Of a stretch of DNA of 64,000 nt, positions 1 through 64,000 are shown piece by piece. The stretch's first letter is position 1, and every line of letters begins with the position of its first letter. The notes beneath the pieces were generated by a model. It saw only the letters and a list, made by a program, of their open reading frames with translations, ran no database searches and was not told the DNA's origin. The position numbers and the translations under genes are program-made. The DNA is taken from the NCBI RefSeq assembly GCF_024298825.1, contig NZ_CP101153.1, positions 1 through 64,000 of the forward strand, written 5' to 3'. The DNA comes from Haloglomus salinum (GTDB lineage: Archaea > Halobacteriota > Halobacteria > Halobacteriales > Haloarculaceae).

Positions 1-94
1 TCACCGAGGCGCTGCCCAGGACGGTGTCGTGGCGGGGGTTTCCGGGTGTGCTGACCCGAAACCTCTTATGAGTACACCCCCCTACTTGCAATCA

Positions 95-1312
95 ATGACC
101 GACGCCGTGGACGATGTCGAAATGCCGTACGACGAGAACGCCTCCCAGCAGGAGAAGGTGGAGGCACTCCGTGAGCGGTTAGAGGTGCTAGAGGGGCAGA
201 ACGAGGAGATGCGGGACAAGCTCCTCGACGCCAGCGCGGAGAACAACAAGTACCAGCAGAAGTTAGAGCGGCTCACCCACGAGAACAAGAAGCTCAAGCA
301 GTCGCCGCTGTTCGTCGCGACGGTACAGGAGCTGACGGGCGAGGGAGTCGTCATCAAGCAGCACGGGAACAACCAGGAGGCGCTCACCGAGGTCACCGAC
401 GAGCTGCGGGACCGCCTCGAGCCCGACGACCGCGTGGCGGTGAACAACTCCCTCTCCATCGTGAAGGTACTGGACGACGAGACGGACGTCCGGGCCCGCG
501 TGATGCAGGTCGAGCACAAGCCGGATGTCGGCTACGACGACATCGGCGGCATCGACGAGCAGCTGGAGGAGGTCCGTGAGACGGTCGAGCTCCCGCTCAA
601 GAGCCCGGAGATGTTCGACGATGTCGGCATCGACCCGCCGAGCGGCGTCCTCCTGTACGGCCCGCCGGGCACCGGGAAGACGATGCTCGCCAAGGCGGTC
701 GCCAACCAGACCGACGCGACGTTCATCAAGATGGCCGGGTCCGAACTCGTCCACAAGTTCATCGGCGAGGGTGCGAAGCTGGTCCGGGACCTGTTCGAGC
801 TCGCCCGACAGAACCAGCCAGCCGTCATCTTCATCGACGAGATCGACGCCATCGCCGCCAAGCGGACCGAGTCGAAGACCTCGGGCGACGCCGAGGTCCA
901 GCGGACGATGATGCAGCTGCTCTCCGAGATGGACGGCTTCGACGAGCGCGGTGACATCTCCATCATCGCCGCGACCAACCGCTTCGACATGCTCGACCGC
1001 GCCATCCTCCGGCCGGGCCGCTTCGACCGCCTCATCGAGGTCCCCAAGCCCGACGCCGAGGGCCGCGAGATCATCTTCCAGATCCACACCCGCAGCATGA
1101 ACGTCGCCGACGACGTCGACTACGAGAACCTCGCCGAGGTAGCCGACGGCGCCTCCGGGGCCGACATCAAGGCGGTCTGTACGGAGGCCGGTATGTTCGC
1201 CATCCGCGACGACCGCACGGAGGTCCGGCTGAAGGACTTCGAGCAGGCCTGGGAGAAGATCCAGCAGGAGGACGAGGAGGACGAGGACGAGATCTCGAAG
1301 ACGTTCGCGTAA
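95..1312 (+). CDS. pan: Proteasome-activating nucleotidase (PAN), AAA+ ATPase
   Basis: ATP-dependent unfoldase ring that feeds substrates into the archaeal 20S proteasome. Visible in order: an N-terminal coiled coil (about residues 15-68), an OB-type linker, then the AAA+ core with Walker A GPPGTGKT (189-196), Walker B IFIDEIDA (Asp248/Glu249), the second region of homology and LRPGRFDR. At 405 aa the length is normal. Starts at 29 and 68 are also open, but CTTAT at 64-68 lies 27 bases before the ATG at 95, the leaderless pattern of this window, and the resulting N-terminus (MTDAVDDV) fits haloarchaeal PANs as I remember them. The C-terminus is TFA, a weak match to the HbYX proteasome-docking motif. 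The proteasome beta gene lies about 53 kb downstream, not adjacent. Confidence 0.96.
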   Translation: MTDAVDDVEMPYDENASQQEKVEALRERLEVLEGQNEEMRDKLLDASAENNKYQQKLERLTHENKKLKQSPLFVATVQELTGEGVVIKQHGNNQEALTEVTDELRDRLEPDDRVAVNNSLSIVKVLDDETDVRARVMQVEHKPDVGYDDIGGIDEQLEEVRETVELPLKSPEMFDDVGIDPPSGVLLYGPPGTGKTMLAKAVANQTDATFIKMAGSELVHKFIGEGAKLVRDLFELARQNQPAVIFIDEIDAIAAKRTESKTSGDAEVQRTMMQLLSEMDGFDERGDISIIAATNRFDMLDRAILRPGRFDRLIEVPKPDAEGREIIFQIHTRSMNVADDVDYENLAEVADGASGADIKAVCTEAGMFAIRDDRTEVRLKDFEQAWEKIQQEDEEDEDEISKTFA

Positions 1313-1343
1313 GCTCGTTGTTTTCGCCATAATCGTCATATTC

Positions 1344-1366
1344 CCGATTTATCGCAGATAAATCGG
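1344..1366. terminator. Perfect AT-rich hairpin between convergent genes
   Basis: Ten-base arms CCGATTTATC and GATAAATCGG flank a 3-base loop, between the convergent ends of pan and the photolyase. A T-rich run (TTGTTTTCG) follows the pan stop. A bidirectional terminator is the simplest reading. A protein-binding site is the alternative. Confidence 0.5.
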
Positions 1367-1412
1367 CATTTCGACGTGATCTTGGACACAGCAGTGGTGC
1401 CGTCGATGCCGC

Positions 1413-1434
1413 CACGTCGGCGCAGGCCGACGTG
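1413..1434. terminator. GC-rich hairpin between convergent genes
   Basis: CACGTCGG and CCGACGTG form perfect 8-base arms around a 6-base loop, in the same convergent gap (1313-1508) as the AT-rich hairpin. It probably relates to transcript ends of the leftward photolyase gene. No gene is seen in this gap. Confidence 0.4.
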
Positions 1435-1508
1435 ACGCGGGGGCCCACGAACACGAGTCGCCCGACGCGTGACCGGACCGGTAGGAGGCGGAGCGGCGGC
1501 TCCGACGC

Positions 1509-2951
1509 TCAGTCCTCGTCGGGGTCCTCGCCGCGTGCCCGCTTGAACATCGCGAGCGCCTGCTCGCGGCGTTCGGCGTGGTCGACGATGGGAGCCGGGT
1601 AGTCCGGAGCCAACCGCTCGCGCTCGTCGTCGGAGCGTTCGTGCCACGAGTGGATATCGTCGGCGTTCACGCCCGCCAGTTCCGGGATGTACTGCTTGAT
1701 GTACTCCGCGGCAGGGTCGTAGCGCTCGCCCTGGGTCATGGGGTTGAAGATGCGGAAGTAGGGCTGCGCGTCGGTGCCGGTGGAGGCGGCCCACTGCCAG
1801 CCGCCGTTGTCGTTGGCGGTGTCGTGGTCGACCAGCCGCTCCCGGAAGTGGGCGTAGCCGTGGCGCCAGTCCAAGAGGAGGTCCTTCGTGAGGAAGGATG
1901 CGACGATCATCCGGACGCGGTTGTGCATGTACGCCTCCTCACGGAGCTGGCGCATCCCCGCGTCCACGATGGGGTAGCCCGTCTCGCCGCGCTTCCACGC
2001 CCCGAGTTCCTCGCCGGGGTCGTTCCAGTCGATGGGCTCCTCGTACTGCTTGTAGTTCTCCGTGACGACCTCGGGGTTGAAGTTGAGGACGTGATGGTAG
2101 AACTCGCGCCACGCCAGCTGGCTCCGGAACTCGTCCACCGAGTCGCGAGCCGACTCGTCGGGTGCGTCGGTCCGCGCCGCGGCGACCGCATCCGACACCT
2201 CGCGCACGCCGATGGTTCCGTAGTGGAGATGCGCGGAGAGACGCGAGGTGCAGCGGTCCGCCGGGTAGTCCCGGCGGTCGTCGTACTCGTAGACATCGCT
2301 CGCGAGGAACTCGTCGAGTCGCTCGCGGGCGGCCTCGTAGCCGGCGGGCGGCACGTCGGCCTCCGGCGCGTCGAACCCGAGGTCCGCGAGGGTCGGGAGG
2401 TTACCGGGGTCGGCGGGTGTAGCGAGGCGGTCCGCGTCCGGGGTGGGGTACGGGTGGGCCTTCTCGCGGTCGCGCCACTTCTTCCAGAAGTAGGTGTAGA
2501 CGGAGTAGGGCTCGCCGGCGTTGGTGGTGATGGACCCTGGTTCGTGGTGGAGCGCGTCGTGGTACGCCGCGACCCGGACGTCCGCGTCGTCGAGCGCCGC
2601 ACGGACGGCATCATCACGCTCGCGGGCGAGACCGGAGTAGTCTCGGTTCCAGACGACACCGGTGGCGTCGAACTCGTCAGCGACCGCGGGGAGGACCGTG
2701 GTCGGGTCGCCCCGGCGGAGGAGCAGGTCGCCGCCACGGTCACGATACGCGGCGCGGAGCGAATCCAGCGCGTCGAGCAGGAACGCGACCCGAGGTGGCG
2801 ATGCGTGGTCGAGCACGGCATCGTCGAAGACGAACAGGCCCAGTGCGGGCCCCTCGCCGGGCGCCGGGTCGCCCCCCTCGACGCCGGCCGCGGCCGCCAG
2901 CCCCCGGTTGTCCGTGACCCGCAGGTCCGCCCGGTGCCAGTGAAGACGCAT
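1509..2951 (-). CDS. phr: Deoxyribodipyrimidine photolyase / cryptochrome family
   Basis: Light-driven repair of UV pyrimidine dimers using FAD. The 480-aa protein starts with the alpha/beta photolyase domain (LHWHRADLRVTDNRG) and continues into the all-alpha FAD domain, with the characteristic LAWREFYHH, MRQLREEAYMHNRVRM and NDNGGWQWAASTGTDAQPYF blocks and a closing RIFNPMTQGERYDP block. The start at 2951 is preferred over an in-frame ATG at 2978 because it begins directly with the conserved first strand and a TATA-like CTGTATGC lies near -28. The tail is short and acidic (RARGEDPDED). Assignment as a CPD photolyase rather than a cryptochrome rests on overall resemblance. The gene diverges from the UspA gene. 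Confidence 0.93.
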   Translation of the reverse strand: MRLHWHRADLRVTDNRGLAAAAGVEGGDPAPGEGPALGLFVFDDAVLDHASPPRVAFLLDALDSLRAAYRDRGGDLLLRRGDPTTVLPAVADEFDATGVVWNRDYSGLARERDDAVRAALDDADVRVAAYHDALHHEPGSITTNAGEPYSVYTYFWKKWRDREKAHPYPTPDADRLATPADPGNLPTLADLGFDAPEADVPPAGYEAARERLDEFLASDVYEYDDRRDYPADRCTSRLSAHLHYGTIGVREVSDAVAAARTDAPDESARDSVDEFRSQLAWREFYHHVLNFNPEVVTENYKQYEEPIDWNDPGEELGAWKRGETGYPIVDAGMRQLREEAYMHNRVRMIVASFLTKDLLLDWRHGYAHFRERLVDHDTANDNGGWQWAASTGTDAQPYFRIFNPMTQGERYDPAAEYIKQYIPELAGVNADDIHSWHERSDDERERLAPDYPAPIVDHAERREQALAMFKRARGEDPDED

Positions 2952-3087
2952 ACCCGAACGGAGGCGCGGGCGGCGCATACAGGTTCGGGTCCTCCACGGC
3001 CTCGGCCGATTCCGACCCGTCCCGGCCGGTGGCTCCCAGATGGCCGTGGCCCGGGCGATTTACGGGCCGGGGCGTCCAGCAGTTCGT

Positions 3088-3600
3088 ATGAGCGACGAGA
3101 CGGACACCGAAACGGCTGACGGCGGCGAGTCGGCGGACGACGCGACCGCGAGCGTCCTCGAGGACGACCACAAGAACGTCCTCGTACCCATCGATGGCTC
3201 GACGCAGTCCGACACCGCCCTCCAGCACGCGCTGGATTCGTTCGACGGCGCGACGCTGACCCTGCTCCACGTCATCAATCCGGCGCGGGCGGGCTACGGC
3301 GCCCAGGCCGGCATTCCGACCTCCTCGGAGGAGTGGCTCGAGGAAGCCGAAGACGAGGCGGACGCGCTGTTCGCGGGCGCCAGGGAGCGAGCGCACAGCT
3401 ACGATGTCGACATCGAGACGGTGACGGAGATCGGGAACCCCTCGCGGGTCATCGTCGAGTTCACCGAGGACGAGGAGCACGATGTCGACCACGTCGTGAT
3501 GGGGTCACACGGCCGGGCCGGTCTGTCGCGGGTACTGCTCGGCAGTGTCGCGGAGAACGTGGTCCGGCGCTCGACCGTCCCCGTGACGGTCGTCCGCTGA
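3088..3600 (+). CDS. UspA-family universal stress protein
   Basis: A single UspA domain of 170 aa. An acidic N-terminal extension of about 35 residues is followed by NVLVPIDGS (the first strand with its conserved Asp) and the nucleotide-binding signature GSHGRAGLSRVLLGSVAE, which fits the ATP-binding G-2x-G-9x-G(S/T) class. The start at 3088 is chosen because ATTTAC lies about 28 bases upstream. The longer frame from 3040 would read through that promoter. It is likely a cytoplasmic stress-response nucleotide-binding protein. The partner is unknown. It is monocistronic and diverges from the photolyase. Confidence 0.9.
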   Translation: MSDETDTETADGGESADDATASVLEDDHKNVLVPIDGSTQSDTALQHALDSFDGATLTLLHVINPARAGYGAQAGIPTSSEEWLEEAEDEADALFAGARERAHSYDVDIETVTEIGNPSRVIVEFTEDEEHDVDHVVMGSHGRAGLSRVLLGSVAENVVRRSTVPVTVVR

Positions 3601-3667
3601 CCTGCCCGGTGGCACAGCCGACCGGCGCCGCCGCCGGACTTATGAGTCGGTAGTCGAAGGGCCGAAC

Positions 3668-4090
3668 GTGGGCGAGACGAGTTCCGACCTCGGCCGGGAG
3701 ACCGTGCTCGACCTCCTGAGCGCCAGCCGGCGGCTCGCGGCCGTGGTCGCTGTCGAGGAGGCGGACGAACCGGTCTCCAGCGGCGAGCTCGCGACGATGA
3801 CCGTCGCAGCCGAGCACGGCCGCTCGCCCGGACGGCTGGGCGGGCGGAGTGCCAGCGCCGTCAAGTCCGACCTGGAGAGCGACCACCTGCCACAGCTGGT
3901 CGCACACGACGTGCTACGCGACGCCGAGGGGGGATACGAGGCGGGTTCGAACCTCGATAGCCTCCTGTCGGTTGTCGACGTAACGATGGATGGGAGAGGC
4001 GGCACCCCCCCGCTCAGGACGAACGAGCGCCAACCCGGCGATACCGGCAGTCCTGCAGTCGGCGGGAGCGGGCGCGACACGGATATTTAA
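3668..4090 (+). CDS. Winged-helix regulator-like protein (DUF7344 type)
   Basis: A 140-aa protein with a GTG start. CTTATG about 28 bases upstream supports that start, and an ATG inside the TATA element hits a stop within three codons. The sequence ETVLDLLSASRRLAAVVAV, then SSGELATMTVAAE and LESDHLPQLVAHDVLRDAEGGY, matches the pattern I associate with the haloarchaeal DUF7344 winged-helix domain: a helix, an LA-helix, then an HLP helix and wing. The C-terminal 35 residues look disordered. A DNA-binding role is inferred, and no target is evident. The next gene starts 23 bases downstream but has its own TATA element. Confidence 0.7.
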   Translation: MGETSSDLGRETVLDLLSASRRLAAVVAVEEADEPVSSGELATMTVAAEHGRSPGRLGGRSASAVKSDLESDHLPQLVAHDVLRDAEGGYEAGSNLDSLLSVVDVTMDGRGGTPPLRTNERQPGDTGSPAVGGSGRDTDI

Positions 4091-4113
4091 CCCTGGGGGT
4101 CCGTAGGGGACGC

Positions 4114-4950
4114 ATGGACCGCATCCCGTTCGGTATCCGGCGGCTGGACACGACCATCGACGGGGGCGCCCCCGCCGGGAGCGTCGTACTCCTCGCCGGA
4201 GAGGTGGGGGCCGGGGCCCGGGAGTTCATGTACACCTGCACGGTGATGAACGGGCTGATGCAATCCGACCCCGACCTGTTCGACCTCTACTACGGCGACC
4301 TCGCGAAGGGCGCCACCGCGCCCGAGGAAGTACATTACCTCTCCTTTACCTCCGGCGAGCGGAAGGTCCGCCGGGAGATGGAGCTAGCGATGGACGAGGA
4401 ACTGGTCGCCTCCAGTAACCCCTCCATCACGTTCCACGACCTCTCCTCGGAGTTCTTCCAGCTCTCGCCCGTCCCCCGGGAGTGGTACTCGGACCACACG
4501 ACATCGCTCTCGGACCTGAACACCTCGAACGAGCGCCAGTCCGTCCCCTCGGCGCTGGGCGACAAGCTCACCGACAACGCCGCGGGCAACGTCGTCGTCG
4601 TCGACTCGTTGACCGACCTCGTGTCGGCGGCCGGCGACGACCTCTCGTGGGACGACATCCCGGTCCTGCTGAAGGGCATCGCCCGGGCGGCGTTCGACTG
4701 GCAGGGGCTCATCCTCGTCCACGTCAACAAGGAGAGCCTCTCGGACCTGGAGCACGGGCAGTTGATGGACGCCGCCGACGGGACGCTCCTGTTCGAGTGG
4801 GAGGCCGGCGGCTCCACCCGCGCCCGGACGCTCGTCGTCAAGCAGTTCCGTGGGGTCCTCTCCCGTATCGAGGAGGAGAACATCGTCCGGTTCGAGACGG
4901 AGATCGGCGACGCCGGCTTCGACATCAGCGACGTCCGGAAGATCAGATAG
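4114..4950 (+). CDS. HTR-like / KaiC-RAD55-type ATPase fold with degenerate P-loop
   Basis: This 278-aa protein keeps the RecA/KaiC layout. The N-terminus IPFGIRRLDTTIDGGAPAGSVVLL is followed by the P-loop position (residues 29-37) reading GEVGAGARE, where the invariant Lys-Thr is replaced by Ala-Arg. A Walker B-like strand GNVVVVDSLTDLVS comes later, and the C-terminal part (TLVVKQFRGVLSR) also resembles RAD55-like proteins. Haloarchaeal relatives are usually named HTR-like protein after an association with transducer genes. No transducer is present here. ATP binding is doubtful given the missing Lys. TTTAA at 4085-4089 gives a leaderless start at 4114. The role is unknown, and regulation or signalling is only an inference. 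Confidence 0.75.
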   Translation: MDRIPFGIRRLDTTIDGGAPAGSVVLLAGEVGAGAREFMYTCTVMNGLMQSDPDLFDLYYGDLAKGATAPEEVHYLSFTSGERKVRREMELAMDEELVASSNPSITFHDLSSEFFQLSPVPREWYSDHTTSLSDLNTSNERQSVPSALGDKLTDNAAGNVVVVDSLTDLVSAAGDDLSWDDIPVLLKGIARAAFDWQGLILVHVNKESLSDLEHGQLMDAADGTLLFEWEAGGSTRARTLVVKQFRGVLSRIEEENIVRFETEIGDAGFDISDVRKIR

Positions 4951-5043
4951 CGGCGCCGGAATCCTGGATCTTCCGGCGGCAGTTCGACAGGCGCCGGACA
5001 TCACCGGAGGAACGCTTTAATGAGCCCACTTGCAAAGGAGGGT

Positions 5044-6048
5044 ATGGAAAACGAGTCAACCGAGGGCCGGACCCTGTCGCTGGAGTTGCCGGCGGCCCTC
5101 GATGAGTGGCTCACCGAACGCGCGTCGGAGCTCGACGTGGACCGTTCGGAACTCATCAGACAGCTTATCGGCGGGTATCAGGTCGCTGCGGACGCGGCGG
5201 ACGAGGAGTCCGTCGAGGCACTCGAAGGAGCCATCGAGACCGGAACACTGGATGTCGAGGCGACCGTCCGGAGTACCGTCGACGACGCCGTCTCGTCGGC
5301 TGCTCCGGACGAGGCCGCCATCGCCGCCCGGGTCACCGACCAGGTCGACGACCGCATCGACGCCCTGGAGGCGGAGATGGACGAGAATCTGGACGACATC
5401 CGTCGGCGTGTCGTACAGGTCAAACAGGAGGCTGACGCGAAGGCCCCGGCCGACCACACCCACCCCGAACTGGAAGGCGTCGAGCAGGTGGCCAGCGAGG
5501 TCGAGCGGCTCCGCGAGCAGGTCGCCGAGCTGGAGGGGCAGACCGGTCGGAGCGACGAACTCGCCGCAGAACTCGAGGACGTACAGGAGAAGCTCACGCG
5601 GCTGGCCCGGGCGGTCGTCAGCATGCGCGAGGACGAGAGTGGCGGCCGGGACGAGACGCTCGACGACATCAGGCGGAAGGCAGCACGAGAGGGGTACGAA
5701 CAGGCGACCTGCGGGGCCTGCGGGGAGTCCGTCCGCGTCGGCCTGCTCCCCGAGGCGGCGTGCCCGCACTGCGATAGCCCGTTCGGCGACATCGTCGACC
5801 GCTCGGGCAGCCTGTTCGGGTCGTCCCCGCGGCTGGTGGGCACCCACGACGGTGGCGAGGACGAGCGGCTGGCCGACGGCGCAGCCGGGGACGAGCCGAC
5901 CGGGACGGATACCGCGTCAGGCATCACGCCGGAGACCACCCGGGGCGACGGGTCGACCTCACCCGACGAGGCGGACGAGGACTCGGAGAAGCCGACCACC
6001 GGCGACGATGGGGAGGCCGTGAGTACCGACGGAGGAAGCGATGACTGA
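5044..6048 (+). CDS. Ribbon-helix-helix, coiled-coil and zinc-ribbon protein
   Basis: Unusual domain order in 334 aa. Residues 1-45 form a CopG/ribbon-helix-helix segment (TLSLELPAALDEWLTERA, then VDRSELIRQLI). A coiled coil rich in Glu and Asp spans about 90-210. A CxxC-x(14)-CxxC zinc ribbon (CGAC and CPHC) lies near 225-250, followed by a roughly 85-residue acidic disordered tail. An in-frame ATG at 5020 has a GGAGG nine bases upstream. However, TTTAA at 5016-5020 sits 27 bases before the ATG at 5044, the local leaderless pattern, so 5044 is preferred. It overlaps the next gene by 8 bases. A DNA-binding scaffold is inferred. It somewhat recalls the haloarchaeal CdrL-type long RHH proteins, but identity is not established. 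Confidence 0.75.
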   Translation: MENESTEGRTLSLELPAALDEWLTERASELDVDRSELIRQLIGGYQVAADAADEESVEALEGAIETGTLDVEATVRSTVDDAVSSAAPDEAAIAARVTDQVDDRIDALEAEMDENLDDIRRRVVQVKQEADAKAPADHTHPELEGVEQVASEVERLREQVAELEGQTGRSDELAAELEDVQEKLTRLARAVVSMREDESGGRDETLDDIRRKAAREGYEQATCGACGESVRVGLLPEAACPHCDSPFGDIVDRSGSLFGSSPRLVGTHDGGEDERLADGAAGDEPTGTDTASGITPETTRGDGSTSPDEADEDSEKPTTGDDGEAVSTDGGSDD

Positions 6049-6727
6049 GGACGACACCGAGGAGTTCGAGCCCTCGGCGAACGACGGTGGCGGGGACGGC
6101 GAAGGGGACAGTGACGGGACTCCGGACCCGTTCGCCGACAGCGAGGGCGGCGAGGCGCCGGACGACCCGTTCGCGGAACTCGGGGACGATGATGGTGAGT
6201 CGGATCCGTTCGCCGACATCGAGGGCGTCGAGGTCGAGGACGACCCGTTCACCGACCTCAGCGTCGGTGACGGCGACCCCTCGACCGACTTCGGACCCTC
6301 GGACAACACCCTGTTCACGGACGAGGAGGGGGCCGCCCTCGACGATGAGGCCGTCTGGGAGCAGATCGACGGCAACGCCGACGAGGCAGCGACGGTTCCC
6401 GACCTCGACGAGGACCTGGGAGAGTCGGCCGACGGAGCGGTCGAGACAGGCGAGACCGTGGTGAAGAAACGGAGCTACTGCGAGCGGTGTGAGCACTTCT
6501 CGCAGCCACCAGAGGTCTCCTGCGGGTATCCGAACTCGGAGATCGTCGAGCTCGTCGACACTGGCCGGTTCCGGGTCCGGAACTGCCCCATCGTCGAACG
6601 GCGCCAGAGCCGTGACATCAGCAGTATCGCCGACGGGGGCGGGGCGACCGACCCCGAACTGGCGGCCGGCGACGACGCCGACACCACCGGCACCACCGAC
6701 ACCGCCGACTCGAGCACCGACGACTGA
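6041..6727 (+). CDS. Acidic DPF-repeat protein with C-terminal cysteine domain
   Basis: A 228-aa protein that I cannot assign to a named function. The N-terminal 100 residues are acidic and low in complexity, with four spaced copies of a short motif (DPFADS, DPFAEL, DPFADI, DPFTDL). After another acidic stretch comes a compact cysteine domain: KRSYCERCEHFSQ, then a Cys before GYPNSEIVELVD and FRVRNCPIV. It could bind a metal through Cys-x2-Cys, Cys and Cys. The tail is acidic and Thr-rich. It starts inside the end of the RHH/coiled-coil gene, so the two are translationally coupled and may act together. The DPF repeats look like linear binding motifs. Confidence 0.7.
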   Translation: MTEDDTEEFEPSANDGGGDGEGDSDGTPDPFADSEGGEAPDDPFAELGDDDGESDPFADIEGVEVEDDPFTDLSVGDGDPSTDFGPSDNTLFTDEEGAALDDEAVWEQIDGNADEAATVPDLDEDLGESADGAVETGETVVKKRSYCERCEHFSQPPEVSCGYPNSEIVELVDTGRFRVRNCPIVERRQSRDISSIADGGGATDPELAAGDDADTTGTTDTADSSTDD

Positions 6728-6775
6728 CCCGGGCGGAACCGGGACCGACTTCTCCGTCGACCCACGACACCCGCC

Positions 6776-7102
6776 ATGGTCGAGTTCTGCGACGACTGCG
6801 GCTCGCTGATGCACGCCGACGACGACGAGATGGTCTGCTCGTCCTGTGGCGCCCGGCAGGGCCGGGACGCCGAGCGCGAGGCGGAGTTCGTCTCCACGGA
6901 GGAGCAGTCCGACGACGACGTCATCGAGACCGAGGAGGGCGCTGAGTTCGAGGGCAAGCCCACCGACGACAGCGTCCACTGTGACGAATGCGGACACGGC
7001 GTCGCCTGGTACACCATCAAACAGACCGGTTCAGCCGACGAGCCGCCGACACGTTTCTTCAAATGCAAGGAGTGTGGCCACCGCTGGCGGGATTACAGCT
7101 GA
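6776..7102 (+). CDS. tfs: Transcription elongation factor TFS (TFIIS/RPB9-like)
   Basis: Stimulates transcript cleavage by backtracked archaeal RNA polymerase. At 108 aa, it has an N-terminal zinc ribbon (CDDCGSLM and CSSCGARQ) and a C-terminal TFIIS-type ribbon (CDECG and CKECGHRWRDYS). The acidic hairpin tip SADEPPTRFF retains the Asp-Glu pair needed for cleavage activity. The linker is very acidic, as expected for a haloarchaeon. The gene lies 48 bases after the DPF-repeat gene, in the same direction. Co-transcription is possible. Confidence 0.93.
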   Translation: MVEFCDDCGSLMHADDDEMVCSSCGARQGRDAEREAEFVSTEEQSDDDVIETEEGAEFEGKPTDDSVHCDECGHGVAWYTIKQTGSADEPPTRFFKCKECGHRWRDYS

Positions 7103-7186
7103 GCCGTCGACTCGCCACTCAGGGCCCTCTGGTGGGTGCTCCCGGAACCGGGAAACCGTTAACTATCTGATCGATCACCTGATTCT

Positions 7187-7333
7187 ATGGCTCTGGTCTG
7201 TGGTAACTGCGGCGGTGACATCGCGGTACCGGTGGTGTACGAGGATGCGCAAGGCCCTCTCACCGACCCCTGTTGTGTAGATTGTGGAAAGAAGGTGAAG
7301 CTCTGGGACGAGGGGTCCCGTAGTACGATTTGA
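7187..7333 (+). CDS. Small zinc-finger protein, 48 aa
   Basis: A short gene of 48 codons beginning MALVCGNCGGDIAVPVVYED and ending in GSRSTI. The Cys-x2-Cys near the N-terminus and the CCVDC near residue 30 form a plausible zinc site. GTTAAC at 7158-7163 is placed 24-29 bases before the ATG, matching the leaderless promoters of neighbouring genes. Haloarchaea encode many such small zinc-finger proteins, and I cannot assign a function. It is tandem with tfs and convergent with the next small zinc-finger gene. Confidence 0.7.
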   Translation: MALVCGNCGGDIAVPVVYEDAQGPLTDPCCVDCGKKVKLWDEGSRSTI

Positions 7334-7471
7334 GCGGATACCACCCCGACCGATGCTCCCACCGAGTGTCAGACCCGGGGAGAGTGTTCGCGGGAAGGCG
7401 CGAGCGGGGCGAACCGCCAGCAGCCATAGATACTTCTGGCGGCATCGCGGTCAGGCGCGCAAACGCCCGCG

Positions 7472-7681
7472 TCAGTCGATATCGAACCGATTCGACTGGA
7501 TGTTGCCCTGCGTATCGACGTAGCCGCCGGTCGCCGACTCCTTGGCGATGCCGCCGAGGACGGCCTCGCAGTCCGGACACGTCACCAGCCCGTTGAGCAA
7601 CACCAGTTCGTCGTCGGTCTCGAACGTGGGCAGGAAGTCGTCACGGTTCCCGTCGTAGTCGCAGTGTGGACATCGCGGCAT
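7472..7681 (-). CDS. Small zinc-finger protein, 69 aa
   Basis: A 69-aa protein with CPHC at residues 4-7 and CPDC near residues 35-38, a typical two-knuckle zinc site. These are separated by an acidic segment (DDFLPTFETDDELVLLNG) and followed by a polar tail ending QSNRFDID. The size and layout match the family of small CPxC-type zinc-finger proteins abundant in haloarchaea. No clear TATA element is seen upstream. It ends convergently with the preceding 48-aa zinc-finger gene, with a 138-base gap that shows nothing further. The function is unknown. Confidence 0.75.
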   Translation of the reverse strand: MPRCPHCDYDGNRDDFLPTFETDDELVLLNGLVTCPDCEAVLGGIAKESATGGYVDTQGNIQSNRFDID

Positions 7682-7711
7682 GTCGAGTGGGGCTAGACGG
7701 CGTGGCGCCCC

Positions 7712-8815
7712 TCACTCTGTCGGCGCTACTCCGCCGGTTCCGGAACCGGCTCTACTTTCCGGTGCGCCGGCAGCACGGTAGACGTCCAGCCACTGCCCGG
7801 CCACCGCGTCCTCGTCGAACGCCTCGAGGCTCTCGTCGACCGTCCACTCCGGGAACTCGCCGGCCTCGACGATGGCCCCCTCGATGTCCTCGGGCGTCGA
7901 GACGCGGAACCCCCGTGTCCGGCGCTCGACGAGCTCGTGCGCGGCGGAATCGGCCTGGTACTCCACGACGCCGACACAGCCACAGGCGAGCGCCCACAGG
8001 AGTTCGATGGCGAACACCTCGTCTCGGGCGGTCTGGCAGAAGACGTGTGCGGCCCGGTAGTGGGCAAGCCGCTCGTCGCGCGGGAGGTCGCCGGCGAACG
8101 TCACGCGGTCGTCGATGGAGAGGTCCGCGGCCTGCCGTTCGTACTGCTCGCGGGCGGGTCCGTCGCCGATGATAGTCGCCGACCAGTCCCGGTTCCGGAG
8201 TTCCGCCAGGCCGAGCAGCACGCTCTCCAGGTTCGCGTCCGCGTCGAGACGGGTAGCAGCCACCACGTCCGGCGGGTCCGCGACTGGCTCGACCGCGCGG
8301 ACGCGCTCGAAATCGATGGCTTCCGGGACGACCCGGGCCCGGTTCTCGGGGACGCCACGCTCGCGGACACGGGTCCGGACGAGTTCCGAGGGCGCGACCA
8401 CACGGTCCGCGACCCGGAGCGCCGGGCCGACCAGCGGGTCCCCGGGTGGGCCCTCGCCGAACCAGTCGACCACGAGCGGCGCGCGAGCGAGCGTGGCGCC
8501 GGTGCGCGCGGCCAGCACCGCCGAAGGGTCGTCGATGGCGTGGACGGCGTCGGGACGCGCGGTCGCGAGCAGGGCCGGAATCCGGGCGTGATACGAGGTC
8601 GTCGCGGGCGAGACCGTCACCGCGCGATAGGTGACGCCGTCGCGCTCGCGGGTCTCGGTGTAGTCCAGCCGGTCGCTCCACCAGCCAGTGCAGTAGACCG
8701 TCACGTCGTGGCCCCGGGCGGCCAGGCTGCGCGCCGTCCGCTCGACGCGGGCGACGGCGCGGTCGTCGGCGTCCGCCAGCGGTGTCGTCTCGGGCGCGAC
8801 CACGGCGACCTGCAT
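7712..8815 (-). CDS. Glycosyltransferase family 4-like (GT-B fold)
   Basis: This 367-aa protein begins MQVAVVAPETTPLADADD, and RTARSLAARGHDVTVYCTGWW is the usual N-terminal acceptor-domain opening of GT4-type enzymes. The C-terminal half carries the donor-domain features VVAATRLDADANLESVLLGLAEL, ATIIGDGPAREQYERQA and an E-x7-E-like region around DEVFAIELLWALACGCVGVV. It would transfer a sugar from an activated donor. The substrate is not predictable. The start at 8815 is supported by a T-rich TATA-like element (CTTTTTG) at about -27. The upstream frame to 8998 lacks homology. It diverges from the S9 peptidase gene, and no other glycan genes are adjacent. Confidence 0.85.
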   Translation of the reverse strand: MQVAVVAPETTPLADADDRAVARVERTARSLAARGHDVTVYCTGWWSDRLDYTETRERDGVTYRAVTVSPATTSYHARIPALLATARPDAVHAIDDPSAVLAARTGATLARAPLVVDWFGEGPPGDPLVGPALRVADRVVAPSELVRTRVRERGVPENRARVVPEAIDFERVRAVEPVADPPDVVAATRLDADANLESVLLGLAELRNRDWSATIIGDGPAREQYERQAADLSIDDRVTFAGDLPRDERLAHYRAAHVFCQTARDEVFAIELLWALACGCVGVVEYQADSAAHELVERRTRGFRVSTPEDIEGAIVEAGEFPEWTVDESLEAFDEDAVAGQWLDVYRAAGAPESRAGSGTGGVAPTE

Positions 8816-8901
8816 TACCGGAGTCACCGGCCAGTCGCGGCAAAAAGCCGACGGGTCACGCGGACCGGCAGTTCGGCGGCACAGCGCTCCCCGCCACAGC
8901 A

Positions 8902-8928
8902 CCACGGTATCCGCGGTATCCACGGTAG
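8902..8928. repeat. Three tandem 9-base repeats in a divergent promoter region
   Basis: CCACGGTAT, CCGCGGTAT and CCACGGTAG lie head to tail in the 218-base gap between the divergent glycosyltransferase and S9 peptidase genes. They sit about 100 bases from each start. They could be a regulator-binding array. No gene is seen in this gap. Confidence 0.6.
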
Positions 8929-9033
8929 TGTGGCTGCTCGGCAGATGGGTGTGATGCCACCGAACTGCTGACCGAACGGAGCCCCGCGGCCCCGACACGA
9001 AACGCTATCCGGCGCCCGGCCGTCACTCGAGGT

Positions 9034-10839
9034 ATGCACGAGTACGACCTCGAGCGGTACCTCAACGTCAGGAGCGCGTACGGGGCCTCGCTCTCCCCGA
9101 CCGGGCGCCTGGCCTTCCTGATGGACACGACGGGGACGGCCCAGGTGTGGACACTCGACGACCCCCGGGGCTGGCCCCAGCAGCGGACCTTCTACGAGGA
9201 GCCGGTGTCGTTCGCCACGTGGTCGCCCGAGCGCCCGGAACTCGTCTTCGGGATGGACGAGGGCGGCAACGAGCGGCTGCAGTTCCACCGGCTCGACGCC
9301 GAGAAGAACGTCGTGACCGACCTCACGCGCCACCCCGAGGCGAAACACCAGTGGGGTGGCTGGAGTCACGACGGCGACCGCCTCGCGTTCACCTCGAACC
9401 GGCGCGACGAGGCCGTCTTCGACGTGTACACGCAGGGTCGCGACGAGACCGGGGCCGACGCCACGCGCCACCACGAGGGCGAGGGGTGGCTCTCGGTCGG
9501 CGGCTGGTCGCCGAGCGACGACCGCCTGCTCGTCTACGAGAGCCACTCCAACTTCGACCAGGACCTCTACACGCTCGACCTCGAAACCGACGAGTTGCGC
9601 CACCTGACGCCTCACGAGGGCGACGTGCGCTACGGGAGCGCGAACTTCGGGCCAGACGGAGAGGCACTCTACCTGGTCACCGACGACGACCACGACACGC
9701 TCTACCTCGCGCGGCTGGACCTGGAGACCCTCGAGGTCGAGCGGCTGGTCGTCGACGAGGACTGGAACGTCGACGGGGTCGCGCTGGACGACGAGACGGG
9801 ACGACTGGTCTACTCGCGGAACGTCGACGGCTACACGAACCTCACCGTGGCCGACCTCGTCGGGCCGACCGAACTCGAGGAACTGGCGACGCCCGACCTG
9901 CCACAGGCGGTGGCGGGGGGCGTGAGCTTCTCCGAGGACGCGGACCGGTTCGCAGTCACCGTCACGGGGACGGCCACGAACACGAACGTCCACGTCGTCG
10001 ACGCCGAGTCTGGTGCCGCCGAGCGCTGGACCGACGCCAGCACGGCCGGCATCCCCCGTGAGAGCTTCCGTGACCGCGACCTGGTCCGGTTCGAGAGCTT
10101 CGATGGGCTGGAGGTCCCGGGCTATCTCACCCTGCCCGCGGACGCCGACGAGCGCGCCGGCGAGGTGCCCGTCGTCGTCGACATCCACGGCGGCCCCGAG
10201 AGCCAGCGCCGGCCCTCGTTCTACGCGCTCGGGCAGTACTTCGTCTCCCGCGGCTACGCCGTCTTCGAGCCGAACGTGCGCGGCTCGACCGGCTACGGGA
10301 AGGCCTACACCCGGGCCGACGACGTCCGCAACCGGATGGACTCCGTGAAGGACCTCCGGGCGGGCGTCGAGTGGCTCCACGACCATCCCGCGGTCGACCC
10401 GGACCGCATCGCGGCGCTCGGTGGCTCCTACGGCGGCTTCATGGTGCTGGCGGCGCTCACCGAGTATCCCGACCTGTGGGCCGCCGGCGTCGACGTGGTC
10501 GGCATCGCGAACTTCGTCACGTTCCTCGAGAACACGGGCGTGTGGCGGCGCGAACTCCGCGAGGCCGAGTACGGCTCGCTCGCCGAGGACCGGGAGTTCC
10601 TGGAGTCCATCAGCCCCATCAACAACGTCGACGCCATCCGGGCGCCGCTGTTCGTCCTGCACGGCGCGAACGACCCGCGTGTGCCGCTGGGCGAGGCCGA
10701 GCAGATCGCCGAGCAAGCCAGCGAGCACGTCCCCGTCGAGAAGCTCGTCTTCGAGGACGAGGGGCACGGCATCTCGAAGCTGGAGAACCGCATCGAGGCC
10801 TACACCCGCGTCGTCGAGTTCCTCGACGAGCACGTCTGA
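9034..10839 (+). CDS. S9-family serine peptidase (acylaminoacyl/prolyl oligopeptidase type)
   Basis: A 601-aa cytoplasmic peptidase with no signal peptide. Residues 1 to about 340 are WD40-like propeller repeats (for example WSHDGDRLAFTSNRRDEAVF, and SPSDDRLLVYE). The alpha/beta-hydrolase domain follows, with VVDIHGGPESQ as the oxyanion region, nucleophile Ser465 in GGSYGGF, Asp547 in GANDPRVP and His578 in DEGHGI. The length and triad fit the dipeptidyl/acylaminoacyl peptidase branch. It probably trims peptides released by the proteasome, which is an inference. A CGCTATCC element lies near -27. The gene stands alone. Confidence 0.92.
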   Translation: MHEYDLERYLNVRSAYGASLSPTGRLAFLMDTTGTAQVWTLDDPRGWPQQRTFYEEPVSFATWSPERPELVFGMDEGGNERLQFHRLDAEKNVVTDLTRHPEAKHQWGGWSHDGDRLAFTSNRRDEAVFDVYTQGRDETGADATRHHEGEGWLSVGGWSPSDDRLLVYESHSNFDQDLYTLDLETDELRHLTPHEGDVRYGSANFGPDGEALYLVTDDDHDTLYLARLDLETLEVERLVVDEDWNVDGVALDDETGRLVYSRNVDGYTNLTVADLVGPTELEELATPDLPQAVAGGVSFSEDADRFAVTVTGTATNTNVHVVDAESGAAERWTDASTAGIPRESFRDRDLVRFESFDGLEVPGYLTLPADADERAGEVPVVVDIHGGPESQRRPSFYALGQYFVSRGYAVFEPNVRGSTGYGKAYTRADDVRNRMDSVKDLRAGVEWLHDHPAVDPDRIAALGGSYGGFMVLAALTEYPDLWAAGVDVVGIANFVTFLENTGVWRRELREAEYGSLAEDREFLESISPINNVDAIRAPLFVLHGANDPRVPLGEAEQIAEQASEHVPVEKLVFEDEGHGISKLENRIEAYTRVVEFLDEHV

Positions 10840-10872
10840 AGCGCGGCCGACGCCACCGTCGGCCGCTCTCGC

Positions 10873-11733
10873 TCACCCGGACGCGAGCCACTCCAGCGCG
10901 TCGGCCCGTGCGTCCAGCAGCGTCCCGAGGTGGTCGGCGTCGAGTACCGTCAGCTCCCCGTCAGCGGCCGTCACGAACGCCCGGACTGGCTCCAGCGGGA
11001 CGTTCTCGTCGTGCCGCCCGTGCCACGCCCGGAGCGGCGCGTCGACCGCATCGGCGTCGACTATCGCCGCGTCGTCCCGGCGGAACTCGCGCGCGGTCGC
11101 CCGGGCACCCTGTCGGAGCCCCTCGTGGAAGTCCGCAGCGACCAGTTCGGCCACGCGCTCCGGGACATCGCGGTCGGTGTACTGTCCCACGACCGCCTGC
11201 GGGCCACGCAGCCGCGCGATGGCGCCCGAGACGCGGAACAGCGCCCGGAGCGCGAACGGGACCCGCGCCAGCGAGTCGAGAGGGGTCCCGGCGTCGGGGA
11301 CGGCACCGGCGACGAGCGCGACGCGGGCGACCCGGTCGTCCCGGGCAGCCGCGAGCGCGGCCGTCCCGCCCCCCGAGAACGCGAAGACGGGCGCAGAATC
11401 GACCGACTCCGCGTCGAGCAGCGGCCCCAGCATCGCCCCGGACCGGTAGTCGGGCGACGGCGGGTCCGCGCCACCGAATCCGGGGCGGTCGGGGGCGAGG
11501 AGCCGGACGCCACGCTCGCGGGCCGGCTCGGCCAGCAGAGCGGCGAACAGCCTCGAACCCGGCGTCCCGTGGTGGGCGACGACCGGTGTCCCATCGGGGT
11601 CGCCGGCGACGGCGTAGGTCAGCGTCCGTCCGTCCGGACGGACACAACGATTCGTCTCGACCGCCGCGTGCGTGGTGGAGGGCACGACGCGTCGTACTTC
11701 GGGGGGTGGGGACAGGAAGCCACCGGTTCCCAC
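10873..11733 (-). CDS. Alpha/beta hydrolase
   Basis: At up to 286 aa, this has the fold's landmarks: TLTYAVAGDPDGTPVVAHHG (HG oxyanion region), LLAPDRPGFGGAD, the nucleophile elbow FAFSGGGTA and a late catalytic His in LDADHLGTL. The Asp is likely in WHGRHDENVPL. The elbow has Ala where many family members have Gly before x-Ser. The ATG at 11733 is used. A GTG at 11685 is also possible, since the first 16 residues (GTGGFLSPPPEVRR) are not conserved fold elements and no clear TATA element decides. The substrate is unknown. It converges on the S9 gene and diverges from the M48 protease. Confidence 0.82.
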   Translation of the reverse strand: MGTGGFLSPPPEVRRVVPSTTHAAVETNRCVRPDGRTLTYAVAGDPDGTPVVAHHGTPGSRLFAALLAEPARERGVRLLAPDRPGFGGADPPSPDYRSGAMLGPLLDAESVDSAPVFAFSGGGTAALAAARDDRVARVALVAGAVPDAGTPLDSLARVPFALRALFRVSGAIARLRGPQAVVGQYTDRDVPERVAELVAADFHEGLRQGARATAREFRRDDAAIVDADAVDAPLRAWHGRHDENVPLEPVRAFVTAADGELTVLDADHLGTLLDARADALEWLASG

Positions 11734-11769
11734 CGAAGGTTGACAACCGCAGCGGCGCTACGGCACCCC

Positions 11770-12873
11770 GTGCGTTCGCTCGTCACCGCCGCGGCCGGGC
11801 ACACCCTGCTCGCTGTGGGGTGGGCCGCGATGGCACACTCGGTCGCCCGGCGCGACGCGTTCGCTCGGGTCCCCCTCAGGCGGCCGGCCCTGGTGGCTGT
11901 AGCCGGACTCACCGCGGCGCTGTGGGCGGTCACCGCTGGCCTGACCGGGGCGCTGGAAGCGTGGCTGGCGACGCTGGGGCTGGGTCCGGACTGGCCGGAG
12001 ACGCTGGCCACGGCCGCGACGTTCGTGGGCCCGGTCGCGGCCACGGCGCTCGGGGCCCACGTCGCCGGCGGCGGGCACCCGCGCCGGTTCGCGCTGGGCT
12101 ACGGCGTGCTGGTGGGGCCCGCGCTCGCGCTCACCCTCCTCGCACCGCTGCTCCCGACGGGCTGGTGGCTCGTCGCCGGCGTCGCTCTGCTCGGTCTCGG
12201 GATGGCCGCGCTCCCGCCCGTTCTGGTGCCCCGGTTCGTCCCCACGCGGTCGCTTCGTCCGGACGAGCGTGCCTCGCTGGCGCCGGTCCTCGCGTCGGCC
12301 GAGGCCGGGGCCGGAACCGACCCGACGACGCCCGACGGTATCCGCGTCCGGGTACTCGCACTCGGTCCGGACGGCCCGGCGACAGCCGTTGCGGCCGGCG
12401 TCCTGCCGATTCGGGGTGGGCGCACCGTGTTCGTCACCGAGCGGGTCCTCTCGCGGCTCGGTCCGGCCGAGGCCGCGGCCGTCGTCGCACACGAACTCGG
12501 CCACCATCGCCGCCGCCACGTGCCGCTCCGTCTGGGTGCCGCGGCCGCGTTCCTGCTCCCGTGGCTCGGTGCGACGGCCGCCGAGGTTCCGGGGGCCTTC
12601 CTCGTCGGCCTGGGACTGGTGATGCCGGCCGTGCTGTCACTGCTGTGGCTCGTCCGCTGGACCGAGTTCGACGCCGACCGGCAAGCCGCGGCCGCGGTCG
12701 GAGCGGAGCCGATGGCGCGGGCACTGGAGCGACTCGGCGCGGCCGGCGCACTCGGCGATGGCGGTGGCCCGCTCTCGCTGCATCCCGCCGTTGGCGACCG
12801 GATTCGCCGTCTTCGCGGGGTGGCATCCGGAACCGGGACCACCGACCGGCTACCGGGCGCCGGTGATGACTGA
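11770..12873 (+). CDS. M48-family membrane zinc metalloprotease (HtpX/Ste24-like)
   Basis: An integral membrane protease of 367 aa from a GTG start. Four hydrophobic helices precede the catalytic part. HELGH at 241-245 (VVAHELGHHRRRH) and the downstream TEFDADRQAA, with Glu299, supply the zinc ligands of gluzincins. More helices lie around 255-295, and HPAVGDRIRRLR closes the domain. The proposed role is membrane protein quality control. The start is uncertain: the frame is open far upstream but only becomes hydrophobic after 11770, and no convincing TATA element is seen. An internal ATG at 11830 would remove the first helix. Confidence 0.85.
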   Translation: MRSLVTAAAGHTLLAVGWAAMAHSVARRDAFARVPLRRPALVAVAGLTAALWAVTAGLTGALEAWLATLGLGPDWPETLATAATFVGPVAATALGAHVAGGGHPRRFALGYGVLVGPALALTLLAPLLPTGWWLVAGVALLGLGMAALPPVLVPRFVPTRSLRPDERASLAPVLASAEAGAGTDPTTPDGIRVRVLALGPDGPATAVAAGVLPIRGGRTVFVTERVLSRLGPAEAAAVVAHELGHHRRRHVPLRLGAAAAFLLPWLGATAAEVPGAFLVGLGLVMPAVLSLLWLVRWTEFDADRQAAAAVGAEPMARALERLGAAGALGDGGGPLSLHPAVGDRIRRLRGVASGTGTTDRLPGAGDD

Positions 12874-13024
12874 CCCGCGCGGACGACGGGAACCTTCCTC
12901 GCACAGCCACCTGTGTCGGACGCACGACCGCCATCTGTCGGCGGGCCGGGCCGCCGTGTTGTGGTTCGACATATATGTTGCCCGGAAGCCTTATCCCGTG
13001 GTACACGTTCTCATTCGACACAGG

Positions 13025-13495
13025 ATGTTCGAACCGTTCTCGAGCGGCTACTACCTGGGTCGGCTGTACGTCCAGCCCCACGGCGGCGACCGCCCAGCGA
13101 TGCACCGCGAGCAGCACGAACACGTCTCCGAGCAGCTGTACGGCGACGAGTCGGAGAGGAACGAGGACGTGGACCCGGCGGACGGCACCACGACACCCAC
13201 CGACTCGGCCGAGCCGACCTACACGCTCGGTATCCCGGCCGAGGAGCGGCCGGGCGATGGCAGCGGCGAGGACGACGACGACGATCGACCGCTGGTGATG
13301 AAGATCGGCGGCGCCCACATTCCCGTTCACGGTGCCCCGGGCGTCCCCGAGCAGACGGTCGCGCTACCGGCGGACTGGCTGGCCGCGACCCGGGTCGAGA
13401 ACCCGCCGACGCTGACCGAGGTGTTGCTGGCGAAGCGCGAGCGGGTGGACCAGCTCCTCAAGGTGGCCGAGGACACGTCGTCGGGCCGGACCTGA
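13025..13495 (+). CDS. DUF5802-like haloarchaeal protein with acidic insert
   Basis: A 156-aa protein starting MFEPFSSGYYLGRLYVQPH. Conserved blocks include the N-terminal segment, PLVMKIGGAHIPVHGAPGVP and a C-terminal LTEVLLAKRERVDQLL. They fit the haloarchaeal family I remember as DUF5802. An acidic, low-complexity insert of about 45 residues (near 40-85) separates the first two blocks. A TATA-like CCTTATCC is about 30 bases upstream, giving a leader of only a few bases. The function is unknown and there is no signal peptide. It is followed 77 bases later by the Vms1-like gene. Confidence 0.75.
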   Translation: MFEPFSSGYYLGRLYVQPHGGDRPAMHREQHEHVSEQLYGDESERNEDVDPADGTTTPTDSAEPTYTLGIPAEERPGDGSGEDDDDDRPLVMKIGGAHIPVHGAPGVPEQTVALPADWLAATRVENPPTLTEVLLAKRERVDQLLKVAEDTSSGRT

Positions 13496-13572
13496 GTGGC
13501 GTGGCGTTCCGCCGGTGTCCCAGCATCCCCTGACGGCGCGGGATTTACGTCACGGGCGCCGTTCCTCCCGCC

Positions 13573-14469
13573 ATGCTCGACGATCTCCTCGGGAAGACGG
13601 AACTGAAAGAACGGATCGCGAAGCTGGAGGACGAGAAGGAGCGCCTGGAGAGCCAGCTCGAGGCAGAGCAGGAGCGTCGGGCGGACGCTTCGACGGCCAA
13701 GCAGGCTGCCGAGGAGCGAATCAACCGGCTGGAGGACCGCATCGCGGACCTGGAGGGGCAACTCGAGCAGGCAGAGAGCGACGACGACCTCACGTTCCGC
13801 TACCGTGAGGACGTGGCCGGCGACCGTCGGGACGCCGTCCTCGCCCGATTGCGCTCGTTCGAGACCGACCCGGAGGGCGTCTTGACGGCGTATCTCGACG
13901 ATTCGGACGACCTGCCCGACCCCGTCGAGGAGGCGCTCGGCGACCGGACGCCACTCGCTCGTCAGGCGGCGCCGTGTCTCCTCGTCGCGGACGATGCCGG
14001 CCTGCTGGCGACCGCCCTCGACCCGCCCGTCCCGCCGGGAGCGTTCTGCGAGTGGGACGACACGGTCGCCGTCGAGCCCGCGTGGTTCGTGCCGCAGGGG
14101 CGCTACGCGCTCGCGCTCGTCCGGGCGGACCTGTTCGCGGTCGGCGTCTACGAGGGAAGCGAGCGCGTGGACTTCTCGGGCTTCGAGAGCGACGTGAAAT
14201 CCAAGCACTCGAAGGGCGGCTACTCGCAGGCTCGCTTCGACCGGCTCCGCGACGAGCAGGTACAGGACCACCTCGACGACTGTGCGATGGTCATCCGGAC
14301 CCTCCGGAGCGACGTGGACCGGCTGTTCCTCGTCGGGGACGCGAAGGCCATCGAGGAACTGGACGAGGCGGCCGACGCCACCGCCGCCGTCGACGCCACG
14401 GGTAAACCCGAGGAGGCGCTCGGCGACGCATACCACGACTTCTGGACGACGCGCGTCTACGGGCTCTGA
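13573..14469 (+). CDS. Vms1/Ankzf1-family (VLRF1) peptidyl-tRNA hydrolase-like protein
   Basis: A 298-aa protein with an N-terminal coiled coil (residues 5-75) and an eRF1-like VLRF1 domain. The signature KHSKGGYSQARFDRLR contains the candidate catalytic glutamine (Gln219), and DRLFLVGDAKAIEEL lies in the second half. Eukaryotic Vms1 cleaves peptidyl-tRNA on stalled 60S subunits. An analogous rescue role in archaea is inferred from family membership. ATTTAC at about -28 supports a leaderless start. The 3' end overlaps the convergent PGF-CTERM gene by 13 bases, so both stop codons lie inside each other's coding sequence. Confidence 0.82.
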   Translation: MLDDLLGKTELKERIAKLEDEKERLESQLEAEQERRADASTAKQAAEERINRLEDRIADLEGQLEQAESDDDLTFRYREDVAGDRRDAVLARLRSFETDPEGVLTAYLDDSDDLPDPVEEALGDRTPLARQAAPCLLVADDAGLLATALDPPVPPGAFCEWDDTVAVEPAWFVPQGRYALALVRADLFAVGVYEGSERVDFSGFESDVKSKHSKGGYSQARFDRLRDEQVQDHLDDCAMVIRTLRSDVDRLFLVGDAKAIEELDEAADATAAVDATGKPEEALGDAYHDFWTTRVYGL

Positions 14470-15734
14470 CGGCGCCGTACGAGTCCAGCAGTCAGGGCGA
14501 GGAGCGCGGCCAGTGCGGCGGGCACGCCGAAGCCGGGGGCACCGGCGTCCGAGGTACCGTCCGAGGTACCGTCGTCACCGGCCGCCACCGTTCCGTCGGC
14601 GGCGGTCGCCGTGTCCCCGCCGGTGTCGGCTGTCGGCGTCCCGTCCGTGGCCGAGGTCGGCGTGGGCGACGATGTCGGCGACGCTGTGCCGGGACCAGGC
14701 GTCTCGAAGGGTGACGTGGGGGTTGCCGTCGTGGTGTTCACGACCCGGACGGGCGCGGGGAGTGGGCCGGTACGCAGCGTCGTGGCCAGCCGCCGGGCCG
14801 TCGACCGGTTCGCCGCGGTCACGACGAACCGCGGGTCCTCGACGAACTCGCCGTCGCGCATGATGTCCGCGAGGCCCGGCGAGAGCGACGCGGCGTAGAC
14901 GACCTCGCCGTCGACGACCGTGAACAGGCAGTAGCCCGGCTCGGTCGGTGCCTCGTCGTACCGACAGCTCGAGGTGTTCGCCTCGTCGGTGAACCCGTTG
15001 TCGACGAGGGTGCTGCTGAAGTTCCGGGCCGCGGCGTCGGTCAGCGTCACCGGGACGTACGGCGCGCCGCCGGGGCGGACCTGGACGGCCCCGACGGTGG
15101 CGAGGCCGTCTGCGTCGACGAGTTCGACCCGTCGGGGGGCGTCGCTTCCCGGGAAGCCGCCGACGATGGCCACGTCACCGCGGACGGTTACGGCGGACAG
15201 AACTGTCGAGGGGGCGGTCGTCCGAATCCGGAGTCGGGAGTCGCCGGCGACCGCGACCGAGGTGTTCGCTTCCAGTCCCGCGGCGGCGATGCGGTCCCGG
15301 AGCGCCGCGGCGACGGCATCACGGGTCCCGTTCGAGACGCCGCGGCGAACCGCCACGTCCTCGGTGTCGATGTCGGCCTCACGCAGCGCGGCGAGGATGG
15401 CCGCGTCGGAGCGGTTCGCCAGCACCTCGACCGTATCGCTGGTCCGGTCGACCCTGATACGGGCCGCGCCGAGGTCGAGTTCGTTCGCGATGGTGCCGGT
15501 GACGTTCACCATCGGCTCGGCAGCGGCCCCGAACGCCGTCCGCCCGACGACGGTCACGTTCAGGACCGTCACGTTGGCCTGGGCGGTTCGGACCGACTGG
15601 GTCGGGGGCGCACGGTCGGACGCTTCGTCGGCGGCGGTGGGCGCTGCGGCGGAAGCGGTGCCGGCCGGAGCGACCGGGACGAGCACGAGCAGTATCGCTA
15701 GCAGGACGGCGCAACGGGGAGGACTCAGTGACAT
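14457..15734 (-). CDS. PGF-CTERM surface protein with a SecD-like head (P1) domain
   Basis: 425 aa. A Sec signal peptide covers residues 1-30 (LLAILLVLVPVAPAGTASA). Residues about 45-330 resemble the extracytoplasmic P1 head of archaeal SecD: YVPVTLTDAAARNFSSTLV, YCLFTVVDGEVVYAASL, FVVTAANRSTARRL and LRTGPLPAPVRVV. The multi-helix permease part of SecD is absent. Instead a Thr/Pro/Asp-rich linker leads to PGFGVPAALAALLALTAGL plus RRR, an archaeosortase PGF-CTERM signal. The mature domain would therefore be anchored at the cell surface. The function is unknown: a chaperone or Sec-assisting role is inferred only from the SecD likeness. It diverges from the DUF1611 gene. Confidence 0.85.
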   Translation of the reverse strand: MSLSPPRCAVLLAILLVLVPVAPAGTASAAAPTAADEASDRAPPTQSVRTAQANVTVLNVTVVGRTAFGAAAEPMVNVTGTIANELDLGAARIRVDRTSDTVEVLANRSDAAILAALREADIDTEDVAVRRGVSNGTRDAVAAALRDRIAAAGLEANTSVAVAGDSRLRIRTTAPSTVLSAVTVRGDVAIVGGFPGSDAPRRVELVDADGLATVGAVQVRPGGAPYVPVTLTDAAARNFSSTLVDNGFTDEANTSSCRYDEAPTEPGYCLFTVVDGEVVYAASLSPGLADIMRDGEFVEDPRFVVTAANRSTARRLATTLRTGPLPAPVRVVNTTTATPTSPFETPGPGTASPTSSPTPTSATDGTPTADTGGDTATAADGTVAAGDDGTSDGTSDAGAPGFGVPAALAALLALTAGLVRRRQSP

Positions 15735-15809
15735 CGTTCGGGGAACGACACCGGCGCCGTATCAATCATGCCCCGCGCGTTTATGCGGCACGGGGTCGGA
15801 GCCGTGGCC

Positions 15810-16913
15810 ATGACCGACACACGCGAGACGACCGCCCTCGGGTTCGACCCTGGGCGGGTCGCCCTGCTGGCACACGAGGGGTTCCCGGACCGGGCGAAGA
15901 CCGCCCTCGGCGTTCTGCGCTACGCCGACTACGAGGTCGTGGCCGTCCTCGACCGGGAGATCGCGGGCGAGGGACACGGCTGGCAGACGGACTACACGGT
16001 CTCCGACTTCGTCGACGACGACCGGGTGCAGGACGCCCCCATCGTCGGCCGGGCGGACGAGGCCCCCGGGTTCGACACGCTCGTCATCGGCGTCGCCCCC
16101 ATCGGCGGCGGCTTCGACGCCTCCTGGCGCGAGGACGTCGAGCGCGCGCTGAAGTCGGGCGCGGACGTGGTGGCGGGGCTCCACTACCGCCTGAACGAGG
16201 ACGAGGAGTTCGTCGGCCTCGCGGAGGAACACGGCGCGCGCCTGTTCGACATCCGCGAGCCACCGGCCGACCTGAGCGTCAGCGAGGGTCACGCCCGCGA
16301 CGTGGACGCCACCGTCGTCGGGACGGTGGGCACGGACTGCTCGACAGGGAAGATGACGACGACGTGCGAACTCGTGAACGCGGCGCGCGAGCGCGGCATC
16401 GACGCGGCGATGGTGCCGACGGGACAGACGGGCATCCTCGTCGCCGGGTGGGGAATCGCCGTCGACCGCGCGATCAGCGACTTCGCCGCCGGCGCCACGG
16501 AGCGGATGGTCCTCGCGGCGGCCGCGGACCACGACCTCATCGTGGTCGAGGGACAGGGCTCGCTCGTCCACCCCGCGTACTCGGGGGTCACGACGAGCAT
16601 CCTCCACGGCGCGATGCCGGACGCCCTCGTCATGTGTCACGTCGCGGGCCGCGAGGCGGTCCACGGCTACGAGTCGTTCCCCATCCCGCCCGTCCGCGAG
16701 GTGGCGGACCTGTACGAGTCTCTCGGCGGGGCGGTCGCACCGACCGAGGTCGTCGCGGGCGCGCTCGACACGCACGAACTCGACGCCGACAGCGGCGAGC
16801 AGGCCGTCGCCGCGTACAGCGACGAACTGGGCGTTCCAGCTGCCGACCCCGTGCGCGACGGCGCGGAGGCCATCGTCGACGCCATCGTCGCGTCGACCGA
16901 CCTCGACGCATGA
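15810..16913 (+). CDS. DUF1611-family P-loop protein (DgcN-like)
   Basis: A 367-aa protein with an N-terminal Rossmann-like half and a P-loop in VVGTVGTDCSTGKMTTT. VEGQGSLVHPAYSGVT is the second conserved block. TTTAT at 15780-15784 fixes the start at 15810 rather than the upstream ATG codons. Its stop overlaps the epimerase gene start (ATGA), so the pair is coupled. In bacteria, DUF1611 DgcN acts as a D-glutamate N-acetyltransferase and works with an enolase-superfamily racemase, DgcA. The same pairing here suggests D-amino-acid catabolism. That is inferred from gene order, not shown. Confidence 0.85.
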   Translation: MTDTRETTALGFDPGRVALLAHEGFPDRAKTALGVLRYADYEVVAVLDREIAGEGHGWQTDYTVSDFVDDDRVQDAPIVGRADEAPGFDTLVIGVAPIGGGFDASWREDVERALKSGADVVAGLHYRLNEDEEFVGLAEEHGARLFDIREPPADLSVSEGHARDVDATVVGTVGTDCSTGKMTTTCELVNAARERGIDAAMVPTGQTGILVAGWGIAVDRAISDFAAGATERMVLAAAADHDLIVVEGQGSLVHPAYSGVTTSILHGAMPDALVMCHVAGREAVHGYESFPIPPVREVADLYESLGGAVAPTEVVAGALDTHELDADSGEQAVAAYSDELGVPAADPVRDGAEAIVDAIVASTDLDA

Positions 16914-17989
16914 CGGCCGACGACGACCGCGCCGAGCCCACCCCCATCGCGGACTGGTCCGTCGAGACGGTCGCCATGGAGCTGGACACCCCCTTCGGTA
17001 TCTCGCGGGGCACCACGACCACGGCCGAATCCGTCGTGGTCCGGCTCACCGACGAGCACGGGACCGAGGGCGTCGGTGCGGGCTGCCCGGACGCATACTA
17101 CGGGGAGACGGTCGGGACCGTCGAATCAATCGTCCCCGACCTGCTGACCGCCGTCGACGGCGAGTTGCCGAGCGCCCACCAGCGCCGGCACGCCGCGTTC
17201 GAGCATGTCGTCCGCGAGAACCCGGCGGCGAAGGCGGCGGTCGACGTGGCGTGTTACGACCTCCACGCCCGCCAGCTGGGCGAACCGCTCCACGCCCTGC
17301 TGGGCACGGACCCGGAACGCGCGCCGGGGACCTGCTTCAGCGTCGGCCTCGCCGAACCCGACGAGATGCGCGACCGCGCGGCGGCCGCCGTCGAGGCGGG
17401 CTTCGAGCACCTGAAGGTGAAACTCGGGACCGAACGCGACCGCGAGCGGGTGGCAGCGGTTCGCGAAGGCGCGCCCGACGTGGGGCTCCGCGTGGATGCG
17501 AACGAGGCCTGGACGCCCGCCGAAGCCGTCCGGAAGAGCCACTGGCTCGCCGACCACGGCGTGGCGTTCGTCGAGCAACCGGTTCCGGCCAGCGACCGCG
17601 AGGGCCTGCGCTTCGTCTACGAACACTCCTCGTTACCCGTCGGGGTCGACGAATCGTGTGTGACGGCCAGCGACGTGCCGGACGTGGCCGACCGGGCGGA
17701 CGTGGCCGTCGTGAAGCTCGACAAGAGCGGCGGCGTGTGGCCCTCCCTCCAGCAGATTCACGCCGCGCGGGCCCACGACCTGGAAGTCATGGTCGGCTGC
17801 ATGGTCGAGACGAACGCCTCGCTGGCGGCCGGCGCGGCGCTCGCACCGCTGTGTGACTACGCCGACCTCGACGGCTCGCTGCTGCTCGCGGACGGAGCGG
17901 ACCCGTTCGCGTTCGATGGGATTCGAGCGGACGGGACCATCGCGCTGGACGAAGTGGGCACTGGCATCGGCGTGAAGGCCGACGGTTGA
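16910..17989 (+). CDS. Enolase-superfamily epimerase/racemase (dipeptide epimerase or DgcA-like)
   Basis: 359 aa with a capping domain and a modified TIM barrel. LKVKLG carries the KxK catalytic lysine. The metal ligands are in RVDANEAW, EQPVP and VDESC, and VVKLDKSGG carries the second catalytic lysine. These match the mandelate racemase/muconate-lactonizing subgroup, in the dipeptide epimerase branch. The start ATG overlaps the DUF1611 stop codon. The neighbour makes an N-acyl-D-glutamate racemase a good candidate, with an L-Ala-D/L-Glu epimerase the main alternative. Archaea lack the murein substrate for the latter. Confidence 0.87.
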   Translation: MTADDDRAEPTPIADWSVETVAMELDTPFGISRGTTTTAESVVVRLTDEHGTEGVGAGCPDAYYGETVGTVESIVPDLLTAVDGELPSAHQRRHAAFEHVVRENPAAKAAVDVACYDLHARQLGEPLHALLGTDPERAPGTCFSVGLAEPDEMRDRAAAAVEAGFEHLKVKLGTERDRERVAAVREGAPDVGLRVDANEAWTPAEAVRKSHWLADHGVAFVEQPVPASDREGLRFVYEHSSLPVGVDESCVTASDVPDVADRADVAVVKLDKSGGVWPSLQQIHAARAHDLEVMVGCMVETNASLAAGAALAPLCDYADLDGSLLLADGADPFAFDGIRADGTIALDEVGTGIGVKADG

Positions 17990-18070
17990 GGATGGGATGC
18001 ACTTATAGTCGAATAATACCGGATATCACCAGCCAAGTCCGGGGACAAAGCAAAAACCGTCGTCCAGGTC

Positions 18071-18883
18071 CTACTCGTCGCCGGTCCGGAACGACAGGTC
18101 CAGGCTGTTGGCCGAGTGCGTGAGCGACCCCATCGAGATGACATCCACGCCGGTCGCGGCGTAGGCCGGCACGTCGTCGACCCGGATGCCGCCCGAGGCC
18201 TCGGCCAGCACGCCCTCGGGGAGCAACTCGACCGCGTCCTCGGTCGTCTCGGGGTCCATGTTGTCCAGCAGGACGATATCGGCGCCAGCCTCGGCCGCGC
18301 GGGGCACCTGCTCGGGCTTCTCGACCTCGGCCTCGACCTTGGTCGCGAAGGAGGCCCGCTCGCGGAAGTGCTCGATGGCACCCTCCAGTCCCATCTCCGC
18401 GACGTGGTTGTCCTTCACCATCACCATGTGCGAGAGGTCGAGCCGGTGGGTGTCGCCGCCGCCGGCGACGACGGCGCGCTTCTCGACGCCGCGGAGCCCG
18501 GGCGTCGTCTTCCGCGTGCCGGCGACTCGAACGTCCTCGGTCACCTCGTGGGCCGCGTCGACCGCGCGCCGCGTCCGGGTCGCGATGCCGGAGGCGTGGC
18601 CGCTGATGTTGACGGCGACCCGTTCGGCGCGCAGCGTCGCCTTCGCGGGCCCCTCGGTGCGAAGCACCACGTCGCCGGAGTGGATGTCTGTGCCGTCGTC
18701 CAGCCGCTCGGTCACCCCGACATCGAGATGGTCGAAGACGGCTTCCGCGGCATCGAGCCCGGCGACGACGCCGGGCTCCTTGGCGACGAGTCGGCCCGTC
18801 GTCTCGCCGGGGACGTGGTTGGTCACGTCGTGGTGGCCGAGGTCCTCGCGGAGCCAGCGCCCGACCTGTTCGGGGTCGAGCAT
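18071..18883 (-). CDS. nadC: Nicotinate-nucleotide pyrophosphorylase (quinolinate phosphoribosyltransferase)
   Basis: Converts quinolinate and PRPP to nicotinate mononucleotide, the last step of the de novo branch to NAD. At 270 aa, it shows the family blocks LREDLGHHDVT, NISGHASGIATRTRR, AGTRKTTPGLR, HRLDLSHMVMVKDNH (with catalytic Lys and His residues), EAEVEKPEQ, VLLDNMDPE and EASGGI. The start ATG follows the nadB stop by two bases. It is the last gene of the leftward nadA-nadB-nadC operon, in pathway order. Confidence 0.96.
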   Translation of the reverse strand: MLDPEQVGRWLREDLGHHDVTNHVPGETTGRLVAKEPGVVAGLDAAEAVFDHLDVGVTERLDDGTDIHSGDVVLRTEGPAKATLRAERVAVNISGHASGIATRTRRAVDAAHEVTEDVRVAGTRKTTPGLRGVEKRAVVAGGGDTHRLDLSHMVMVKDNHVAEMGLEGAIEHFRERASFATKVEAEVEKPEQVPRAAEAGADIVLLDNMDPETTEDAVELLPEGVLAEASGGIRVDDVPAYAATGVDVISMGSLTHSANSLDLSFRTGDE

Positions 18884-18885
18884 CG

Positions 18886-20451
18886 TCAGTCCCCGTCGGC
18901 GGTCTCGGCCCCGGCCTCGGCGGCTGTCGCGGGCGGTTCGAGGTAGTGACACCCCTTCGACTCGGGGTTCTCGCTGGCGGCACGGGAGACGAGCAGCGCG
19001 ACCACCGTCGCCGAGCGGAGCTCGTAGAGCCCCCGGCTCGTCCGGGTGCGGGTATAGGCGTCGACCTCGCCCTTCAGCCGCCGGAGGACGGCCTGGGCGC
19101 GGTTGAGGTCGTCCGTGTTGCGCGAGAGCCCCACGAACTCGCCCATCACGCGGCGCAGGCGGACGAACTTGTCGCGGGCGAAGTTGTCCGCGAGCGGCGG
19201 GTCGCTGTCCAGCAGGTCCGGCGCCTCGACGACCTCCGGGTCGCCCGCTCCAGCGGCGGTCTCGCCGGCGCGCAGGCCCCAGACCAGCCCCTCCAGCAGC
19301 GACGTGGACGCGAGGCGGTTGGCGCCGTGGACGCCCGTGCGCGAGCACTCGCCGACGGCGAACAGGCGGTCGAGCGAGGCGCGGCCGCGGTCGTCGACGG
19401 CGACACCGCCACAGAGGAAGTGCTCGGCAGGCGCGACCGGGATGCCGTCGGACCAGTCGACGCCGTACTCCTCGCACTTGTGCGCGAGGTCGGGGAACTC
19501 GTCGGCGAAGTCGAGCGGCGAGACATCGAGCGTGACCTCGCCGGTCTCGTCGATCTGCTCCTGCACGGCCCGCGCGACCACGTCGCGCGGTGCGAGTTCG
19601 GCGTCCTCGTGGTAGTCGGGCATGAACCGCTCGCCCTCGGCGTTGCGCAGCAGGGCGCCCTCGCCGCGGACGGCCTCGCTGAGGAGGAAGGTGTCGCCCG
19701 ATTCGTCGCCAGCGTACGCCGTCGGATGGAACTGGACGTACTCCATGTCCTCGACGTCCGCACCCGCGAGCGCGGCCATCGCGATGCCGTCGCCGGTCGC
19801 GCCCTCCGGGTTCGTGGTGCGCGGGTAGAGCGCACCGATACCGCCGGTCGCGAGGACGGTCGCGCCGGCGAAACAGGGCGCGAACTCCCCGTCTCGTTCG
19901 AGGATGGCCCCGTGGACCAGCCCTTCGTGGGTGACGAGTTCCAGCGCGGCGGTGTCCTGCTCGATGGTGACGTTGTCGAGTCCCTGCAGATGCTCCAGCA
20001 GCGGCGGCAGGATGTACCGGCCGGTGGAGGCGTTGACGTGGAGGATGCGTGGCTCGTCGTGGGCGGCCTCCTGAGCGTAGGCGAACCCGCGCTCGTCGGC
20101 GCCGGCGGCCTTCGCGGACTCGTCGGTGGTGTCGAACTCGATGCCGAGCGTCTCCAGCAGCACGTCCTCGACGGCCTCGTTGGCGTTCCCGACGAGCGTC
20201 TCCACCGCGCCGGGGTCGGCCTCGTCGTCGCTGGCCGTGATGATGTCCTCGCGGAACGCGTCGGGGTGCTCGCGGGAGACGGCAATGCCGCCCTGGGCCC
20301 ACCAGGAGGAGGCGTCCTCCGGTTCGGTCGCCTTCGTCGCGAGCGTCACCTCGGCGCCGTCGCGGGCGGCGGCGAGCGCGGCGGCACAGCCGGCGATACC
20401 CGAGCCGACGACGAGTACGTCCGTCGTAGTCCGTTGCATGGTATCGGTCAC
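18886..20451 (-). CDS. nadB: L-aspartate oxidase
   Basis: FAD-dependent oxidation of L-aspartate to iminoaspartate, the first step of quinolinate synthesis. At 521 aa, it has the N-terminal dinucleotide site VLVVGSGIAGCAAALAAA, the fumarate-reductase-like blocks SSWWAQGGIAV, VLATGGIGALY, EYVQFHPTA and LFAVGECSRTGVHGANRLAS, and a C-terminal helical domain (LRRLKGEVDAYTRTR). The first codon at 20451 is GTG, one base after the nadA stop. An in-frame ATG at 20439 (MQRTTTDVLV) is an equally plausible start. It is tightly coupled with nadA and nadC. Confidence 0.95.
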   Translation of the reverse strand: MTDTMQRTTTDVLVVGSGIAGCAAALAAARDGAEVTLATKATEPEDASSWWAQGGIAVSREHPDAFREDIITASDDEADPGAVETLVGNANEAVEDVLLETLGIEFDTTDESAKAAGADERGFAYAQEAAHDEPRILHVNASTGRYILPPLLEHLQGLDNVTIEQDTAALELVTHEGLVHGAILERDGEFAPCFAGATVLATGGIGALYPRTTNPEGATGDGIAMAALAGADVEDMEYVQFHPTAYAGDESGDTFLLSEAVRGEGALLRNAEGERFMPDYHEDAELAPRDVVARAVQEQIDETGEVTLDVSPLDFADEFPDLAHKCEEYGVDWSDGIPVAPAEHFLCGGVAVDDRGRASLDRLFAVGECSRTGVHGANRLASTSLLEGLVWGLRAGETAAGAGDPEVVEAPDLLDSDPPLADNFARDKFVRLRRVMGEFVGLSRNTDDLNRAQAVLRRLKGEVDAYTRTRTSRGLYELRSATVVALLVSRAASENPESKGCHYLEPPATAAEAGAETADGD

Positions 20452-20452
20452 G

Positions 20453-21577
20453 TCAGATTTCGAGCATCCGGTCGAGCGCGAGCCGTGCGAGTTCCTTCTC
20501 GCCCGGCGCGACCTCGATGACGTTGCGCTCGCGCCCCTCGACCAGTTCCTCCAGCACCCACGTCAGGTAGTTCGGGTCGATCTGGCGCATCGCGTTGCAG
20601 TCCATACAGGCGTCACCGCACAGCGGCAGCACCTCGACCTCGGGGTGCCAGCGCGAGAGGTGATTGGCGAGGTGGATCTCGGTGCCGATGGCCCACTTCT
20701 CGCCGGGGTCGGCCTCCGCGACGGTCTGGCAGATGGTCGAGGTGGAGCCGACCACGTCGGCGGCCTCGACGACCTCGCGGCGGCACTCGGGGTGGACGAC
20801 CACGTTCACGTCCGGGTGCTCCTCGCGGATGTCCTCGATGTGGTGTTCACGGAAGCGCTCGTGGACCTGACAGTAGCCGTCCCAGAGGATGATGTCGGCC
20901 TCGGCGGCCTCCTCGGCGCTGGCACCCTCGGGGTCCCACGGGTCCCACTCGACGATGGAGTCCTCCATGCCGAGCCGGTGGGCCGTGTTCTCGCCGAGGT
21001 GCTTGTCCGGCAGGAACAGCACCTTGTCCCCCTGCTCGAAGCCGTACTCGAACGCCTTGTGCGCGTTCGAGGAGGTACAGACCAGCCCGCCCTGCTCGGC
21101 ACAGAACGCCTTCAGGTCGGCGTAGCTGTTCATGTACGTGATGGGGATGATGTTCGAATCGGGCGCGGCCTCCGTGATTTCGGCCCACGCGGCATCGACC
21201 TGGAGGGCCTCGGCCATCCCCGCCATGGGGCAGGACGCCTCCATCGACGGGAGGATGACGGACTGGTCGTCGTCCGTGATGATGTCGGCGGACTCGGCCA
21301 TGAAGGTCACCCCGCCGAAGATGACGTAGTCGGCGTCGGCGTCGGCGGCCTCCTTGCTCAGCTGGTAGGAGTCACCGATGAAGTCGGCGTGCTCGACGAT
21401 CTCGCGTCGCTGGTAGTTGTGGCCGAGGATGACGACGTCGTCCCCGAGTTCGTCCAGTGCGGCCTCGATACGCTCGGTACGCTCCGCCTCGTCCAGCTCC
21501 CGATACGCGGGCGGGAGCTGTTCGAGGTTGTCGTACTTGAAGAGGCTCAGGTCCGTCTCGATATCCGCTGTTTCCAT
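20453..21577 (-). CDS. nadA: Quinolinate synthase A ([4Fe-4S])
   Basis: Condenses iminoaspartate with dihydroxyacetone phosphate to quinolinate. The 374-aa protein contains VVILGHNYQRREIVEHADFI, GVTFMAESADII, ITYMNSYADLKAF, the HPECRREV cysteine and a C-terminal CGDACMDC. Conserved cysteines fit the oxygen-sensitive cluster of NadA. An N-terminal stretch of about 40 residues precedes the core. The start at 21577 is chosen because TACTTC lies at about -27 and the homologous sequence starts with METADIETDLSLFKYDN. It is the first gene of the nad operon. No repressor site was recognised. Confidence 0.95.
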   Translation of the reverse strand: METADIETDLSLFKYDNLEQLPPAYRELDEAERTERIEAALDELGDDVVILGHNYQRREIVEHADFIGDSYQLSKEAADADADYVIFGGVTFMAESADIITDDDQSVILPSMEASCPMAGMAEALQVDAAWAEITEAAPDSNIIPITYMNSYADLKAFCAEQGGLVCTSSNAHKAFEYGFEQGDKVLFLPDKHLGENTAHRLGMEDSIVEWDPWDPEGASAEEAAEADIILWDGYCQVHERFREHHIEDIREEHPDVNVVVHPECRREVVEAADVVGSTSTICQTVAEADPGEKWAIGTEIHLANHLSRWHPEVEVLPLCGDACMDCNAMRQIDPNYLTWVLEELVEGRERNVIEVAPGEKELARLALDRMLEI

Positions 21578-21771
21578 CTTCGGCACGGTGAGACACCTTG
21601 GAAGTACCTGACGTAGTGGAGCCATCTATGAAAAGATTTTCTCTACAAAGACGCTCCGTGGAGAGGAATCCGACGTTGATGCCCCTCATCGGCGGAAATC
21701 AGTCCGTCACAGCCGTGCGGGCCGTCCGGGGACGACCAGCCCCGGACGGCCCGCATACGCCCGCTCTCTGC

Positions 21772-23352
21772 TCATTCCGCCCGGTACGTCGGGTCGCCAC
21801 CGACGAACGTCGCCGTCACGTCGATGTCGGCGATGGCGTCGGGCGCGACGGCCCACGGCGACTCGGCGAGCACGACGAGGTCCGCGCGCTTGCCCGGCTG
21901 GATGGTTCCGAACCGGTCCTCCTCGCGCAGCGCGTACGCCGCGCCGTGGGTGTACGCCCGCACCGCCTCGGTCACATCGAGCCGCTGGGCCGGAGCCGGC
22001 GCCGTCACGGCCTGCTGGACCCCGAACAGCGGACCGAGCGGCATCGTATCGCTCCCGAACGCGAGCGGGACGCCGGCGTCGGCGAGCGCCGCGTACCGGT
22101 TCGACGCACGGGTCCGCTCGTGGCCGAGTCGTGACTCGTAGAGGCCGCCCTCGCGCGCCCACTTCAGGAAGTTCGGCTGGACGGAGGCGACGGCGCCCAC
22201 CTCGGCGAACCGCTCGACGAGGTCGTCGGTCAGCACCTCGGCGTGCTCGACGCGGTGGCGCGTATTGGCTGCGTCCGTGTCCGCGAAGGCGTCGAGCGTC
22301 GCCGCGATGGCCTCGTCGCCGATGGCGTGGGCACAGAACTGGAGTCCCAGCGCGTCCGCGCGCTCGACGTGCTCCCGCAACTCGTCGGGCGTCACGACCC
22401 ACTGCCCGCGTGGGTCCTCGCCCTCGTCGTCGCCACCCGAGGCGTCCGCATCGGTGTACGGCTCCGAGAGCCGGGCGGTCCGGGCGCCCAGCGAGCCGTC
22501 CGTGTACGACTTGACGGCGCCGACCCGCACCAGCTCGTCGCCGTCGCCGGTCGTCAGGCCCGCCTCAGCCAGCGCGTCGAGGAAGTCCGTCCAGTAGTTC
22601 AGTCGCACTCGCAGGCCGAGGTCGCCGTCGCGCGCGAGGTCGCGGTAGGCCCGCGGGACGCGTCGGTCCCGGATCATGTCGCCGACGGCCGTGATACCGA
22701 GTTCGGCGGCCCGGTCGGTCGCCGCGTGCAGGAGGTCCCGCTCCGGGTAGTCGCCACGAGTCGCGTCGAGGACGGTCCCGGCGGCACCCTCGACGGCGAC
22801 GCCGGTCGGCTCTCCCCCCGCCTGCCGCAGGTGCTCGTCGGCGATGTCGTCGGCCACCCGGTCCAGCGCCACCCCGTTAAGGGAGACACTGTGCATGTCC
22901 TCGCGGAACGCCGCGACAGGGCGCTCCTCGCTCACAGCATCGAGGTCCTCGCGCGTGAGATACCGGGCCTCGTCCCACGCCGACTCGTCGTAGCCGAAGC
23001 CGAGTATCCACTCGCCCTCGTCAGAGGGGTGTCCCCCCTCACGTAACCGGGCGACGGCGTCGTCCGGGCTCGTCGTGTCACCGAGCGCGGCGTGGCGGAG
23101 ATACCGCCCGACCATGTCGAGATGCGTGTGCGTGTCGACGAAGCCGGGCAGGACGACCTGGCCCTTGCAGTCCTCGACGGTCGTCTCGACGCCTCGGAGG
23201 AAGGCGACCTCGTACGTCGAGCCGACGTGGGCGACACGCCCGTCACGGATGGCAACGGCCTCGTGGACCGTGTCACCATCGGACCGCGGGTCCGAGGGAC
23301 CGAGCGTATGGACCTCGGCGTTGGTCAGGATGCGGTCGGCGGGTGCGGTCAT
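21772..23352 (-). CDS. YtcJ-like amidohydrolase
   Basis: A 526-aa cytoplasmic metal-dependent hydrolase of the amidohydrolase superfamily. The N-terminal beta-sandwich (TNAEVHTLG) leads to the metal motif GFVDTHTHLD. VGAVKSYTDGSLGARTA, LQFCAHAIGDEA, HRVEHAEVLTDD, FGSDTMPLGP and the C-terminal GTIQPGKRADLVVL complete the YtcJ pattern. The substrate is unknown, since this subfamily is not reliably predictable. An Asp/Gly-rich insert lies near residues 305-320 (DADASGGDDEGEDPRG). No clear TATA element is seen. It stands between the nad operon and the GbsR regulator, which diverges from it, so the regulator may control it. Confidence 0.88.
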   Translation of the reverse strand: MTAPADRILTNAEVHTLGPSDPRSDGDTVHEAVAIRDGRVAHVGSTYEVAFLRGVETTVEDCKGQVVLPGFVDTHTHLDMVGRYLRHAALGDTTSPDDAVARLREGGHPSDEGEWILGFGYDESAWDEARYLTREDLDAVSEERPVAAFREDMHSVSLNGVALDRVADDIADEHLRQAGGEPTGVAVEGAAGTVLDATRGDYPERDLLHAATDRAAELGITAVGDMIRDRRVPRAYRDLARDGDLGLRVRLNYWTDFLDALAEAGLTTGDGDELVRVGAVKSYTDGSLGARTARLSEPYTDADASGGDDEGEDPRGQWVVTPDELREHVERADALGLQFCAHAIGDEAIAATLDAFADTDAANTRHRVEHAEVLTDDLVERFAEVGAVASVQPNFLKWAREGGLYESRLGHERTRASNRYAALADAGVPLAFGSDTMPLGPLFGVQQAVTAPAPAQRLDVTEAVRAYTHGAAYALREEDRFGTIQPGKRADLVVLAESPWAVAPDAIADIDVTATFVGGDPTYRAE

Positions 23353-23566
23353 GCCCGTGCCGTCTCGCGGATGGCGGATGAACGTTCGGACGTGCCGCTC
23401 GGGCTATCCTGCACTCGGGGGAGCCGCCGGTGGAAGACGACCTCGGTGTCCGGGTCGGCCGAACGATGCTCCGGGGGCGGCCCCGAGTGGTGTTCACTAT
23501 ATCTCGTATTTTCGGAATATTCTGCACACGTCCGATTTATCCGTTTTGGCCCCGTCAGCTCGGCCG

Positions 23567-24157
<591 letters not shown>

Positions 24158-24208
24158 CCGGCCTTGCATCACCTGTGAGCGGCCGGCGCGGCCCCCGGCC
24201 GGCCCCGC

Positions 24209-25153
24209 TCAGTCCGACGTGCCGGGGGCGGCGACCGCCGTCTGCATCGCGTCGCTGTTGTACGCCTCACCGACGCCGCCCGCGTTGTCGAGGACGATGA
24301 TGCCGGCCTCGCTTCCGGTCGCGTCGGCGAGTTCCTCGACCGCGAGGTCGGCGGCATCCTGTGCGTCACGCCCCATCTCCAGATGCGCGACCGCGCGGCG
24401 GGCCATCGTCACCCGCGCGATGTCTTCGCCCGCACCCGTCGCGGACGCGCCGCCCGCCCGCGAGCAGTAGAACCCGCAGCCGACCTGCGGCACGTCGCCC
24501 ACCCGCCCGGCGAGTGCGGCCCACCGACCACCCGTCGAGGTGACGGCCGCGAAGCGGTCGTGGTCGCGCGCGACGGCCCCGACGGTGTCGTGGTCGCCGT
24601 GGTGGTCGTCCACACCGCCGTCGCGACGGTCGGCGTCCGGGACTGCGGTCCCGGCCTCGCTCCGTCCGAACCGCTCGCGAACCCACGCGAGGTGGTCCTG
24701 CGCGGGCGCTTTGGCCGGGGGTGCGGCCTCGTCCATCCCGTTCCAGCGCTCGCGGGTCGCGTCGGTCCGGAGGTCCACCGACGTGTCGATGCCGAAATCG
24801 TCCGCGAGGTCGACGGCGTGGACGCCCGCGACCTGCACGTGCGGGGTCTCCTCGGCCACGAGTCGTGCGACCGCGGCGGCGTCGCGGACCCCGGGCATCG
24901 CACACGCGGCGCCGACCTCGCGGTCGTCGGTCATCAGTCCCGCATCGGTCCGGGGGATGCCGTCGGACTGGACCGCCGAGCCGACCCCCGCGTTGAACCG
25001 CTCGTCGCGTTCGAGGACGTTGACGGCGGCGACGACGGCGTCCGTGGGCGTGGCCGCCTCACTCCCGGTCGTGGCCGCCTCGTCGAGCACCTGCTGGCGG
25101 TCGTCGGGTTCGTCGGCTGGACTCCCGGCCCCGCCGTGGACGATGACCTGCAT
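24209..25153 (-). CDS. Isoaspartyl peptidase / L-asparaginase (Ntn hydrolase)
   Basis: A plant-type asparaginase of 314 aa. It opens with MQVIVHGGAGSPADEPDD and NAGVGSAVQSDG, and the autocleavage site is DTVGAVARD, where Thr190 becomes the N-terminal nucleophile of the beta subunit. Later blocks are RVGDVPQVGCGFY, SATGAGEDIARV and EAYNSDAM. It hydrolyses isoaspartyl dipeptides or asparagine. A linker of about 50 residues before the cleavage site is His/Asp-rich (RRDGGVDDHHGDHD). A TTA-containing element lies about 20-27 bases upstream. It is convergent with the GbsR gene. Confidence 0.93.
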   Translation of the reverse strand: MQVIVHGGAGSPADEPDDRQQVLDEAATTGSEAATPTDAVVAAVNVLERDERFNAGVGSAVQSDGIPRTDAGLMTDDREVGAACAMPGVRDAAAVARLVAEETPHVQVAGVHAVDLADDFGIDTSVDLRTDATRERWNGMDEAAPPAKAPAQDHLAWVRERFGRSEAGTAVPDADRRDGGVDDHHGDHDTVGAVARDHDRFAAVTSTGGRWAALAGRVGDVPQVGCGFYCSRAGGASATGAGEDIARVTMARRAVAHLEMGRDAQDAADLAVEELADATGSEAGIIVLDNAGGVGEAYNSDAMQTAVAAPGTSD

Positions 25154-25209
25154 AGCGGCAGTTCTCGCGGGCCGGAGTTAGGCGTGGGGGAGTTAGCAGG
25201 GGAGTGTGA

Positions 25210-25230
25210 GAATGGAGAGTACATCCATTC
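25210..25230. promoter_or_regulatory. Inverted repeat upstream of the asparaginase gene
   Basis: GAATGGA and TCCATTC are perfect 7-base arms separated by 7 bases, 57-77 bases before the isoaspartyl peptidase start and downstream of tfb. It may be an operator for the peptidase gene or part of the tfb transcript end. The remaining sequence between the two genes (25154-25353) shows a second weak dyad, CTATTCGGATAG, and nothing else. Confidence 0.4.
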
Positions 25231-25353
25231 CACAGCATGTTGGAGAACTATTCGGATAGTCTGCAAGCTATCCCCGATATTCTGTGTGAAATCCTCGAGT
25301 AATCAGAGTAAGTCCGATGTCCGCACGGCCGTCGTGTCCAGTAGCGTTCGTGC

Positions 25354-26334
25354 TCAGGCGGCGAGGCCCATCGCTTCTATCTGCTCCTGGTACCGATTGC
25401 GGATGGTTACCTCGGTCACCTGCGCCACGTCCGCCACCTCGCGCTGGGTCTTCTTCTCGTTGCAGAGCAGCGAGGCGGCGTAGATGGCCGCGGCAGCGTA
25501 GCCCGTCGGGGATTTCCCCGACAGTAGGCCCTGCTCGGCGGTCTCGGTGATTATCTCCTCGGCCTTGCTCTTGACCTCCTCGGAGAGCTCGAGCTCCGAA
25601 CAGAAGCGCGGGACGTACTGTTTGGGGTCGACCGGCTCCATCTCGAGACCGAGTTCCTGCGAGACGTAGCGGTAGGTCCGGCCGATCTCCTTTCGCTCGA
25701 CGCGGGAGACATCGCTTATCTCCTCGAGCGAGCGGGGGATACCCTCCTGCCGGCAGGCGGCGTACAGGACGGCCGTGGCGACGCCCTCGATGGAGCGCCC
25801 GCGGATGAGGTCCTCGTCGAGACAGCGCCGATAGGTGACCGAGGCGACCTCGCGGACCGAGCGCGGGACGCCCAGCGCCGAAGCCATCCGGTCGACCTCG
25901 CTCAGCGCGAACTGGAGGTTGCGCTCGCCGGCGTCCTTGGTGCGGATGCGCTCCTGCCACTTGCGCAGCCGGTTCATCTGGGAGCGCTTCTCCGAGGAGA
26001 TGGAGCGCCCATAGGCGTCCTTGTTCTTCCAGTCGATCTGGGTCGTCAGCCCCTTGTCGTGCATCGTCTGGGTCGTCGGGGCTCCGACGCGGGATTTCTG
26101 CTGGCGCTCGGAGTGGTTGAACGCGCGCCACTCCGGGCCGGGGTCGATCTGGTCCTCCTCGATGACCAGCCCGCAGTCCTCACAGATGAGTTCCCCCCGG
26201 TCGGCGCTCTTGACGACGCTCTCGGACGAACACTCCGGACAGGTCCGCGTACCCTCGGTCTGCTCCTCGGTCTGCTCCTCCGCCTCCCCCTCGTCGGCGC
26301 GGCTGCGCTCGCGCTGCCGTGTGGGCCGTGACAT
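25354..26334 (-). CDS. tfb: Transcription initiation factor TFB
   Basis: Archaeal TFIIB homologue that binds TBP-DNA through the BRE and recruits RNA polymerase. At 326 aa, an acidic N-terminal extension is followed by the zinc ribbon (Cys32, Cys35, Cys51, Cys54) and a B-reader/linker region ([19 protein letters not shown], then [16 protein letters not shown]). Two cyclin repeats are marked by [16 protein letters not shown] and [17 protein letters not shown]. The start at 26334 is preferred over 26364, since ATTTAT is centred about 32 bases upstream. Haloarchaea carry several TFBs. Which paralogue this is cannot be told. It diverges from rnhA. Confidence 0.95.
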
Positions 26335-26473
26335 CGCGGTTAATCTTTGGCGCAGGGATACCACATAAATCCCGCGGCTATTCCCGGTTCTCGTAACTGA
26401 AATCGCTAGCCGTCGGGGACGCTACGGTCGCCTCACCGGAACCGATAAGTACGACGTTCGGGCACCTCCCGGC

Positions 26474-27067
26474 ATGCCCGTTGTCGAGTGCGACCCGGCG
26501 GAGGCCCGCGAACGTCTCGAAGCTGCCGGTGTCGCCGTCGCGTCCGGGAACACCGACCACGAACTGTGGCGGGCCGAACACGGTGGCGCGACCGCCGTCG
26601 CCTACGAGGGGAAGGTCGTCGTGCAGGGTGGCTCGCCGGAGCGACTGGTCGGCCTCCTGCGGGGGGGTGGTGGCCGCGCCCACGTCTACTTCGACGGCGC
26701 CTGTCGCGGGAACCCCGGCCCCGCGGCCGCGGGCTACGCCATCGTGACCGGCAACGGCATCGCGGCCGAGGGCGGCGAGACCATCGGCCGGGCGACGAAC
26801 AACCAGGCCGAGTACCACGCACTCATCACGGCACTGGAGGTCGCGGCCGATTTCGGCTTCGACGAGGTCCACGTCCGCGGAGATTCGGAACTCATCGTGA
26901 AGCAGGTGAAGGGCGCGTGGGACACGAACGACCCCGAACTGCGCGAGCTTCGGGTGCGAGCCCGGGAACTGCTCGACCGGTTCGACGAGTGGACCCTGGA
27001 ACACGTTCCGCGGGAGATAAACGAGCGTGCCGACAAGTTGGCGAACGAAGCACTCGATGACGCCTGA
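26474..27067 (+). CDS. rnhA: Ribonuclease HI
   Basis: Degrades RNA in RNA-DNA hybrids. The 197-aa protein has a non-catalytic N-terminal domain of about 68 residues and the RNase H fold with its four acidic residues: Asp74 in YFDGACRGNPG, Glu113 in NNQAEYHAL, Asp137 in RGDSELIVKQ and Asp187 near the end (NERADKLANEAL). This arrangement matches the haloarchaeal type I enzyme. GATAAGTA about 27 bases upstream supports the start. It overlaps the following gene by 11 bases. Confidence 0.95.
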   Translation: MPVVECDPAEARERLEAAGVAVASGNTDHELWRAEHGGATAVAYEGKVVVQGGSPERLVGLLRGGGGRAHVYFDGACRGNPGPAAAGYAIVTGNGIAAEGGETIGRATNNQAEYHALITALEVAADFGFDEVHVRGDSELIVKQVKGAWDTNDPELRELRVRARELLDRFDEWTLEHVPREINERADKLANEALDDA

Positions 27068-27692
27068 GGACATCCACCCCGGCGAGACGGAGCACGAGGA
27101 GGACGCCGACGAGGGCACCGATGCCGACACGGCCGACACGGCCGACAGGGCGCCGGAGACCCTGCCGCGCGAGGTCGCCGACGAGGCCGAGCGTTTGACC
27201 CGGCTCGCCCGCGACGCCATCGACGAGAACGAGGCGGCCGCGTACCGCGAGCGCCGTGCCGACCTCCTGGCCGACCACGAGTACACGTCGCGTATCCGCG
27301 GCGAGAACACCGAGGAGACGCTCGTCCTGCACCCGTCGGAGTGGGTCGTGGACGGGAGTGTCCACCCCGACCGTATCGAGGATATCGACCGGGGTATCGA
27401 GGTTCCGCTGGAGGGCGCGGGGGACACCGAGGACTGGGACGCCGTCGACGAGCACAACGCGGCGGTGGCCCAGCAGGTGGCCGACGAGCACGGCGAGGTC
27501 CACGGCGCGAACGCGCGGGCGTTCGCGACCTTCATGAGCAACCACTACGCGCGCCCGGTCGAGGAGGCGACCGAGCGGATGCGCGAGGAGTTCCTGTCCG
27601 AGTACTTTCCCCGGAACGCGTGGCCCTCGGCGGACCAGCAGGCGGTCGTCGAGGCATCGCTGGAACTGGTCACCGAGGCGGCCGTGGAGTGA
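27057..27692 (+). CDS. rnhA-operon protein (haloarchaeal conserved)
   Basis: An acidic protein of 211 aa encoded in an overlapping frame with rnhA (11-base overlap). This gene order is conserved in haloarchaea, where the product is named simply rnhA operon protein. The first 35 residues are Asp/Glu/Thr repeats (DADTADTADRA). The rest is predicted helical, with LVLHPSEWVVDGSVHPDRIE and a C-terminal FATFMSNHYARPVEEATERM that looks structured. There are no catalytic motifs, signal peptide or membrane segments. The operon position suggests a role near RNase HI, R-loop or replication processing, but that is inference only. Confidence 0.82.
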   Translation: MTPEDIHPGETEHEEDADEGTDADTADTADRAPETLPREVADEAERLTRLARDAIDENEAAAYRERRADLLADHEYTSRIRGENTEETLVLHPSEWVVDGSVHPDRIEDIDRGIEVPLEGAGDTEDWDAVDEHNAAVAQQVADEHGEVHGANARAFATFMSNHYARPVEEATERMREEFLSEYFPRNAWPSADQQAVVEASLELVTEAAVE

Positions 27693-27784
27693 GAGCCGCA
27701 GTGCAGGTCGTTCCCGGCGCCGTGGAATCGGGTGCCGGCACCGAAAACAGAAACACCTTATGACACCGCTCCGGAAGCCGGCGC

Positions 27785-28318
27785 ATGGCGAACCTCTGGG
27801 AAGACCTGGAAACCGGCCCGAATCCGCCGGAGGAGATATACGCAGTCGTGGAGTGCCTGAAGGGCGAGCGTAACAAGTACGAGTACGACAAGGACATCCC
27901 CGGCGTCGTTCTCGACCGTGTCCTCCACTCCAACGTCCACTACCCCTCCGACTACGGCTTCATCCCGCAGTCGTACTACGACGACGAGGACCCCTTCGAC
28001 GTGCTCGTCCTCGTCGAGGACCAGACGTTCCCGGGCTGTGTCATCGAGGCCCGCCCGGTCGCGCTCATGAAGATGGACGACGACGGCGAACAGGACGACA
28101 AGGTCATCGCCGTCCCCTCCGAGGACCCGCGCTACGACCACATCGAGGACCTCGAGGACATCACCCAACAGCAACTCGACGAGATCGACGAGTTCTTCGC
28201 GACCTACAAGAACCTCGAGGAGGGCAAGGAGGTCGAGACGCTGGGCTGGGAGGACCGGCAGGCCGCCTACGACGCCATCGAGCACGCCCAGGACCTCTAC
28301 GACGAGAAGTTCGACTGA
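27785..28318 (+). CDS. ppa: Inorganic pyrophosphatase (family I)
   Basis: Soluble Mg-dependent pyrophosphatase of 177 aa. Conserved residues are seen in KYEYDKD, HYPSDYGFIPQS, DPFDVLVLVED, MKMDDDGEQDDKVIAVP and FATYKNLEEGK. It drives biosynthetic reactions such as the NAD and tRNA steps by removing PPi. CTTAT with TTAT at 27758-27761 lies 24-27 bases before the ATG, giving a leaderless start. It is monocistronic. Downstream is a 294-base gap (28319-28612) that contains several dyads. Confidence 0.96.
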   Translation: MANLWEDLETGPNPPEEIYAVVECLKGERNKYEYDKDIPGVVLDRVLHSNVHYPSDYGFIPQSYYDDEDPFDVLVLVEDQTFPGCVIEARPVALMKMDDDGEQDDKVIAVPSEDPRYDHIEDLEDITQQQLDEIDEFFATYKNLEEGKEVETLGWEDRQAAYDAIEHAQDLYDEKFD

Positions 28319-28509
28319 GCGACGCGGAGCTATTGCGATATCTCGACGAGCGACTCCCCAGCAGCGTCGCGTCCGCCCTCAGCGGATTACCCTCGGCGGG
28401 GGCCGAGTCGCTCGATACCCGAGCCGCCGGATGCGGGCCGAGTTCCGGGGGAATCCACTCTCCGATATCTACACTCGCCACTCACACCAGCGGGAGCCAA
28501 CCCAGGGAG

Positions 28510-28554
28510 CGGCAACGGTTGCCGCCAGTACAACTGGCAGTAATCTGCCGCCAG
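28510..28554. repeat. Cluster of three overlapping inverted repeats
   Basis: Consecutive dyads are CGGCAAC-G-GTTGCCG (28510-28524), GCCAGT-ACA-ACTGGC (28524-28538) and GGCAG-TAAT-CTGCC (28536-28549), the last extended by CTGGC/GCCAG arms. They lie after ppa and about 60-100 bases before the small acidic gene. They could be operator sites, or structure in a transcript end of ppa. Confidence 0.6.
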
Positions 28555-28568
28555 GACGTAATAACTTA

Positions 28569-28580
28569 TACCCATGGGTA
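28569..28580. promoter_or_regulatory. Palindrome TACCCATGGGTA beside a TATA element
   Basis: A perfect 12-base palindrome directly abuts ATTATTT (28581-28587), the presumed TATA element of the 46-aa gene starting at 28613. It occupies the BRE position where TFB would bind, so a protein bound here could block initiation. Confidence 0.5.
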
Positions 28581-28612
28581 ATTATTTGCGTGTCGAGACC
28601 GGAGTGTCGGAT

Positions 28613-28753
28613 ATGGCCACTCGAGAATCAGGCGGCGTCGGGATCGACCATCTCACCGTCGTTCCCGAGGGCACGACGCCCGAGCCGGCGGCCGACGAGG
28701 AGCCGGATGAGCCGAACGACGTAGCGACCGGGGACGACTCCGCAGCCAACTGA
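28613..28753 (+). CDS. Small acidic protein, 46 aa
   Basis: An unrecognised short gene. The product begins MATRESGGVGIDHLTVVPEG and continues as an acidic, Pro-rich tail ending GDDSAAN. Support comes from ATTATTT 26-32 bases before the ATG, which fits a leaderless haloarchaeal promoter, and from the acidic haloarchaeal composition. The GIDHLTVVPEG core could be a short structured or binding segment. There are no cysteines or membrane segments. The elaborate upstream dyads suggest tight regulation. The main alternative is that the promoter drives a small RNA. Confidence 0.55.
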   Translation: MATRESGGVGIDHLTVVPEGTTPEPAADEEPDEPNDVATGDDSAAN

Positions 28754-28858
28754 CCGCCGGTCGGCGTCGTCGACCCGGGGAGCGTTGCCGCTACCCTGGA
28801 GACGGCCCGTTCGGCGGCGAAACGAAGCTTCTTGTAGCCCGACCCCGGTCGTGCGGGT

Positions 28859-30220
28859 ATGGGTCTGTTCGACCGGCTGCGCGGAGGCGACGGGCCGCGC
28901 GTGGCCTTCTTCGGTATCGATGGGGTGCCATACAGCCTCATCGCGGACAACCCCGACACCTTCCCCAACCTGACGGAACTCGCGTCGGAGGGGAGTGCCG
29001 GGGCCATCGACAGTATCGTTCCGCCGGAATCCAGTGCCTGCTGGCCCGCCCTCACGACGGGCGTCAACCCGGGCGAGACCGGCGTGTACGGGTTCCAGGA
29101 CCGAGAGAACGGGTCGTACGACACGTACGTCCCGATGGGTCGTGACGTGCGTGCGACGCGCATCTGGGACCGCGTCGAGAACGCCGACCGGCGAGCCTCC
29201 GTGATGAACGTGCCCGTCACGTTCCCGCCCCAGCGCGACGTCCAGCGGATGGTGAGCGGCTTCCTCTCGCCCGGCGTCGAGAAGGCCGCCTACCCGGACG
29301 ACCTCCGGGAGCACCTGGAGAACAACGACTACCGCATCGACGTGAACGCCAAACTCGGCCACAGGGACGACAAGGCCGACTTCATGGAGGACGCCCACCG
29401 GACCATCGACGCCCGGTTCGAGAACTTCAAACACTACATCCAGGAGGACGACTGGGACCTGTTCTTCGGCGTCTTCATGACGACCGACCGGGTCAACCAC
29501 TTCCTCTTCGGCGACTACGAGACCGGCGAGGAGGCCTCCCCCGAGGACTACGAGTACTTCATGGAGTTCTACGAGAAGGTCGACCGCTACCTCGGCGAGC
29601 TCCGTGGGATGCTCGACGACGACACGACCATGATGGTCGCCTCCGACCACGGGTTCACGACGCTTGACTACGAGGTCCACTGCAACGCCTGGCTCGAACG
29701 GGAGGGCTGGCTCGAGTACGACACCGACGACCACGACGAACTCGGCGATATCTCCGAGGAGGCCCGTGCCTACTCGCTCATCCCGGGTCGCTTCTATCTC
29801 AATCTGGAGGGCCGCGAGCCCAACGGCGGCGTCCCGCAGGACGAGTACGAGGAGACCCGCGCCGAACTGAAGGAGGCCCTCGAGAATCTGACGGGGCCCA
29901 ACGGCGACCCGGTCGCCGACCGCGTCGTCACGAGGGAGGAGGCGTACCGCGGTGCCCACGACGACATCGCGCCCGACCTGACGGTCGTCCCGAACCACGG
30001 CTTCGACCTCAAGTCCGGCTTCAAGGGCCACGAGGACGTGTTCGACACCGGGCCACGCAACGGGATGCACTCGTTCGACAACGCCTGCCTGTTCGTCGAC
30101 GACCCGGACTGTCCCGTCGAGGACGCCGACCTGTTCGATATCGGCCCGACGGTGCTGGACCTGATGGATATCGACTACGACCGGCCGGAGTTCGACGGCG
30201 GCAGCCTCGTCAAGCAGTAG
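28859..30220 (+). CDS. Alkaline-phosphatase-superfamily phosphodiesterase / nucleotide pyrophosphatase
   Basis: A 453-aa cytoplasmic enzyme. VAFFGIDGVPYSLI holds the first metal-binding Asp, and SSACWPALTTGVNPGETGVYGF is the nucleophile block. MMVASDHGFTTLDYEV carries the DHG metal ligands, and a late HSFDNACLF supplies another His. These fit the type I phosphodiesterase/nucleotide pyrophosphatase and PGM-like clan. The residue usually serving as nucleophile falls in the SSACWP segment, so Ser is likely. Relatives act on nucleotides or phosphoglycans. The substrate here is unknown. A CTTGTA element sits near -27. Tandem 22-base repeats begin six bases after its stop codon. Confidence 0.88.
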   Translation: MGLFDRLRGGDGPRVAFFGIDGVPYSLIADNPDTFPNLTELASEGSAGAIDSIVPPESSACWPALTTGVNPGETGVYGFQDRENGSYDTYVPMGRDVRATRIWDRVENADRRASVMNVPVTFPPQRDVQRMVSGFLSPGVEKAAYPDDLREHLENNDYRIDVNAKLGHRDDKADFMEDAHRTIDARFENFKHYIQEDDWDLFFGVFMTTDRVNHFLFGDYETGEEASPEDYEYFMEFYEKVDRYLGELRGMLDDDTTMMVASDHGFTTLDYEVHCNAWLEREGWLEYDTDDHDELGDISEEARAYSLIPGRFYLNLEGREPNGGVPQDEYEETRAELKEALENLTGPNGDPVADRVVTREEAYRGAHDDIAPDLTVVPNHGFDLKSGFKGHEDVFDTGPRNGMHSFDNACLFVDDPDCPVEDADLFDIGPTVLDLMDIDYDRPEFDGGSLVKQ

Positions 30221-30225
30221 CGACC

Positions 30226-30300
30226 CGCGGCGTCGAGCAACAACGACCGCGGCGTCGAGCAACAACGACCGCGGCGTCGAGCAACAACGACCGCGGCGTC
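30226..30300. repeat. Tandem 22-base repeat, 3.4 copies
   Basis: The unit CGCGGCGTCGAGCAACAACG plus AC is repeated exactly at 30226, 30248 and 30270, with 9 more bases from 30292. It lies between the phosphodiesterase stop and the promoter of the secretion-type operon at 30366. The 22-base period equals two helical turns, so proteins bound to each copy would lie on one face of the DNA. The unit contains the palindrome CCGCGG at its junctions. Confidence 0.95.
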
Positions 30301-30365
30301 ACGTTCTCCTGCCCGCGGGCTACCTGTGGGCGAAATTCAAGTACCATCCCGGGAGCAACGGCCCT

Positions 30366-30827
30366 ATGCCGAACCCGGACACCGAGACGCTGGCCGCCCG
30401 TCTCCGTGCGGTCGAGCGTGCGCTGACCGACGAGGACATCGTTCCCGACCCACCAATGACTCCCTCCGCCGACACGCCGGCCGGGACCGGGGACGCCTCG
30501 CCCCGCGGCGAGCACCGGGACGAACCAGCCCCGGCTGTCGACCGCCGACTCTGCCGGCTCGAGGCCGCCGTCCAGGCGCTCCGGGCCGCGCTCGACGACG
30601 AACCGGACGCGACGCCGTCCGATGCGCCGGCGACCGGGGAACCGCCGTTCGGGGTGCCGAGAGACGAGGAACTGCCATCCGAGGTGCCGAGAGGCGAGGA
30701 ACCGAGGGCCGAGACGGCCGGGTCACGAGACACGGCACGAGAGGACTCCGGAACGGCCGAGCGCCTGGACCCCCCTCGGCGCGTCCCGGACAGCGGCCAC
30801 TGGCCGGACGACCTCGCCACCGAATGA
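30366..30827 (+). CDS. Coiled-coil protein of a secretion/pilus operon (DUF7310-like)
   Basis: A 153-aa acidic protein. N-terminal helix LAARLRAVERALTDEDIV and a second helix RRLCRLEAAVQALRAALDD are separated and followed by disordered Pro/Glu-rich stretches. Two imperfect 10-residue repeats (VPRDEELPSE and VPRGEEPRAE) come from a 30-base DNA repeat at 30653 and 30683. It is the first gene of a four-gene overlapping operon, and its stop overlaps the next start (ATGA). The same position next to a secretion ATPase is occupied in other haloarchaea by the family I remember as DUF7310. The role is unknown, possibly cytoplasmic assembly of the ATPase-TadC machine. Confidence 0.75.
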   Translation: MPNPDTETLAARLRAVERALTDEDIVPDPPMTPSADTPAGTGDASPRGEHRDEPAPAVDRRLCRLEAAVQALRAALDDEPDATPSDAPATGEPPFGVPRDEELPSEVPRGEEPRAETAGSRDTAREDSGTAERLDPPRRVPDSGHWPDDLATE

Positions 30828-31285
30828 GCGGTCCGCTCCGGACCACTCTGGCGGTCCTGCTCGCGGGGGCACTCCTGACCGCCGGGCTCGCGGCTGCCGA
30901 CCAGGCTCGCGAGACACGAACAGCGACGCGTCTCGACGAAACCGCGACACAGTTGCTCGACGCGGCCGACCGGCTCGCGGCGCGGAGCGACCCGACCCGT
31001 TCGGGCGTCGCCCGGCGGACCGTGACCGTCCACGTCCCGGCGGGCGGCACCCTCAGCATCGAACGCGGCGTCATCCGGTGGCGAGTCGACCGCGGACCAT
31101 GGCACCGCCGGCAGCCATCGATGGCGCTCGAGACGGGAGCGACGACCCTCGACCTCGCAGCTGGACGCCACCGGCTCCGCCTCGCGCTCCGGCTTCGGGC
31201 CGGGTCGCCCGTCGTCAGCGTGTCCCGCATCCCGGAAGTTGAAACCGGAAGCCGGGACCAGCGACCCCATGTTCGACGGACTTGA
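30824..31285 (+). CDS. Membrane-anchored protein of the secretion/pilus operon (DUF7311-like)
   Basis: A 153-aa protein with one N-terminal hydrophobic segment (TTLAVLLAGALLTAGLAAA, about residues 7-26), then a soluble, mostly beta-predicted domain (RRTVTVHVPAGGTLSIERG, RWRVDRGPWHR and LAAGRHRLRLALRL). The shape resembles pilin-like or minor assembly proteins, but no class III signal peptide is obvious. The start overlaps the previous stop. The 3' end overlaps the ATPase gene by 17 bases, so the three are translationally coupled. The family likely corresponds to DUF7311. Confidence 0.75.
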   Translation: MSGPLRTTLAVLLAGALLTAGLAAADQARETRTATRLDETATQLLDAADRLAARSDPTRSGVARRTVTVHVPAGGTLSIERGVIRWRVDRGPWHRRQPSMALETGATTLDLAAGRHRLRLALRLRAGSPVVSVSRIPEVETGSRDQRPHVRRT

Positions 31286-33155
31286 CACGCTGCTGGGGAC
31301 CGAGGAGAAACGCGAGCAAGCGGCGTGTGCGTGCGACCCAGGCCCCGCCGAGGCCGGCGAGACCTTCCACGTCGACGCGTCGGACTGCCCCGGCGCCGGC
31401 CGCATCGCTTCCGAGCCGGCCTGTCGCGAGACCACCGTAGCGGCGGTCGGCGGGCAGGACGTTCGAGCCATCCGAACGGAGCACGGGGGCGTCGAACGGT
31501 GGTACGAGGGGCTGGCGGTCGCGCTGCTGGTCGCGGCCGGTCGCTTCGCCGACACGGCTCGTGTCCACGACCCGGCACTTGCACGGCGGGCACGGCGCGA
31601 ACCGCTGGTCGCGGCGGCCCGGGCGGCAGGGCGGTCGGATGCCGTGTCTCACGCGGCCGCCGAGAGCGGGCTGCTAGCCGTCGCCGAAGCTGCGGCCGAC
31701 GAAGCGGCCGCCGCCGAGGACAACTGTCTCGCGCCACTCGTCGGGCCCGCACTCACCCACTCGCTGGTCGAACGGGCACCCCCGCCAGACGGGGTCCTCG
31801 CCGACCGATACGAGCTCGACACCGGAGCGGTGGTTCGGCTCTACGACCGGCCCGACGCGGAGGCGCCGCGCCGGTACCACATCGAGCCGCCGGTCGTCCG
31901 GTTCTCCGCCGCCGCGCTCGCGACGCTCGCGGCCGCCCGCCGGGCGCTCGCCGACGGCGCCGACGATCCGACCGCAGCGGTCGAGGCTGCACTGGCCGAA
32001 CCCGGCGATACCGAGGCCGTCGAACCCGACGTGGTCGCACTCGCTGCCGCCCTCGCGAAACACACCCGCGGTGCAGGGGTTCTCTCGGACCTGTTCGCCG
32101 ACGACGCGGTCTCGGACGTCTTCGCCACCGCGCCGGTCGCCGAGACGCCGCTCCGGGTCCGCCGCGACGACGAGTCGATGACCACGAACGTCCGGCTGGC
32201 TCGCGAGGGAGCCTCGGTACTGGCTGGACGGTTCCGCCGAGCCTCGGGACGGGCGTTCGCTCGCTCCTCGCCCACACTGGCCGCGACGACGGAGGTCGCG
32301 GGGCGCCGCGTCCGTGTCTCGGGGGTCACGGGGCCGGTCAGCGACGGACACGCCTTCGCGCTCCGGGCCCACGACCGGGAGGCATGGCGCCTCTGTGACC
32401 TCGTCGCGAACGGGACCCTCACTCCCGAGGTCGCTGGACTGCTGTCGCTGGCGGTCGAGCGCGGCGTGGCCTGTCTCGTGACGGGCGAGCGCGGGGCCGG
32501 GAAGACGACGCTGCTCGGCGCGCTCCTCTGGGAACTCCCGGCCGGGAGCCGGACCGTCCTCGTCGAGGACACGCCGGAGCTGCCGGCGGCAGCGCTCCGG
32601 GAGGCCGGTCGCGACGTGCAGGCGCTCCGGGTCGGAACCGGCGACGGTGCCGAGCTGTCCCCGGCCGAGGCGCTCCGGACGGCGCTCCGCCTCGGGGAGA
32701 GCGCGCTCGTCGTCGGTGAGGTCCGCGGCGAGGAGGCGGCGGTCCTCTACGAGGCGATGCGTGTCGGCGCCGGCGGCTCGGCCGTCCTCGGCACCGTCCA
32801 CGGGGACGGGGCCGCGACCGTCCGCGAACGGATGGTGACGGACCTCGGCGTTCCGGAGTCGTCGTTCGCCGACACGGACCTGCTGGTGACCGTCGGTGCC
32901 CGGGAGACGACCCGGGGCCGGGAGCGACGGGTCCGCCGCGTGGAGGAGGTTGTCAGGACCGACGACGGAGGTGCGGCGTTCGCCCCACTCTACGAGGCCG
33001 AGGACGGCTCGCTCGTCGCGGCGGAACGGCTCGGCGGCGGCGCGAGCGCGGTTGTCGCCGACCTGTGCGAGCCGGGGGAGTCGTACGCCGAGACACTCGC
33101 CGCCGCGAAAGCGCGTGGCGAGACGCTGACGACAGAGGCGGGGGCGGACGCGTGA
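31269..33155 (+). CDS. Type II/IV secretion (TadA/FlaI-like) ATPase
   Basis: Hexameric ATPase powering a type IV pilus-like or secretion machine. 628 aa. The N-terminal part carries several cysteines (CACDPG, DCPGAG, PAC) that may bind zinc. The catalytic domain contains Walker A GERGAGKTTLLGALL, an Asp box (TVLVEDTPEL), Walker B LVVGEVRGEEA and a His box VLGTVHGDGA. The start at 31269 is inside the preceding gene. An upstream frame start at 31239 is less likely. The GTGA overlap with the TadC-like gene indicates coupling. No pilin gene is visible in the window. Confidence 0.9.
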   Translation: MFDGLDTLLGTEEKREQAACACDPGPAEAGETFHVDASDCPGAGRIASEPACRETTVAAVGGQDVRAIRTEHGGVERWYEGLAVALLVAAGRFADTARVHDPALARRARREPLVAAARAAGRSDAVSHAAAESGLLAVAEAAADEAAAAEDNCLAPLVGPALTHSLVERAPPPDGVLADRYELDTGAVVRLYDRPDAEAPRRYHIEPPVVRFSAAALATLAAARRALADGADDPTAAVEAALAEPGDTEAVEPDVVALAAALAKHTRGAGVLSDLFADDAVSDVFATAPVAETPLRVRRDDESMTTNVRLAREGASVLAGRFRRASGRAFARSSPTLAATTEVAGRRVRVSGVTGPVSDGHAFALRAHDREAWRLCDLVANGTLTPEVAGLLSLAVERGVACLVTGERGAGKTTLLGALLWELPAGSRTVLVEDTPELPAAALREAGRDVQALRVGTGDGAELSPAEALRTALRLGESALVVGEVRGEEAAVLYEAMRVGAGGSAVLGTVHGDGAATVRERMVTDLGVPESSFADTDLLVTVGARETTRGRERRVRRVEEVVRTDDGGAAFAPLYEAEDGSLVAAERLGGGASAVVADLCEPGESYAETLAAAKARGETLTTEAGADA

Positions 33156-34684
33156 CCGACGGACCGCCGTGGAACCGGCTCGTGCAGTGGTTCGCCCACC
33201 GCTCCGGAGTGGCAGCCCAGCTCCGGTCGGCTCGAGCCGTCGGGGCCGTCCCCCGGCTGGTCGGGCGGATGGCGCTCCGGGTACACATCGAGCCGACACC
33301 CGAGGCGGCCGCGGCTGCCGGGTGTGATGGCGACGACCCGCTGGCCGACCGGCTCGCCGCACACGTCCAGCGGGCGCGTGGGCGCGACAGCGCCGGTCTG
33401 GAGGCGTTCGCTGCCGCCAGCGCGGCCGACCACCCCGAACTCGCACGGGCAGTGCGACAGGTCGTGGCGGCCACAATGGCCCCGGCTGACGAGCGCGAGC
33501 GACGACTCGACCGTGCGACCGAGGCCGCAGCCGAGAGCGTCCGCGAGCGGGCCACGTCCGCGGCGGCGTCGCTCCACGGCCCGGTGACCGCGGTGTACGC
33601 GTTCGGCGTGTTGCTGCCGCTCGCGCTCGTCGGCATCCTCCCGGGCGTGGTCGCAGCCGGCGTTCCCGCGGAACTCCTGCTCGCCGCGGTGGTGGGCTGC
33701 TACGACCTGCTGCTTCCGGTGACACTACTGGGAGCCGCCACGTGGCTCCTCGCCCGGCGGCCGGTCGCCTTCCCCCGCGACCCCGTCCCGGAATCGCATC
33801 CGGCACGTCCCGACGAACCGTGGCTGGCGGTCGCGGTCGGACTGGGGGCCGCGACGGTGACCGGTGCGGTCGTCGCACTGCTGCCGCCGGTTCCGGGGTG
33901 GGCGGCGCCGGTCGCGGCAGTCGGGGCCGCCGGGAGTGGGCTCGCGGTGCATCATCGGCCGACGGTCGCGGTCCGCGAACGGACGGTGGCGGTGGAACGA
34001 GGGCTCCCAGACGCGCTGGTCGCGGTCGGGCACGAGGTAGCGGCCGGCGTCGCCGTCGAGCGGGCAATCGCGGACGCGACGGCATCGCTCGGGGGGCCCG
34101 TCGAGGAGGCGTTCGCGACCGCGAGCGAGCGTGGGCGTCGGCTCGGGTGCGACATCGAGACCGCGTTCCTCGGTCCGGGCGGACCGGCCGGGGACCTGCC
34201 GAGTCCACGCGTCGAGCGCGCCGTGACCGCGCTCGCTCGGGCAGGACGCGTGGGGCCGCCCGCCGGCGACCTGCTCGTCGCGACCGGCGAACATCTCGCG
34301 GAGTTGCGGCAGGTGACCCGGCGAACGCGTCGCGAGACCGCCCGGCTGACGGCCACGCTGGCGAACACGGCCACCGTGTTCGGACCACTCGTTGGGGGCA
34401 CGACGGTCGCACTCGCCGCCGGGACGGCCGGCCGTGCCGACACCGTGGGGGTGGGGGTAGGGCGTGGCGCGGCCACGGACTTCGGTGCCGCCCTGCCGGT
34501 CGGTCATCTCGGCCTCGCCGTCGGGCTGTACGTGCTGGCACTGACCGCAATCCTGACCGCGCTCGCGACGGGGCTCCGGTACGGTCGGGACCGGGCCCGG
34601 GTCGGCTACCGCGTCGGAGTGGCGTTGCCGCTGGCTGCGACGGTGTTCTGTCTCGCACTCGTCGTGGGCAGGGCGGTGGTCTGA
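33152..34684 (+). CDS. TadC/FlaJ-like membrane assembly protein (type II secretion F family)
   Basis: The polytopic partner of the secretion ATPase, 510 aa from a GTG start overlapping the ATPase stop. Hydrophobic segments appear around residues 150-170 (VYAFGVLLPLALVGILPGVV), 175-205 and 230-270, with a C-terminal pair after about 440. Between them are cytoplasmic helical repeats with the F-domain pattern LPDALVAVGHEVAAGVAVER and EHLAELRQVTRRTRRETARL. The domain arrangement matches archaeal TadC/FlaJ proteins. It is the last gene of the operon starting at 30366. Confidence 0.87.
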   Translation: MTDGPPWNRLVQWFAHRSGVAAQLRSARAVGAVPRLVGRMALRVHIEPTPEAAAAAGCDGDDPLADRLAAHVQRARGRDSAGLEAFAAASAADHPELARAVRQVVAATMAPADERERRLDRATEAAAESVRERATSAAASLHGPVTAVYAFGVLLPLALVGILPGVVAAGVPAELLLAAVVGCYDLLLPVTLLGAATWLLARRPVAFPRDPVPESHPARPDEPWLAVAVGLGAATVTGAVVALLPPVPGWAAPVAAVGAAGSGLAVHHRPTVAVRERTVAVERGLPDALVAVGHEVAAGVAVERAIADATASLGGPVEEAFATASERGRRLGCDIETAFLGPGGPAGDLPSPRVERAVTALARAGRVGPPAGDLLVATGEHLAELRQVTRRTRRETARLTATLANTATVFGPLVGGTTVALAAGTAGRADTVGVGVGRGAATDFGAALPVGHLGLAVGLYVLALTAILTALATGLRYGRDRARVGYRVGVALPLAATVFCLALVVGRAVV

Positions 34685-34744
34685 GGCCCGTTTAGGCCTG
34701 GCCTATCCACAAGCGCCTTACACGGTGGCGCCGGACCCGGATTC

Positions 34745-36052
34745 ATGATAGGCATCGTCGGTGGCGGTATCGCCGGACTCGCCGCCGCCCACCGGCTGCA
34801 GAAGCGCGGCCACGACGTGACTGTCTTCGAGGCCAGTGACGACCTCGGCGGCCTGGCCGCCACCTACGAGACGGGGGGCGACCCCATCGAGAAGTTCTAC
34901 CACCACCTCTCGAAGTCCGAGGAGACCATCGTCGAACTCGCCGAGGACCTCGGCCTCGGCGACGCAGTCGAGTGGCGTGTCGGGCAGAACGCCTACTACG
35001 TCGACGGGACCGTCCACCCGCTGGACACGCCCGGCGAGATTCTGGCGTACCCACACCTCTCGCTCTACGACAAGTTCCGGCTCGGGATGCTCACGCTGGA
35101 GGTCGACGTACGTGGCGGCATCCCCTCGTTCGACACGTACGACGACCTCGCGGACTTCGAGGACGTCCCCATCCGCGAGTTCCTGCTGGAGCACACGACC
35201 CGAGGCGTGTACGAGTTCTTCTTCGAGCCGCTGCTGGACGCGAAGTTCGGCTCCCGGAAGGAGGACGTGAGCGCGGCGTGGCTGCTCGGCCGCATCAAGT
35301 TCCGCGGCGAGCGCGACCTCCGACGCGGGGAGATACTCGGCTATCTCGACGGGGGCTTCGCCCAGTTGCTCGACGCACTCGTCGAGGACGTGGGCCACGA
35401 CAACATCGAGACAGGGGCCCGCGTCACGGGCATCCAGCACAGCGACAGCGTCGAGTCCGTGACCGTCGAAACCGACGGCGGCACGACCGACCACGAGGTG
35501 GACGCGCTCGTGGTGGCGACGATGCCCCATCTCCTCGAACACTGGGTCGGCTACGAGTGCGACATCGACTTCCAGGGCTCGGTCTGTGCGGTCCTCGGGA
35601 TGGACGAGCAGCTGATGGACACCTACTGGCTCAACATCGCCGACGACGCACCCTTCGGCGCGCTCATCGAACACACCAACTTCGTCCCCGAGGAGCGCTA
35701 CGGCGGTGAACACCTGCTCTACGCCGCCAGCTACGTGCAGGACATGGACGAGGAACTCTGGCAGATGGACGACGCCGAGGTGCGTGAACACTGGCTCGCG
35801 GGCATCGAGGACCTGTTCCCCGACTTCGACCGCTCGACGGTCGAGTGGATGGAGGTCGGACGGAACCCGCGCACGGCGCCGGTGTACGAGCGCGGCTACC
35901 TGGAGAAGGTGGTCCCCTACGACCTCGGCGACGACGTGGCCGATGGGCTCTACTACGCGGGGATGGCCTCGCGAGCACAGTACCCCGAGCGGTCGCTGAA
36001 CGGCGCGGTCGTGGCCGGCTACGAGTGCGCCGACCGCATCGACGGGCTCTGA
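34745..36052 (+). CDS. FAD/NAD(P)-dependent oxidoreductase (protoporphyrinogen oxidase / amine oxidase-like)
   Basis: A 435-aa flavoprotein. The N-terminus MIGIVGGGIAGLAAAHRLQK is the FAD-binding GxGxxG loop, followed by VTVFEASDDLGGLA. A second conserved block is GGFAQLLDALVEDV, and the C-terminal GLYYAGMASRAQYPERSLNG is the FAD-binding return seen in HemY/UGM/amine oxidase-like proteins. The EKFYHHLSKSEE segment is characteristic of a subgroup often linked to sugar or isoprenoid metabolism. Substrate unknown. GCCTTACA about 27 bases upstream supports a leaderless start. It is monocistronic. Confidence 0.88.
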   Translation: MIGIVGGGIAGLAAAHRLQKRGHDVTVFEASDDLGGLAATYETGGDPIEKFYHHLSKSEETIVELAEDLGLGDAVEWRVGQNAYYVDGTVHPLDTPGEILAYPHLSLYDKFRLGMLTLEVDVRGGIPSFDTYDDLADFEDVPIREFLLEHTTRGVYEFFFEPLLDAKFGSRKEDVSAAWLLGRIKFRGERDLRRGEILGYLDGGFAQLLDALVEDVGHDNIETGARVTGIQHSDSVESVTVETDGGTTDHEVDALVVATMPHLLEHWVGYECDIDFQGSVCAVLGMDEQLMDTYWLNIADDAPFGALIEHTNFVPEERYGGEHLLYAASYVQDMDEELWQMDDAEVREHWLAGIEDLFPDFDRSTVEWMEVGRNPRTAPVYERGYLEKVVPYDLGDDVADGLYYAGMASRAQYPERSLNGAVVAGYECADRIDGL

Positions 36053-36106
36053 GCGACGGCGCACCGATAGCGCTCGGACGGATAGCCGAGAGCCAGATTG
36101 TTCCTG

Positions 36107-36139
36107 TATTCGACATATTATCCCTTAATATTCGACATA
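36107..36139. repeat. Two 11-base direct repeats spaced by 22 bases
   Basis: TATTCGACATA occurs at 36107-36117 and 36129-36139, in an AT-rich stretch between the convergent FAD oxidoreductase and M50 genes. The remaining sequence (36053-36188) holds no gene. The AT richness suits transcript ends. The spaced repeat could instead be a binding site. Confidence 0.7.
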
Positions 36140-36188
36140 GCAGACCTGCCTAGGCAATAAAATCCCAATCGAGTGCTTCTATCCCGTC

Positions 36189-37415
36189 TCAGATCTCCCG
36201 TGACTGGTCACGCTCCGTGCCGCGTCGGAGCGAGGGCGCCCCGGACTCGCCGCCGGAGGACTGGATGATGTCGAGCGCCGTCATCAGGTCCGTCCGCGAG
36301 ATGATGCCGGTGAACGCCCCCTCCTCGTGCCCACTATCTTCGCGGACGACGACGAGGCGACCGACGCCGTGCTCCTGCATCCGGGAGAACGCCTCCATCG
36401 CGTCCTCACCGGGGTCGATGGTGTGGAGGTCGCGCGACATTATCTCCTCGACACGGTAGGCGTCGCGCTCGACCTCGTCGACCTTCCGGGCGTCCTCCAG
36501 CGTGACCATCCCGACGAGCCGGTCGTTCTGGACCACGGGGAAGCCGGTGTGGCGGGTGCGGAACATCCGGTCGACCAGGGCCGCGACCGATGTCTCCGCG
36601 TCGACGGTGTCGACGTCTTCGACGGGCGTCATCACGTCTCCGACGGAGACGCCCTCGAACGCCGCGCGTAGCATCGTCTGCTGGGCCTCCGAGGAGGCAC
36701 CCATGTAGATGAAGAAGGCGATGGCGACGAGGTAGAGGTTGATGCCGGCCCCACCGAACAGGGCGAAGAAGCCCAGGAGGAAGGCGAAGGCCTTGCCGAC
36801 CGCCGCGGCACGACGGGTCGCCACGGCGTACGGCTGGTTGCGGGCCCACAGCGCGCGGAGGACGCGTCCCCCGTCCATCGGGAAGCCGGGGAGCATGTTG
36901 AACGCCGCTAACGCGACGTTGGTGAGCGCGAGATAGCCCAGCGTGAAGGAGATGGCAGCGGCCGCGACGCCACCGGAGCCGGGGAAGACGCGGAACGCGA
37001 GGAAGAAGGCGCCCCCGAGCAGGACGCTCACGATGGGACCGGCGATGGCGATGTACAGTTCCTGCCGCCAGTCGTCCGGGAAGCGCGAGAGCTGGGCGAC
37101 GCCACCGAACAGCCAGAGTTTGATGGAGGTGATCTCCACGTCGTAGCGCATCGCCACGACACTGTGCCCGAGCTCGTGGAGCAGCACGCTGGCGAACAGC
37201 GCGATGGCGGCGGCGGTGCCGATGCCGAACGCAATCGCTGGCTCGCCCGTCAGCGGCGCTACGGCGATAGCCGTGCCGAACACGTCGTTCAGGATGCCGA
37301 CCCACTCTCCGACCTGCGACCCGATGACGTACGCGAACACCGGGAGGATGAGGAGGAAGGTCAGGTCCAGCTCGATCGGGATGCCGAGGATGCTCCCGAT
37401 CCGATAGCTTGGCAT
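36189..37415 (-). CDS. Site-2-type (M50) membrane metalloprotease with CBS domains
   Basis: An intramembrane zinc protease of 408 aa. Several transmembrane helices are present. HELGH at residues 80-84 and LPGFPMDGGRVLRA supply the zinc ligands. Two CBS domains follow in the C-terminal half: SVGDVMTPVEDVDTVDA with DRLVGMVTLEDARKV, and IMSRDLHTIDPGED with GIISRTDLMTAL. CBS pairs usually bind adenosyl ligands and would gate the protease. An archaeal S2P of this type likely releases membrane-bound factors. The target is unknown. A TTCAAG-containing element lies near -27. Confidence 0.92.
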   Translation of the reverse strand: MPSYRIGSILGIPIELDLTFLLILPVFAYVIGSQVGEWVGILNDVFGTAIAVAPLTGEPAIAFGIGTAAAIALFASVLLHELGHSVVAMRYDVEITSIKLWLFGGVAQLSRFPDDWRQELYIAIAGPIVSVLLGGAFFLAFRVFPGSGGVAAAAISFTLGYLALTNVALAAFNMLPGFPMDGGRVLRALWARNQPYAVATRRAAAVGKAFAFLLGFFALFGGAGINLYLVAIAFFIYMGASSEAQQTMLRAAFEGVSVGDVMTPVEDVDTVDAETSVAALVDRMFRTRHTGFPVVQNDRLVGMVTLEDARKVDEVERDAYRVEEIMSRDLHTIDPGEDAMEAFSRMQEHGVGRLVVVREDSGHEEGAFTGIISRTDLMTALDIIQSSGGESGAPSLRRGTERDQSREI

Positions 37416-37478
37416 ACCGGCGCTAGGCCGCCGAGGGGCTTGAAGCCACGGCCATCGTGATGCAGGGTTGCAACCAGC

Positions 37479-38249
37479 TCACCCGTCGTCACTCGTGCCG
37501 GACCGGGTGTTCTCCCCGACCTGGGTGTCCGCGTCCGGCTCGACCAGTTTGACCTCGTCGCGGAGCCAGGTGGTCGCCTCGTCCAGTTTCTCGGGGTCGT
37601 CGCTCCGGAGTTTCAGCCGATTGTGACCGGCCTCCCGGTCCGGGTAACAGCCCACCTGCACGCCGAACCGGTTCCGGACGCCGTCGAGTCGCTCGATGAG
37701 GTTGGCCTCCGGTTCGGTCGTGTACAGCACCCGCGACTCCACGTCCCCCGCGAACTCCTCGGCGACGCCCTCGAACATGCGCTGCATCTCACCGGGAATG
37801 CCGGGGAGGACGTAGACGTTCTCGACGACGGCGCCCGGCGAGAGGCCGGCGTCGTTGATGAGCGGGCGTGCACCCGCCGGGATGGCGGCCTCGGCTTCGA
37901 TATCCACGTTCAGGTCCGGGTACGAGTCCGTGATGGCTTTCAGTGTCCGTTCGAGGTCGGCGCGCGCGAGGTCGTTCTCCTCGAGCGGTCGGTCGAAGGC
38001 CGCGGCGACAGCGTCCATCGTCAGGTCGTCCGGTGTCCCGCCGAGCCCACCCGTCACGATGACGGCATCGTAGCGGTCGGCGTACTCCTGGACGGCGTCG
38101 GCGATGGCGGCCTCCACGTCCGGCACGGTGAGGACCCGCCGGACATCGACCCCTCGTTCGGTCAGCTCGCGGGCCAGCCACGTCGCATTCGTGTTCTCCG
38201 TATCGCCTGCGAGGAGTTCGTCGCCAACGGTGACCAGCGCTGCGTCCAT
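37479..38249 (-). CDS. CinA-like molybdopterin-binding domain protein
   Basis: A 256-aa protein of the MoaB/Mog fold found in competence-damage-inducible CinA. Characteristic blocks are VTVGDELLAGDTENTNATWL, DAVIVTGGLGGTPDDLTMDAV and VVENVYVLPGIPGEMQRMF. The deamidase half of bacterial CinA is absent, as in other archaeal proteins of this family. It could have nucleotide pyrophosphatase activity (COG1058), which is known for relatives but untested here. CTTAT at about -27 supports the start. It diverges from the carotenoid oxygenase. Confidence 0.9.
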   Translation of the reverse strand: MDAALVTVGDELLAGDTENTNATWLARELTERGVDVRRVLTVPDVEAAIADAVQEYADRYDAVIVTGGLGGTPDDLTMDAVAAAFDRPLEENDLARADLERTLKAITDSYPDLNVDIEAEAAIPAGARPLINDAGLSPGAVVENVYVLPGIPGEMQRMFEGVAEEFAGDVESRVLYTTEPEANLIERLDGVRNRFGVQVGCYPDREAGHNRLKLRSDDPEKLDEATTWLRDEVKLVEPDADTQVGENTRSGTSDDG

Positions 38250-38358
38250 ACCACTGGCGAGGCGGGGCGTCGGGATAAGTCGGGCGGGACGGCTGTCGGT
38301 CTCGCCTGTACCCGCCCTCGCACCGTAGCTACTTGCCCCGGCCGTCCGTACTGTTGCT

Positions 38359-39855
38359 GTGGCGAATCCCGCAACGTCAGGACTGGCAAGCCAGTACGAG
38401 GAAGTGTCTGCCGACCTCGCGGTCGCGGGGACGCTCCCCGGCTGGCTGGAGGGGACCTACCTCGTCAACGGCCCCGGCACCTTCGAGGCCGGCGACACGG
38501 ACCTCCGCCACTGGTTCGACCCGTTCGGGATGCTCCGACGGCTCGATATCGGCGACGGCGAGGTCCGCTACCGCAACCGGCACGTCGACAGTCGCGACCG
38601 GCGCTACGCCGACGCCGGCAAGGGGGTCCGGACCCCGTTCCCCGGGACACCGCCGGACCGCTGGCTCCCCCGACGCGTCTACCAGACGGTCGCAGGTGTG
38701 TTCCCGGACAACCCGGTCATCGGCGTCGCTCGTGTCGCCGGGACCGACCTCGCGGTCACGGAGTCGCGCTGGGCGCAGGCCGTCGACGAGGGCGGCGAGT
38801 GGCTCGGCCGAGTGGACGAGACCGCGGGCCTGGACTGCGACCTCACGCTCGGCCACCGACACTGGGTCCCGGAGCAGGACGGCGGGCCAGCGTTCCTCGA
38901 ACTCGGGGTCACCTACGGTCGCAACGTCGAATACACGCTGTTCCGGCGGCCCGACGACCCGGATGCACCGACCGTGACGGGCGGCGGCGACGTTCCCATC
39001 CCGGCGCCCGAACCGCTCGCGACGCTCGCGTTCGAGAACCTCCCGTACGTCCACGCGTTCGCACTCACCGAGCGGTACGTCGTCGTTCCGGAACTCCCGT
39101 TCGGCCTCGACGCCTCGGTGCTGCTGCGGAGCGCCCTCACCCGCGAGACCTTCCTCGATGGCTTCACCAGCTTCGACCGCGACGCCCGGTTCCACGTCCT
39201 CACGCGCGAGGGCGAGCGCGTGGCGACGGTCCCGGCGGACCCGTTATTCGTCTACCACGTCGCCAACGCGTACGAGGTGGGCGGCGACACGGACGAACTC
39301 GTCATCGACCTCGTCGCCTTCGCGGACGAACGGGCCGTGACCGGTCTCACGCTCGAGAACCTGCGGAGCGACGATGTCGACCTGCCGGCCGGCGACCTCG
39401 TGCGCTATCGACTCCCGCTGGACGGCGGCGAATCGGCTCGCGCCACCCGCGCACTGCTCCTGTCGGGCCCCGTGGAGTTCCCCACCATCGACTACCGGCG
39501 GAACGGCCGCGAACACCGCTACGTCTACTGCGCCGAGACCCGGCGCGACGGCCCGCTTCCCTCGCACCTCGCGAAGGTGGATACCGAGCGGGGCCCGGGC
39601 TACGCCGACCGCTGGAGCGAACCGGGCTGCTACCCCGGCGAGCCGGTGTTCGTGCCGGCAGCCCGCGAGGGCCAGGAAAAAGACGGCGTCGTCCTCTCGC
39701 TGGTGCTGGACACCGACGCCGACCGGACGTTCCTGCTGGTGCTGGATGCCGGGTCGTTCCGCGAACTCGCGCGGGCTCGGCTCCCGCACCGACTCCCGTT
39801 CGCGTTCCACGGAGAGTTCTACGGACCGACGACTCCCGGGCGGAGTGTGCAGTAG
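38359..39855 (+). CDS. Carotenoid cleavage oxygenase (RPE65/BCO family)
   Basis: A non-heme iron dioxygenase that cleaves carotenoid double bonds to apocarotenals. The 498-aa protein has the family opening LPGWLEGTYLVNGPGTFEAG and four spaced histidines that fit the iron ligands: LGHRHW, YVHAFALTE, VYHVANAYE and FAFHGEFYG. Loops between them contain FDGFTSFDRDARFHVL-like carotenoid oxygenase blocks. The GTG at 38359 is favoured, since TACTTG sits at -27. A retinal-forming role for bacteriorhodopsin chromophore is conceivable, but no opsin gene is in the window, and the substrate is unproven. Confidence 0.9.
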   Translation: MANPATSGLASQYEEVSADLAVAGTLPGWLEGTYLVNGPGTFEAGDTDLRHWFDPFGMLRRLDIGDGEVRYRNRHVDSRDRRYADAGKGVRTPFPGTPPDRWLPRRVYQTVAGVFPDNPVIGVARVAGTDLAVTESRWAQAVDEGGEWLGRVDETAGLDCDLTLGHRHWVPEQDGGPAFLELGVTYGRNVEYTLFRRPDDPDAPTVTGGGDVPIPAPEPLATLAFENLPYVHAFALTERYVVVPELPFGLDASVLLRSALTRETFLDGFTSFDRDARFHVLTREGERVATVPADPLFVYHVANAYEVGGDTDELVIDLVAFADERAVTGLTLENLRSDDVDLPAGDLVRYRLPLDGGESARATRALLLSGPVEFPTIDYRRNGREHRYVYCAETRRDGPLPSHLAKVDTERGPGYADRWSEPGCYPGEPVFVPAAREGQEKDGVVLSLVLDTDADRTFLLVLDAGSFRELARARLPHRLPFAFHGEFYGPTTPGRSVQ

Positions 39856-39907
39856 CCCCGAGCGCAGAGACCGACCTCGAACCACCGTATCTTCATAATT
39901 TTCGTTA

Positions 39908-40750
39908 TTAATGACGTGTATCAGATGTTGTTCTTGAACTGCCCGAAATGCTAGCGAGCTCACGGAGTCTATCACGGGCGATGTTCCCGAACTCCGCCCG
40001 CCGGTGACAGGACGGACAGAGACAGACGACGTTATCGAGTCGGTGGGCATCCTCGCGTTCACGGTCCGGTGCTTCCGCGTACGCCCGCATGGGAACGATG
40101 TGATGGACATCGGGGTTCCGTCCGAGTTCCTCCACATCCGTCCCGCAGACGACGCAGGTCCGGTCGTCGCGCTCGAGCGCCTGCCGCCTGACCTCGCGCC
40201 AGTCGCCCCGGTAGTTGGGCATCCCACCACCCAGCCAGTTGGGGTGGCCCTCGCCGGTGAACGCCTCGGAGAGCCAGTCGTACTGGCAGTCGCGAGAGCA
40301 GAAGACGTGTTCGCCCTTGATATCGCCCGGCTTCCGCTCGGTCGTGCTGCCACAGGTATCACACTCGAGCTCCCGGACGCCGCCGGTCCAGCGACCGTGG
40401 TTCGAGCCGGACGTATCCGGCCTGTATCGCCAGTCCTCGGATTCTACGCAGTCCGGACAGTAGCTCCCCGGTTTCTCGGAGGGGTAATAGGAGAACGCGT
40501 CACCGCAGATATCACAGGTCGTCTCCGCCTTTCCGCCCTTCCAGTTGGGATTGTTCTCCCCCTCGAACGAGACTGCCCCGTCCCTGCAACTCTCGGAGCA
40601 GTACTTCCGCTCGTGTTCGCTGTGGAAGGCAGCTCCGCAGGCTGCACACGTCCGATTCGGTAGCAGCTCGTCGTGGACGGCGCTATGATGCACCCCCAGC
40701 CCCCGCGTCGACTCGAAGGTCTCGCCACAGGTCGGACACCGCTCGGTCAT
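39908..40750 (-). CDS. HNH endonuclease with NUMOD3-like motifs and zinc knuckles
   Basis: 280 aa. The N-terminal C2H2-type finger (CPTCGETF, then HHSAVH) is followed by several CxxC knuckles (CAACG, CDICGDAF, CPDC, CDTCG). Three NUMOD3-like motifs, NNPNWKGGK, SNHGRWTGG and EGHPNWLGG, are typical DNA-binding modules of homing endonucleases. The C-terminal HNH domain has CVVCG, DVHHIVP and CLCPSCHRRAE. Such proteins are often mobile or encoded in selfish elements. It is 135 bases from tRNA-His and on the same strand. A CTTTTC element lies near -27. No intron or intein around it is evident. Confidence 0.85.
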   Translation of the reverse strand: MTERCPTCGETFESTRGLGVHHSAVHDELLPNRTCAACGAAFHSEHERKYCSESCRDGAVSFEGENNPNWKGGKAETTCDICGDAFSYYPSEKPGSYCPDCVESEDWRYRPDTSGSNHGRWTGGVRELECDTCGSTTERKPGDIKGEHVFCSRDCQYDWLSEAFTGEGHPNWLGGGMPNYRGDWREVRRQALERDDRTCVVCGTDVEELGRNPDVHHIVPMRAYAEAPDREREDAHRLDNVVCLCPSCHRRAEFGNIARDRLRELASISGSSRTTSDTRH

Positions 40751-40825
40751 AGCAGGTCGTGCTTCGTCACGCCTGAAAAGGTTCGAGCGACGGGATGGAA
40801 GCCTCCATGGGAACGTAATTCAGAT

Positions 40826-40844
40826 GGTGAATTTATAAATCACC
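40826..40844. promoter_or_regulatory. AT-rich near-palindrome GGTGAATTTATAAATCACC
   Basis: A 19-base near-perfect palindrome around TTTATAAA, 42 bases beyond the tRNA-His 3' end and 76-94 bases upstream of the HNH gene start, which transcribes the same way. It could be the tRNA terminator, an operator for the endonuclease, or both. The rest of 40751-40885 has no gene. Confidence 0.45.
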
Positions 40845-40885
40845 AAAGCTGTCACTAATTGGTTAGTTCTCCAGATAGAATATCA

Positions 40886-40957
40886 GTCCGGGCGCGGAAA
40901 TCGAATCCGCTTCCCAAGCACCACAAGCTTGGAGGATACCAATACCCCAGCCCGGAC
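40886..40957 (-). tRNA. tRNA-His (anticodon GTG)
   Basis: Read on the minus strand from 40957, this folds as a cloverleaf. An extra 5' G (position -1) pairs with C73, a hallmark of tRNA-His. The acceptor stem is TCCGGGC with GCCCGGA. The anticodon arm is CAAGC-TTGTGGT-GCTTG with anticodon GTG, and the T arm is GCGGA-TTCGATT-TCCGC. There is no intron, and CCA is not encoded. It is the only tRNA gene I could recognise in the window. Confidence 0.97.
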
Positions 40958-40984
40958 ACGCACTTGTAGCAAGGATTGCACGGT

Positions 40985-40995
40985 CAATATACGTT
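40985..40995 (-). promoter_or_regulatory. TATA element of tRNA-His
   Basis: On the minus strand the sequence reads ACGTATATTG, centred about 32 bases upstream of the tRNA 5' end, which fits a haloarchaeal promoter with a very short 5' leader. Confidence 0.6.
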
Positions 40996-41078
40996 ACGCC
41001 TTCCCCGCCTCCCCGCCACACTCACACACACCGGACACCGCGTCGCTTTAGCCGCTCGGCACACAAGGGCGCCCAAGC

Positions 41079-41534
41079 GTGGCCATCACGGACAAGATAT
41101 ACGTCAAGAACCACCGACAGCTGGCCTCGCAGCTGGAGACGAGCTTCCCGAAGGGGGCGTTCTCCGGCGCGACACTGGACATCCTGTTCCAGGGGGAGGG
41201 GCTGTCGAATCTGGACGAGGCGACCCAGGAGCGCGTGCTCGACTTCGCCGAGGACTTCCTCGACTGTGACTGTCAGTCCAACCCCTACTGTGGCCACCCC
41301 GAGGAGAAGTTCATCGGTTACCTGCTGGACCTCCGGGCGCAGGGCATGGGCCCGGAGGCCATCGTGGACGTGATGAGCGACGACTACCTCGTCTACGCGT
41401 ACCCGGGTGACATCCTGAGCTTCCTCGACGACGGCATCCGAACGCTGGAGGCGGCCGAACAGCTGGCGGACGTGGACGGACAGCCCGAGCAGGCCGACCG
41501 AATCCGGCACCGGCGGAAGGACCTGAGCGGGTAG
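41079..41534 (+). CDS. DUF5814-like haloarchaeal protein
   Basis: A 151-aa protein from a GTG start supported by CTTTA about 29-32 bases upstream. It begins VAITDKIYVKNHRQLASQLE (first residue Met when translated), then SFPKGAFSGATLDILFQGEG. It contains a short cysteine cluster CDCQSNPYCGHPEEKFI that may bind metal. The sequence matches a conserved haloarchaeal family, called DUF5814 in my memory, which also occurs fused to the C-terminus of Ski2-like helicases. A standalone copy could act in trans with such a helicase. No helicase is in the window. It converges with the aminotransferase gene. Confidence 0.78.
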   Translation: MAITDKIYVKNHRQLASQLETSFPKGAFSGATLDILFQGEGLSNLDEATQERVLDFAEDFLDCDCQSNPYCGHPEEKFIGYLLDLRAQGMGPEAIVDVMSDDYLVYAYPGDILSFLDDGIRTLEAAEQLADVDGQPEQADRIRHRRKDLSG

Positions 41535-41584
41535 CGAGCGCGCAGAAGGCGTCTCTCCGGGACGCCGTCGGAGTGACCCCGTGT

Positions 41585-42514
41585 TCAGACGTAGGTGAAC
41601 CAGTCGTCGTAGTCGTCGGTCCGGCGCTCGACGATATCGAAGAAGCGCTGCTGGATCTCCTCGGTCACGGGGCCACGCGTCCCGGCACCGATCTCGTTGT
41701 CGTCGACGGTGCGGATTGGCGTGACCTCCGCCGCCGTCCCCGTGAAGAACAGCTCGTCGGCGGTGTAGAGCTGTCCGCGGGCGATTTTCGCTTCCTCGTG
41801 GACCTCGTAGCCCAGGTCCGTCGCGATGTCGATGACGGTCTGTCGGGTGATACCGTCGAGGATGGACTCGGCGAGCCCGGGCGTGTAGATCTCCCCGTCG
41901 TTGACCATGAAGATGTTCTCGCCGGGGCCCTCGGCCACGTCGCCCTCCTTGTTGAGGACGATGGCCTCGACGTAGCCGTTGCCGCGGGCCTCCTCGCCCG
42001 CCAGCATCGAGTTGATGTAGGCGCCGGTGGCCTTCACGTTGGTCGGAATCTGCGAGGAGTGGTGCTTGCGCCACGAGGAGACCATCACGTCGACCCCCTC
42101 CTCGAGGGCCTCCTCGCCGAGGTAGGCACCCCAGGGCCAGCAGGCGATCATCGTGTCGGTCGGGCACTCGCTGGGGCTCACACCGAGGGAGTTGTAGCCG
42201 TAGTAGACCAGCGGCCGGATGTAGCACGACTCCAGGTCCTGCCGGCGGATGAGCTCCAGCGTGGCCTCGGTCAGTTCCTCGCGCGTGTGCTCGATGTCGT
42301 GGTCGAGCGCGGCGGCCGACTCGTAGAGCCGGTCCAGGTGCTCGTCCCAGCGGAAGATAGCGGGCCCTTCCTCCGTGTCGTAGCAGCGGACGCCCTCGAA
42401 GACGGCCGTTCCGTAGTGGAGGCTATGCGTCAGCACGTGAACCTGGGCGTCCTCCCAATCGGTGAACTCACCGTCCATCCAGATGGTGTCGACGTCCATC
42501 TCCTCGAATCCCAT
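41585..42514 (-). CDS. ilvE: Branched-chain amino acid aminotransferase
   Basis: PLP fold-type IV enzyme transferring the amino group between Leu/Ile/Val and 2-oxoglutarate. At 309 aa, it has TIWMDGEFTDWEDAQVHVLTH, GTAVFEGVRCY, YIRPLVYYGYNSLGV, catalytic Lys in TNVKATGAYINSM, EAIVLNKEGDVAEGPGENIF, DGITRQTVI and ELFFTGTAAEVTPIR. The start at 42514 gives the expected N-terminus MGFEEMDVDTIWM. The earlier open frame to 42631 has no homology. An ATTAG element is about 26 bases upstream. It is not in an operon with other ilv genes. Confidence 0.95.
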   Translation of the reverse strand: MGFEEMDVDTIWMDGEFTDWEDAQVHVLTHSLHYGTAVFEGVRCYDTEEGPAIFRWDEHLDRLYESAAALDHDIEHTREELTEATLELIRRQDLESCYIRPLVYYGYNSLGVSPSECPTDTMIACWPWGAYLGEEALEEGVDVMVSSWRKHHSSQIPTNVKATGAYINSMLAGEEARGNGYVEAIVLNKEGDVAEGPGENIFMVNDGEIYTPGLAESILDGITRQTVIDIATDLGYEVHEEAKIARGQLYTADELFFTGTAAEVTPIRTVDDNEIGAGTRGPVTEEIQQRFFDIVERRTDDYDDWFTYV

Positions 42515-42605
42515 ACCCCGACGGTCGTATCGGGGGCTAATGAGTGTTGACGGTCCGTGCGGGTGGCTGGCGCGGCCCGGTGGCCCGCTGGTGTGGCACG
42601 CTCCA

Positions 42606-43256
42606 TCACCCGGCGACCCGCGCGATGTCAACGGCCTCCCGGTAGTTCGATACCGCGAGCAGCAGGTAGCTCGCGGCCAGGAGCGCCCACTCTCGGCGGG
42701 TCAGCGACCAGTCCCGTGGCGAGCCCACACGTTCGAACTCCTCGCGCCAGCGTGGTCCGGACTTCTGGTGCCACAGTATCACCCCACGCGTGGCGACCAC
42801 GACCGCGACGGCCGCCGTGACCTCCATCGGACCGCTCCGGTCGACCAGTACCGCGAGCGAGGGGGATATTCGTGCGCCGGTTCCGACCCCCAGCGACCCG
42901 GTCCCCCACACGGCACCGTACTGGATGGTCTGCACCACGAGAACGAGGTAGCCCAGCGGGGTGTTCACCGAGCGGAACGTGTTCGCACCGATGGCGACCA
43001 GCGAGACGCCGACGTTCCACGCGAACAGTGTCAGGAACTCCCGGGGCACGCTCCCCGCGTAGTCGGCGGTCGCCGCCGGGTTGGCGCCCCGGAGTAGCCC
43101 CTGTGGAAGCAGGTGGTAGCTCCCGACCCATGAGGCAGTGAACACGGCCGCGACCACGAGCCAGAACGCTCCGAAGCGGACGAGTACGTCGTCGTGGTTG
43201 ACGTACCGACCGACGGTCCGAGCGACCCGCTGGCCGCCACCGCTGTCGGCTTCCAT
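42606..43256 (-). CDS. Integral membrane protein, unassigned
   Basis: 216 aa with about five hydrophobic segments: VRFGAFWLVVAAVFTASWVG, FLTLFAWNVGVSLVAIGA, LGYLVLVVQTIQYGAVWG, EVTAAVAVVVATRGVILW and EWALLAASYLLLAVSNY. The layout is faintly like stage II sporulation protein M-type membrane proteins, but I see no decisive motif and do not assign it. TTATA about 27 bases upstream supports the start at 43256. It lies between ilvE and ribB, all leftward, with its own promoter. Confidence 0.72.
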   Translation of the reverse strand: MEADSGGGQRVARTVGRYVNHDDVLVRFGAFWLVVAAVFTASWVGSYHLLPQGLLRGANPAATADYAGSVPREFLTLFAWNVGVSLVAIGANTFRSVNTPLGYLVLVVQTIQYGAVWGTGSLGVGTGARISPSLAVLVDRSGPMEVTAAVAVVVATRGVILWHQKSGPRWREEFERVGSPRDWSLTRREWALLAASYLLLAVSNYREAVDIARVAG

Positions 43257-43301
43257 TGTCGAGTAGTGCCACGCGACCCGGTATAACGATACCCTAGCAG
43301 A

Positions 43302-43994
43302 CTACCGCAACGCGCCCAGCAGGTCCGCCCCCTCGACGTAGACGAGGTCGTGACGGGCGGCGTAGCGGCGGGCATCGACGGGCGAGCGGGCGCCGCCGGT
43401 CTCGTCGTCGAGCATCTCGCAGACGACGACCGCAGGCTCGGTGCCGGCCGCGTCGGCCAGCGCGATGCCCAGTTCCGTGTGGCCCTCGCGGTCGTGGAGC
43501 AGGTCCGGGGCCGCGCGGAGGAGGTGGACGTGGCCGGGCGCGCGGAAGTCATCGGCGAACGCCGCGGGGTCCGGGTCGGTCGCGTGCCGGCCGAGTTCGC
43601 GGATGGTGAGCGCGCGGTCCTCGTCGGTGATGCCGGTGAACGTCTCGCGGTGGTTGACCGTCAACGAGAACGAGGAGCGCTCGTCGTACGCGAGTTCATG
43701 GTCGGCGGCGAGCGGGTGGTCGATGGACTCCTGCAGGAAGGGCAGGTCCAGCAGTTCGGCCACGTCGTGCGAGACGGCCGTACAGACCAGCCCGCCAGCG
43801 TCGTTACGCATCCGGGAGACGGCGGCTGGGTCGACCGCAGCAGCGGGGTAGACGAGGTCCGTCTCACCCTCGCGGTCGGCCGCGTCGTGGACGAGAACCG
43901 GCTCGCCGAGTTCGAACGCCTCGATGGCGGCCTCGACCGGTTCGGACTCGGTCACGGCGCTGGCGGCGTCCGTGTCGGTGTCGGCTCGGGTCAT
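43302..43994 (-). CDS. ribB: 3,4-dihydroxy-2-butanone-4-phosphate synthase
   Basis: Riboflavin biosynthesis enzyme making dihydroxybutanone phosphate from ribulose 5-phosphate. The 230-aa protein holds [15 protein letters not shown] (acidic loop), [42 protein letters not shown] and [13 protein letters not shown]. These are the DHBPS signatures. It overlaps the riboflavin kinase/regulator stop by ATGA, so both form one leftward operon. It lacks a GTP cyclohydrolase II fusion, as usual in archaea. Confidence 0.95.
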
Positions 43995-44695
43995 CGCTCT
44001 TCACCCGTGACGCGGACGGTTATCTCCTCGCCGTCCTCGAGACCGAGCTCGTCGCGGAGTCGGTCCGGCGCGATGACCTCCAGCTGGTCGTCGCCGTGGT
44101 GGGTCCGCTCGGGGGCGATGACGTGGGCCGGGTCGTACGTTCCGCCATCGGTTTCGATAGTGGCGGGCCAGCAGAACGCCGGGCCGTAGGTCCGCTCGTC
44201 GTCCTCCCAGCCGTCGATACGGACGGGGTCGAGCGCGTCCATCCGGCCGCGCTCACGGACGCTCTCCTCGTCGAGGTCGACGTTGAGCGTCCCGGCGAAC
44301 GGCTCGTACCCCAGTCGGTCGACGAACTGCTCCATGTAGCCCGGGAGCGAGATGTAGTGGCGCCCCTCACCCATCCCGGCCGTGACGGTGCCGTGCAGCG
44401 TGACATCGGCGTCGGCGCCCTCGAACACCCGGCGGTAATCGGCGTGCTCGCGTCGGAGTCGCGCCTCGCCGTCCGGCGTCAACTGGACGCGCTGCCCGTC
44501 GTTGAGCACTTCCCGGTCGATGAATCCGGTCTCGTCGAGCCGCTGGAGCCGGCGCGACGCGGTCTGGTTCGAGGCGTCGAGCCGCTCGGCCAGCCCCGCA
44601 CACGTGACCGTCGTTCCGGCGAGGGCCCCCTCCAGCGCGAGTTCCTTGAGGGTGGCCACCTCCGCGGGTCCGACCGCGGCGCGTGTCTCTGCCAT
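43991..44695 (-). CDS. rbkR: CTP-dependent riboflavin kinase fused to winged-helix regulator (RbkR type)
   Basis: 234 aa. Residues 1-95 are a winged helix ([33 protein letters not shown] and [13 protein letters not shown]). Residues 100-234 are the archaeal riboflavin kinase: [61 protein letters not shown] and [13 protein letters not shown]. Archaeal RbkR proteins both make FMN using CTP and repress riboflavin genes, so autoregulation of rbkR-ribB is expected. CTTAT at about -27 fixes the start at 44695. An ACTC-GACTA-GAGT dyad (44698-44710) lies just before the start, a weak candidate operator. Confidence 0.93.
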
Positions 44696-44972
44696 ACACT
44701 CGACTAGAGTAACGACTCCGATAAGTGTATCGTTCCCGTGATGCGTAACAGAAACGTGATGGTCGAGAGGGACCGCGAACCGCGGATGGACTCGCCGGTG
44801 TATGCGTGGTAGGGCCAGGTCCATGCAAAAGAGTGGCGGTCGTGGCCGTTCGTGCCGGGAGGCCGGCGCTCCCGAGCGCGGCGGTACACCGGTCGGGTCC
44901 GCGTCCGCTTCCTGCTGGATAAATACCCCATCTATCCCGGCAGCAGGGTAATCGTTCGGTCAACACACTCGT

Positions 44973-45911
44973 ATGCTGATGGCAGACGATTCGACGTTCA
45001 CACGACGAAACGTACTCAAATCCGGTGCAGCTGCTGCGACCGGGCTGGCCGGAGTCGGAACCGCCTCGGCAGAGGAAGGTCCGCTCGAGGACGCCAGGCA
45101 GATTCCGTGCCTCGACATGACGGACCGGATGGACGCGTTCGAGTCGGTCGACGCGGCATCGGTCGCGCCGGAGCGCTCCTCGGGTATCGGGCCGGGCTCG
45201 TTCGTCCTGATCTCACGTGGCGGGACGACGGCCGGCTGCACCGCCAACTTCGTCTGGGAGGGTGGAGACGGGAGCCTCTACCTGGGCGCGGCGGGCCACT
45301 GCTTCCTGCCGGGGAGCGCCGATGCCGAGACGAACGCGGGCGGCAGCTTCGACGCCAGCGACGTGCAGGTCCAGGTCTGTATCGATTGCGCGACCGGCGG
45401 CGCGACCGGCCTGAACGGCGTGCAGGTCGGGCGCCTGGTCGACCTCGGCGATGTCGTCTACGCGCGCCAGGCGCTGGACGGTGTCCAGATCGGCGAGGAC
45501 TTCGGGCTGGTGGAGATCCCGTCGGCCGCAGAGGGCCTGATCGACAGGTCCATGCCCAAGTTCGATGGCCCCTCGACCGTCGGCACGCTGGAGGGAGGGG
45601 AGACGACCTGTCACTACGGGAACGCCGTGGCCTTCGGCGAGACGTTCCTCACGAAGGGTCGCACCGGCGCCGGCCTGGGGACCGACCCGGAGGCCGGCGT
45701 CTGGCGCGCGGCCACGGCCTCCGCGCAGGGAGACTCCGGCGCCGCCGTCCAGACCTGCCAGCCGACCGTGACCGGGTTCGATGGGAGCGAGGCCATCGGC
45801 GCCCTGACCCACCTGAGCACGAACGGCCCCGTCGCTGGAACGACCATCGAGAAGGCGAAGACGATGGTGAGCCGTGACGCCGGGCTGGACATCGACCCCC
45901 AGCTGTCGTAG
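44973..45911 (+). CDS. Tat-exported chymotrypsin-like serine protease
   Basis: 312 aa. A twin-arginine signal (TRRNVLKSGAAAATGLAGV, Arg11-Arg12, then a hydrophobic run and GTASAEE) directs export of the folded enzyme. The trypsin-like triad is visible: His in LGAAGHCFLP, Asp in IGEDFGLVEI and Ser in ASAQGDSGAAV. Paired cysteines (GCTANF with GHC, and CIDC) suggest disulfides. There is no C-terminal anchor, so the product is probably released. The ATG at 44973 is used. ATG at 44979 is nearly as good. GATAAATA at about 44917 gives a leader of some 25 bases. No protease inhibitor or propeptide gene is adjacent. Confidence 0.86.
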   Translation: MLMADDSTFTRRNVLKSGAAAATGLAGVGTASAEEGPLEDARQIPCLDMTDRMDAFESVDAASVAPERSSGIGPGSFVLISRGGTTAGCTANFVWEGGDGSLYLGAAGHCFLPGSADAETNAGGSFDASDVQVQVCIDCATGGATGLNGVQVGRLVDLGDVVYARQALDGVQIGEDFGLVEIPSAAEGLIDRSMPKFDGPSTVGTLEGGETTCHYGNAVAFGETFLTKGRTGAGLGTDPEAGVWRAATASAQGDSGAAVQTCQPTVTGFDGSEAIGALTHLSTNGPVAGTTIEKAKTMVSRDAGLDIDPQLS

Positions 45912-45952
45912 AAGCGCCCGGGGGAATCGACCACAGGAATCGTCCGCGTCGC

Positions 45953-46933
45953 TCAGTCCGCGCTGGCGTCGTACGGATCGTCGTTCCAGAACTCGCTGCC
46001 ACCCTTCAGTTTCGGTACCCAGGTGTCCTCGTCGCGCGCGAGCAGCGCGACTCGTGACTCGGGCACGTCGCGCAGGATGGGATGGGTCGGCAGGTACTCC
46101 TGGACCGCCTCGGTGAAGTCGATGACCTCCTCGTGGGCGGGCATCGCCGACCGGTCCAGTCGGCCGCGCGAGTGCCCGACGTGCATGTACGCCTTCAGCT
46201 CCACGAAGTCGGCGTCCGCGCGGTCGTACATCCCCGCGTACCACTCGGGATGGTGATCGTTGAATCCCTTGAGGACCGTCGTCCGGAGGACGGTGCGGGT
46301 CTCGTCCTTGGCGGCGAGCACGTCCAGCGTCTCGACGAGCTGGTCCCACGCGTCGTCCTCCATCGCGCCGACCACGTCGTCGAAGGTCTGCCGGTCGGCG
46401 GCGTCGACGCTGACGTACAGCTGGGTCGGGTCGCACTCCGCGATGACCTCCGGCCGGGTCCCGTTCGAGACGAGGAACGTCGTGATGCCGTGGTCGTGGA
46501 ACGCCTCGATGAGTTCCGGGAGATACGGATAGAGGGTCGGCTCGCCGTCCAGCGAGATAGCGACGTGCCGGGGCTCCATCGCCTCCTCGAAGGCCTCGTC
46601 GGGTACCTGGTCGTTGCCGCCGAAGCCCGACAGCAGCTTGCGCTGGAGTTCGATGCTCGCCTCCACGACGGCCTCGGGGTCGTCCCACTCGACCCCGTCC
46701 AGTTCGTAGGAGTGACCCTGGTGGTCCCGCCAGCAGAAGACACACCGCTCGTTGCACTTCACGACGGGCGTCATCTGGATGCAGCGGTGGCTCTGGATGC
46801 CGTAGAAGGTGTTCTTGTAGCAGCGACCCTCGCCACGGAGCGCGTTGGCCGTCCACCCGCAGGTCTGGGCCGCGGTGTGGTTCCGGCTGTGGTAGTCCGG
46901 GTCGTCCACCTGTTTCGGCCCCGAATCGCTCAT
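45953..46933 (-). CDS. taw1: S-adenosyl-L-methionine-dependent tRNA 4-demethylwyosine synthase
   Basis: Radical SAM enzyme (TYW1/Taw1) forming 4-demethylwyosine at G37 of tRNA-Phe. The 326-aa protein contains the radical SAM cluster Cys60, Cys64, Cys67 (KCNERCVFCWR) and three further cysteines at 25, 38 and 51, the spacing expected for Taw1's second cluster. HVAISLDGEPTLYPYLPELI and ELKAYMHVGHSRGRL are conserved. The start at 46933 is supported by CATATG about 27 bases upstream. It is monocistronic, with an AT-rich leaderless region upstream. Confidence 0.95.
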   Translation of the reverse strand: MSDSGPKQVDDPDYHSRNHTAAQTCGWTANALRGEGRCYKNTFYGIQSHRCIQMTPVVKCNERCVFCWRDHQGHSYELDGVEWDDPEAVVEASIELQRKLLSGFGGNDQVPDEAFEEAMEPRHVAISLDGEPTLYPYLPELIEAFHDHGITTFLVSNGTRPEVIAECDPTQLYVSVDAADRQTFDDVVGAMEDDAWDQLVETLDVLAAKDETRTVLRTTVLKGFNDHHPEWYAGMYDRADADFVELKAYMHVGHSRGRLDRSAMPAHEEVIDFTEAVQEYLPTHPILRDVPESRVALLARDEDTWVPKLKGGSEFWNDDPYDASAD

Positions 46934-47267
46934 GTCCGTGTGGGCGGCGTGCGGCCACATATGGGTTGTGTGTCCAGGGACGGGTGGGCACCGCCGCAGG
47001 AGAATTTCCGTCCATATTGCGTATTCTGTCACATATGCGCGATTTTCAAGATTTATAACCAGTATATCTGAATAGTTGTGGGCACTCATCACTCGGACCG
47101 GTATCACGACCGACGACCAGAGGGGAGATGTACCCGCTACTATCCACACGATGAAGTGCTGGATATACCCGCTGTCGGCAGATACGGCCGCCTCACATCT
47201 CCTGTTGTTTTCTTGTCATAAATTCTTTGCTACAACGTTCTCATGTATCACACCACGGGGTGCAAAC
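46934..47267. other. AT-rich intergenic region with orphan TATA element
   Basis: 334 bases upstream of taw1 (minus) and of a two-helix membrane protein (plus). It is AT-rich relative to the surroundings. TTTATAA at 47052-47057 is a good rightward TATA element, but no ATG or GTG reading a convincing product follows at +27. A weaker CATAAATT at 47218-47225 could serve the membrane protein. A small RNA is possible. I see no supported gene. Confidence 0.5.
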
Positions 47268-47486
47268 ATGACGGCAACATTAAAGCTGAGAGGCACGGGG
47301 GGACTGGTCGTCCTGGGCATCATCGGCATCGTCGTCGGGGCGTTCATCTACAGTTCACCGGAGATGGTCCAGCCATGGATCGACGCTGTGCTGGAACGCC
47401 CGCTGGTTTCTGCAGGGTTCGGGATACTGCTCGTAGTTCTCGTCCTCTTCGGCGATGGCGCTCCCGGAGACGACGGCACAGCCTGA
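47268..47486 (+). CDS. Small two-helix membrane protein, 72 aa
   Basis: 72 aa with two hydrophobic segments, LVVLGIIGIVVGAFIY (about residues 12-28) and VSAGFGILLVVLVLFG (about 47-63), joined by a short loop with SSPEMVQPWIDAV, and a short acidic tail. There is no recognised family. The ATG at 47268 is the first that gives a sensible membrane topology. The frame opens earlier at 47076 from a TTG, without hydrophobic or acidic character. Promoter support is weak (CATAAATT about 45 bases upstream). After its stop, 197 bases (47487-47683) contain GC-rich quasi-repeats and no gene. Confidence 0.6.
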   Translation: MTATLKLRGTGGLVVLGIIGIVVGAFIYSSPEMVQPWIDAVLERPLVSAGFGILLVVLVLFGDGAPGDDGTA

Positions 47487-47683
47487 TGGCTTCAGAGACA
47501 GACAGCTCGTACGCTACGACGTCTCGCTCGCTGCCCTCGCGAGAACCGCCGCGGCTCGCTGGGCTCCGCTCCGGTCGCTTCGCTCCCGCCGCTGTCGTTC
47601 GCTAGAGCGCGAGGACCTGCCGGCACTCGATGTACGACCGACGAACCGCAAGCCAATTCCCCAGTGGTCCCACATCAACGGCC

Positions 47684-48052
47684 ATGAGCAACTACTACGT
47701 CCGGATGGAGGCCGCGTGGCTCGTGCGCGACGTCGAGGATTCGAACGACGCCATCGGCGTCGCCATCAGCGAGGCCGGGAAGCGACTCAACGAGGCCGAC
47801 CTGGAGTACGTCGACATGAACGTCGGCGCGACCACCTGCCCGGCCTGCCGGGAGACGCTCGACTCCGTGTTCGTCGCGGCCGACACCGCGCTGGTGGGGC
47901 TGGCGATGGAGATGGAGATCTTCGACGCCGAGTCAGAGGAGCACGCCAGCCGCATCGCCACCAGCGAGGTCGGCGGTGCGCTCCGCAACGTCCCGCTGAA
48001 GGTCATCGAGGTCGTCGAGACCGACGACGAGGAGGACGAGGAGCCCGTCTGA
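47684..48052 (+). CDS. UPF0212 / DUF555 protein
   Basis: 122-aa conserved archaeal protein beginning MSNYYVRMEAAWLVRDVEDS and containing AIGVAISEAGKRLNEADLEYV, the CPACRETLDSVFVAADTALVGL knuckle region and SEVGGALRNVPLKVIEVVE. These blocks match UPF0212 in euryarchaeotes, which is uncharacterised. A single CPAC may bind metal. The start at 47684 gives the family N-terminus. The frame opens at 47630 without homology. The function is unknown. It lies 66 bases before the histidine kinase gene. Confidence 0.85.
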   Translation: MSNYYVRMEAAWLVRDVEDSNDAIGVAISEAGKRLNEADLEYVDMNVGATTCPACRETLDSVFVAADTALVGLAMEMEIFDAESEEHASRIATSEVGGALRNVPLKVIEVVETDDEEDEEPV

Positions 48053-48118
48053 GCCGGTCGGGTACCCGGGCGAGGATGGACGGGAGATTGACAACGGTGG
48101 GGAGCCCACTGTATCGAA

Positions 48119-50029
48119 GTGTCGAATCAGAACGACCAGTCCGTGGTGGCGGACGCCCTCCGGGCCCTCGTCGAGGACCACGACGCGGCCGTACTCGTCG
48201 TCGACGACGACGGCGTGGTCCGCTACGCCAACCAGCGAGCAGCCGACCTGGTCGGCGACGCGGAGGGCGGCGGCGCGAAGGACGGCGACGCGGACACCGA
48301 CATCGCCGGGCGACCGGTCGATGCCCTCCTCGGCCCCGCGCCGGGGACCGACGCGGACGACGTGGTGTCGCTCGTCCACGACCGGTCGGCGGACCCCGTC
48401 GCGCTCGTCACGACGGCTGCCACCGGGGAGCGGACACGTCTGGATGGCTCCACCATCACCTGTCCGGGCGGGGTGGCACTCACCCTCCGAACGTCGCCCA
48501 GCGCGACTGGCGGACCGAGTATCGGTGAGCGGGTCGACGGGACCGGGGGCGGAGCCGACACGTACGTTCCCGATGCCGGCTGGCAGCGGGTCCTGGAGAC
48601 GGCCAGGGCCGGAATCGCCATCCTCGATGAGGACGGCCGCTACCGCTACGTCAACCCCGCCCACGCCGACGTGTACGGCTACGACTCGCCGGAGGACCTC
48701 GTGGGGCGGAACTGGCGGTCGCTGTACGACGAGGCCGAGGTCGAACGGCTCGAGACGGAGGCCATGGTGGCCCTCGAGCGTGACGGGGGCTGGAGCGGGA
48801 CCCCGACCGGGCGCCGGCGCGACGGCGAGCCGTTCCCCCAGGCGCTGACGCTCTCGCAGCTCCCGGGTGGCGGTCTCGTCTGCGTGGTCCGGGACCGGAC
48901 CGAGCAGGTCGAATCCCGGGCGACGCTGGAGGCGCTCCACGAGGCGACCCGGGACCTGCTCGCCGCCGATAGCCGGGAGGCGGTCGCCGAGGTGGCCGTC
49001 GAGGCGGCGGCCCGCGCGCTCGACCTCCCGCTGTCGTCGGTTCATCTCCACGACGAGGAACGGGACGCCCTCGACCCGGTCGCGTGGAGCGACGCCGTCG
49101 CGGAGACGTTCGACAGTGTCCCCACGTTCACCGCCGGCGATGGGAGCGCCGCGTGGGCGGCGTTCCAGTCCGGCGAGCCCCGACGATTCGACGACCCCGA
49201 CGAGGCCGACCGACTGTACAGCCAGGGAACCCCGGTCGGTGGAGAGCTCATACTCCCGCTGGGCGACCACGGGGTGCTGCTCACCGGCTACGTCCAGGGC
49301 GACGGATTCGCCCAGGAAGGGGTCCGGCTGGCCCGCACCCTCGCGGCCTCGGTCACGACCGCGCTCGACGGGGTGACCGCGGCGGAGGCGCTCCGTGAAC
49401 GCCACGAACAGCTGGAGCGGTTCTCGGCCATGCTCAGCCACGACCTCCGTGACCCGCTCAACACCGCCATGGCCACGACCACGCTCGCGCGACAGACCGC
49501 TGAGGGGGAGACCGTCGAGTACCTGGACACGCTCGACGAGCTCCACACCCGGATGGAGTCGCTCATCGCCGATGTCCTGGCGCTGTCGCGCGACCCCGCG
49601 GAGCTGGAGCGGACCCCGACCGACCTCGGGCCGCTGGTCCGCGAGGCCTGGGAGACCGCCCGAACGGCCACCGGCGCGACCGACGCGACGTTGACCGTCG
49701 ACGGGTCGGGAACCGTCGACGCCGACACCACGCATCTCCGGCGACTGATGGAGAACCTGCTCGGAAACGCCACCCGACACGGTGGGGAGGGGGTGAGTAT
49801 CCACGTGGGACTCGCCGACGATGGGTTCTACGTGGCCGACGATGGGCCCGGTATCGCGCCGGACCGACGCGAGCAGGTGTTCGAGCGTGGCCACAGCGAC
49901 AGCGGGACGGGACTCGGCCTCGACATCGTCCAGCAGGTCGCACAGACGCACGGTTGGTCGGTCTCGGTCGGGGAGAGCGCGGCGGGCGGTGCACGGTTCG
50001 ACATCGAGACGGACGCCCACGTCCGGTAG
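48119..50029 (+). CDS. PAS-PAS-GAF sensor histidine kinase
   Basis: A cytoplasmic sensor kinase of 636 aa from a GTG start. A first PAS-like domain covers residues 10-130 (AAVLVVDDDGVVRYANQRAA). A second PAS (about 155-265) has GIAILDEDGRYRYVNPAHAD and GYDSPEDLVGRNW. A GAF domain lies at about 275-425. The HisKA phospho-acceptor is in SAMLSHDLRDPLNTA, and the ATPase domain has LMENLLGNATRHGG, FYVADDGPGI and TGLGLDIVQQV. It lacks membrane segments, so it senses internal cues. The next gene, convergent, is a HalX response regulator, a possible partner. Confidence 0.9.
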   Translation: MSNQNDQSVVADALRALVEDHDAAVLVVDDDGVVRYANQRAADLVGDAEGGGAKDGDADTDIAGRPVDALLGPAPGTDADDVVSLVHDRSADPVALVTTAATGERTRLDGSTITCPGGVALTLRTSPSATGGPSIGERVDGTGGGADTYVPDAGWQRVLETARAGIAILDEDGRYRYVNPAHADVYGYDSPEDLVGRNWRSLYDEAEVERLETEAMVALERDGGWSGTPTGRRRDGEPFPQALTLSQLPGGGLVCVVRDRTEQVESRATLEALHEATRDLLAADSREAVAEVAVEAAARALDLPLSSVHLHDEERDALDPVAWSDAVAETFDSVPTFTAGDGSAAWAAFQSGEPRRFDDPDEADRLYSQGTPVGGELILPLGDHGVLLTGYVQGDGFAQEGVRLARTLAASVTTALDGVTAAEALRERHEQLERFSAMLSHDLRDPLNTAMATTTLARQTAEGETVEYLDTLDELHTRMESLIADVLALSRDPAELERTPTDLGPLVREAWETARTATGATDATLTVDGSGTVDADTTHLRRLMENLLGNATRHGGEGVSIHVGLADDGFYVADDGPGIAPDRREQVFERGHSDSGTGLGLDIVQQVAQTHGWSVSVGESAAGGARFDIETDAHVR

Positions 50030-50059
50030 ACGCGAGGAGAGCGGCGTTCGGTCGCTCGG

Positions 50060-50617
50060 CTACTCGTCGACGAGGTCGCGGACGGCCGCGGCGAAGGCGT
50101 CGTGGCTCAGCTCGCCCGCGTGGTCGCCGGTCTCGTCGTCGATGCGCTCCAGCTCGGTCAGCAGCTCCTGGTACTCCTCGCTTTCGGCCAGTTCGCTCTC
50201 GGTCATCTCGATCTCGAGCACCGCCCGCTTCTCCGCGAGCGCGAACTGTTCACGGACGCCGGCCGCGTACTCGTCGAGGGAGACGAGCTGGTCGACCGTC
50301 TCGACGAGGTCGGATTTCGTGACGGGCTTGGTCAGGTAGGCGTCGAACTCCATGTCCACGATATCGAAGTCCGGGTCGACGGCGGTCACCATCGCGACAC
50401 GCGGGTCGAACCCGCGGTCGTGGAGTGCCTCCAGCACCTCGTCGCCGGAGAGGGTCGGCATCCGGCGGTCCAGCAGCACGACATCCACCGTGTCATCGAC
50501 GGCTTCGAGGGCCTCCTCACCGCCCGTCGCGGTCACGATGTCGAACTCGTTCTTGAGCCAGAGCGCGTAGGCCTCGACGACGTTCGGCTCGTCGTCGACG
50601 ATGAGGACCCGGGTCAT
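50060..50617 (-). CDS. Response regulator with HalX domain
   Basis: A 185-aa receiver-plus-HalX protein. The receiver has VLIVDDEPNVVEAYALWL (acidic pocket), the phosphorylated Asp in VVLLDRRMPTLSG, Thr in VAMVTAVDPDF and Lys in YLTKPVTKSDL. The C-terminal HalX helices (VREQFALAEKRAVLEIEM, ESEEYQELLTEL) are found only in haloarchaeal regulators. There is no DNA-binding domain. The ATG at 50617 gives the canonical start. A GTG at 50638 adds seven residues. GGAGG precedes the ATG at a long spacing, and TTTAATG at about 50693 would imply a leader of some 50 bases, rare here. Confidence 0.88.
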   Translation of the reverse strand: MTRVLIVDDEPNVVEAYALWLKNEFDIVTATGGEEALEAVDDTVDVVLLDRRMPTLSGDEVLEALHDRGFDPRVAMVTAVDPDFDIVDMEFDAYLTKPVTKSDLVETVDQLVSLDEYAAGVREQFALAEKRAVLEIEMTESELAESEEYQELLTELERIDDETGDHAGELSHDAFAAAVRDLVDE

Positions 50618-50807
50618 CGACACCCATTCCTCCGCCACAGGTCGCTCGCAGCGATGTCACACATTGCTTCGAGATTGGGCTAGCAGCGGCATTAAACCTT
50701 CTACCAGCTTCCGGTTCCGTTCCGCCGCACCGACCGCCTGGTGGCGATTGTGGTCCACGTGCGCGGACTCCGACAGGTGTAAGCGGCTCGCCACGCGAGA
50801 CCACTCC

Positions 50808-52331
50808 ATGACTGACGGGGCCGTCGAAGCGGACGATACCCGCGACGCCGAGCACGCTGGGAGCGTCCGCGTCGTCGGGACCGCCCACGTCTCACAGGAG
50901 AGCGTCGACGAGGTCGAACACACCATCGAGGAGGAACGCCCGGACGTGGTCGCGGTCGAGCTGGACGAGGGGCGCTTCCGGCAGATGAAAGGCGAGACGC
51001 CCGACGACCTCGACGCCGCGGACCTGCTTCAGGGGAACACCGTCTTCCAGTTCCTCGCCTACTGGATGCTCTCGTACGTGCAGACCCGGCTGGGCGACCG
51101 CTTCGACGTCCGCCCGGGCGCGGAGATGCTCGCGGCCGTCGAGACCAGCGAGCAACTCGGCATCGATGTCGCGCTGGTGGACCGGGATATCCAGGTGACC
51201 ATCCAGCGCTTCTGGGCACGGCTGTCGGGCCTGGAGAAGCTCAGACTGCTCGGCGGCCTCGCCTTCGGCGTCGCCAGCCCGTTCGCCGTCGGACTGGGCG
51301 TCGGCCTGACCGTCGGACTGTTCGCCGCGCTGGTCGCCGGCGCGGTCGGCGGCGCGCCGCTGGTCCCGCCGGGCACGCCCCTCGCCGGCGTCGTCGACGC
51401 GGCACTGGTCGGGGCGCTGGTCGGGCTCGGTGTCGCCGCCCTGCTCGGTATCGCCCTCCGGCTCACTGCGCCCGAGGAGACGGAGGACATCGACGAGTTC
51501 GACCCCGCCGAGCTGACCGACACGGACGTCGTCTCGGCGATGATGGAGGAGTTCCGCCGGTTCTCACCGGGCGGCGCCGAGGCGCTCATCGACGAGCGCG
51601 ACGCCTACATCGCCCACGAGCTCGTTCGTCTCCGCGACGCCGGCAACCACGTCGTCGCCGTCGTCGGCGCGGGCCACCAGGAGGGAATCGAGCGCTACCT
51701 CGCCAACCCCGAGACGCTCCCGCGGATGGAGGACCTGGTGGGACGCCAGGAGTCCTCGCGGTTCTCGCCGTACAAGCTCTTCGGCTACCTGTTCACACTG
51801 GGCTTTCTCGTCTTCTTCGCCCTGCTCGCGGTCGCCGCCTACACCGGCGTCCCGGGCGCGTCGAGCGGCCTGCTCGTCCGGTTGTTCGCCGCGTGGTTCC
51901 TCGTCAACGGTCTCCTGTCGTTCGGCCTCGCGAAGCTCGCGGGCGCACACTGGCCCAGCGCGACCGTCGGCGGAGCGGTCGCCTGGCTCACCTCCGTCAA
52001 CCCGCTGCTCGCGCCGGGCTGGTTCGCCGGCTACGTCGAACTCCGCTACCTCACGGTCAACGTCGCCGATATCGCCGAGCTGAACGAGCTGCTCGACGAC
52101 ACGGAGACGCCCATCCCCCAGCTCATCGGCAACATGCTGGACGTGCCGCTGTTCCGGCTCATCGTCATCGTCGCCGCGACGAACATCGGCTCGTTCGTCG
52201 GGAGCATCCTGTTCGCGACGGTGCTCATCCCGTACCTCTTCGCCGAAATCGGCGGCACCGACGAGATCGTCCGGCTGATGCTCGCCGGAGCGCGCAACAG
52301 CGTCGACCTGCTCGTGGGGGGGATACTATGA
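50808..52331 (+). CDS. TraB/GumN-family membrane protein
   Basis: 507 aa. The cytoplasmic N-terminal domain has the TraB motifs SVRVVGTAHVSQESVDEVE, PDVVAVELDEGRF and, after the insert, VVAVVGAGHQEGIERYL. Hydrophobic segments occur near 145-220 and again in the C-terminal 170 residues, where about six helices follow (LFTLGFLVFFALLAVAAY onwards). TraB relatives include pheromone-shutdown proteins and mitochondrial TTI-type proteins. A metalloprotease-like or scaffold role has been suggested, not shown. TGTAAG about 28 bases upstream supports a start at 50808. It overlaps the next M50 gene (ATGA). Confidence 0.88.
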   Translation: MTDGAVEADDTRDAEHAGSVRVVGTAHVSQESVDEVEHTIEEERPDVVAVELDEGRFRQMKGETPDDLDAADLLQGNTVFQFLAYWMLSYVQTRLGDRFDVRPGAEMLAAVETSEQLGIDVALVDRDIQVTIQRFWARLSGLEKLRLLGGLAFGVASPFAVGLGVGLTVGLFAALVAGAVGGAPLVPPGTPLAGVVDAALVGALVGLGVAALLGIALRLTAPEETEDIDEFDPAELTDTDVVSAMMEEFRRFSPGGAEALIDERDAYIAHELVRLRDAGNHVVAVVGAGHQEGIERYLANPETLPRMEDLVGRQESSRFSPYKLFGYLFTLGFLVFFALLAVAAYTGVPGASSGLLVRLFAAWFLVNGLLSFGLAKLAGAHWPSATVGGAVAWLTSVNPLLAPGWFAGYVELRYLTVNVADIAELNELLDDTETPIPQLIGNMLDVPLFRLIVIVAATNIGSFVGSILFATVLIPYLFAEIGGTDEIVRLMLAGARNSVDLLVGGIL

Positions 52332-53002
52332 GCGGGCGCGGGGTTCGTGCCGGCGGGCGGGGCGGTGGTATCTCGTTCAGCGCCCGCGAGACGCGCGACC
52401 TCGTCGTCGCGTGGCTGGCGCTGGGCGTGGCGTTCACCCTCTTCCTGCTGGTCACGTCCGGCCGTGGCGTCGGGCCGGCGGGCCTGCTCGGCCTTCTCGG
52501 CACGGGCCTGTTCGTCGAGCTACTGGTCCTGTCGTTGCTGACCGCCGGGGTCGGCTTCCTGCTCCACGAGCTCGCACACAAGGTCGTCGCCATCCGATTC
52601 GGACAGGTCGCGGAGTTCCGCGCGGACTACACCATGCTGGGGCTCGCACTGGCGGCAGCGCTCGTCGGCTTCCTGTTCGCCGCGCCCGGCGCGGTCTACC
52701 ACAGCGGCCGTATCACGCATCGCGAGAGCGCGGGTATCGCGCTCGCGGGGCCGCTCACGAACGTGGTCCTCGCCGGCCTGTTCCTTCCGGTGTTCCTGCT
52801 CGCTGAGGGCGGGTTCCTGCTCCGGGCCGGGCAGCTCGGTGTAACGCTGAACGCCGTCCTCGCCGGCTTCAACATGATTCCGTTCGGTCCGCTCGACGGC
52901 CGGAAGGTGCTCCGATGGAACTACGTCGGCTTCGGGGCGAGCTTCCTGCTCTGTGCCGGGGTCGCCGTGGTGAGCGTCCTCTACGTCGGGTTCCCCATCT
53001 GA
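52328..53002 (+). CDS. Membrane M50-family metallopeptidase
   Basis: 224 aa, four or five transmembrane helices. LLHELAHKVVAIRFG (HELAH at 80-84) and GFNMIPFGPLDGRKVLRWN provide the zinc site of site-2-type proteases. There are no PDZ or CBS domains, unlike the M50 protein encoded near 36-37 kb. The start ATG overlaps the TraB-family stop, so the two are likely co-expressed, and the TraB protein may be its substrate or regulator. It ends 83 bases before the next kinase. Confidence 0.88.
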   Translation: MSGRGVRAGGRGGGISFSARETRDLVVAWLALGVAFTLFLLVTSGRGVGPAGLLGLLGTGLFVELLVLSLLTAGVGFLLHELAHKVVAIRFGQVAEFRADYTMLGLALAAALVGFLFAAPGAVYHSGRITHRESAGIALAGPLTNVVLAGLFLPVFLLAEGGFLLRAGQLGVTLNAVLAGFNMIPFGPLDGRKVLRWNYVGFGASFLLCAGVAVVSVLYVGFPI

Positions 53003-53053
53003 GACCGGAGCCCCGACAGCTGGGCGGTAGACCGAAGTACCAGCGCTTCTCAC

Positions 53054-53087
53054 GAGGAACAACGTCGAATGAGGAACAACATCGAAT
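53054..53087. repeat. 17-base tandem duplication at the kinase start
   Basis: GAGGAACAACGTCGAAT (53054-53070) and GAGGAACAACATCGAAT (53071-53087) are adjacent copies differing at one base. The first copy ends in ATG at 53069, which opens a six-codon ORF (MRNNIE) that stops on the TGA overlapping the true kinase start. Confidence 0.9.
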
Positions 53088-54234
53088 GAGTGTGGGCCGT
53101 ATCCGTGAAGCGGTAGAGCGAGGGGGCGGGTCGTGGTTCGTCAGCGGAATCGGCGTGGTGCTGGCGGGCCTCTCGCTGTGGTACGTCATCGTGTTCCGTG
53201 CCCTCTCGATCACCTCGTCGGCCGTCGGGTCGCCGGGGTTCGTCCTGGCGGTGCTGGAGGTGATTCTCCTGGGTGGGTTCTCGGTGGTGCTGGTCTACGC
53301 GGGCTACTGGCTCGCGACCAGCCAGTTCGACTCCCAGCAGCTCTGGTGGGCCGGCCTCTGGACGGTGGTCGGCCTGGCCGGTATCGTCGCCATCGTGGCG
53401 CTCCTGCAGAGTTCGCAGCTCTCCGAGGGGCAGGCACTCTCGGAAGTGACCATCGTCGAGGAGCTGTTGCTGGCCGCCGGCGGCGGCGGCATCGCCGGCC
53501 TCCTCATCGGTATCTCGACGGTCCAGTCGATGTGGAGCCAGGAGCAGGTCGAGCGCCAGCGCGACACGCTGGAGTTCGTCAACGAACTGCTGCGACACAA
53601 CGTCCTCAACGGGATGCAGGTCGTGCTCGCGAGTGCCGAACTCGTCGAGGAGGAACTGGACAGCGAGGACCCGGACCACGAGACGGTCGAGAGCGCCCTC
53701 TCCCACATCGACGACCGGGGCGAGGACATCGTCGAACTCGTCGAGAACGTGCGCGTGCTCGCACAGTCCGTCTCCGGAGATGTCGCCTGCGGTCCGGTCG
53801 TCGTCTCCTCGCTTCTCACACAGAAGGCCGGGACCGCCCGCGGGACGTATCCCGAGGCGACCATCCGGACCGACATCGAACCGGACGTGACCGTCTCGGC
53901 CGACGACCTGCTGCCGGCCGTCTTCGAGAACCTGCTGGCCAACGCCGTCGACCACAACGACCGGGAGCACCCCACCGTCGAGGTCGCCCTCGAGACTGAC
54001 CCGGACGAGGGGGTGGCCGTCGTCACTGTCGCCGACGACGGCCCCGGTATTCCGGACGAGTACAAGGAGGCCTACTTCGGCCCCGGAGAACAGGACGAGG
54101 GGAGCGTCGGACAGGGTCTCGGCCTGTATCTGGTCGACACGCTGGTCGACCGCTACGGGGGAGCGGTCACTGCCACCGACAACGAGCCACGTGGTGCCCG
54201 GTTCGAGGTCGAACTCCCGCTCCACGAGGACTGA
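53086..54234 (+). CDS. Membrane-bound sensor histidine kinase
   Basis: 382 aa. Four N-terminal helices are seen (WFVSGIGVVLAGLSLWYVIV, VLAVLEVILLGGFSVVLVYA, WAGLWTVVGLAGIVAIVALL, and LLAAGGGGIAGLLIGIS). Then come a linker, the phospho-acceptor helix NELLRHNVLNGMQVV and the ATPase domain with VFENLLANAVDHND, VTVADDGPGIPDEYKEAYF and GQGLGLYLVDTLVDRYGG. This is the haloarchaeal H-box type with Asn before the acceptor His replaced by Arg-His. No receiver follows. It senses a membrane or external signal. Translation may depend on an upstream six-codon ORF from a local duplication. Confidence 0.88.
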   Translation: MSVGRIREAVERGGGSWFVSGIGVVLAGLSLWYVIVFRALSITSSAVGSPGFVLAVLEVILLGGFSVVLVYAGYWLATSQFDSQQLWWAGLWTVVGLAGIVAIVALLQSSQLSEGQALSEVTIVEELLLAAGGGGIAGLLIGISTVQSMWSQEQVERQRDTLEFVNELLRHNVLNGMQVVLASAELVEEELDSEDPDHETVESALSHIDDRGEDIVELVENVRVLAQSVSGDVACGPVVVSSLLTQKAGTARGTYPEATIRTDIEPDVTVSADDLLPAVFENLLANAVDHNDREHPTVEVALETDPDEGVAVVTVADDGPGIPDEYKEAYFGPGEQDEGSVGQGLGLYLVDTLVDRYGGAVTATDNEPRGARFEVELPLHED

Positions 54235-54459
54235 CCAGCATCGCACCACCGCGATTCCCGCGTTTCGCCCCGTGAGCCGCCGCGCACGTCGCCGGACGCT
54301 ACAGGGAATATCCGCATAAGTTATGGAAACGCGGCAGGTCACCGAAGGGAGTGATTCGGCCGCTTCCGCAGAGGCGCACAGTCGGGCGGTAAGGACCGTG
54401 ATAGACCATCGAAACCGCATGACTGCGGCGGGATAACTGCCAGCGGACCGGGGAGAAGG

Positions 54460-54467
54460 CTTATATA
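54460..54467 (+). promoter_or_regulatory. TATA element CTTATATA
   Basis: A strong TATA element about 30 bases before the ATG at 54496. It is the best-formed promoter in the 261-base gap after the membrane kinase (54235-54495), which has no other supported gene. Confidence 0.65.
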
Positions 54468-54495
54468 CACCCGAGCATCCCCCCAGAGTACGAAG

Positions 54496-54663
54496 ATGAT
54501 AGATACGGCGTACCGCGCAACGCTGCTCGCCCTCTACCAGTTCAGCATCATGCTCGGCATCCTGCTGCTCCCCGTCGCGCTGGCGGTCCAGCGTGCCGGG
54601 CTCCAGATGCCGATGGACCGGGTCATCGAACGGCTCGGCTCCGCCTACGAGAACGCCGCCTGA
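54496..54663 (+). CDS. Small single-helix membrane protein, 55 aa
   Basis: 55 aa starting MIDTAYRATLLALYQFSIML, with a hydrophobic helix (GILLLPVALAVQRAGL) and a C-terminal DRVIERLGSAYENAA. The strong TATA element about 30 bases upstream, the normal codon use and the plausible membrane topology support a real gene. I have a memory of similar short proteins next to psmB-like genes in haloarchaea, which I cannot verify. The function is unknown. Confidence 0.72.
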   Translation: MIDTAYRATLLALYQFSIMLGILLLPVALAVQRAGLQMPMDRVIERLGSAYENAA

Positions 54664-54789
54664 GAACTGGCCCCACCTGCCACTCCGAGGACTCGTTTCT
54701 CGACCGACCAGCCCGGGGAGCGGTGCCGCCGTCGACCGCCGACCAGGGGATGGGGACCGGCCACCTCGTTCGGTGCCCGAAGGGGTGCC

Positions 54790-54794
54790 TTTAT
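54790..54794 (+). promoter_or_regulatory. TATA element of psmB
   Basis: TTTAT at 54790-54794 (in CCTTTATG) lies 27-31 bases before the ATG of psmB, giving a leaderless or nearly leaderless transcript. The stretch 54664-54787 shows nothing else. Confidence 0.7.
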
Positions 54795-54820
54795 GCACGC
54801 GACGAGTGTATGCCGGCCCA

Positions 54821-55534
54821 ATGCGTCAGAACGAATTCTCTGCCCCGAGCGTGGGGGACGGCATGGAGTCCGCGGTGTACGAGCCGGAGCTCGGCCAGCT
54901 CCCCGACGTGTCCGAGAAGGACGCCGAGAAGGTCAACACCACCGGGACGACGACCATCGGCATCACCACCGACGAGGGCGTCGTCATCGCGACGGACATG
55001 CGCGCCTCGCTGGGTGGCCGCTTCGTCTCCAACAAGAACGTCCAGAAGGTCGAACAGATCCACCCGAGCGGTGCGCTCACGCTCGTCGGCTCGGTCGGTG
55101 GCGCCCAGTCGTTCATCCGCTCGCTCCGCGCGGAGGTCAACCTCTACGAGGCTCGCCGTGGCGAAGACATGAACATCGAGGCCCTCGCGACGCTTGCGGG
55201 TAACTTCGCCCGTGGCGGTCCGTTCTTCGCCATCAATCCCATCCTGGGCGGCGTCGACGACGACGGCCACCACGTCTACTCCATCGACCCCGCGGGCGGT
55301 GTCATGGAGGACGACTACACCGTCACCGGCTCCGGGCTCACCGTCGCCTACGGGACGCTCGAGCGCGAGTACAGCGACGACCTCACCATCGACGAGGCCA
55401 AGCAGGTCGCCGCCAGCGGTGTCAAGGCCGCCGTCGAGCGCGACACCGGCTCCGGTAACGGCGTCTTCCTCGCGGAGGTCACCGAGGAGGGTGTCGACAT
55501 CAACGGTCACAAGGACTTCGACGAAGTCCTGTAG
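54821..55534 (+). CDS. psmB: Proteasome subunit beta
   Basis: Catalytic subunit of the 20S proteasome. The 237-aa precursor has a 42-residue propeptide, and processing at TG|TTTIGITT (Gly42/Thr43) exposes the nucleophile Thr43. Characteristic blocks are GVVIATDMRASLGGRFVSNK (the Asp and Lys active-site region), LVGSVGGAQSF, FAINPILGGVDDDGHHVYS and GSGLTVAYGTLEREYSDDL. The ATG at 54821 is preferred over an out-of-frame ATG at 54810. It does not sit next to a psmA gene. PAN, encoded at the window start, supplies its unfoldase partner. Confidence 0.97.
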   Translation: MRQNEFSAPSVGDGMESAVYEPELGQLPDVSEKDAEKVNTTGTTTIGITTDEGVVIATDMRASLGGRFVSNKNVQKVEQIHPSGALTLVGSVGGAQSFIRSLRAEVNLYEARRGEDMNIEALATLAGNFARGGPFFAINPILGGVDDDGHHVYSIDPAGGVMEDDYTVTGSGLTVAYGTLEREYSDDLTIDEAKQVAASGVKAAVERDTGSGNGVFLAEVTEEGVDINGHKDFDEVL

Positions 55535-55682
55535 CGCGGGCCGACCCCTGCTTCGGGTCGACGCGTTGGTTCTCTGACCGTCAGCGAACTAGACACCCGA
55601 CATTCTCCATAACTAAACTATACAGCGGACGCTCCCGGAAGAGCCCAATAGCGTCGGTTCAACTTGAAGAAGCTGCTCGCAG

Positions 55683-55964
55683 TCAGTCCGCCAGCTGGTC
55701 CTCGATAGCGGCCAGGCGCTCCTCGATGTCGTCCATACGGTCGACGATGGCCTCGACGCGCACGTCCTCGGCTTTCGCGTCGTCGACGCGCTGGATACGG
55801 CGGGCGAGCTCGTCGTGAGTCTCGCGGGCGGCATGCTGGAGTTCGTCGACGCGCTCCTCGACCGTACTCTCGGTCGTCCCGATGGTGGGCACGTCCGGAG
55901 AGCGGTAGGAGCGCTTCGTCTCCACCTGCTTCACGTGGCGCTGGAGTTCGTCGTCGCTGACCAT
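55683..55964 (-). CDS. Acidic coiled-coil protein
   Basis: A 93-aa, mostly helical protein (ERVDELQHAARETHDELARRI, then RVEAIVDRMDDIEERLAAIEDQLAD) with heptad spacing, so likely a dimeric or trimeric coiled coil. The N-terminal 40 residues are basic-acidic and less ordered (KRSYRSPDVPTIGTTE). The start at 55964 is the first ATG giving this content. Frames from 56021/56024 would add a Pro-rich segment, and a CTTATGAT element at 56019-56027 cannot decide. The function is unknown. It is convergent with psmB (55535-55682 has no gene). Confidence 0.65.
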   Translation of the reverse strand: MVSDDELQRHVKQVETKRSYRSPDVPTIGTTESTVEERVDELQHAARETHDELARRIQRVDDAKAEDVRVEAIVDRMDDIEERLAAIEDQLAD

Positions 55965-56128
55965 GGGTGCTCGTGGCGGCGGTGCCGCCGGTGTCTCTAC
56001 TCCTGGTTCCACCCACGGCATCATAAGGACCCGAGCGCGTTTTCCGACCCTGAGAACGGCCGCCCGCGCGGGAGTCCGTCACCGACCGGCGGCAGAACGT
56101 TCAGGGGGGCGCCGCCGCTACCGCGAGC

Positions 56129-56956
56129 ATGGTCCACCACGACGGTATCCGGGCCGACTGGCTCGGCTACGCCACGCTCCGACTGGAGACGCCCGCCCCC
56201 GATGCGGCGCCGGGGAGCGAGAACGGCGGCTCCAGCACGGTCGTCTACTGCGACCCCGGCCGCTACGGCGTGCTCTCGGGGGAGTGGCCGCCCGAGAGGG
56301 CCGGCGGTGCGGCGGACCATCACCCGCAGGGGCCGGCGGTCGAACCACGGGACGGCGACCTCGTCTGCGTGACCCACGACCACCACTACGACCCCGCGGC
56401 CATCCGCCGGGTGGCGAGCGAGGACGCGACGGTCGTCGTCTTCGAGGGCGTCAACACCCACCGCATCGACCGGGATGTCGAGCGACCGGTCGACCTCCCC
56501 CACGAGCTACGCCGCGTCGACGACGAGGCCGACATCGCGGTCGGCGAGGTCATCGTCCGGACGACAGCGGCGTTCAATCACGCCGATGGTCCGCACGTCG
56601 ATGCGTCGGGCGACCCTATCCATCCGGAGGGGTTCGGCTGCGGGTTCCACTTCACCCTCCCCTCGCCCACGAGGGACGAGGACATCCGGGTCTTCTGGCC
56701 CGGCGATACGGACGTACTGGAGGGCCACGCCGAGCTGGACGTGAGCCTGTTCTGCCCGCCCATCGGCGGCGCGTTCACCATGGACCGGCACGCGGCCGCC
56801 GACCTGGCCGCCGCGATGGAACCGGAGCTGGTACTGCCGGTCCACTACAACACGTTCGAGGCCCTGACGACTGATTCGCGTGCGTTCGCCGCCGACGTGG
56901 CCGAGACCGGGATTCCGGTCGTCCTCTCGGAGACGTGGGCGAGCCCAGTTAGCTGA
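56129..56956 (+). CDS. Metallo-beta-lactamase-fold hydrolase
   Basis: 275 aa. It starts IRADWLGYATLRLE and contains the metal motif LVCVTHDHHYDPAAIRR (HxHxxD-like), then TRDEDIRVFWPGDTDVLEGH (the Asp ligand), CPPIGGAFTMDRHAAADL and LPVHYNTFEAL, the His pair seen in UlaG/YfiH-like MBL proteins. An acidic loop near residue 60 is a haloarchaeal addition. The substrate is unknown. Relatives act on lactones, phosphodiesters or nucleotides. A weak TATA-like element (ACGTTCAG) is near -27. It is monocistronic. Confidence 0.87.
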   Translation: MVHHDGIRADWLGYATLRLETPAPDAAPGSENGGSSTVVYCDPGRYGVLSGEWPPERAGGAADHHPQGPAVEPRDGDLVCVTHDHHYDPAAIRRVASEDATVVVFEGVNTHRIDRDVERPVDLPHELRRVDDEADIAVGEVIVRTTAAFNHADGPHVDASGDPIHPEGFGCGFHFTLPSPTRDEDIRVFWPGDTDVLEGHAELDVSLFCPPIGGAFTMDRHAAADLAAAMEPELVLPVHYNTFEALTTDSRAFAADVAETGIPVVLSETWASPVS

Positions 56957-57023
56957 CCCCACTTGTACCCCCGGCTGGAGACTGAACAATCATTAAACCG
57001 GGGCGGGTCCCCGCCGTGATACG

Positions 57024-57722
57024 GTGATTCGAACGGTGCGCTTCGCAGTCGTTCTGGTCGTACTACTGGTCGGACTGACAGCAGCGACGGCGCCGGCCGC
57101 GGCGACCGGCGAGGATGGTCTGGTCGGCGGGGACGGTGACGGCCCGGTCATCGGACCCAACGAGAGCGGCCTCCAGGTCGGCAGTGAGGTGGTCTCCGCT
57201 GGCCCCGGTGGTGCCGAGGGTCTCGGCCAGGAAGCCGGCCCGGAGACAGTCGATATCACGGAGAACCCGTCGACACCCCTCGGGAACACGACGGTCGGCG
57301 TCGGTGCCGGCGGGGAGGGACTCGCCATCGCTTCCGACCCCCCCGGTGTCGACCGCGAGGAGCCGGTCGGCAACGGTATCGACGGTGACGCCGACCGGGG
57401 TGTGACTGACACCGGTGACGACGGGTCGACGGTGGTTCTCGATGCGGGTCCGGGTGGCGGGGACGCACAGGTCCAGTGTCTCGAGAACGATGCGGGCAGC
57501 TACTGCGAGAAGAGCGGCAACGTCTCACTCGCCGTGGTCGGGGTCGACTACGAGGGGTACAACCAGTACGACTCGACGGACCGGAGCGGGAGCTTCGGCG
57601 ACACCGTCGCGGTCCGGGTTGGCGGCGAGCGCGTCGGGACGGCCAGCGTCAACAGCAGCGACAGTCCCGCGTCCGCCCTGGTGGGCAGGCTCGGTGGCGT
57701 CGGGTTCGGACTCTTCGGCTGA
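57024..57722 (+). CDS. Secreted Gly/Asp-rich protein
   Basis: 232 aa from a GTG start supported by CATTAAACC about 27 bases upstream. A Sec signal peptide (FAVVLVVLLVGLTAATAPAAA) is followed by a Gly/Asp/Thr-rich low-complexity region and a C-terminal domain with SGNVSLAVVGVDYEGYNQYD and FGDTVAVRVGGERVGTASVN. Two cysteines (residues about 152 and 161) may form a disulfide. There is no lipobox, PGF-CTERM or membrane anchor, so it is likely released. It is not recognised as a named family. Confidence 0.7.
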   Translation: MIRTVRFAVVLVVLLVGLTAATAPAAATGEDGLVGGDGDGPVIGPNESGLQVGSEVVSAGPGGAEGLGQEAGPETVDITENPSTPLGNTTVGVGAGGEGLAIASDPPGVDREEPVGNGIDGDADRGVTDTGDDGSTVVLDAGPGGGDAQVQCLENDAGSYCEKSGNVSLAVVGVDYEGYNQYDSTDRSGSFGDTVAVRVGGERVGTASVNSSDSPASALVGRLGGVGFGLFG

Positions 57723-57731
57723 GGCCACCCG

Positions 57732-58019
57732 CTACCCCAGTACGAGGCCGACGAGGAGCACGACCGCGACCAGGACCGTCAGTACGGTGATCGCGAGGAA
57801 CGCGACCCGCACGAACCGGCTGTCGGCGATGAGACTCCGGTCGGACGACATCGGCTCCAGCAGCCGCCCGCGGGCGCGCTCGAGCCGCCCCTCCAGCCCG
57901 CCGAATCGGGCGTCGTAGTCCTCGCGTGGAATGACGACCTCGTTCCGACAGATGGCACACTCCTCCGGCGGCTCGTGGTAGGGGCGCTCGCAGTTGGTGC
58001 AGATCCACTCCTCCGACAC
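57732..58019 (-). CDS. Zinc-ribbon membrane protein
   Basis: 95 aa from a GTG start. The N-terminal CTNCERPYHEPPEECAICRN is a four-cysteine zinc ribbon. Residues 30-60 form an acidic helix, and the C-terminus is one membrane helix (VAFLAITVLTVLVAVVLLVGL). It would be tail-anchored with the ribbon in the cytoplasm. CTTTT about 27 bases upstream supports the start. It is convergent with the secreted-protein gene (9-base gap). The function is unknown. Confidence 0.75.
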   Translation of the reverse strand: MSEEWICTNCERPYHEPPEECAICRNEVVIPREDYDARFGGLEGRLERARGRLLEPMSSDRSLIADSRFVRVAFLAITVLTVLVAVVLLVGLVLG

Positions 58020-58068
58020 GCCTCGGTAGAGGTGTGGAGAGGCGAAAAGGGTTGGCGTGGTGGGGCGG

Positions 58069-59184
58069 TCAGAACACGCCCATCTCGGTCAGGCGCTCGG
58101 GCAGGTAGGTGTCGGTCACGAAGTCGAGGCCGCGCGAGGCGAGCGCCTGCTGCTCTGCTTTCTTCCCGATATCGAGCTGCAGCTCGATCTGCTCGCGCCA
58201 GAACTCGCTCTGGAAGCGTGGGTCGTCCAGTTCGGACTCGAGCGCGTTGATGTCCGAGTCCGCCAGCGGGTCCGTCGGCAGGTCGTAGTCGACGATGTCC
58301 TGTGGGCGGATGCCGACGAACTGCGCCGCCGGCGTGGCGAGGTACTCCGAGAGGTGTGCGGACTTGATGGAGCCGTACGCCACCGAACCGTAGATGCGGT
58401 ACGACCACGGGTCGCCGTCGGTGAAGACCACGACCGGGAGGTCGAGCTCGTCGTGGAGGCGCTTGGTGATGCGCCGTGTCGCGCGGGCCGGCTGGCCCTT
58501 CAGGTGGACGACGATGCAGCCGTACTCCTCGTCGAAGCCGTTCTCGACCAGCCGGTCGCGCATCCCACCGGTCTCGACACAGAGGATGAACTCCGCGTCG
58601 TTGTCGAGGAACTCGATGGTGTCGGGGTTGTTGGGAATCTGGTAGCCGCCCTCGCCGACGTCCTCCTGGCAGTGGATCTCCCGCTCGCCGCGGCGGGTCT
58701 GCTCGCGCAGGAGGAGCGGGCCCATCAGGGTCGCACCGGATTCCTCCGGGCGCATGTGGAAGTCCTCGCGAGTGACGCCCGAGACCACCTCCAGGTCCTC
58801 GACGAGGCCGTTGGAGTCGTCCTGGTCGTTGAACTGGGCGAACTCGTTGTCCCAGGACTCGCTGAGATAGTAGAGTTCACGCAGGGTCGAGGAGCGGTCC
58901 TCCTCGAGTTGCTGGGCCAGGAACTCGATGGTGTAGATGGCCTTCAGGAGCTTCTGGGCCCCGGCCTTGGTCTTCGCCGTCCGGGTCGTCTGCCGGTCGC
59001 CCAGCACCCAGACGCCCTTCTCCTCGGAGTACTCGATGTTGCTCTTCGTCCGGGTCGGGATACGCATCCGCGGGACATCCCCCTCGGCGAACTGGTCGTA
59101 GAACTCGCTGGCGAGCTCGATGAGCTCCTGGCGCGCTCGTTCGCTGTTCGGCTCGGTGTCGGTGTCTGCGTTCTCGGTACTCAT
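58069..59184 (-). CDS. top6A: DNA topoisomerase VI subunit A (Spo11-like)
   Basis: The DNA-cleaving subunit of archaeal type IIB topoisomerase, 371 aa. The 5Y-CAP domain has the active-site region [12 protein letters not shown] with Tyr at 105-106. The TOPRIM domain has FILCVETGG and [19 protein letters not shown]. These match TopVI-A and Spo11. It is encoded after top6B in a leftward operon: the top6B stop and this start are one base apart. It relaxes and decatenates DNA together with subunit B. Confidence 0.96.
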
Positions 59185-59185
59185 A

Positions 59186-61648
59186 TCAGGCGTTGGTGGT
59201 CAGCTTCTCCTCCTCGATGCCCTCGACCGCGACGTCGAACTCGGCGTCCTCGCCGACATCGTAGACCAGTTCGGCAGTCTCACCGCCCGCCACGGAGGGT
59301 TGCCAGCGGACGAACCACTCCCCGTCCATCTCGACGACGCTAGCGTCCTCCACCTCCCCGGGGTCCACCGAGCAGATGTCGGTGATCTCGGGCTCGATAG
59401 TCGTGTCGTCGTTGTTCTCGACGGCGAGCGTGACGTGGCCGTTCTCCTGGCGCCGCTCGACGAGGACGTTGTTCATGATGCGGGCGAGCGAGTCCTCGAT
59501 GTGAAGCGGTTCGCGGCCGGTGACCTCGGTCAGTTTGTCGGCCATCTCGGGCAGTATCTCGGCCAGCGTGTCGCGCTTCTGCCGGCGCTCGCGCAGCGAC
59601 TGCTGCTTGTTGAGGTAGGTCTTCAGTTCGCGGGCGGCCTCCCGGAGAGCGAGTTCGATCTCGTCCTCTATCTCGGGGACGTTCGCGACGGCGTCCTTCG
59701 ATTCGCTCGTGAACGGAACGTTCGTCGAGGCGACGTGGACCATCAGCACGGCCGGCCCGTTCGGGATGCCGCTGCCCCCCGGCTGGTCGAGGTTGTAGTT
59801 CCGCCAGTTGATACGCTTGATGACGTCGACCGTCGCGCAGGCGCCGCGCTGGTAGACCAGCGGGACGCGGTTGGCGAACCGGAGGATGTCCACGGCCCCC
59901 TCCGATTCGAGGTCGCCGCCGTAGGCGATGCCGGCCTCGACGATGAACGGGTCGCCGCCGTGGACCTCGGCGTCACGGGTGCAGGTCGCGAAGAAATCCG
60001 CGTCGTACTCCTTTCGCAGCCCCGCATCCACGAGCTCCTCCGTGATGGGCGCCAGGCAGTCCGTCGGCGGCGAAAGGATGTCCGTCTCGCGCATCGCCTC
60101 CAGCAGCCGGGCCACGGAATCCCGATCGTCGACGAGCGCCGCCACGTTCGGCGGCTCCGTCTCGACGGTCCGGGCACGGGCCCAGAGCGCGTCGACGACG
60201 TTCTCGCGGGCGGTCTCGCCGAAGGTCTCGTCGTCACGCTCGGCCGTCCGCTCGGCGGCCCAGTCGACCCAGCCGGCCAGCGTGTCCCGGGTCACGCGGT
60301 CGCGAACCCCGTCGCCGACGCCGGGCTCGTGCATCTCGGCGTCGGCGAAGCGGTCGGCGATACGCCGGGCGAGGCCGTCGACGGCCGCGTCGTCCTTCCG
60401 GGTGGTGGTCGCCTCGTCGACGAGCCGGTAACAGTCCGGCTCGCGGCGGGTCGTCACCTCACCCCAGGCCGCCGCGACGGCGTTCTCGCGGACGGTACTC
60501 CCGAGACGGACGTCGTGCTCGTCCTCCACCTCGTCGGCTGCCGCCTCGACCGCGTTCTCGACATCGCCGTAGCCGACGTGGTCGTGCTCGTCGAGGGCGG
60601 CGTAGACCTCCTCGGCGAAGGCCTCGGTCGCCGTGGCGCCCTTGTTCGCCGTCGCGTCGACGACAGCGCCGACCACGTCGGCCTCGTCGGTCGTTCCGGG
60701 GACGCGCCAGGTCATCCCGCGGCCGAGCTGCCGGTCGCGGAAGGCGTCGACGACGTTGGTCGCGGTCGTGCCGCCGACGCGGGTGAACTCCCCCTGGAGG
60801 AAGCCACTGATGGAGTACGAATCCGTCGCCTCCAGCATCTTCTTCAGCGTCCCGAGCTCGACACCGTGCGGGTGGGGCTTGATCTCCTCCGTCTCGGCGG
60901 GAAGCTGGTCGGTCGCGCGCTCGAACTTGAGCGGCTCGTCCAGCCCCGGCTCGCGCAGTTCGATGCGGGCGTGCGGGTTGACGACCGCCGTGTGCTCGAT
61001 GTAGTCGTGGAGCTGCTGGCGGGCCCGCATGTTGCCCTCCATCTCCAGCTCGATGCGGGTGCCGTGTGGGCGTTCCCACGTGGTCGCCTCGTCGGTGTCG
61101 ATCTCGGGCTCGTTGGCGTCCGTGTCGATGATGAGTTCGAAGAACCGCGCGTCCCCACCGCGTGGTTTGGAGGTGATCTTCGCGGGCTTGCCGGAGGTGA
61201 GCTGCGAGTGCATGACCGCGGCGGAGATACCGATACCCTGCTGCCCGCGGTTCTGCTCCCGCTTGCCGAATCGGGAGCCGTACAGCAGTTTGCCGAATAT
61301 CTTCGGCACCTGCTCTTTCGTGATACCCGGACCGTTGTCCTCGACGACGAGCCGGTAGTAGTCACCGGCCTCCTCGATCTCGACGTAGATGTCGGGCAGG
61401 ATACCGGCCTCCTCGGTCGCGTCGAGGGCGTTGTCGACCGCCTCTTTGACGGCCGTGACGAGCCCCCGGGCACCCGAGTCGAAGCCGAGCATGTGCTTGT
61501 TCTTCTCGAAGAACTCGGCGATGGAGATGGCCCGCTGCTCCCGGGCGAGTTCCTCGGCGATGCCGTCGCCATCGCCGCCACCGCCGTTGCCGTCACCATC
61601 GCCGTCGCCACCCCCGTCACCGCCGAGTTCCGACTGGAACGAAGTCAT
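59186..61648 (-). CDS. top6B: DNA topoisomerase VI subunit B
   Basis: The ATPase subunit, 820 aa. The GHKL domain shows [34 protein letters not shown] and [19 protein letters not shown] with the Lys-containing transducer loop TSKPRGG. Helix-two-turn-helix and transducer domains and an Ig-like C-terminal region follow. After the first 8 residues there is a Gly/Asp-only stretch ([20 protein letters not shown]), a low-complexity insert. It diverges from gyrB, with a 203-base region between them. A GTTTTAC element lies about 30 bases upstream. Confidence 0.96.
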
Positions 61649-61710
61649 TCGTGTGGGACCCCTATCCCCCGGGAAGGTAAAACCTGCCCGCTACCGTGGT
61701 GAAAGTGGAA

Positions 61711-61749
61711 CGCGACCGACCGACATCCGGTTGCTGTCCGTCGGTCGCG
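61711..61749. promoter_or_regulatory. Strong dyad between top6B and gyrB
   Basis: CGCGACCGACCGACA (61711-61725) and TGTCCGTCGGTCGCG (61735-61749) form 14 of 15 paired bases around a 9-base loop. It lies about 60 bases from the top6B start and 100 from the gyrB start. A shared operator or a cruciform-forming element is possible. Confidence 0.75.
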
Positions 61750-61798
61750 TCCGGGAGGGTCGGGACTGACGGCACTCCAGCAGTACGTAGCTGACTTT

Positions 61799-61812
61799 CG
61801 CGCGCGCGTGCG
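61799..61812 (+). promoter_or_regulatory. Alternating purine-pyrimidine tract upstream of the gyrB TATA
   Basis: CGCGCGCGCGTGCG is a perfect 14-base alternating pyrimidine-purine tract. It is immediately upstream of TTTTAAA (61816-61822), in the BRE/TFB-contact position. Such tracts favour Z-DNA under negative supercoiling and high salt. In Halobacterium, a similar RY box in the bop promoter was linked to supercoiling control. Confidence 0.7.
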
Positions 61813-61815
61813 AGG

Positions 61816-61822
61816 TTTTAAA
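61816..61822 (+). promoter_or_regulatory. TATA element of gyrB
   Basis: TTTTAAA lies about 33 bases before the ATG of gyrB, giving a leader of a few bases. Confidence 0.65.
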
Positions 61823-61851
61823 CCCGAACGCATACTAGCCGTGGTAGATAG

Positions 61852-63768
<1,917 letters not shown>

Positions 63769-63787
63769 GTTATTCCAGCAATCGAAA

Positions 63788-63856
63788 ATGAAAATGGAAA
63801 CTAATAGAGTCACGTTGGAGTTCGACGCCGAATCGACGACGGAGGGCGAACGATGA
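63788..63856 (+). CDS. 22-codon ORF coupled to gyrA
   Basis: A short ORF ([12 protein letters not shown], then [10 protein letters not shown]) lies between gyrB and gyrA and ends in a TGA that overlaps the gyrA start (ATGA). The acidic composition matches haloarchaeal proteins. It may be a leader whose translation couples to gyrA, or a chance ORF. No TATA element or Shine-Dalgarno was seen before it. Confidence 0.4.
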
Positions 63857-64000
63857 GTTCGGACGTCCCGGACGTCCCCGACGAGGTCGCGGAACGGGTC
63901 GAGAGCGTCCGCGTCGAGGACGAGATGGAGCAGTCGTACATCGACTACGCGATGAGCGTCATCGTCGGGCGTGCGCTGCCCGACGCGCGTGACGGCCTCA
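63853..64000 (+). CDS. gyrA: DNA gyrase subunit A (N-terminal fragment, cut by window end)
   Basis: Only the first 49 codons are present, giving [20 protein letters not shown], then [20 protein letters not shown] and ALPDARDGL. This is the conserved GyrA N-terminus leading to the catalytic domain. The active-site Tyr lies beyond the window. The gene is truncated by the window edge, not by mutation. It follows gyrB after 84 bases and a coupled mini-ORF. Confidence 0.95.

Follow-up and report, generated by a model that had tools for sequence, protein, structure and literature searches.

Supercoiling and the Control of Gyrase Genes

In bacteria, the transcription of gyrA and gyrB is reportedly stimulated by DNA relaxation, a finding associated with Menzel and Gellert. 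Among haloarchaea, the bop gene of Halobacterium is said, since the work of Yang et al. in 1996, to carry an RY box of around 11 bp centred near -23, i.e., at or downstream of the TATA element. How archaea sense and set the supercoiling of their DNA is poorly understood, and gyrase itself was gained by archaea through gene transfer from bacteria (PMC9348778). In E. coli, it is chiefly the -10 region that is held responsible for the relaxation-stimulated transcription of gyrase (PMC4770202). In Haloferax, gyrB and bop are 'strongly induced (up to 20-fold)' by novobiocin, a gyrase inhibitor, as related by PMC9348778 in citing Holmes and Dyall-Smith 1991, and novobiocin also raises the gyrase transcripts in Halobacterium R1 (PMC3184054). 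The response of bop is opposite between strains, with a fall upon novobiocin in NRC-1 and a 5-fold rise in R1, while gyrase genes rise (PMC3184054). Z-prone tracts in haloarchaeal DNA are the theme of Kim and DasSarma 1996 on natural Z-DNA-forming sequences of Halobacterium, a study that, by its title, is concerned with their chromosomal distribution.

Here we describe an alternating tract at the haloarchaeal gyrB promoter that is a new form of supercoiling-linked promoter architecture, conserved and nearly gyrB-specific; it is possible that older primary papers had noted it before. A single gyrase promoter element that is fixed across a whole order makes the question of supercoiling sensing directly testable.

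The Alternating Tract of the gyrB Promoter

The window, i.e., the whole 64-kb stretch of DNA analysed (GC content 69%), contains gyrB, the start of its presumed operon partner gyrA and a divergent neighbour that is presumably top6B (Table 1). As the preliminary description had stated, a perfect pyrimidine-purine alternation of 14 bases, CGCGCGCGCGTGCG, lies directly upstream of the gyrB TATA element. The two are separated by AGG, so that the tract ends 3 nt before TATA, and the 14-mer is present as a single exact copy within the window. The gyrB transcript is expected to be near-leaderless.

Table 1. Coordinates of the tract, the promoter elements and the neighbouring genes in the window.
Feature	Position	Strand	Basis or remark
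Alternating pyrimidine-purine tract CGCGCGCGCGTGCG	61799..61812	+	Sequence; conserved in gyrB promoters
Conserved core CGCG-YR-CG (window form CGCGTGCG)	61805..61812	+	Near-constant register before TATA
Approximate BRE slot, window letters GCGTG	61806..61810	+	Inferred from TATA -26 and BRE -33..-37 (PMC8707807) and CGAAA (PMC4983044)
gyrB TATA element TTTTAAA	61816..61822	+	Sequence; TTTAW conserved in alignment
gyrB, DNA gyrase subunit B	61852..63768	+	ORF; ATG at 61852
gyrA start, gyrB operon partner, continuing beyond the window	63853..64000	+	Sequence; identity presumed
top6B, topoisomerase VI subunit B (presumed), divergent gyrB neighbour	59186..61648	-	ORF

Additional features are found between the two genes and in top6B. 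Midway between top6B and gyrB lies an inverted repeat of 16 nt (61710-61725 and 61735-61750; 94% complementary, 9-nt loop); it is partial in the nearest relative and absent from the next. The word AGGTTTTA is common to the divergent promoters of top6B and gyrB in mirror orientation, at 61678-61685 (-) and 61813-61820 (+), and the N-terminus of Top6B is represented here by a low-complexity Gly/Asp repeat (61565-61648, minus strand).

In haloarchaeal promoters, the TATA element starts near -26 and the BRE extends from -33 to -37 (PMC8707807), with CGAAA as the consensus (PMC4983044). This layout is found at gyrB as well, where the alignment of relatives has GYRCG, not CGAAA, in the BRE slot. The tract had been assigned to the 'TFB/BRE position', which is correct for its last 5-7 nt, as these fill the slot, while the remainder is located upstream of BRE. 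With GYRCG in the slot and a register fixed to TATA, the 3' part of the tract might represent a variant BRE for a particular TFB paralogue, the upstream CG repeat aiding the contact with TFB or the polymerase, in which case the tract would provide constitutive strength and not regulation. We regard this as quite improbable, since the tract reaches well upstream of -37 and a site for a general factor would not be expected to be used almost only at gyrB.

Conservation in Haloarchaea

GyrB orthologues were found at the genus, family and order level, and their upstream DNA was then compared. The sample comprises 144 gyrB promoters in which both ATG and TATA could be recognised; they represent a single haloarchaeal order, with 10 families and 57 genera. 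An alternating run of at least 10 nt is present within the 30 nt before TATA in 94% of these promoters, the longest run in that stretch having a mean length of 12.8 nt. In eight control windows of 30 nt located further upstream, the mean run is 4.3-5.1 nt and runs of at least 10 nt occur in 0-3%, while shuffling of the same 30 nt yields them in 2.3%. Thus, the conservation of the alternation in relatives, which the preliminary description had proposed as a check, held across 10 families.

At shorter distance, the 14-mer is identical letter for letter in three congeners even though the flanking sequences are dissimilar in two of them; the GyrB proteins are 97-98% identical in two of these congeners and 93% identical over 502 aa in the third. 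The tract is also present at the gyrB of Natronorubrum bangense and Natrinema thermotolerans. In most relatives, the gap between tract and TATA is 2-4 nt and TTTAW lies 36-41 nt upstream of the ATG. The tract is absent at the gyrB of two deeply diverged lineages (f6 and f8) and has a broken form in one genome (G185), and no such tract was found at the corresponding place in the gyrB records of Methanosarcina, Archaeoglobaceae, Thermoplasmata and Woesearchaeota.

By length alone, the tract is not exceptional. Indeed, the window has three alternating runs of at least 14 nt where a first-order Markov model predicts 4.2 +/- 2.2, a number that would suit a chance tract in GC-rich DNA. Since an alternation of 14 nt is ordinary here, the evidence must come from place and conservation. 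With flanks that diverge around a tract kept in one fixed place across 57 genera, a chance origin is scarcely credible, and we consider it ruled out by conservation.

These data also allow a comparison with the known systems. Like the bop RY box, which is tied to supercoiling, the gyrB tract is a short stretch of alternating purines and pyrimidines within the core promoter of a haloarchaeal gene, and it reaches the length of the bop box, both in the window and, with runs of at least 10 nt, in nearly all orthologues. It differs in being CG-rich and order-wide, and in lying upstream of TATA across the BRE, whereas the bop box is reportedly at or downstream of TATA, near -23. Of the parallel with bop that had been drawn before, the class of composition therefore stands and the position does not. 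With the bacterial gyrA and gyrB genes, the haloarchaeal ones have in common the induction upon DNA relaxation, as in a homeostatic loop, according to published data on Haloferax and Halobacterium; the difference lies in the promoter, as the property is assigned mainly to the -10 region in E. coli, whereas the haloarchaeal gene has TATA and BRE elements together with a conserved alternating tract.

Register and Core Word

When promoters are anchored at the TATA match, the core CGCG-YR-CG is located at -12 to -5 relative to the start of the match in 110 of 139 promoters, the core of the window being one nucleotide closer to TATA than in most relatives. The core words, counted without correction for relatedness, are CGCGTGCG in 93 of the 139 promoters, CGCGTACG in 18, CGCGCACG in 9 and CGCGCGCG in 1. 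The middle step is accordingly TG, TA or CA, with CG in 1/139. The two middle bases of the core vary between species yet stay pyrimidine-purine; indeed, of 61 genus-types, 51 have a YR step there, as compared to 16% of the CGCGnnCG sites in the surrounding loci. The alternation reaches beyond the core, as the preceding dinucleotide is YR in 88%, while the upstream part of the tract has a phase break in many genera (e.g., CGCGC-TC-GCGCG). A dyad operator centred on this break was considered and rejected, because the distance from the break to TATA is not constant. Close pairs of TATA-anchored promoters differ by 11 transitions and 7 transversions, a modestly raised transition fraction based on few changes; the comparison of words within genera is confounded by register shifts of 1 nt.

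Haloarchaeal activators bind adjacent to the BRE, as is the case for Bat at the bop UAS. The tract could similarly serve a sequence-specific protein of the gyrase operon alone, as its operator or upstream activating sequence; the alternation would then merely result from a CGCG-YR-CG site whose centre is flexible. The fixed register and the dominant word point to such a site, as do the position, which matches the binding place of activators beside the BRE, and the limitation of the centre to TG, CA or TA with avoidance of CG, considering that dyad symmetry makes TG and CA the same step. Against it, about one target per genome would imply a hypothetical single-operon regulator conserved across an order, and the alternation runs past the core. 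We consider this reading quite possible, and protein or TFB recognition altogether a close rival to structural sensing; direct structural sensing and protein recognition are the two leading readings.

Z-DNA Propensity and Proposed Structural Sensing

By our estimate with ZHUNT-type energies, the tract has the highest Z score of the 64-kb window; this is a ranking, and Z formation itself a prediction. With these energies, the predicted cost of the Z transition is low, the estimated critical sigma being around -0.04 for a 4-kb domain. A Z-optimised sequence would have CG at every step and no phase breaks, whereas in the gyrB promoters central CG is nearly absent and breaks are frequent, which indicates that the tract is not tuned for maximal Z-DNA. 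The preliminary description had also held that high salt favours Z-DNA in such tracts. The title of Kim, Yang and DasSarma 1996, as given in the references of PMC1971269, contradicts this, naming repeat length and supercoiling as stabilising factors 'but not salinity'.

An easily untwisted tract over the BRE of a gyrase gene is a plausible sensor. Under strong negative supercoiling, the alternating, Z-prone segment would deform and might then block the assembly of TFB and TBP on the adjacent BRE and TATA, keeping gyrB low; upon relaxation of the DNA, the segment would return to the B-form and gyrB could be transcribed. The alternation, the fixed place and the near exclusivity to the gyrase gene suggest that the tract is probably a switch matching gyrase output to DNA winding. 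The induction of haloarchaeal gyrase by novobiocin fits homeostatic autoregulation, and the self-regulating loop proposed earlier for gyrase agrees with this induction as published (PMC9348778, in its account of older work, and PMC3184054). Our inference here is twofold: supercoiling is sensed at this tract, and it is sensed by DNA structure instead of by a regulator bound there.

On this basis, our main reading, to which we assign a probability of roughly 0.45, takes the tract for a cis-regulatory element of haloarchaea, conserved and nearly gyrB-specific, that serves homeostatic gyrase control via structural sensing. Rather more doubtful is its strict form, namely a DNA-structural supercoiling sensor spanning the order and serving essentially one gene, in which the loading of TFB would be gated by the YR tract lying across the BRE, thus closing a gyrase feedback loop free of proteins. 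Structural sensing is favoured by the alternation being kept while the central bases change among TG, TA and CA, by the register and the run lengths as compared to the controls, by the top Z score together with the published novobiocin induction, and by the near restriction to gyrB, including accessory gyrB copies that lack the tract and loci that retain it without top6B. It is weakened by the avoidance of central CG and the many phase breaks, which are unexpected if Z propensity were maximised, by a single base-pair register and a dominant word that resemble sequence recognition, and by the transition fraction being only modestly raised.

Specificity for the Main gyrB Gene

The strong CG form of the tract adjoining TATA is nearly gyrB-only. 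In the genome of the window, a 12-nt alternation (YR12) followed by TTTAW within 6 nt has four matches: two that overlap at gyrB, a TATATA repeat and one other. CGCGCGTGCG before TTTAW has one match per genome in 10 of 19 genomes, and eight of these ten are at gyrB; the other two are within an ATP-synthase-like coding region and before an unrelated membrane-protein-like gene. Among the matches listed for 59 genomes, 33 YR12-TTTAW sites have at least 4 of 6 CG steps and 29 of these are at gyrB, where no site with at most 2 CG steps is located. A general regulon was sought and not found, the other YR12-TTTAW sites among the matches listed being mostly AT-type repeats. The shorter core, CGCGYRCG ahead of TTTAW, is less restricted, with typically 1-3 sites per genome, gyrB included. 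Another promoter-like site, either CGCGTACGAGTATTTAT or a sequence close to it, recurs away from gyrB within a single genus, g24 (G149:C1:32715, G176:C54:136680 and G163:C156:58189).

The divergent top6B is beside gyrB in 39 of 47 loci and the other eight likewise carry the tract, thus indicating that the tract belongs to gyrB. The main gyrB copies retain the tract, which is lacking in the accessory copies of two genomes and of a Salinibaculum plasmid. In some haloarchaea, this second gyrB is diverged (around 67-75% identical) and at least once plasmid-borne, with a tractless promoter region (L253, L254 and L275).

As for the protein, GyrB matches in several genomes end in the middle of long open frames of around 1000-1500 codons, near residue 502 in G003, G115, G091, G030 and G006 and near residue 435 in G034, G022 and G079. 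These breaks point to two sites of in-frame insertion, e.g., of inteins.
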